This document shows, piece after piece, positions 1 to 20,433 of a stretch of DNA of 20,433 nt. Numbering within the stretch: the stretch's first letter is position 1; each line of letters opens with the position of its first letter. Under the pieces are notes generated by a model. That model was not told the DNA's origin and did no database searches. It saw only the letters and a program-made list of their open reading frames with translations. The stretch is from Planctomycetota bacterium (lineage in GTDB: Bacteria > Planctomycetota > Phycisphaerae > WQYP01): assembly GCA_021828935.1 (NCBI GenBank), contig JAJZCU010000001.1:1-20433 (forward strand). The letters run 5' to 3'. A program made the translations under genes and the position numbers.

Positions 1-83
1 GATCAAAACGACAATGATCAATGATCAATAGGGAGTTTTGCGCGCCCACCGTTATTTGGTGTGAAATTTCATGCCCCATTCGC
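1..83 (+). repeat. Copy 1 of an ~83-bp interspersed repeat
   Basis: This is the first of three copies in the window and is cut by the window edge. It aligns without gaps to 971-1053 (constant offset 970) and, through its first ~58 bases, almost perfectly to 195-252 (offset 194). The 5' part carries TGATCA palindromes at 15-20 and 22-27. A third, expected 7 + 8 bases upstream as in the other copies, would start just before base 1. The 3' part carries a conserved 'GCGCGCCCACCGTTATTTG' block followed by an 'AAATTTCATGCCC' block. No ORF uses it convincingly. Confidence 0.85.
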
Positions 84-187
84 CGCAGTTGCAGGCGCGC
101 GTGGTCGCCGGTTGGCGGGATTGGGACCGTGCAAGGGAGCGCGGGCGGTGCGCCCGCCGTTGCCCGCACGCGGCCCTGCGGGGCCGA

Positions 188-276
188 AATCAATGATCAA
201 AACGACAATGATCAATGATCAATAGGGAGGTTTGCGCGCCCACCGTTATTTGCCATGAAAGTCCATGCCCAATGAC
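188..276 (+). repeat. Copy 2 of the ~83-bp interspersed repeat
   Basis: This copy has all three TGATCA palindromes, at 194-199, 209-214 and 216-221, so they are spaced by 15 and 7 bp. From 195 to 252 it is nearly identical to 1-58, with one clear substitution in the GGGAG(T/G)TTTG block. After 252 it diverges but keeps the tail pattern (CCATGAAAGTCCATGCCCAAT against GTGTGAAATTTCATGCCCCAT in copy 1). Two perfect hairpins lie just upstream, at 141-157 (7-bp stem GCGGGCG/CGCCCGC) and 171-186 (CGGCCC tgcg GGGCCG). Confidence 0.85.
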
Positions 277-280
277 TTTC

Positions 281-314
281 GTCGGGCTGGAAGCCCAACC
301 CCCATGTAGGGGGT
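281..314 (+). repeat. Dispersed GGGCTGGAAGCCC motif, copy 1
   Basis: The hairpin GGGCT-GGA-AGCCC at 284-296 is followed directly by a second inverted repeat ACCCCC-atgta-GGGGGT at 298-314. The same GGGCTGGAAGCCC core followed by a C-run recurs at 1279-1300. A close variant lies on the opposite strand at 6716-6744. All three are intergenic. Confidence 0.7.
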
Positions 315-431
315 GGCCACATGGGGGGTGGCCATCTTGGCCGCCGTATCATACGCAGACGCGCGGGCCCCGGGCGCGAAGAAAATTTCCAGGCGTCACA
401 CACGCGTCCATCGGCCAGGGCCGCGACGATA

Positions 432-770
432 TGGTGGCGGCAACGAATGTGGACGCGGCACACGGAAATCGGTTCACGCGCACGGCGTACGATGGCGCCG
501 GTTAACAAATTATAAATCGAATTGCGGGCGGGGCCCAGACCCCGGCCAAGGCCGGGGCTATATAGCCACCGGCTTGCCGGTGGTGGCGGCAACGAATGTG
601 GATGCGGCACACGGAAATCGGTTCACGCGCACGGCGTACGATGGCGCCGGTTAACAAATTATAAATCGAATTGCGGGCGGGGCCCAAACCCCGGCCAAGG
701 CCGGGGCTATATAGCCGCCGGCTTGCCGGTGGTGGCGGCAACGCATGCGAACGTGACGCACGAATTGGTG
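432..770 (+). repeat. 149-bp tandem duplication with paired hairpins, plus degraded third copy
   Basis: Units 432-580 and 581-729 match at 146 of 149 positions by eye; the differences are GAC/GAT, CCAGA/CCAAA and GCCACC/GCCGCC. A third unit begins at 730 with the same 'TGGTGGCGGCAACG' start and decays after roughly 40 bases. Each unit contains an A+T-rich island (AACAAATTATAAAT), then the perfect hairpin CCCCGGCC-AA-GGCCGGGG (540-557 and 689-706), then the palindrome CTATATAG, then a second hairpin CCACCGGC-TT-GCCGGTGG (566-583). In the second unit that hairpin has one G-T wobble. The near identity of the two full units implies recent duplication or gene conversion. Confidence 0.9.
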
Positions 771-963
771 ATGTCCGCGGCGGGTGGCGCGGCCGGTGGA
801 CCAATCGCGGATCGATCGGGGCGGCGGCCAAACCCGGCGGGCGCCGCGTTCTGCACATCCACCCCCCCACGCACATCCGCGCGCCGGCGGCGCCGCCACG
901 CCGGGGAATTGTGCCGCCGCCACGCGCCCGTCGCGGCCCAATGGGCCGGCGCGGGCGGCGGAA

Positions 964-1053
964 AATCAATGATCAGAACGACAATGATCAATGATCAAAA
1001 ACCGGGCCTCCGCGCGCACCGTTGTTTGGTACTAAATTTCATGCCCGATTAGC
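964..1053 (+). repeat. Copy 3 of the ~83-bp interspersed repeat
   Basis: This copy has TGATCA palindromes at 970-975, 985-990 and 992-997, with the same 15/7 spacing as copy 2. It shares the short 5' extension AAATCAATGATCA with copy 2 and the 3' tail TTTGGT..TAAATTTCATGCCC with copy 1. The central block is more divergent (AAAACCGGGCCTCC replaces ATAGGGAGTTTTG). Conservation of both ends around a variable middle suggests a family of mobile or functional elements rather than a recent duplication. Confidence 0.8.
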
Positions 1054-1275
1054 GGGCGCGGTGTGGCAATTTTTTCGGGGGCGCGTGAAGTCCACGCGGT
1101 CGTGGGCGGCGCGGTGTGCGGCATTTCGCGCTGGGGCCAACGCCCAAAACCCCGCATTCGTTGCGACCAAATCCAACGCCCACTATTAGCCGCGCCCGCG
1201 GACGCGCGGCGCGGAATGATTTCACGGCGGCCACATGCGTAATTCAGATTGATTTTGATAGCTGCACCGCAAGAC

Positions 1276-1305
1276 GCCGGGCTGGAAGCCCACCCCCCAC
1301 CATTC
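1276..1305 (+). repeat. Dispersed GGGCTGGAAGCCC motif, copy 2
   Basis: GGGCT-GGA-AGCCC (1279-1291) is followed by ACCCCCCACCATT. The block matches the reverse complement of 6716-6744 over about 28 bases with a few changes. It lies in the leader region before the lipoprotein gene. Confidence 0.7.
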
Positions 1306-1407
1306 CCGGCTTTTCCTGTACCGCTCGCCGCGGTTTTTCATCGGCCATGCATGCTGATCGCTAAACGCAGCTTGTCATTGGGCGCCGGGCCGCCCGTATT
1401 AATGTTG

Positions 1408-1429
1408 GGCAGCAAATTGTCGCGCTGCC
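1408..1429 (+). promoter_or_regulatory. Hairpin in the lipoprotein gene leader, next to its ribosome site
   Basis: GGCAGC (1408-1413) and GCTGCC (1424-1429) form a perfect 6-bp stem with a 10-nt loop. The stem ends 7 nt before the Shine-Dalgarno AAGGA (1437-1441). It could modulate translation of the lipoprotein gene, but it is short and may be chance in GC-rich DNA. Confidence 0.3.
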
Positions 1430-1448
1430 AGGGATTAAGGAATTCATC

Positions 1449-2099
1449 ATGAACGCTTCCACGCATCACGTCATCTCCGCCCGCCGTGTTGTCCTGCCGC
1501 TTCTGCTGGCTGCGGGTACTTTGGCTCTGGGCGGCTGCAGCAGCAAGAAGCAGGCGGCGAATTCCGGCAACGGCACGAACAGTGCCCAGGTGGCCACGCT
1601 GCAGGGCCAGAACAACCAGTTGCAGACGGAACTGAGCAATTCGCAGACGCTGCTGAGCCAGGAGAAGGCCAGCGTGGCGCAGATGCAGGGCGAAACGGCG
1701 CAGATGCGTCAGCAGGTGCAGGCGGCCCAGCAGCAGGTGCAGGCCACGCAGGAACAACTTGCCGCCGCCCGCAAGCAGTTGTCGCTGGCCCAGAAGCGGA
1801 GCCAGGCGCAGACGGCCTCGTCGTATCGTTGGTTCGAGCTTATCGGCTTGGCCGGGATTTTCGCGGCCTTTGGCGCGGCCGTCATGGGCCTCCGCACCAA
1901 GCGCGCCTGGCACAGCCAGCACGGCAATGGCGGCGGCGGGGCATCCGGCAACACGGCGCCGACTGTGCCCACATCGCCCGCCGCGCCCAGCCCCGAACCT
2001 TCCACTGCCGACGCCGGCGTGAATGGCGTGTATCGACCAGGCGCCGTCGGCGGCTGGCGCAATGCCCAGGACCAAGCTAACAAAAGGATGCAATCATGA
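1449..2099 (+). CDS. Coiled-coil lipoprotein with internal membrane helix (unknown function)
   Basis: The product has 216 residues and is not recognised as a named family. The N-terminus is a lipoprotein signal: basic start, hydrophobic VVLPLLLAAGTLALGG, then lipobox Cys at residue ~30 (LGGC) followed by SSKK. Residues ~45-120 are Gln/Glu/Ala-rich with heptad-like spacing and predict a long coiled coil. A hydrophobic segment at ~128-147 (FELIGLAGIFAAFGAAVMGL) is followed by RTKR and a Pro/Ala/Thr/Gly-rich disordered tail. The start is supported by AAGGA at 1437-1441, 7 nt upstream. The stop overlaps the next ATG as ATGA, so the two genes are probably translated together and may act in one envelope complex. 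A lipobox plus a second membrane segment is unusual; one reading is an anchored rod across the periplasm. The function is unknown. Confidence 0.8.
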   Translation: MNASTHHVISARRVVLPLLLAAGTLALGGCSSKKQAANSGNGTNSAQVATLQGQNNQLQTELSNSQTLLSQEKASVAQMQGETAQMRQQVQAAQQQVQATQEQLAAARKQLSLAQKRSQAQTASSYRWFELIGLAGIFAAFGAAVMGLRTKRAWHSQHGNGGGGASGNTAPTVPTSPAAPSPEPSTADAGVNGVYRPGAVGGWRNAQDQANKRMQS

Positions 2100-2716
2100 A
2101 CACGCAGCCGAACAACAATTCCACCCCGGCGCCGCAGACCCAGAACGGCCTTGAAACCACGAACCGCAAGGACGCCCAACTGGCCACGCGCCGCAGCGCT
2201 GTCGGCGGGCTGTTGACGCTGCACCGCCGCCCGCTGCCCGCGCCTCGCGTTGCGGCTGAACTGCCGGAGCTTTCGGCATTCGCGCAGGTGGCCGAGATGC
2301 TGCGTTACAATCTGCATGCATGTGAATATGCCATCTCGCCGGATGGTTCGTTGCGCGCCTGGATCGGGCTGCTGCTGGTCGTGGGCATTGTGGTCGCGGC
2401 GCCATGCATCGGGCTGGCCCTGATCCTTGGCATCTTGCTGGTGGTGGCGACCCTGCTGGGCATCCCGCTGGCTGCGGCCACCGCCAAAATTTGCGCCACG
2501 CTGGCCACTGCGTTCCATTCGCTGGCGGCGGCGGCGGCCAGTCTGCTTGCCGCGGTCGGCATGTTCATCCAGGTCGGCGGCGAAATCGTCGGCGTGGTGA
2601 TGCTGGTGCTCATGGCGTTTTTCGTGATCCGTGCGTTCCACCGCGCCAAAAACAGCGGGGGTGATGCCATGGACGACGGTCAGCACGTAAGGTACGTGGA
2701 ATCAGAATCGCGGTGA
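2096..2716 (+). CDS. Small integral membrane protein, partner of the upstream lipoprotein (unknown function)
   Basis: The product has 206 residues and no recognised family. The first ~85 residues are polar and Asn/Pro/Arg-rich and probably cytosolic. Residues ~88-130 are strongly hydrophobic (IGLLLVVGIVVAAP...LILGILLVVATLLGIPLAAA) and form two or a hairpin of membrane helices. An Ala-rich amphipathic stretch, then another hydrophobic helix (~165-180, VGVVMLVLMAFFVI), follow. The C-terminal tail is short and charged. The start ATG at 2096 overlaps the upstream stop (ATGA), with AAAGGA (2083-2088) as ribosome site inside the upstream gene. This coupling suggests a fixed ratio of the two products. 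Nothing identifies a transport or enzymatic role. Confidence 0.75.
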   Translation: MNTQPNNNSTPAPQTQNGLETTNRKDAQLATRRSAVGGLLTLHRRPLPAPRVAAELPELSAFAQVAEMLRYNLHACEYAISPDGSLRAWIGLLLVVGIVVAAPCIGLALILGILLVVATLLGIPLAAATAKICATLATAFHSLAAAAASLLAAVGMFIQVGGEIVGVVMLVLMAFFVIRAFHRAKNSGGDAMDDGQHVRYVESESR

Positions 2717-2788
2717 GGGCGCCAGAAGTTTGCCGAGGGCGGGTTTAGTCTCGGCCCCGCGCGGCGTCTTCCGCGTCTTCTTCCCCGC

Positions 2789-2818
2789 TTGGCGAAAGCC
2801 GCGCCCTGCCAGTACAAT
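2789..2818 (+). promoter_or_regulatory. Promoter of threonine synthase, placed for a leaderless transcript
   Basis: A -35-like TTGGCG (2789-2794, 4/6) and a -10-like TACAAT (2813-2818, 5/6) are separated by 18 bp. The -10 ends 6 bases before the ATG at 2825, so transcription would start at or next to the A of the start codon. No Shine-Dalgarno is visible upstream of that ATG, which fits a leaderless mRNA. Confidence 0.5.
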
Positions 2819-2824
2819 TTTCCC

Positions 2825-4279
2825 ATGGAAAGTATCGCCTATCAGCAGTGTATCAATCCCGGATGTGCCGCCACGTTTGATGTGACCCAGACCTTAACCG
2901 CGTGTACGCACTGCGGCGAGTTGCTGGATATTCAATATGTCTGGGAGAAGGCGGCGGTTCCCAAGAGCCTTAAAGACTTTGAAAAACGCTGGAATAATCG
3001 GCGGTTTCCGCTGGACCATTCCGGGGTGTGGCGGTTTCGGGAACTTTTGCCATTCGCCGCGGACGCCATGATTTGCACCACCGGCGAAGGCCAGACATTT
3101 CTGCAGAACGCGGTTTGCCTGGGGCGCGAAATTGGCATGTGGCCGGGGCAACTTTATCTGCAATATGAAGGCATGAATCCGTCCGGCAGCTTTAAAGACA
3201 ACGGCATGACGGCGGCGTTTACGCATGCCCGCATTGTGGGCGCGCGGCGCGTGGCCTGCGCCAGCACGGGCAACACGTCGGCCTCATTGGCGCTGTACGC
3301 GGCGATGAACGGGTTCCAGGGCATTGTATTTATTGGCAGCGGGAAAATTGCGTTTGGTAAATTATCCCAGGCCCTGGATTACGGCGCCCGCACCCTGCAA
3401 ATTGAAGGCGATTTTGACGCCTGCCTGCGCCGCGTGCGGCAGGTCAGTGGCCAACTGGGCCTATATCTTATGAACAGCGTGAACCCATTTCGGCTGGAGG
3501 GGCAAAAAACCATTATGTACCGCGTGCTGGAGGCCCTTTCCTGGCATGTGCCTGATTGGATCATTGTGCCGGGGGGAAATCTGGGCAATTGCTCCGCATT
3601 TGGCAAGGCCTTTGATGAATTGCACAAGCTGGGCCTCATCAAGCGCATTCCGCAGCTGGCCATTATTAACGCCGCCGGCGCCAACACGCTTTTTACCTTG
3701 GTAGAAAAAGGGCTCACCTGGAATGATGGGCGGGTTGATTCATCCGCGGTCAACGGCCTGTATGCGGCGATGGATGAAAGCCAGTACCACCCCCACACCA
3801 TTGCATCCGCCATTGAAATTTCCCGGCCGGTGAATTTGAAAAAGGCCCTGCGGGCGCTGAATGTTATGAAGGGCATCGTGGCGGAAGTCACGGATGAAGC
3901 GATTCTGGAATCCAAGGCCCTCATTGGCCGGTATGGCTTTGGCTGCGAACCGGCCAGTGCGGCGGCGGTGGCGGGATTGCGGCAGCTTTTGGCCGGCGGC
4001 GTGATTGGCCGAAACGAACGCGTGGTGTGCATCCTCACGGGCAACGGGTTAAAAGATCCTGATAGCACGGTTTATTATCATACGGGCATCAAAACCAAAG
4101 ACGCCAAGGCGCCCAAGCCCGAAGCGGTGTGGGGAAAGCTGGCCAATACGCCCGTGCCGGTGGCGGACGATCTTCAGGCCATTGTTGCGGCCCTGGGGCT
4201 GCGGGAAGACACGCTTGAAAAAAGCGTGCCAACGGGGTATGTGCCCACAGGTCGAGATCTGCCATTTGTTGAATATTAA
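2825..4279 (+). CDS. thrC: Threonine synthase (EC 4.2.3.1)
   Basis: This PLP enzyme converts O-phospho-L-homoserine to threonine plus phosphate, the last step of threonine synthesis, in the cytosol. From the ATG at 2825 it is 484 residues. The N-terminus carries four cysteines in zinc-ribbon-like spacing (C9, C14, C27, C30). The PLP lysine lies in [10 protein letters not shown] (K124), followed by the substrate/cofactor segment [15 protein letters not shown], the phosphate-binding loop GGNLGN (~250-255) and the C-terminal LTGNGLKDP (~404-412), all typical of threonine synthase. An upstream in-frame TTG at 2789 would add 12 residues, but those bases form the -35 region and there is no ribosome site, so I prefer the ATG. 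Neighbours on the same strand are not threonine-pathway genes. A diaminopropionate or cysteate-synthase-like relative is less likely given the GLKDP motif. Confidence 0.93.
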
Positions 4280-4283
4280 AATA

Positions 4284-4345
4284 CGGGCCTTGGCGCCCCG
4301 CCGCCCCGGTGCGCCCTGATGGCGGGCCGGCGCCGCACAGGCCCG
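4284..4345 (+). terminator. Possible factor-independent-like hairpin after thrC
   Basis: CGGGCCT (4284-4290) pairs with AGGCCCG (4339-4345), and inside it GGCGCC (4292-4297) pairs with GGCGCC (4329-4334). This gives a large two-part stem starting 5 nt after the thrC stop. There is no following T-run, so it may be a 3'-end stabilising structure or attenuating hairpin rather than a classical terminator. Confidence 0.4.
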
Positions 4346-4414
4346 ACGAGATGAACCCGCACCTCGCGCGGTTTCGCTGCCTACGATAAGTCTGGCCGGA
4401 TTCGGAGACATCTT

Positions 4415-6700
4415 TTGATCAACGACAACAATTCTTCACAACGCAACGCCAGGCGCTGGGCCGTGCCGTTCGCGGTGGGCGCATTGGCCATGGGATTCTG
4501 CGCGGGCGGCGCCATGGCACGCGTATCGCGTTTTGACAGAAAGGTGGCGGCGTCGATTAAAAAAGGGGTGGGCTTTCTGTTGCGGCGCGAACGCCATGGC
4601 CGGTGGGCGGACAACATCACCGCCGGTCCGGGCCCCATTGTTTTCAATAAGGGCGAAACATGTCTGGTGATGGATGCGCTTCTGAGCGTGTCGCAAAGCA
4701 CCAACGACACGCGCCTGGCCTTAAGCGCCGGCCCCATGAAACAAGGCATCGCCCAACTTCTGAGAATTCACCCGACCAACACGTATACCGCGGCGTTTCA
4801 GGCCACCGCCGCCGCGCTGCTGCCGCTCAAGCCACCGGTGCTGCGCGTGCTGGGCGCTGATCTGAAATATCTGATGGATTCAGTGCATCGCAATGGCGCC
4901 TACACCTACGCGTGGAAACGCAAGGATGGCATAAACCCCAAGCCCGGGCACTGGGACAATTCTAATACGCAATACGGCGTGCTGGGCATGTGGGCCATCA
5001 AAGACACCGGCAAATTTAATGTGCCGCGCGGATACTGGGCGCGGCTGGCCCGCCACTTTCGCAGCACGCAACAGCCCGATGGCGCCTGGTTTTATGAGAT
5101 GCTCAAAAGAAATCCGCACTGGGCCCAGCACCTCAACACCATGCCGCAGGCGGGCCTGGCCAGCATGTATCTGGCGGATGAATATCTTGACAATTCGGTG
5201 CGGCTTGTGCCCTTTCCAGACAAGACCATCAAGCGCGCCCTGACCTTTGTCATCGGGCATTTCAACCCGCATAACAACCTTTATGGCCTGTACGGGGATG
5301 AACGCGTGGGCCTGTACAGCGGTTTGAAATTCTTCGGCAAGACGAACTGGTACAAGGCCGCCGGCGCCGCCATCATGCGCAACCAGCAGGGCAATGGCGA
5401 ATTTGGCAATCATTTCTTTCATGCCAGCGGCGTGGTGCGCACCGCGTATGGTCTGCTGTTTTTGGCCCGCGGCGGCGTGCCGGTGGTGTTTAACAAGTTA
5501 CAGTACAAGGGGCCGTGGGATGCCCGCCCGCGGGATGACGCCAATGTCACCGAATGGCTTTCCAAAACCTATGAAACGCCCCTGAAGTGGCAGGTGGTTA
5601 ATACCAAAGTTTCCTATCAATCTTGGCTGGATGCGCCGATTCTGCTGATCACCGGCCACGCGGGCAACGGGTTCAATGGTTTTGATGGGGCCACCATCGC
5701 CAAACTGCGAAAATTCATCGACGCCGGCGGCATGGTCTTTTCGACCAGCGATGGCGGGCTGCCGCAGTGGAATTTGTTAATGAAGCGGGCGGCGGAACAG
5801 ATTGTTCACAAAAAGTACCCGTGGAAAACACTGGCCAAAAGCAACCTCTTGTACCACATGCAGAGTCTGCCGCTGACCCATGGCCGCCTGCAGGGCGTTT
5901 CCAACGGCGTGCGGCTGCTGTGGGTGAATTCGCCGGTGGATTTGGGCGCGGTGTGGCAGCGCGATAACGTGCATATTATCCCGGCCTGGCGAACCGCCGC
6001 CAACTTGTTCTTTTATGCCACCAGCAAATCCAGCTTTGCCCGGAAATTTCCGGACCTGCATGTGCCGCGCGGAAAGAAAACCATCCGCAACTTAAACGTG
6101 GTTCAAATACGCTACAAAGGCAACTGGAACCCGGAGCCCGGCGCGTGGCCACGCATGGCAAAGTTGGAAGCATGGAAAGCGCAGACGGCTGTTAAGCTTT
6201 CCACAAACAAAATCTCCGGCCTGAACGCAGGCCAAACACCGCTGGCGGTAATCACCGGCACGGCAGCGCTGTCGGTCTCCGCGGCGCAACGCAAGGCCCT
6301 GCGTGACTATATGAACTCCGGCGGCTTGTTATTCGCGGACTCCGCCGGCGGAAAAGCCGCATTTACTGACAGTTTTCTGACGCTGGCGCGCCAACTGTAT
6401 CCCAGCCACGCCCTGCAACATGTACCCCCCGACAGCAGTTTATACACCGGAAAGAACGCCGGCGGCGCCAACGCCCTTCCCGTGCGGTATCGCAAGTTTT
6501 TTACCATCACCAACGGCCTGCACCCCAAGCCGCGCCTTCTGGGCGTTAAAGTGAAAGGCAAATGGGTCTTAATATTTTCACAGGATGACGTCACCAGCGG
6601 CTATTTGGGCACGCACCAATGGGGCAATGTGGGCTACGCGCCGAAATCAGCGCAGGCCCTTGGCCGAAATATTATTGCGTATAAGCTCGCGCACCATTGA
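4415..6700 (+). CDS. Exported squalene-cyclase-repeat / DUF4159-type protein
   Basis: The product has 761 residues and belongs to a planctomycete-typical architecture of unknown function. A signal peptide (RRWAVPFAVGALAMGFCAGGAMA, cleavage near residue 35) directs export. Residues ~40-355 resemble the alpha/alpha prenyltransferase/squalene-oxidase repeat fold, with recurring W, G and (Q/D)xxGxW-like elements such as QPDGAWFY (~220) and NGEFGNHFF. Two consecutive alpha/beta domains follow, ~375-560 and ~595-760. Both have the signature of a hydrophobic strand, 'ITG', then a helix ending in 'GGMVF' or 'GGLLFADSAGG', as in DUF4159. The second continues through the typical YLGTHQWGNVGY tail. The start is TTG, supported by GGAG at 4404-4407, 7 nt upstream. 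The cyclase-like domain lacks an obvious DxDD-type acid motif, so I do not assign terpene cyclase activity. It is more likely a scaffold or carbohydrate-related periplasmic protein. Confidence 0.85.
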   Translation: MINDNNSSQRNARRWAVPFAVGALAMGFCAGGAMARVSRFDRKVAASIKKGVGFLLRRERHGRWADNITAGPGPIVFNKGETCLVMDALLSVSQSTNDTRLALSAGPMKQGIAQLLRIHPTNTYTAAFQATAAALLPLKPPVLRVLGADLKYLMDSVHRNGAYTYAWKRKDGINPKPGHWDNSNTQYGVLGMWAIKDTGKFNVPRGYWARLARHFRSTQQPDGAWFYEMLKRNPHWAQHLNTMPQAGLASMYLADEYLDNSVRLVPFPDKTIKRALTFVIGHFNPHNNLYGLYGDERVGLYSGLKFFGKTNWYKAAGAAIMRNQQGNGEFGNHFFHASGVVRTAYGLLFLARGGVPVVFNKLQYKGPWDARPRDDANVTEWLSKTYETPLKWQVVNTKVSYQSWLDAPILLITGHAGNGFNGFDGATIAKLRKFIDAGGMVFSTSDGGLPQWNLLMKRAAEQIVHKKYPWKTLAKSNLLYHMQSLPLTHGRLQGVSNGVRLLWVNSPVDLGAVWQRDNVHIIPAWRTAANLFFYATSKSSFARKFPDLHVPRGKKTIRNLNVVQIRYKGNWNPEPGAWPRMAKLEAWKAQTAVKLSTNKISGLNAGQTPLAVITGTAALSVSAAQRKALRDYMNSGGLLFADSAGGKAAFTDSFLTLARQLYPSHALQHVPPDSSLYTGKNAGGANALPVRYRKFFTITNGLHPKPRLLGVKVKGKWVLIFSQDDVTSGYLGTHQWGNVGYAPKSAQALGRNIIAYKLAHH

Positions 6701-6715
6701 GGGGGCAAAGGGGGA

Positions 6716-6744
6716 CCATTGGGGGGTGGGCTTTCAGTCTGGCG
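6716..6744 (-). repeat. Dispersed GGGCTGGAAGCCC-type motif, copy 3 (inverted)
   Basis: Read on the minus strand this gives CGCCAGACTGAAAGCCCA followed by a CCCCCC run. It matches 1276-1300 (CGCCGGGCTGGAAGCCCA plus a C-run) apart from a few changes. It lies 16 bp after the stop of the DUF4159 gene, so it may sit in that gene's 3' end. Confidence 0.6.
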
Positions 6745-6838
6745 TAGTCATGTCAATGTAACGATTTGATGCGCAAAATAACAGGCGTGCGATCCGGGGG
6801 CCAGGACGGCCACCACCCATTTGTTCCTCGCCGTCTCA

Positions 6839-6862
6839 AGCCCCACCATTAATGGTGGGGCT
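6839..6862. repeat. 24-bp perfect palindrome
   Basis: The half-site AGCCCCACCATT is followed immediately by its exact reverse complement, with no loop. A related half-site (GAATGGTGGGCC) follows within 8 bp. A looser version, CCCACCATT-ga-AATGGCGGG, occurs in the purD/P450 intergenic region near 14295, and CCCACCATT also ends dispersed-motif copy 2 at ~1303. Confidence 0.8.
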
Positions 6863-7230
6863 GGTGCGCGAATGGTGGGCCGGTGCGCGGTTTCTTTGGT
6901 CTTCCTCGGCGGCTGGGAATCTATGGGCACGCCCGTCCACATACCGGTTCCCCTAAATACCCCAAATTAACATTCGCGGAGCGTTTCAGACCTATGCCAG
7001 CTATTTACACGCCATTGCCCTTATTCTCAGACTTTGCACTTGCTATTTTCACCATCAAACTTCTACACTGACCTAACGTTGTTTTCAAACCGCGCTCTAT
7101 TGAACGTCACGGGTTCCGTGGCGCCTAGCCGCCGCAGTGCGTTTTTTAACGGGCTACACAAGCCGGTCGATTTATGAGTGGCTTCATGAACATCGGCTTT
7201 TGGCTGTTAAATGCCGACGCACAGCCGAGC

Positions 7231-7267
7231 GGAGTTTGCGTCAAAAAAGTTTGACTCCCAGCGCAAA
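7231..7267 (+). promoter_or_regulatory. Nested inverted repeats upstream of the GAF-HlyD gene
   Basis: GTCAAA-aaag-TTTGAC (7240-7255) is a perfect 6-bp inverted repeat overlapping a -35-like TTGACT (7251-7256). Around it TTTGCG (7235-7240) pairs with CGCAAA (7262-7267). Such an arrangement could be an operator, but no matching -10 box is clear. A second weak pair, TTAACT (7301-7306) and GATAAC (7323-7328), lies 16 bp apart nearer the gene. Confidence 0.3.
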
Positions 7268-7403
7268 ATTTGCTTGGTTCCGCCGACGTTGGAACGCGAC
7301 TTAACTGTCTCGCGTTTATGCCGATAACAATTATTGGCCTTTTGTATGCGGAGGTTCTCCCGGCGTCCGCGTGTTTTTCACTCGCCACTAAACCAGGTGC
7401 AGC

Positions 7404-9383
7404 ATGCCCCCAGCCCTGCAATTTTCTCCTGTTGACAACACGATTGCCTACCAGCAGGCCCTTAACAGCTTGAATCAGGCCATTGCTGAAAAAACCAACA
7501 GTGAGCAGCTCGTGGCGGAGATGATGCGCCTGTGCGGAAGCACGCTCAACGCGGCCGGCGGCGCGGTGTGGGTGACCGAAGCCGCCGACCAGCCGCAGAT
7601 GATTTTGGAAAACAACATGGCCAACCTGGGCCTGGTGCAGGATAAAGTTCCGCTGCCGGGTTTGTTGGTGGCGGTGCGCCGCACTGCCCGCGAAGGCCGA
7701 CCGCTGATCGTGCCGCCGTTCGTGGTCGATCAGGATGCCGACGGTATGCCGCTGAACCCGTCCTCCAGCGAATTGTTGTATCTTCCCATGAAACTCGGCG
7801 GCCGGGTGGCAATGGTGTTGTGCATGGCCGTTGGCGCCACTGCGGATACCGGACTGCATCGTGCGCAGATCGGCTTTTTGCAACGCATGGTGGCCTCGGT
7901 TGAAACAGCGTTTACCGAACGCCACATCAACATGATAGAGCAGGATCGTGGGCTCAACACGCGCATCGTACAGTTTGCCGAACAGGTTCACCGCAATTTA
8001 TTCCTAAGCCAGGTGGCGGTGGACATAGCCAACCTGGTGCGCGACATGGTATCCGCCGAACGCGTGACCGTGGAACTGTACCCGCACATGCGGCGGAAGA
8101 TCGCCGCGGTTTCCAATGTGGACGAGGTGAACCGCCGGGCGGCGCTGTTCCAGGCCCAGCGGCTGGTGCTTGATTACGTGCGCGACCGGGCGGTGGCGGT
8201 GGTGCTGGATCGTGCCGCCGCGGAGCAGTTGGTCAGCGATCCGCAGATGCAGGACGCGGCCGTGGCCTATTTTGCCGCCAGCGATTTTAACGCCTTTGTA
8301 GCGGCGCCTATTAAGAATGATGATGAAGTGCTGGGCGTGGTGCTGGCCGAATACCATGACGTGCAGGCCGCACAAGACAACACCCGCCTGCTGGGCGATT
8401 TGGCCCGCATGTGTACTTCCAGCGTGAACAATGCGGTTGAATATGAAGCGATTCCACTGCGCCGGGTGTTGTTTGGCGTGAGCCAGCTCTGGCGCAAGCC
8501 GTCCGCGAAAAAGAATACGATTATCGGCACAGTGGCCGGAACGCTGGCCATTTTGTTTGTCGTGACCTGCCTGATTCCATTCCAATTTGCTGTTAAGGCC
8601 GATTGCCGTTTGGAACCGGCCGCGCAGTTTGACATTGCCTCGCCCATGCGTGGGCGCATTATTAAGGTTCCCGTTCAGGCGGGGGAACATGTGCATCCCG
8701 GCCAGCCGCTGGTGCAGTTTGACACCACGCGTCTGCGGGTGGAACTGGCCGAGCAGCAACGGAAATATCAGGAATTGCGGGTTAAATTAAAGGCGATGCA
8801 GCAAAGCGGGCACATGTCCAAAATTGCCGAAGCCCAGGCCCAAACCAGGGAAGTGCAAAAACAGGTGGGCTTATTGCAGCACGAACTTCGGCAGGCCACG
8901 GTGCGCAGCCCCATTGAGGGCACCGTGCTGACGGAACATGTGCAGCAATTGCGTTGGGCCTCGAAAAAGCCGGGCGCCCCGCTGCTGAATGTGGCCAGTT
9001 TTAACGACTGGCTGCTGGAAGTTGATGTGCCGGAATCGGACGTGGCGTTGGTGCATGACGCCTTGGCCAAGGCGGCCAACACGGCCAAAGCGCACCATCT
9101 GCCGGACTTGGGCGTGAAGGTTCAATACATTTTATATCCGTGGCCGGGCCGCATCTTCACCACCCATGCGGCGGGCACATCATTAATTTTGCCGGCGTCG
9201 GCCGAGGCCCATCATGCCAATGTCTTTCGTTTGCGCATCCCGGTGAAGCGTTCAGAACTGCCGCCGGGCATATCACTGGACCGCGTAACCGGGCGCGTAA
9301 AAATTGATGTCGGCCACGCGACGCTGATGCATCAGTGGACGCGCGGACTGGTGCGGTTGCTGCGCATGACCCTGTTTTTCTAA
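7404..9383 (+). CDS. GAF-GAF-TM-HlyD membrane fusion (adaptor) protein
   Basis: The product has 659 residues. The N-terminal ~350 residues are soluble and look like two successive GAF-type sensor domains (~33-172 and ~200-345), with patterns such as GGAVWV...LLYLPMKLGGRVAMVLCM and FVAAPIKNDDEVLGVVLAEY. One membrane helix follows (~373-392). The periplasmic part has the split lipoyl/barrel-sandwich halves of HlyD-type adaptors (SPMRGRIIKVPVQAGEHVHPGQPLVQFD at ~413-440 and RSPIEGTVL at ~501-509). These flank a coiled-coil hairpin (~444-497) and are followed by beta-barrel-like sequence. HlyD proteins bridge an inner-membrane pump to an outer-membrane channel; fusing one to cytosolic GAF sensors is unusual. 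The start ATG has a modest AGGTG ribosome site (7395-7399). The next gene, 69 bp downstream on the same strand, also ends in an HlyD-like domain, so the two probably form one complex. Confidence 0.85.
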   Translation: MPPALQFSPVDNTIAYQQALNSLNQAIAEKTNSEQLVAEMMRLCGSTLNAAGGAVWVTEAADQPQMILENNMANLGLVQDKVPLPGLLVAVRRTAREGRPLIVPPFVVDQDADGMPLNPSSSELLYLPMKLGGRVAMVLCMAVGATADTGLHRAQIGFLQRMVASVETAFTERHINMIEQDRGLNTRIVQFAEQVHRNLFLSQVAVDIANLVRDMVSAERVTVELYPHMRRKIAAVSNVDEVNRRAALFQAQRLVLDYVRDRAVAVVLDRAAAEQLVSDPQMQDAAVAYFAASDFNAFVAAPIKNDDEVLGVVLAEYHDVQAAQDNTRLLGDLARMCTSSVNNAVEYEAIPLRRVLFGVSQLWRKPSAKKNTIIGTVAGTLAILFVVTCLIPFQFAVKADCRLEPAAQFDIASPMRGRIIKVPVQAGEHVHPGQPLVQFDTTRLRVELAEQQRKYQELRVKLKAMQQSGHMSKIAEAQAQTREVQKQVGLLQHELRQATVRSPIEGTVLTEHVQQLRWASKKPGAPLLNVASFNDWLLEVDVPESDVALVHDALAKAANTAKAHHLPDLGVKVQYILYPWPGRIFTTHAAGTSLILPASAEAHHANVFRLRIPVKRSELPPGISLDRVTGRVKIDVGHATLMHQWTRGLVRLLRMTLFF

Positions 9384-9452
9384 CCCGCGTGGCGCGGCTA
9401 TTGGCGGTGAATCGGCGGCGGCGACTGGCAGTAAAATCATCAGGAATTCAGC

Positions 9453-11642
9453 ATGGCAAAAGACCCCCAGAAAAAGAAGCTGTTTCGCGTGGCGGTGGGC
9501 GCCCAGCCGGCGGACCGGGCGATAAGTACCCTGCGGCCGGACCTCAGGATTTCGCCCCAGTTGTTTTATGGCAAACTGTGCTTTGTTATTAAAGACCCGG
9601 TGACGTTGCGCTACTTCCGCCTGCAGCCGGTGGAACATTTTTTAACGCAGCAGATGGACGGCAAACGCACCGCGCGGGATTTGCTGGGGCTGTTGCAACA
9701 GCAGTTTCCGGAAAGCCCCCTGACCGTGCAGGATGTGCTGCGCTTCGTGGGCATGCTGCATGAATCGCATCTGCTGGTGGGCGAGGGCGTGGCGCACAGC
9801 GAATGGCTGGGCGCGCAAAGCGGCAAATCCCGCCGCCGCCGCTGGATACAAATGGCCCAGAATTTCCTGTTCTTCCGCATGCCCCTGTTCAATCCGGACC
9901 GGCTGCTCACGCACTTGGACGCCCTGGTGGGCAACCTGATATTTCGCCCGTTTACCATCATCATGTCCGGCATTTTATTAATAGCGGCCATCGTGGGCCT
10001 GCTGGGCCATACGGACAAACTTTTCCACACCCCGTACAGCCTTTTGAGCTGGCAGAATCTGCTGGTGCTGTACTGCGTGTTTATTGTCACCAAGGTGTTT
10101 CACGAATTCGGCCACGGCATGACCACCAAGCACTTTGGCGGGGAAGTGTCGCAGATGGGCGTGATCGTGATGGTCTTTACCCCCAGCTTTTACTGCGATA
10201 CCAGCGACGCCTGGATGATACCATCCCGCGCAGCGCGTTTGTGGATTAATTCCGGCGGGGTATTGGTTGAATTGGTGCTGGCATCGCTGGCCACGTTTGT
10301 GTGGATTGCCACCCGTTCGCACAGCATTGTCAACCAGATTTCATTAAATATCATGATTTCCTGCAGCGTGGCCACGTTGTTCTTTAATGGCAATCCGCTG
10401 ATGCGTTATGACGGCTACTACTTTCTGGCCGATCTTTTGGAAATTCCCAACTTAATGACCAAAGGCCGGGAATTCCTGAAATATTATATCCAAAAATATG
10501 TCCTGAACCTCAAGCCGGATCTCCCGCCTGATTCCGACCGCCTGGTGCCGCTGGCCATTTACACTGTAGCCAGTACGGCCTACCGCTGGCTGGTGATGTT
10601 CGCGATCATCATGGTGCTGTACGTATTTTTCAACCACTATGGCGTGGCGTTCATTGGGGTGCTGCTGGCGGCGGGATATATTTTTCTGTCGGTGCTTTTG
10701 CCGCTGATCAAGGCCTGCCGTTTCTTATGGAAACAGCGGTGGGATGTGGGCAAGCGTGTACGCTGGGTGGGCGGCGCGGCGCTGGCGGGCGTGGCGTTGC
10801 TGGTGGGCGTGGCGTTCATTCCGTGGCACATGACCATTCGGGAACCCCTGGTGGTGCTGGCGCGCGAAGACCAGCCCGTGTTTGTGCAATCTCCGGGCTA
10901 CGTGCTGCGCGTGTACAAAGATGTCGGGCAGTATGTGAAGAAAGGCGGCCGGATCGTCAAATTGGTGGACCGCGGGCTGGAAGGCCGGCTGGACAAGGCT
11001 CAAGCCATGGCCCAGGAGTTGCAAATAAAATCCGCCCAGGCCATGGCCAAAAATAATTCCGTGGCCATGAAAATGCTCGATGAGGAACTTAACGCCTATG
11101 ACCGGCAGATAAAATTGTTAAAGCAACGCGAACGCGACCTGGTCATCCGGGCGCCCATCAGCGGGGTGATTATCCGCCGGTCATCGCTACGGCACATTGT
11201 TGGGAATTATGTGGTTCCCAGCACGCAGCTGTGCAATGTCATGAATCCGCACGACATGCAGGCCCGCGTCTCGCTGCCGCAGCAGTTGGCGGCCATGGTG
11301 CATCCGGGCATGCCAGTGACCATGCGGCTGTGGGCCCAGGCCTCGCACGCCCTGCGCTTCCATGTGAATCGCGTGAGTTCCACGCTCAGCGATCAACTGC
11401 TGCACCCCGCGCTGGCCAGCAGCGACAAGGGCGACCTTGCGGTACGCGCCGGCCGGCATGGCGGCATGCGAACATTGGATCGGCGCAGCACCGTGATTAT
11501 TAATTTAGGCAATTCCACACGCGGCGAATTCTTGGCCGACGGCATGACCGGCCGCGCTGAAATCACGGTGGAAAAAACGACCGTCATCGGCCGCGTATGG
11601 CGGCTGTTTTTGGACACCACCACGCCGGATCTGCGGTTGTGA
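9453..11642 (+). CDS. PqqD-like / M50 site-2-type protease / HlyD fusion protein
   Basis: The product has 729 residues. Residues ~35-110 resemble a PqqD-type domain (small winged helix that binds peptide substrates of RiPP enzymes), with the typical 'DG.RT..DLL..L' pattern. A multi-spanning membrane region follows, with an M50 (site-2 protease) active site: HEFGH at 217-221 in TKVFHEFGHGMTTKHFGG, and the distal zinc-ligand motif NPLMRYDG (Asp at 320). Both are intact. The FYCDTSDAW segment (~247-255) is also typical of this protease family. After the last helix (~438-456) comes an HlyD-type segment with lipoyl halves (~478-506 and ~564-575) and a coiled coil (~508-560). The start has AGGA at 9442-9445, 7 nt upstream. 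It probably cleaves or escorts a peptide or membrane protein and links to the upstream GAF-HlyD protein. No precursor peptide, ABC transporter or TolC gene is visible nearby. Confidence 0.87.
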   Translation: MAKDPQKKKLFRVAVGAQPADRAISTLRPDLRISPQLFYGKLCFVIKDPVTLRYFRLQPVEHFLTQQMDGKRTARDLLGLLQQQFPESPLTVQDVLRFVGMLHESHLLVGEGVAHSEWLGAQSGKSRRRRWIQMAQNFLFFRMPLFNPDRLLTHLDALVGNLIFRPFTIIMSGILLIAAIVGLLGHTDKLFHTPYSLLSWQNLLVLYCVFIVTKVFHEFGHGMTTKHFGGEVSQMGVIVMVFTPSFYCDTSDAWMIPSRAARLWINSGGVLVELVLASLATFVWIATRSHSIVNQISLNIMISCSVATLFFNGNPLMRYDGYYFLADLLEIPNLMTKGREFLKYYIQKYVLNLKPDLPPDSDRLVPLAIYTVASTAYRWLVMFAIIMVLYVFFNHYGVAFIGVLLAAGYIFLSVLLPLIKACRFLWKQRWDVGKRVRWVGGAALAGVALLVGVAFIPWHMTIREPLVVLAREDQPVFVQSPGYVLRVYKDVGQYVKKGGRIVKLVDRGLEGRLDKAQAMAQELQIKSAQAMAKNNSVAMKMLDEELNAYDRQIKLLKQRERDLVIRAPISGVIIRRSSLRHIVGNYVVPSTQLCNVMNPHDMQARVSLPQQLAAMVHPGMPVTMRLWAQASHALRFHVNRVSSTLSDQLLHPALASSDKGDLAVRAGRHGGMRTLDRRSTVIINLGNSTRGEFLADGMTGRAEITVEKTTVIGRVWRLFLDTTTPDLRL

Positions 11643-11967
11643 GCGGTCGGCATCGCAGGCCTCGTGTAGAGAATAAAAGCCTCGTTCCGCAAAGTAAGCG
11701 TTTGGGCAGCGCTGATGATCCGAACCCCGCCCCCGCTTACGCTGGTTACAAGGCAAGATGCTTCGCAGCCGCATGCGTATCCAGCCATGAAGGCGTTCGA
11801 AGGTCCATTTGTGGGCGTGTTGGAAGTAGACAGACCAGCCCTTGGTACTGCGGTTCACGTCCGACGGCGCGACCCGATTCCGTCGCGTCTGTCGCCCGCC
11901 GCTTGCGAAATTAGCGCTTAACCCTACAATAAGCAATGCGCTGATGGGCCCGCCGTCAGCAATACAG
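11643..11967. other. Intergenic region before the tRNA
   Basis: No gene is supported here. A 7-bp inverted repeat, GTAAGCG (11694-11700) with CGCTTAC (11734-11740), could form a long-loop hairpin after the PqqD-M50 gene. A T-run is absent, so I do not call it a terminator. The right end holds the likely tRNA promoter. Confidence 0.5.
11903..11930 (+). promoter_or_regulatory. Likely promoter of the tRNA-Lys gene
   Basis: TTGCGA (11903-11908, 4/6) and TACAAT (11925-11930, 5/6) are 16 bp apart. The start would fall near 11937, about 30 nt before the mature tRNA 5' end. The same TACAAT -10 form is seen before thrC. Confidence 0.5.
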
Positions 11968-12040
11968 GAGATCGTAGCTCAGCTGGTAGAGCAACAGACT
12001 TTTAATCTGTGGGTCCTGGGTTCGAGCCCCAGCGATCTCA
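11968..12040 (+). tRNA. tRNA-Lys (anticodon TTT)
   Basis: The 73-nt sequence folds as a full cloverleaf. The acceptor GAGATCG pairs perfectly with CGATCTC (12033-12039), with discriminator A at 12040. The D stem is GCTC/GAGC, the anticodon stem ACAGA/TCTGT with loop CTTTTAA giving anticodon TTT (lysine), and the T stem CTGGG/CCCAG with loop TTCGAGC. The 3' CCA is not encoded. No direct repeat of the 3' end is visible nearby, so there is no sign of its use as an attachment site in this window. Confidence 0.97.
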
Positions 12041-12147
12041 ATAATACACGCCCAAAAAATGCTAGGAACACCGGGTTGCACGACGCAGTAAATGCGTCTG
12101 TTCCGCTGGAATCATTGACTGAATAAACGATTGAATGAGGAACCACC

Positions 12148-12711
12148 ATGCAGAAAACGATTCGCGGCAAGGCCTTTGTCTTAGCCGACAACATTGACAC
12201 CGACCAGATCATTCCCGCGAAGTATTTAAGCTACAACCCGTCCGATCCGGCGGAGCGCAAATTTTTTGGCATGTACGCCATGGACAGCGTGCCGGCTGGG
12301 CAATCGGGCCTGCCTGCGGGCAACATACGCTTCGTGCGGCCCAATGAATTTAAGAGCGATTACTCGATTGTCATCGGCGGCGAAAATTTTGGCTGCGGCA
12401 GTTCACGCGAACATGCCCCGCTGGCGCTGGCGGAGGCCGGCGTGCAAGCCGTTATCGCCCAGTTTTACGCCCGCATTTTTTACCGCAACTGCGTGAACGG
12501 CGGTTATCTTGTACCGTTTGAATCCACCGCGAGACTGGTGGATAAAATCCGCACGGGGGATGAACTGGTCATAGACCTGGAAAAATCCACCGTTACCAAT
12601 TTATCTGATAATGCCGTTTATGAACTTAAGCCGTTGGGCGATGTGGCCCCGATCATTGAGGCCGGCGGCGTGTTTTCCTATGCCCGCCAGGTTGGCATGA
12701 TTAACGCCTGA
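12148..12711 (+). CDS. leuD: 3-isopropylmalate dehydratase small subunit (EC 4.2.1.33)
   Basis: The product has 187 residues and is the small (swivel) subunit that, with the iron-sulfur large subunit LeuC, isomerises 2-isopropylmalate to 3-isopropylmalate in leucine synthesis. Key segments are DNIDTDQIIPAKYL (~14-27), where substrate specificity is set, and GGENFGCGSSREHAP (~77-91), the hallmark swivel-domain loop. IEAGGVFSYARQ closes the protein. Length and composition fit the homoaconitase/IPMI small-subunit family common in non-proteobacterial phyla. A homoaconitase or methanogen-type subunit cannot be excluded by sequence alone, but the bacterial setting favours LeuD. The start has GAGGA at 12137-12141, 6 nt upstream. 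leuC is not in the window. The next gene, purD, follows after 50 bp on the same strand and may be co-transcribed. Confidence 0.9.
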   Translation: MQKTIRGKAFVLADNIDTDQIIPAKYLSYNPSDPAERKFFGMYAMDSVPAGQSGLPAGNIRFVRPNEFKSDYSIVIGGENFGCGSSREHAPLALAEAGVQAVIAQFYARIFYRNCVNGGYLVPFESTARLVDKIRTGDELVIDLEKSTVTNLSDNAVYELKPLGDVAPIIEAGGVFSYARQVGMINA

Positions 12712-12761
12712 AATGTGCTCAACCGCGGGGCCAAATCCAGGGGCCGCGCCAAGGAGAATGC

Positions 12762-14033
12762 GTGAATATTTTGCTGGTGGGTTCCGGCGCCCGCGAACAT
12801 GCGCTGGCCTGGAAAATTAAACAAAGCCCCCGGTGCGATCGGCTGATCATGGCGCCGGGCAATCCGGGAATGGCCGATTTGGGCGACGTTGTGCCCGTGC
12901 CGGCCACGGATATCGCGGGCCTCATTCATCTGGCCAAACAGCAGCGTGTGGGCCTGGCGTTTGTTGGACCCGAAGACCCCCTGGCCATGGGGCTGGTGGA
13001 CGCCTTAAATGAGCAACAAATTCCCGCCTTCGGCCCCACCAAAGAAGGCGCACGCCTGGAAGCGGACAAGGCTTTTTCCAAAAAGCTTATGCGTGAAACG
13101 TGCATCCCTACCGCGGAAGGCCGCACCTTTACCACCCTCCGCAGCGCCATGGCATTTGTGGAATCGCGCACGGAACCGCTGGTGGTGAAGGCCTCGGGCC
13201 TCGCTCGCGGCAAGGGCGTGATCATGTGCGACGACCCGGTTGAAGCGATCGACGCCGTGCGAAATATCATGGAAAAGAAAATTTTTGGCGACGCCGGCAA
13301 CACCGTGGTCATTGAGGAACGGCTGGTGGGGCATGAGGTTTCGCTGCTGGCATTCGTTGACGGCAACAGCGCGTACATCATGGAGGGCGCCCAGGATTAC
13401 AAGCGCATCGGGGATGGCGATGCCGGACCAAATACCGGCGGAATGGGCAGCTTTTCCCCGGCCCCGCGGCTTACTGATGAAATTATCAATAAAGTGCAGG
13501 CCGAAATTCTAGTGCCGCTGCTGGACGCCCTGCGCCGCCAGGAAATTGACTACCGCGGCATTGTTTATACGGGCCTGATGCTCACTCCCGGCGGCCCCAA
13601 GGCGCTGGAATTTAACTGCCGCTTTGGCGACCCGGAAACGCAGCCGCTGATGCTGCGCTTCAACAGTGATTTAATAGAAATTGCCATGGCATGCGTGGAA
13701 CGCAGACTCGACGCCTGCACGCTAAACTGGAAACCGCAGCCGGCGGTGTGCGTGGTAATGGCCAGCGAAGGCTACGGCTGGAAACCTGATGACCAGGCGC
13801 AAAAGGGCCGGGAGATTACGGGGCTGGCCGAAGCCGCGCGCGTTCCGGGCGTGCAGATTTTTCACGGCGGAACGGCGCTGCGGGATGGAAAATTGGTAAC
13901 AGCGGGCGGCCGCGTGCTGTCGGTGACGGCGCTGGGCGACGCCACCGCGGAGGCCCGCGAGCGCGCCTACGCAGCGGTTGCAAAAATTCATTTTGAAGGC
14001 GCCCAATACCGGCACGATATCGCGGCGGGCTGA
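12762..14033 (+). CDS. purD: Phosphoribosylamine-glycine ligase (GAR synthetase, EC 6.3.4.13)
   Basis: The product has 423 residues, the usual PurD length. This ATP-grasp enzyme joins glycine to 5-phosphoribosylamine in the second step of purine synthesis. The N-terminal Rossmann-like domain starts NILLVGSGAREHALAWKI and continues with GPEDPLAMGLVDAL. The ATP-grasp domain shows FGPTKEGARLEADKAFSKKLM, VVKASGLARGKGV (ATP lysine), DYKRIGDGDAGPNTGGMGSFSP and the metal-binding LEFNCRFGDPETQPLM. The C-terminal domain (~325-423) is complete. The start is GTG at 12762, supported by AAGGAG at 12751-12756, and puts the first residue at the conserved MNILLVGSG. No other purine gene is nearby. Confidence 0.97.
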   Translation: MNILLVGSGAREHALAWKIKQSPRCDRLIMAPGNPGMADLGDVVPVPATDIAGLIHLAKQQRVGLAFVGPEDPLAMGLVDALNEQQIPAFGPTKEGARLEADKAFSKKLMRETCIPTAEGRTFTTLRSAMAFVESRTEPLVVKASGLARGKGVIMCDDPVEAIDAVRNIMEKKIFGDAGNTVVIEERLVGHEVSLLAFVDGNSAYIMEGAQDYKRIGDGDAGPNTGGMGSFSPAPRLTDEIINKVQAEILVPLLDALRRQEIDYRGIVYTGLMLTPGGPKALEFNCRFGDPETQPLMLRFNSDLIEIAMACVERRLDACTLNWKPQPAVCVVMASEGYGWKPDDQAQKGREITGLAEAARVPGVQIFHGGTALRDGKLVTAGGRVLSVTALGDATAEARERAYAAVAKIHFEGAQYRHDIAAG

Positions 14034-14256
14034 GGTTCCCGCAAACTGTTCGGCTTGGCCGGCGCCCGGCTGGTTGATCTGCCAACTACCATTACCCGTC
14101 CACCGTATCCGCGTTCATCGGCGCCATCCGCGGTTCCGTTGCCCATGTTTGTACCCGCGGCGGTGGCGGTCCCAATTCATGGCGGCACCGCGGGAGCGCC
14201 TTATTGCCGATTGACGGCGAGCGATGCGCCCGGGGCCTCCACCATACTCATCTGCC

Positions 14257-14280
14257 GCCCCTTGCCGGGGCTTTGGATTT
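14257..14280 (+). terminator. Possible terminator for the leuD-purD transcript
   Basis: The stem GCCCC/GGGGC with a 5-nt loop is followed directly by TTTGGATTT, giving a weak U-rich tail on the plus strand. It lies about 220 nt after the purD stop, so the call is tentative. The perfect hairpin at 14350-14365 is an alternative that could serve either strand. Confidence 0.35.
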
Positions 14281-14396
14281 AATACTGAACTAAACCCACC
14301 ATTGAAATGGCGGGCCACATTCGCGCGTGCCATCCGGCACGAACGGCGGCGCCCCAAATGGGGCGGTAAAGATGTAGCCGCAGGAAACCGCATCAC

Positions 14397-14456
14397 GCCC
14401 TCCCTCCCTTCGTTCTCAGCGATCTTTGCGCCTCAGCGGTTCTTTTTCTCCCGTGG
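14397..14456. repeat. Pyrimidine-rich stretch resembling a known type of dispersed intergenic sequence
   Basis: The stretch reads as runs of CCCTCC/CTTCG, then GATCTTTGCGCCTCAGCGG, then TTCTTTTTCTCC. From memory, 'CTTTGCG-CCT-(C/T)-GCGG-TTCTTTTT'-like sequences recur between genes in many environmental bacterial genomes, but only one copy is present here, so membership is a guess. Confidence 0.25.
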
Positions 14457-14479
14457 GGCGCGACCATTTTATCTCATTA

Positions 14480-16363
14480 TTATTTGACATCATTCGCTGT
14501 TTTGTTGTTATTGTCCAAACCCGCACCGCTTTCGGTTGGCGCCGCCCTTCTCTCCACGCGCAGGCGCAATTCCACCGGGCTGTGCATGGTCATCCCCTTC
14601 ACCCACCGCACGCGCCGCTGCGCCAGATTTAAACCCGCGTACCGTTGCAACAAAACATCCAACGCCACATGCCCTTCCAGCCGCGCCAGCATGGCGCCCA
14701 GACAGAAATGGATGCCGTGCCCAAAGGCCAGATGTTTGTTTTCCTGCCGGGTTACGTCAAAATGGTCTGGATCCTTAAACACGGCGGGATCCCGGTTGGC
14801 GCCGCCCAGTGATAACAAAAGCAACTCGCCCCGGCGGATAGTGTGCCCATGAAAGTTAATATTTTCACTGGCCAGGCGGCCGGTCCATTGCACGGGGCTT
14901 TCAAAGCGCAGAATTTCCTCCACCGCCGTGGGCATGGCCTCCGGGTGTTCCCGCAAATGCTGCAGTTGCCGCGGATGGCGCAGCAATGCCAGCACGCCAT
15001 TGGCGATCAGGCCGGTGGTGGTTTCATGGCCGGCCATCAGCAGCAACATGCAGTTGGCCACCAGATGTACTTCCTCAAGTTCTCGCCCGCCATTTTTTAA
15101 CAGAGCGCAAATAAGGTTTTCCCCGCCCTTGGCCGAAACGCCCGGCAGGCGCACGGTTAAATAATCACGAAAATCAGCGATCGACTGCTCGGCCGACACC
15201 ATCTGCTCCATGGATGGATTAAACGCCAGCGAACCGATGACATCATCCGACCACTTCTTTAATTGCGGCGCATCTTCCGCCGGCAGCCCCATTAAGTCGC
15301 AAATCACCAACGTGGGCAGCGGCGATGCGTAATCGGCCACCACATTCAGCCGCCCCGCCGTATCGGCCCCGGCCAGCAATGCTTCGGCCTGGCGGCGAAC
15401 CACCGGTCGCAGCGCCTGCAGCGGCGTGGAACCGAAGGCCTTCATAAACACCAGGCGAATGCGAGTGTGCAGGGGCGGGTCCACAAACAGCATCATGGTG
15501 TTAAATTCATTGGGAATTGCCGGCGCGGCCAACTGCAAGCGGCTCTCCGCCGGAAAGGCATACGGAGAAAACGGGTTGCGTACAAAACGTGGATCTCGCA
15601 GAACGGCCTGCACATCGGCGTGGCGAAGCATCACCCAGGCGGGAAAAATCGGATCGCGGCGAATCGGGTGCGTGTGTCGCAGGCGCCGATAAAATGAGTA
15701 TGGACTGGTAACGAATTTTGGATGCAGCAAGCTTTTGTTTACCACCATGTGCCACGCCAGGCCGGGCAGGCGGCTGGCGCGCCTGAACAGATGCCGGCGC
15801 AACGTGCCCAGACGGAAGCGGCTGCCGGGTTCCATGCCCATGGCAATGCGGCGTTCAATCAGGCCCTTGCGCTGCCAGGCCTTCAGGGCGCGGCGCCCCA
15901 CCGCGGGGGTGAAGCCGGCGGCGTTGAGGCATTTGCCCACAGGGCTATCATCGGCGGCCAAAGCCAACAGCAGATGTTCGGTTGAGACGTAGGTGGCGCC
16001 GCGGCTGCGCGCAATGTCTGACGCGCTATGCAGCACGCGCATGCTGCCATCAGAAAACACGCTGGCCTTGCCGTTTTGGCCCGTCATGGGAGATCGCCCG
16101 GAATCGGGGCCCGCTGTGCTCTGAATCGCTTCCAAATTGCCCGCCCAGTGCAACATGCCGTAAGCGGCAGTCTGTTGGTCACCCAGAACGGCAGCAAGCA
16201 GATGGTCCGGCTCGGCGGCGGGCAGCCCCTCTGCGCCAGCCAGGGCCAAACTGTCCAACAGCACGCCGCGCATGCGTGGCGGAAAGGTGTTCCATAAATC
16301 GGCAACCATCGGTACGCGCCGCCTTTGCAAATCAACGCCAGTGAAGTGGGCATTGTAGGCCAT
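14480..16363 (-). CDS. Cytochrome P450 with N-terminal double Clp_N-like domain
   Basis: The product has 627 residues; ordinary bacterial P450s have ~400. Residues ~200-607 form a complete P450. The I-helix AGHETTT (444-450) carries the oxygen-activating acid/threonine pair, the K-helix ExxR is E483-R486, and the heme loop FGHGIHFCLG (547-556) has the ligand C554. No membrane anchor or reductase domain is present, so external redox partners are needed. The extra N-terminus has two similar helical repeats (~30-82 and ~105-163). Both show the Clp N-terminal pattern; the second reads VLHSASDIARSRGATYVSTEHLLLALAADDSPVGKCLNAAGF, with the 'EHLLLAL' core and a 'G' ending the last helix. The first has a matching DHLLAAVLGD. 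Such domains bind substrates or adaptors of ClpA/ClpC. No strong Shine-Dalgarno precedes the ATG; Met19 is an alternative start. The substrate is unknown. Confidence 0.88.
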   Translation of the reverse strand: MAYNAHFTGVDLQRRRVPMVADLWNTFPPRMRGVLLDSLALAGAEGLPAAEPDHLLAAVLGDQQTAAYGMLHWAGNLEAIQSTAGPDSGRSPMTGQNGKASVFSDGSMRVLHSASDIARSRGATYVSTEHLLLALAADDSPVGKCLNAAGFTPAVGRRALKAWQRKGLIERRIAMGMEPGSRFRLGTLRRHLFRRASRLPGLAWHMVVNKSLLHPKFVTSPYSFYRRLRHTHPIRRDPIFPAWVMLRHADVQAVLRDPRFVRNPFSPYAFPAESRLQLAAPAIPNEFNTMMLFVDPPLHTRIRLVFMKAFGSTPLQALRPVVRRQAEALLAGADTAGRLNVVADYASPLPTLVICDLMGLPAEDAPQLKKWSDDVIGSLAFNPSMEQMVSAEQSIADFRDYLTVRLPGVSAKGGENLICALLKNGGRELEEVHLVANCMLLLMAGHETTTGLIANGVLALLRHPRQLQHLREHPEAMPTAVEEILRFESPVQWTGRLASENINFHGHTIRRGELLLLSLGGANRDPAVFKDPDHFDVTRQENKHLAFGHGIHFCLGAMLARLEGHVALDVLLQRYAGLNLAQRRVRWVKGMTMHSPVELRLRVERRAAPTESGAGLDNNNKTANDVK

Positions 16364-16893
16364 GATGGCCGAGGCGTCTTAATCCAGTGCGTTTTTGGGC
16401 CGATAGAAATGCGGAACGGATTGCGATGCATGGCGCGGTTGAATGCGGCGCCGAGGCGGGCATAGCGGCACGGGGTCGGTTCGGTTGAAGTACCGCCGGT
16501 TTTCCCCGGCCCATCCTGACCTGGGCCTCCGGACTGCGTGGTTGGTAAAGTCACCTCCGGTTGGTGCCAATGCCCCAAAGCATTAAGATGGCGGCAAGGT
16601 TCCGCCGCACCCAAAGCGGTTATCGGCCGTGCTCGCGTGCCAGGAACAAACGCAGGCAACGGCCGCGCGGGGCATGCAGCGGGTGATCCTGCAATGGAGA
16701 TTGCAGCAAGGGTGATCCACAACCGGCACAAGCTGGAGGGCATGATGGCAGGCACAGAGCGCCGAACCAGAGACTGGAACCCCAAGGAAATGAAGGTGGG
16801 TCTGCGCGCATGGCCCGTATTCCGCACCGGCCCTGAATTTCCAAACAACGATCACCGCCGTGGCCGGGGCGCCCCAGCGCAAGGAGCCGTTCC
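16364..16893. other. Divergent intergenic region between P450 and polysaccharide operon
   Basis: These 530 bp contain overlapping open frames on both strands, but none has a ribosome site or recognisable protein. I take them as chance ORFs in GC-rich DNA. The region must hold promoters for both flanking genes; I could not identify confident -35/-10 boxes. An inverted repeat flanked by direct repeats at 16681-16718 is the most structured element. Confidence 0.5.
16681..16718. promoter_or_regulatory. Candidate operator: hairpin flanked by direct repeats
   Basis: GGGTGATCC occurs at 16681-16689 and 16710-16718, 29 bp apart start to start. Between and partly overlapping them lies the perfect inverted repeat CTGCAAT-ggag-ATTGCAG (16689-16706). 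The position between divergent genes suits a regulator site, but there is no direct evidence of binding and no regulator gene in the window. Confidence 0.3.
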
Positions 16894-18321
16894 TTGCCGG
16901 AATTAATTGACGAACCCACCGAGACCCAATCGCCAAAGATTGAAGCATTGCTGGCCGATGCGCCCATAAGCGCAGCCGAGACGCCGGTTTCCACCACCGC
17001 ACACCGCGGTATTTTTTCGCGGATCGCCGATCGGCTGCCAATCAATGCCTTTCTGCAGCGCAGCGTGTGGGGCATCGGCGACCAGGGGCTGATTTCCGCG
17101 AACAACTTTATTACCATGGTGCTGGTGGCGCGGTCAATCTCGCCGGCCGCGTTCGGCGCCTTTGCGCTGGTTTATTCCGCAATTTTGTTATTGAATATCC
17201 TTCAGCATACCCTCATTACATGGCCACATAATGTGCTGGGTACGGCGCCGGGTACTGCGGGATACCGCCGATACACCACCTCGGTGGCGGCGGGACAACT
17301 CGGACTTTCGTTGGTTTTGTCCGCGTTGTTGGCGGGGGCGGCGGCGATTTGCCAGGTTCGCGGCTTGTCGGCGGCAACTTTGTTATGGGCCGCCGTACCG
17401 GCCCTGTTTTTCTGGCAGTGTCAGGAATTCACCCGGCGCGTGTTGTACACGGAATTAAGGCCATCGGCGGCATTTTTCAATGATGTAATTGCGTATGGCC
17501 TCCAAGGCGCCGGAGTCGCTTTTTTCTGGTGGAATAACCAACTCACCGGCGCCCTGGCGCTGGTTATCCTGGCAGCCACTTCCGCCGCTGCAACCGTCAT
17601 TGGTCTGGCCCAGATCCGGTCGAGCCTCGGCGGCGGCTTTGACCTTGGCGCATGGAGAAAAAGCTGGAAATTCGGCAAATATTTGGCCGGAGCCGAGCTC
17701 ATCGGGTGGTGCTCGTCGCTGCCAATTTATCTGTTCGTCGCGGCGATACTGCTGGGATCGGCGGCCGCGGCTCAGATGAAAATTTCCCAGGTCATGTTCG
17801 GCCCCACGCGGGTGATCGCCTATTTTCTGGCCACCGTGCTGCCCACGCAGTTTGCCCGCAGCCTGACCGACCATGGCAAGCACGCCCTGCGCGCCCAGTT
17901 GCGTAAAACGCTGTTAATCGTGGCGCCCATACTCATTGGATATTGCATGCTGGTCGCCATTTTCCCGACGTTTATCCTGCAACATACGGCGGGACGGCAA
18001 TACATTCACAGCGGCGACATTCTGTCCCTTTACGCCGTGGAGGCCGTGATTGGCTATGCTCAGATGCTGCTGGCCGCCGCGCTAAGCGCCCAGCAACGTA
18101 CCCATCAGATATTCCTTGGCAACCTTTGGGGCGGTCTGCTAAGCCTGACCATTAGTTGGCCTTTTATTTATTATTGGGGCATCACCGGCGCCTTGGCCGC
18201 CATGATTCTGGCCAATGCCTTCGTGCTGTTTTTCTTTGCGACCGCCTGTGCCAAATTTTTCCGTGACGATACCGCCGCGCCGCAGGTCTCGGCGGCTGGA
18301 GAGATGATTCATGCAAGCTGA
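16894..18321 (+). CDS. Polysaccharide flippase-like membrane protein (Wzx/MOP superfamily)
   Basis: The product has 475 residues. After ~50 polar residues the protein is almost wholly hydrophobic, with roughly 12 membrane helices, as in O-antigen/exopolysaccharide flippases of the MOP superfamily. The first helical pair (WGIGDQGLISANNFITMVLVARSISPAAFGAFALVYS) has the typical flippase opening 'D.G......F..N..LAR.LSP..FG.FAL'. Such proteins move lipid-linked oligosaccharides across the inner membrane. The start is TTG, well supported by AAGGAG at 16881-16886, 7 nt upstream. The gene overlaps the next by 11 bp and begins a tight gene cluster, consistent with a surface-polysaccharide operon, though no glycosyltransferase is inside the window. 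Another MOP-family role cannot be excluded. Confidence 0.83.
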   Translation: MPELIDEPTETQSPKIEALLADAPISAAETPVSTTAHRGIFSRIADRLPINAFLQRSVWGIGDQGLISANNFITMVLVARSISPAAFGAFALVYSAILLLNILQHTLITWPHNVLGTAPGTAGYRRYTTSVAAGQLGLSLVLSALLAGAAAICQVRGLSAATLLWAAVPALFFWQCQEFTRRVLYTELRPSAAFFNDVIAYGLQGAGVAFFWWNNQLTGALALVILAATSAAATVIGLAQIRSSLGGGFDLGAWRKSWKFGKYLAGAELIGWCSSLPIYLFVAAILLGSAAAAQMKISQVMFGPTRVIAYFLATVLPTQFARSLTDHGKHALRAQLRKTLLIVAPILIGYCMLVAIFPTFILQHTAGRQYIHSGDILSLYAVEAVIGYAQMLLAAALSAQQRTHQIFLGNLWGGLLSLTISWPFIYYWGITGALAAMILANAFVLFFFATACAKFFRDDTAAPQVSAAGEMIHAS

Positions 18322-19900
18322 ATGCGCCATGAACAAGGCCCAAAATGGCCCCGAAAATAAACGCTCCGCTGGCGCCGCTGACCAGGCATCAATGGCACTG
18401 CACACCGACGCCCGCGGGAACGATGCAGCCACTGCCCCCGCGGCGCCGGGCGCGGCGGGCACTGACGCTCATTGCTTTGCTTCGCCCCTGGAAGCCGTTA
18501 CGCCTAATCCCGAATCTGCGACGGCCCGCAGCGCCGCGATCAAAAACTTGTTAGCCAGTCTGGATGCCGCCGATATTACTTATGCCATTACGCACGGCTA
18601 TGAAGAATTGGGTCAACGGTGCGATTCCGATGTGGACCTGCTGATCGCCCCGCGTGATTTGTCCCGCAAATTACCGGCTGCACTGGCGGCGGCGGCGCGG
18701 CGGGAAAATTTGATCATTGTGCAGTGGCTGCGAGGTTTTCCTGACGACGCCCAGTACATCGTGCTGGCCAACATGCAGGCCCCCGCCGCTCCATGGTTTA
18801 TCGTGGTGCATGTGGCGCCCTGCGCGGGCTTGTGCGGTCGCATGTTTTTCCCGGCGGCAAAGTTGTTGCGCTCCCGGCAGCGTTTGGGGGATTTCTTCAT
18901 ACTTCCACCGGCACTTGAATTCGCCGCTTATCTGGCCCGCAAGGTGGCCAAGGCGCAACTCGATTTGCCCCAGTACCAAACCCTGGCGCGGCGGTACGCA
19001 TTGGACCCTACCGGCTGCGCCATGGCCGTGCGTTCCCTGTGGAGGAAACCATTGGCGGAGCAGATTATTGGCGCGTTTGAAAATAATTCCGCGGACGCCC
19101 CGGCGGGCCATGCGCTGTTGGTAAGACTGCTGCCGCGGTTGCGCGCCGCCCTGTTGCGCGGCAGCCTGCGAAAGCATCCGGCGCATGCGGCCAAATGCGC
19201 CATCATGCGCCAATGCCACCGTGTGCAGCGCTATGCACGCCCGCCTGCGGGCCTGCATGTGGTCTTCCTGGGCCCTGATGGCGTGGGCAAAACCACGGTG
19301 CTGGAGCGCGTGTTTGACACCCTTGGGCCGGCCTTCCCGGCGCGGACCTACCGCACCTTTGCCCCCGGCCTGATTTTTTTCCGCGGTAATCGCTCCGAAA
19401 CCCCGGTGAGCTACGTGCCGCACGGCAAGCCGCCGCGGTCGCTGGCGCCGTCGCTGATCAAGGCTGGATGGTGGTTTACCTATTATACCGCCGGCTACTG
19501 GGTCACGGTGCGACGCGACATTGCCCGCTCCGCATTAAGCATTAATCACCGCTACTTCATGGATGCCCTGGTGGATCCAAAACGCTACCGCTACGGCGGT
19601 CCGCATTGGCTGTTACAATTCATCTGGAAATGCTCCGCCAAGCCCGGCATTACGCTGGTGCTGGACGCCCCAGCCGATGTTATTCAACGCCGCAAACAGG
19701 AAGTGCCGCCGGAAGAAACGCAGCGGCAATTAAACGAATATCGGGGCCTGCTCAAGGGCCTCAAGCACGGCCACCTGGTGAATGCCGCGCAGGATATACA
19801 GGCCGTGACGGCGCAGGCCAATGGCATCATAATAAACCACATGGCGCAGCGCACCGCTCGGCGGATGGGGCTGGCAGCCAGTGGAAAGGAAGGCGCATGA
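18311..19900 (+). CDS. Nucleotidyltransferase-like / thymidylate-kinase-like fusion protein
   Basis: The product has 529 residues. The first ~70 are Ala/Pro-rich and probably disordered. Residues ~73-215 resemble a nucleotidyltransferase-fold domain: a helix (IKNLLASLDAADITYAITHG) precedes the acidic motif CDSDVDLLI (D105, D107, D109). However, the usual GS pair is replaced by GQRCDSD, so activity is uncertain. Residues ~314-520 form a P-loop kinase domain like thymidylate kinase, with Walker A GPDGVGKTT (321-329), NHRYFMDALVDPKRYRYGG (~412-430) and LDAPADVIQRRKQEVPPEE (~451-469, LID-like). The protein is far longer than true Tmk (~210 residues), and similar kinase-like proteins occur in polysaccharide clusters, so I do not call it tmk. 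The start overlaps the flippase stop by 11 bp and uses GGAGAG (18298-18303). Its stop overlaps the next ATG as ATGA. The phosphorylated substrate is unknown. Confidence 0.8.
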   Translation: MQAECAMNKAQNGPENKRSAGAADQASMALHTDARGNDAATAPAAPGAAGTDAHCFASPLEAVTPNPESATARSAAIKNLLASLDAADITYAITHGYEELGQRCDSDVDLLIAPRDLSRKLPAALAAAARRENLIIVQWLRGFPDDAQYIVLANMQAPAAPWFIVVHVAPCAGLCGRMFFPAAKLLRSRQRLGDFFILPPALEFAAYLARKVAKAQLDLPQYQTLARRYALDPTGCAMAVRSLWRKPLAEQIIGAFENNSADAPAGHALLVRLLPRLRAALLRGSLRKHPAHAAKCAIMRQCHRVQRYARPPAGLHVVFLGPDGVGKTTVLERVFDTLGPAFPARTYRTFAPGLIFFRGNRSETPVSYVPHGKPPRSLAPSLIKAGWWFTYYTAGYWVTVRRDIARSALSINHRYFMDALVDPKRYRYGGPHWLLQFIWKCSAKPGITLVLDAPADVIQRRKQEVPPEETQRQLNEYRGLLKGLKHGHLVNAAQDIQAVTAQANGIIINHMAQRTARRMGLAASGKEGA

Positions 19901-20433
19901 TTCTGCCGCGCTGCCACACTTGGCTGCATTTGGTTCCGAAAAGCGCCCGCTTCACCACTTACGGCGCGCCGGAATTTTTTGCGCGGGATTTACGTGACCG
20001 CGGCCTTGATGCCCCACCGCAGGCGGGTATGTTGGGCGCACCTCACGCAGATGGCCCCGCGGAACTTGCCGCCCCGGAAAATCCACGCGGCCTGGTGTTA
20101 TGGGGCAACGCTGCCGCGCGCCAAGCCGACCTTGCAAACTGCGATGTTTTGGTGGCCGTGAACGTGCATGGCATGAGATCGGACGCGCTACGACGCGCGA
20201 GTTTTAACGACATACGCACCTATGCTGCCATTCCAAATCTTATGGAGCCACGTTGGCTTCTGCCGTTGGACAATGCCGCTGTCGCCACTGCGGGCTTTTG
20301 CCTCTATACGCCGCAGCGCCGCGCCGCGCGGCTGGCGGTGGGTATGGCCAAACTGTTGGCCCGTACCACATGGCAATTCTGGTATCCACACGTGATTACC
20401 ATTGCCCAGAAACATACTCCGCCACTGGTGACC
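19897..20433 (+). CDS. Partial ORF in the polysaccharide operon, unrecognised product
   Basis: An open frame of 179 codons starts at the ATG inside the ATGA overlap with the kinase-like gene and runs without a stop to the window edge, so its 3' end is missing. The translation begins MILPRCHTWLHLVPKSARFTTYG and later contains EPRWLLPLDNAAVATAGFCLY followed by a basic, helical-looking segment. I do not recognise the family. A purine-rich AAGGAAGG stretch (19886-19893) sits 3-10 nt upstream and can serve as ribosome site. The overlap implies co-translation with the kinase-like protein and hence a role in the same pathway. A transferase or kinase acting on sugars or lipids would fit the setting but is not shown by any visible motif. 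Confidence 0.7.
   Translation, partial: MILPRCHTWLHLVPKSARFTTYGAPEFFARDLRDRGLDAPPQAGMLGAPHADGPAELAAPENPRGLVLWGNAAARQADLANCDVLVAVNVHGMRSDALRRASFNDIRTYAAIPNLMEPRWLLPLDNAAVATAGFCLYTPQRRAARLAVGMAKLLARTTWQFWYPHVITIAQKHTPPLVT

Follow-up and report, generated by a model that had tools for sequence, protein, structure and literature searches.

Can a cytochrome P450 share a single chain with the N-terminal domain of a Clp chaperone, and what would such a domain do for the enzyme? The question is raised by an open frame of 627 aa at 14480..16363 (-) of the window, that is, the whole stretch of 20,433 nucleotides that was analysed. The window is one entire contig of a planctomycete draft genome of 2.66 Mb (490 contigs, 53.7% complete). 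An earlier note, made from the letters alone, had read the frame as a P450 preceded by a double Clp_N-like domain and knew of none that had been described with this architecture. In agreement with it, no description of a Clp_N-P450 fusion was found in the literature (open-licence papers only, hence a weak negative). In the P450 fusions known to us, the added parts are redox partners; in this protein, the P450 is instead joined to the peptide-reading part of a disaggregase/unfoldase.

The fused gene and its domains

Both domains, Clp_N (PF02861) and the P450 family (PF00067, E 1e-26), exceed their Pfam cut-offs in the window protein. A frame or assembly error joining two genes is ruled out by the same architecture in other assemblies, and the fusion is a genuine single frame. 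The functional start is probably Met19 (ATG 16309, (-)), which gives a protein of 609 aa, since the database copy (P0002) begins there, residues 1-19 are modelled at pLDDT <50, and a single residue precedes the tryptophan in 51 of the 91 aligned members with W24.

The N-terminal part forms two tandem four-helix repeats in sequence and model, which is the fold of Clp N-domains and bears out the word "double" of the earlier note. Repeat 1 (residues 24-84, 16112..16294 (-)) is defined by alignment and model and has no separate Pfam call in the window protein. Repeat 2 (residues 103-165, 15869..16057 (-)) contains STEHLLLAL and is identified by PF02861, which matches one stretch (E 1.5e-12; 47.9 bits against a cut-off of 20.7). 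The NCBIfam ClpB model covers residues 32-164 (E 1.9e-8). Because the fold search with the whole chain was filled by P450s, the N-domain was modelled and searched separately, and the model matched solved Clp N-domains. The best match was the ClpC1 N-terminal domain with a cyclomarin analogue, others being tied with it within 1 Z unit. Structure titles show that members of this fold have been solved bound to adaptors, to cyclic peptides and to phosphoarginine. In the window protein, Pfam detected no AAA family at E values up to 1; the chain lacks the AAA+ part of an HSP100/Clp ATPase.

Conservation was determined in an alignment of 129 members of 520-660 aa, from which seven shorter ones were left out and in which P0117, P0279, and P0289, where Pfam calls no Clp_N, were retained. 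Tryptophan occupies position 24 in 91 of the 93 rows reaching that column. It aligns with Phe2 of the ClpC of the window's own genome, and an aromatic residue is absent at this column in all six ClpB rows compared. H130 is invariant (129/129). At residue 103, 127 of 128 members have L, F, I, Y or M; in this column, the ClpC of the window's genome has Q and a ClpC2-like protein has F. W24 and residue 103 probably match the groove phenylalanine F2 and position F80 of ClpC1 from mycobacteria; according to their titles, F2 and F80 are the altered sites in the structures 3wdd and 3wde. The groove positions that align with those presumed to be K85, L92, and L96 of ClpC are not conserved in the family. 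Among six remoter members scanned, Clp_N lies above the cut-off in three, at the cut-off in one and below it in two. Compared with the PF02861 pairs of ClpB and ClpC, the fusion has no AAA+ modules and thus neither unfolds nor threads, its family has a nearly invariant tryptophan at the first helix, and the phosphoarginine glutamates are kept in part.

The P450 domain spans residues 211-606 (14546..15733 (-)), as delimited by PF00067 and the match to BioI, and is predicted to have the P450 fold. The I-helix oxygen-activation motif AGHETTT (residues 444-450, 15014..15034 (-)) carries the acid-alcohol pair E447-T448, of which E447 is found in 129/129 and T448 in 121/129 members. The ExxR motif is EILR (residues 483-486, 14906..14917 (-)), with R486 in 129/129 and E483 in 127/129. 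The heme-binding loop FGHGIHFCLG (residues 547-556, 14696..14725 (-)) agrees with FxxGxxxCxG and holds the ligand Cys554 in all 129. As judged from these motifs, the catalytic residues are intact.

BioI (CYP107H1 of Bacillus subtilis), one of the CYP107-like bacterial P450s, is the closest solved P450 by sequence (E 8.3e-82) and by Foldseek, and it ties with CalO2 in the VIA-align structural comparison. The window domain shares all catalytic motifs with these enzymes and shows 39-40% identity to BioI over the P450 domain. On the contrary, BioI is about 400 aa long without an N-terminal Clp_N. BioI is a pimelate-forming P450 of a biotin gene cluster that cleaves acyl chains on acyl carrier protein; beside the fusion, Pfam found no biotin gene among the nine neighbouring window frames scanned. 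Self-sufficient P450s such as P450-BM3 are fused to reductase or ferredoxin parts. The window fusion similarly combines a P450 with a second domain in one chain, but the second domain comes from a chaperone and binds ligands there, and no redox domain is called by Pfam.

The two domains are connected by a basic linker (residues 166-210, 15734..15868 (-)), recognised by composition (11 K+R, 2 D+E) and by the model. Residues 179-188 have pLDDT mostly <50, and the linker terminates in a helix (192-210) that is moderately amphipathic in a calculation run without a control. This helix could contact either the membrane or the P450.

Distribution and ancestry of the family

The idea of an oddity confined to the window's genome was refuted by profile searches. 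Earlier word-sharing and pattern searches had under-sampled the family, returning the identical copy and 79 Clp ATPases, pieces or Clp_N-only proteins, and no locus. Among 61 genomes of relatives, both parts were aligned in G000, G003, G004, G019, and G022, and G013 holds the fusion in two pieces at contig ends. Clp_N and P450 both lie above the Pfam cut-offs in all four full-length orthologues of the window family; in a fifth, which a contig end breaks in two, one of the pieces carries Clp_N. At 1e-20, matches were obtained in 21 of 298 genomes of the class, and nine of these extended into the N-domain, namely the six above together with G116, G120, and G135. In 392 genomes sampled from the phylum, 11 matched at 1e-60; the N-domain was reached in G000 only, the remaining ten matches beginning at model position 187 or later.

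Beyond the planctomycetes, where the earlier note had suggested looking for it, the fusion was also found in Armatimonadota. The genome G649 (locus L069) is an Armatimonadetes MAG, and of 291 genomes of its phylum seven matched at 1e-100, with the N-domain reached in two, G649 and G671. Since it is found in bacteria of two phyla, the fusion is a real enzyme family. A five-sequence profile run against a protein database gave both Pfam domains in 21 of 120 proteins listed out of 408 matches at 1e-30, and a nine-sequence profile gave both in 110 of the 120 best of 3775 clusters at 1e-60. The named entries include Phycisphaerae for the former, and Tepidisphaeraceae, Armatimonadota, and Capsulimonadaceae for the latter. 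Nine carrier loci (L059-L066 and L069) are all from MAGs, labelled Planctomycetota, Phycisphaera mikurensis, Phycisphaerales, Phycisphaerae, and Armatimonadetes. Database labels of the listed clusters, where present, read "cytochrome P450" or "hypothetical protein", and once a BioI-type name. The architecture therefore delimits a concrete and testable enzyme family of at least 110 generically named protein clusters.

The N-domain is not equally preserved in all copies. In G135, two fusion genes lie head to tail (L034:5799-10202 (-), contig 189), and the N-domain of the downstream one (G135b) is degenerate and falls below the Pfam cut-off, as does that of P0117. The same genome also holds pieces of another fusion on two contigs. 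P0299 and P0300 (441 and 425 aa), which belong to the clade of the window, are without the N-domain and keep the linker helix. They are identical across the P450 columns, are probably one gene with two start calls, and appear to represent a close relative without the N-domain. P0295 and P0293 may be fragments.

The tree of the P450 columns placed 24 fusion members in one clade (SH-aLRT 100) against 54 other P450s. P0085, P0087, and P0093 were left out of the 24, of which four (P0102, P0103, P0117, and G135b, some truncated) have no Clp_N above the cut-off. The 54 comprise every second of the ordinary P0104-P0200 and five of the 15 planctomycete P450 loci tried. When an armatimonad fusion and G120 were included in a careful tree of 64 rows with the ordinary P450s thinned further, 26 fusions stood together at 83/88, and the same set minus the armatimonad fusion at 100/100. 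A larger quick tree of 96 rows (every sixth of P0201-P0314 and some chosen rows) supported the clade of the window at 99 and that of the armatimonads at 100, without joining the two. As these two trees disagree, the window-clade and armatimonad fusions may have had one origin or two.

Selection was estimated as dN/dS in 10 pairs, several of which have saturated synonymous distances. The ratio ranged over 0.10-0.69 for the N-domain (9 of 10 pairs computable), 0.07-0.32 for the P450 (10/10), and 0.016-0.67 for the linker (8 of 10). By these ratios, the N-domain is under purifying selection, and it evolves faster than the P450 domain. In two of the three pairs within genus g4, dN is lower for the linker (0.030 and 0.095) than for either domain; in the third it reaches 0.121 against 0.105 for the P450.

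Clp_N is seen as a portable domain from two further fusions in G649. The one, a 620-aa protein on contig 235 (L143:1932-3794 (-)), carries a ClpC-like double Clp_N, a stretch resembling T2SSE and the two domains of ornithine carbamoyltransferase. The other, of 529 aa on contig 242 (L142:2128-3717 (+)), combines sigma-70 regions 2 and 4 with a C-terminal double Clp_N.

Genomic context and possible roles of the N-terminal domain

Neighbouring frames of at least 90 aa were compared all against all (E 1e-6) in 11 carrier genomes; many of these loci end at contig ends, and shorter frames are missed. No conserved operon was found on this scale. The sole neighbours conserved in position are GAPDH-like and FabZ-like genes in two genomes of genus g4 (identified by eye), and an SDR-like pair recurs at unrelated positions. 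The gene neighbourhood, which the earlier note had proposed to check, thus shows no partner recurring in place in these loci apart from that g4 pair. In the window, the genes on one side of the fusion are of PurD type and for a LeuD-like aconitase C-terminal domain, and a flippase-like gene lies on the other, all as judged by Pfam. In G004 (L016:9158-13218 (-)), a PAS histidine kinase and a LuxR-type response regulator lie upstream on the same strand, and the fusion begins 3 nt further on if its longest frame is taken, or about 105 nt further on if it starts as in the database entry P0089. The neighbours are a sugar-type ABC transporter and groEL, groEL, dnaJ, and grpE-like genes (the latter identified by eye) in G019, and GAPDH-like and fatty-acid genes (by eye) in G022. 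The kinase-regulator pair, the sugar transporter and the chaperone genes each occur beside the fusion in a single genome, and a conserved operon was rejected for the loci compared.

Tentatively, and short of calling it probable, we favour the reading that these are P450 monooxygenases with a ClpB/ClpC-type ligand-binding N-domain that serves as a docking module free of an ATP-driven motor. The hydrophobic groove of Clp_N would hold a peptide segment, a protein or a carrier protein, the flexible basic linker would present the attached substrate to the P450, and the P450 would oxidise it with electrons from general cellular ferredoxins. A Clp N-domain deprived of its motor can do no more than bind, and recruitment of the P450's substrate, or of its carrier, is the economical reading of such binding. 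A carrier-bound substrate is suggested by BioI, the nearest solved P450, whose structures hold fatty acids tethered to acyl carrier protein (structure titles). Consistent with docking, the fusion is the sole P450 found in each of six carriers of family f1; nine of the 28 genomes of this family have a P450, the other three (G005, G009, and G014) possessing one ordinary P450 each. On the other hand, further groove positions vary, the N-domain evolves faster, some copies are degenerate and one seems to be lost, which would be surprising if substrate capture strictly depended on the domain. Docking, if true, would hint that in phyla that have been little studied P450s act on peptides, on proteins or on molecules borne by a carrier, and Clp N-domains would have a natural case of acting away from the motor. 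That the P450s use the chaperone's substrate-reading domain specifically to select peptide or protein substrates, with proteins, unfolded segments or Clp-directed cyclic peptide toxins caught by the groove and then oxidised, seems to us rather unlikely.

The earlier note had also considered that the P450 might be regulated by, or delivered to, the Clp machinery. In Clp proteins, adaptors, substrates, and peptides are bound by the N-domain (PMC10030653; PMC12583610). As it is such a binder, the fused N-domain should recognise the ligands of ClpB and ClpC rather than ClpC itself, which favours docking of a substrate or partner over delivery to the Clp machinery.

An unlikely alternative to docking is that Clp_N acts as a control handle, binding Clp adaptors or stress signals (McsB-type, phosphoarginine proteins) and tying the amount or activity of the P450 to protein quality control. 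The components are widespread in family f1, in which Clp_N is matched in 27 of 28 genomes, mostly in ClpB/ClpC-sized frames, and the McsB-type arginine kinase (PF00217) in 23 of 28, including all 17 that are at least 90% complete. PF00217 was, on the contrary, not found in the window's own genome (54% complete). Bacillus subtilis, which possesses McsB and ClpC and was among the control genomes of the P450 scan, did not come up in the Clp_N controls, and PF00217 was positive in 0 of 14 control genomes; as both controls undercount, only positives are relied on. The fusions of Clp_N to a sigma factor and to ornithine carbamoyltransferase in the armatimonad carrier suggest a portable control module, and the groEL, dnaJ, and grpE-like neighbours in G019 would also suit control by protein quality. 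Against this, no CIRCE heat-shock operator was detected with up to four mismatches in the window or in loci L001-L021, and an N-domain that binds adaptors rather than the Clp ring would make any delivery to degradation indirect.

Phosphoarginine itself is held in ClpC by E32 and E106, according to PMC12583610. By alignment, their counterparts in the window protein are D53 and E129, so that only the second is a glutamate. In the family, the counterpart at 129 is E in 113 of 129 members, both are E in 69 and neither in nine, which would suit a control handle in part. In genus g4, however, the second glutamate is replaced by Ser in 4/4 genomes and both are lost in two (G003 and G019), although all four have PF00217. 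Because of these losses and of the count of 69/129 with both glutamates, phosphoarginine reading was rejected as a function common to the family. The sensing of modified proteins proposed in the earlier note thus fails as a family-wide trait, and members with both glutamates may still, from their residues, read phosphoarginine.

It is improbable that Clp_N is a passive, ligand-free domain for folding, solubility or assembly. Its faster evolution relative to the P450, the degenerate copies and the possible loss would fit such a part, whereas its retention across deep divergence, the Clp N-domain fold and the near-invariant tryptophan absent from six ClpB rows speak against it.

Very improbable is a catalytic sponge, by analogy with mycobacterial ClpC2, in which Clp_N would be a decoy for N-domain-directed peptide antibiotics that the P450 oxidises: the cyclomarin-bound top match, tied as it is, and the presumed alignment of W24 and residue 103 with the positions changed in 3wdd and 3wde would agree with it, but the family does not conserve the counterparts of K85, L92, and L96, the fusion has no recurring neighbour gene, and the nine carrier loci, all from MAGs, have no known exposure to such peptides. 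According to PMC10030653, ClpC2 is homologous to part of ClpC1, has a Clp N-domain and binds cyclomarin A as a protective sponge; a further four-helix part makes it dimerise, it is the repressor of its own gene, and it contains no enzyme, whereas the partner in the fusion is a P450. No such four-helix part precedes Clp_N in the window protein, where only about 20 low-confidence residues stand.

Other features of the window

Two adjacent genes at 7404-11642 (+) encode a GAF-GAF-HlyD protein (659 aa) and a PqqD/M50-like/HlyD protein (729 aa; M50-like below cut-off), and the pair has the look of a membrane unit for export or processing. The beginning of the window is repetitive: a 79-nt element occurs thrice within 1-1049 (at 1, 195, and 971), and a 149-nt unit is present in 2.1 tandem copies at 432-747.
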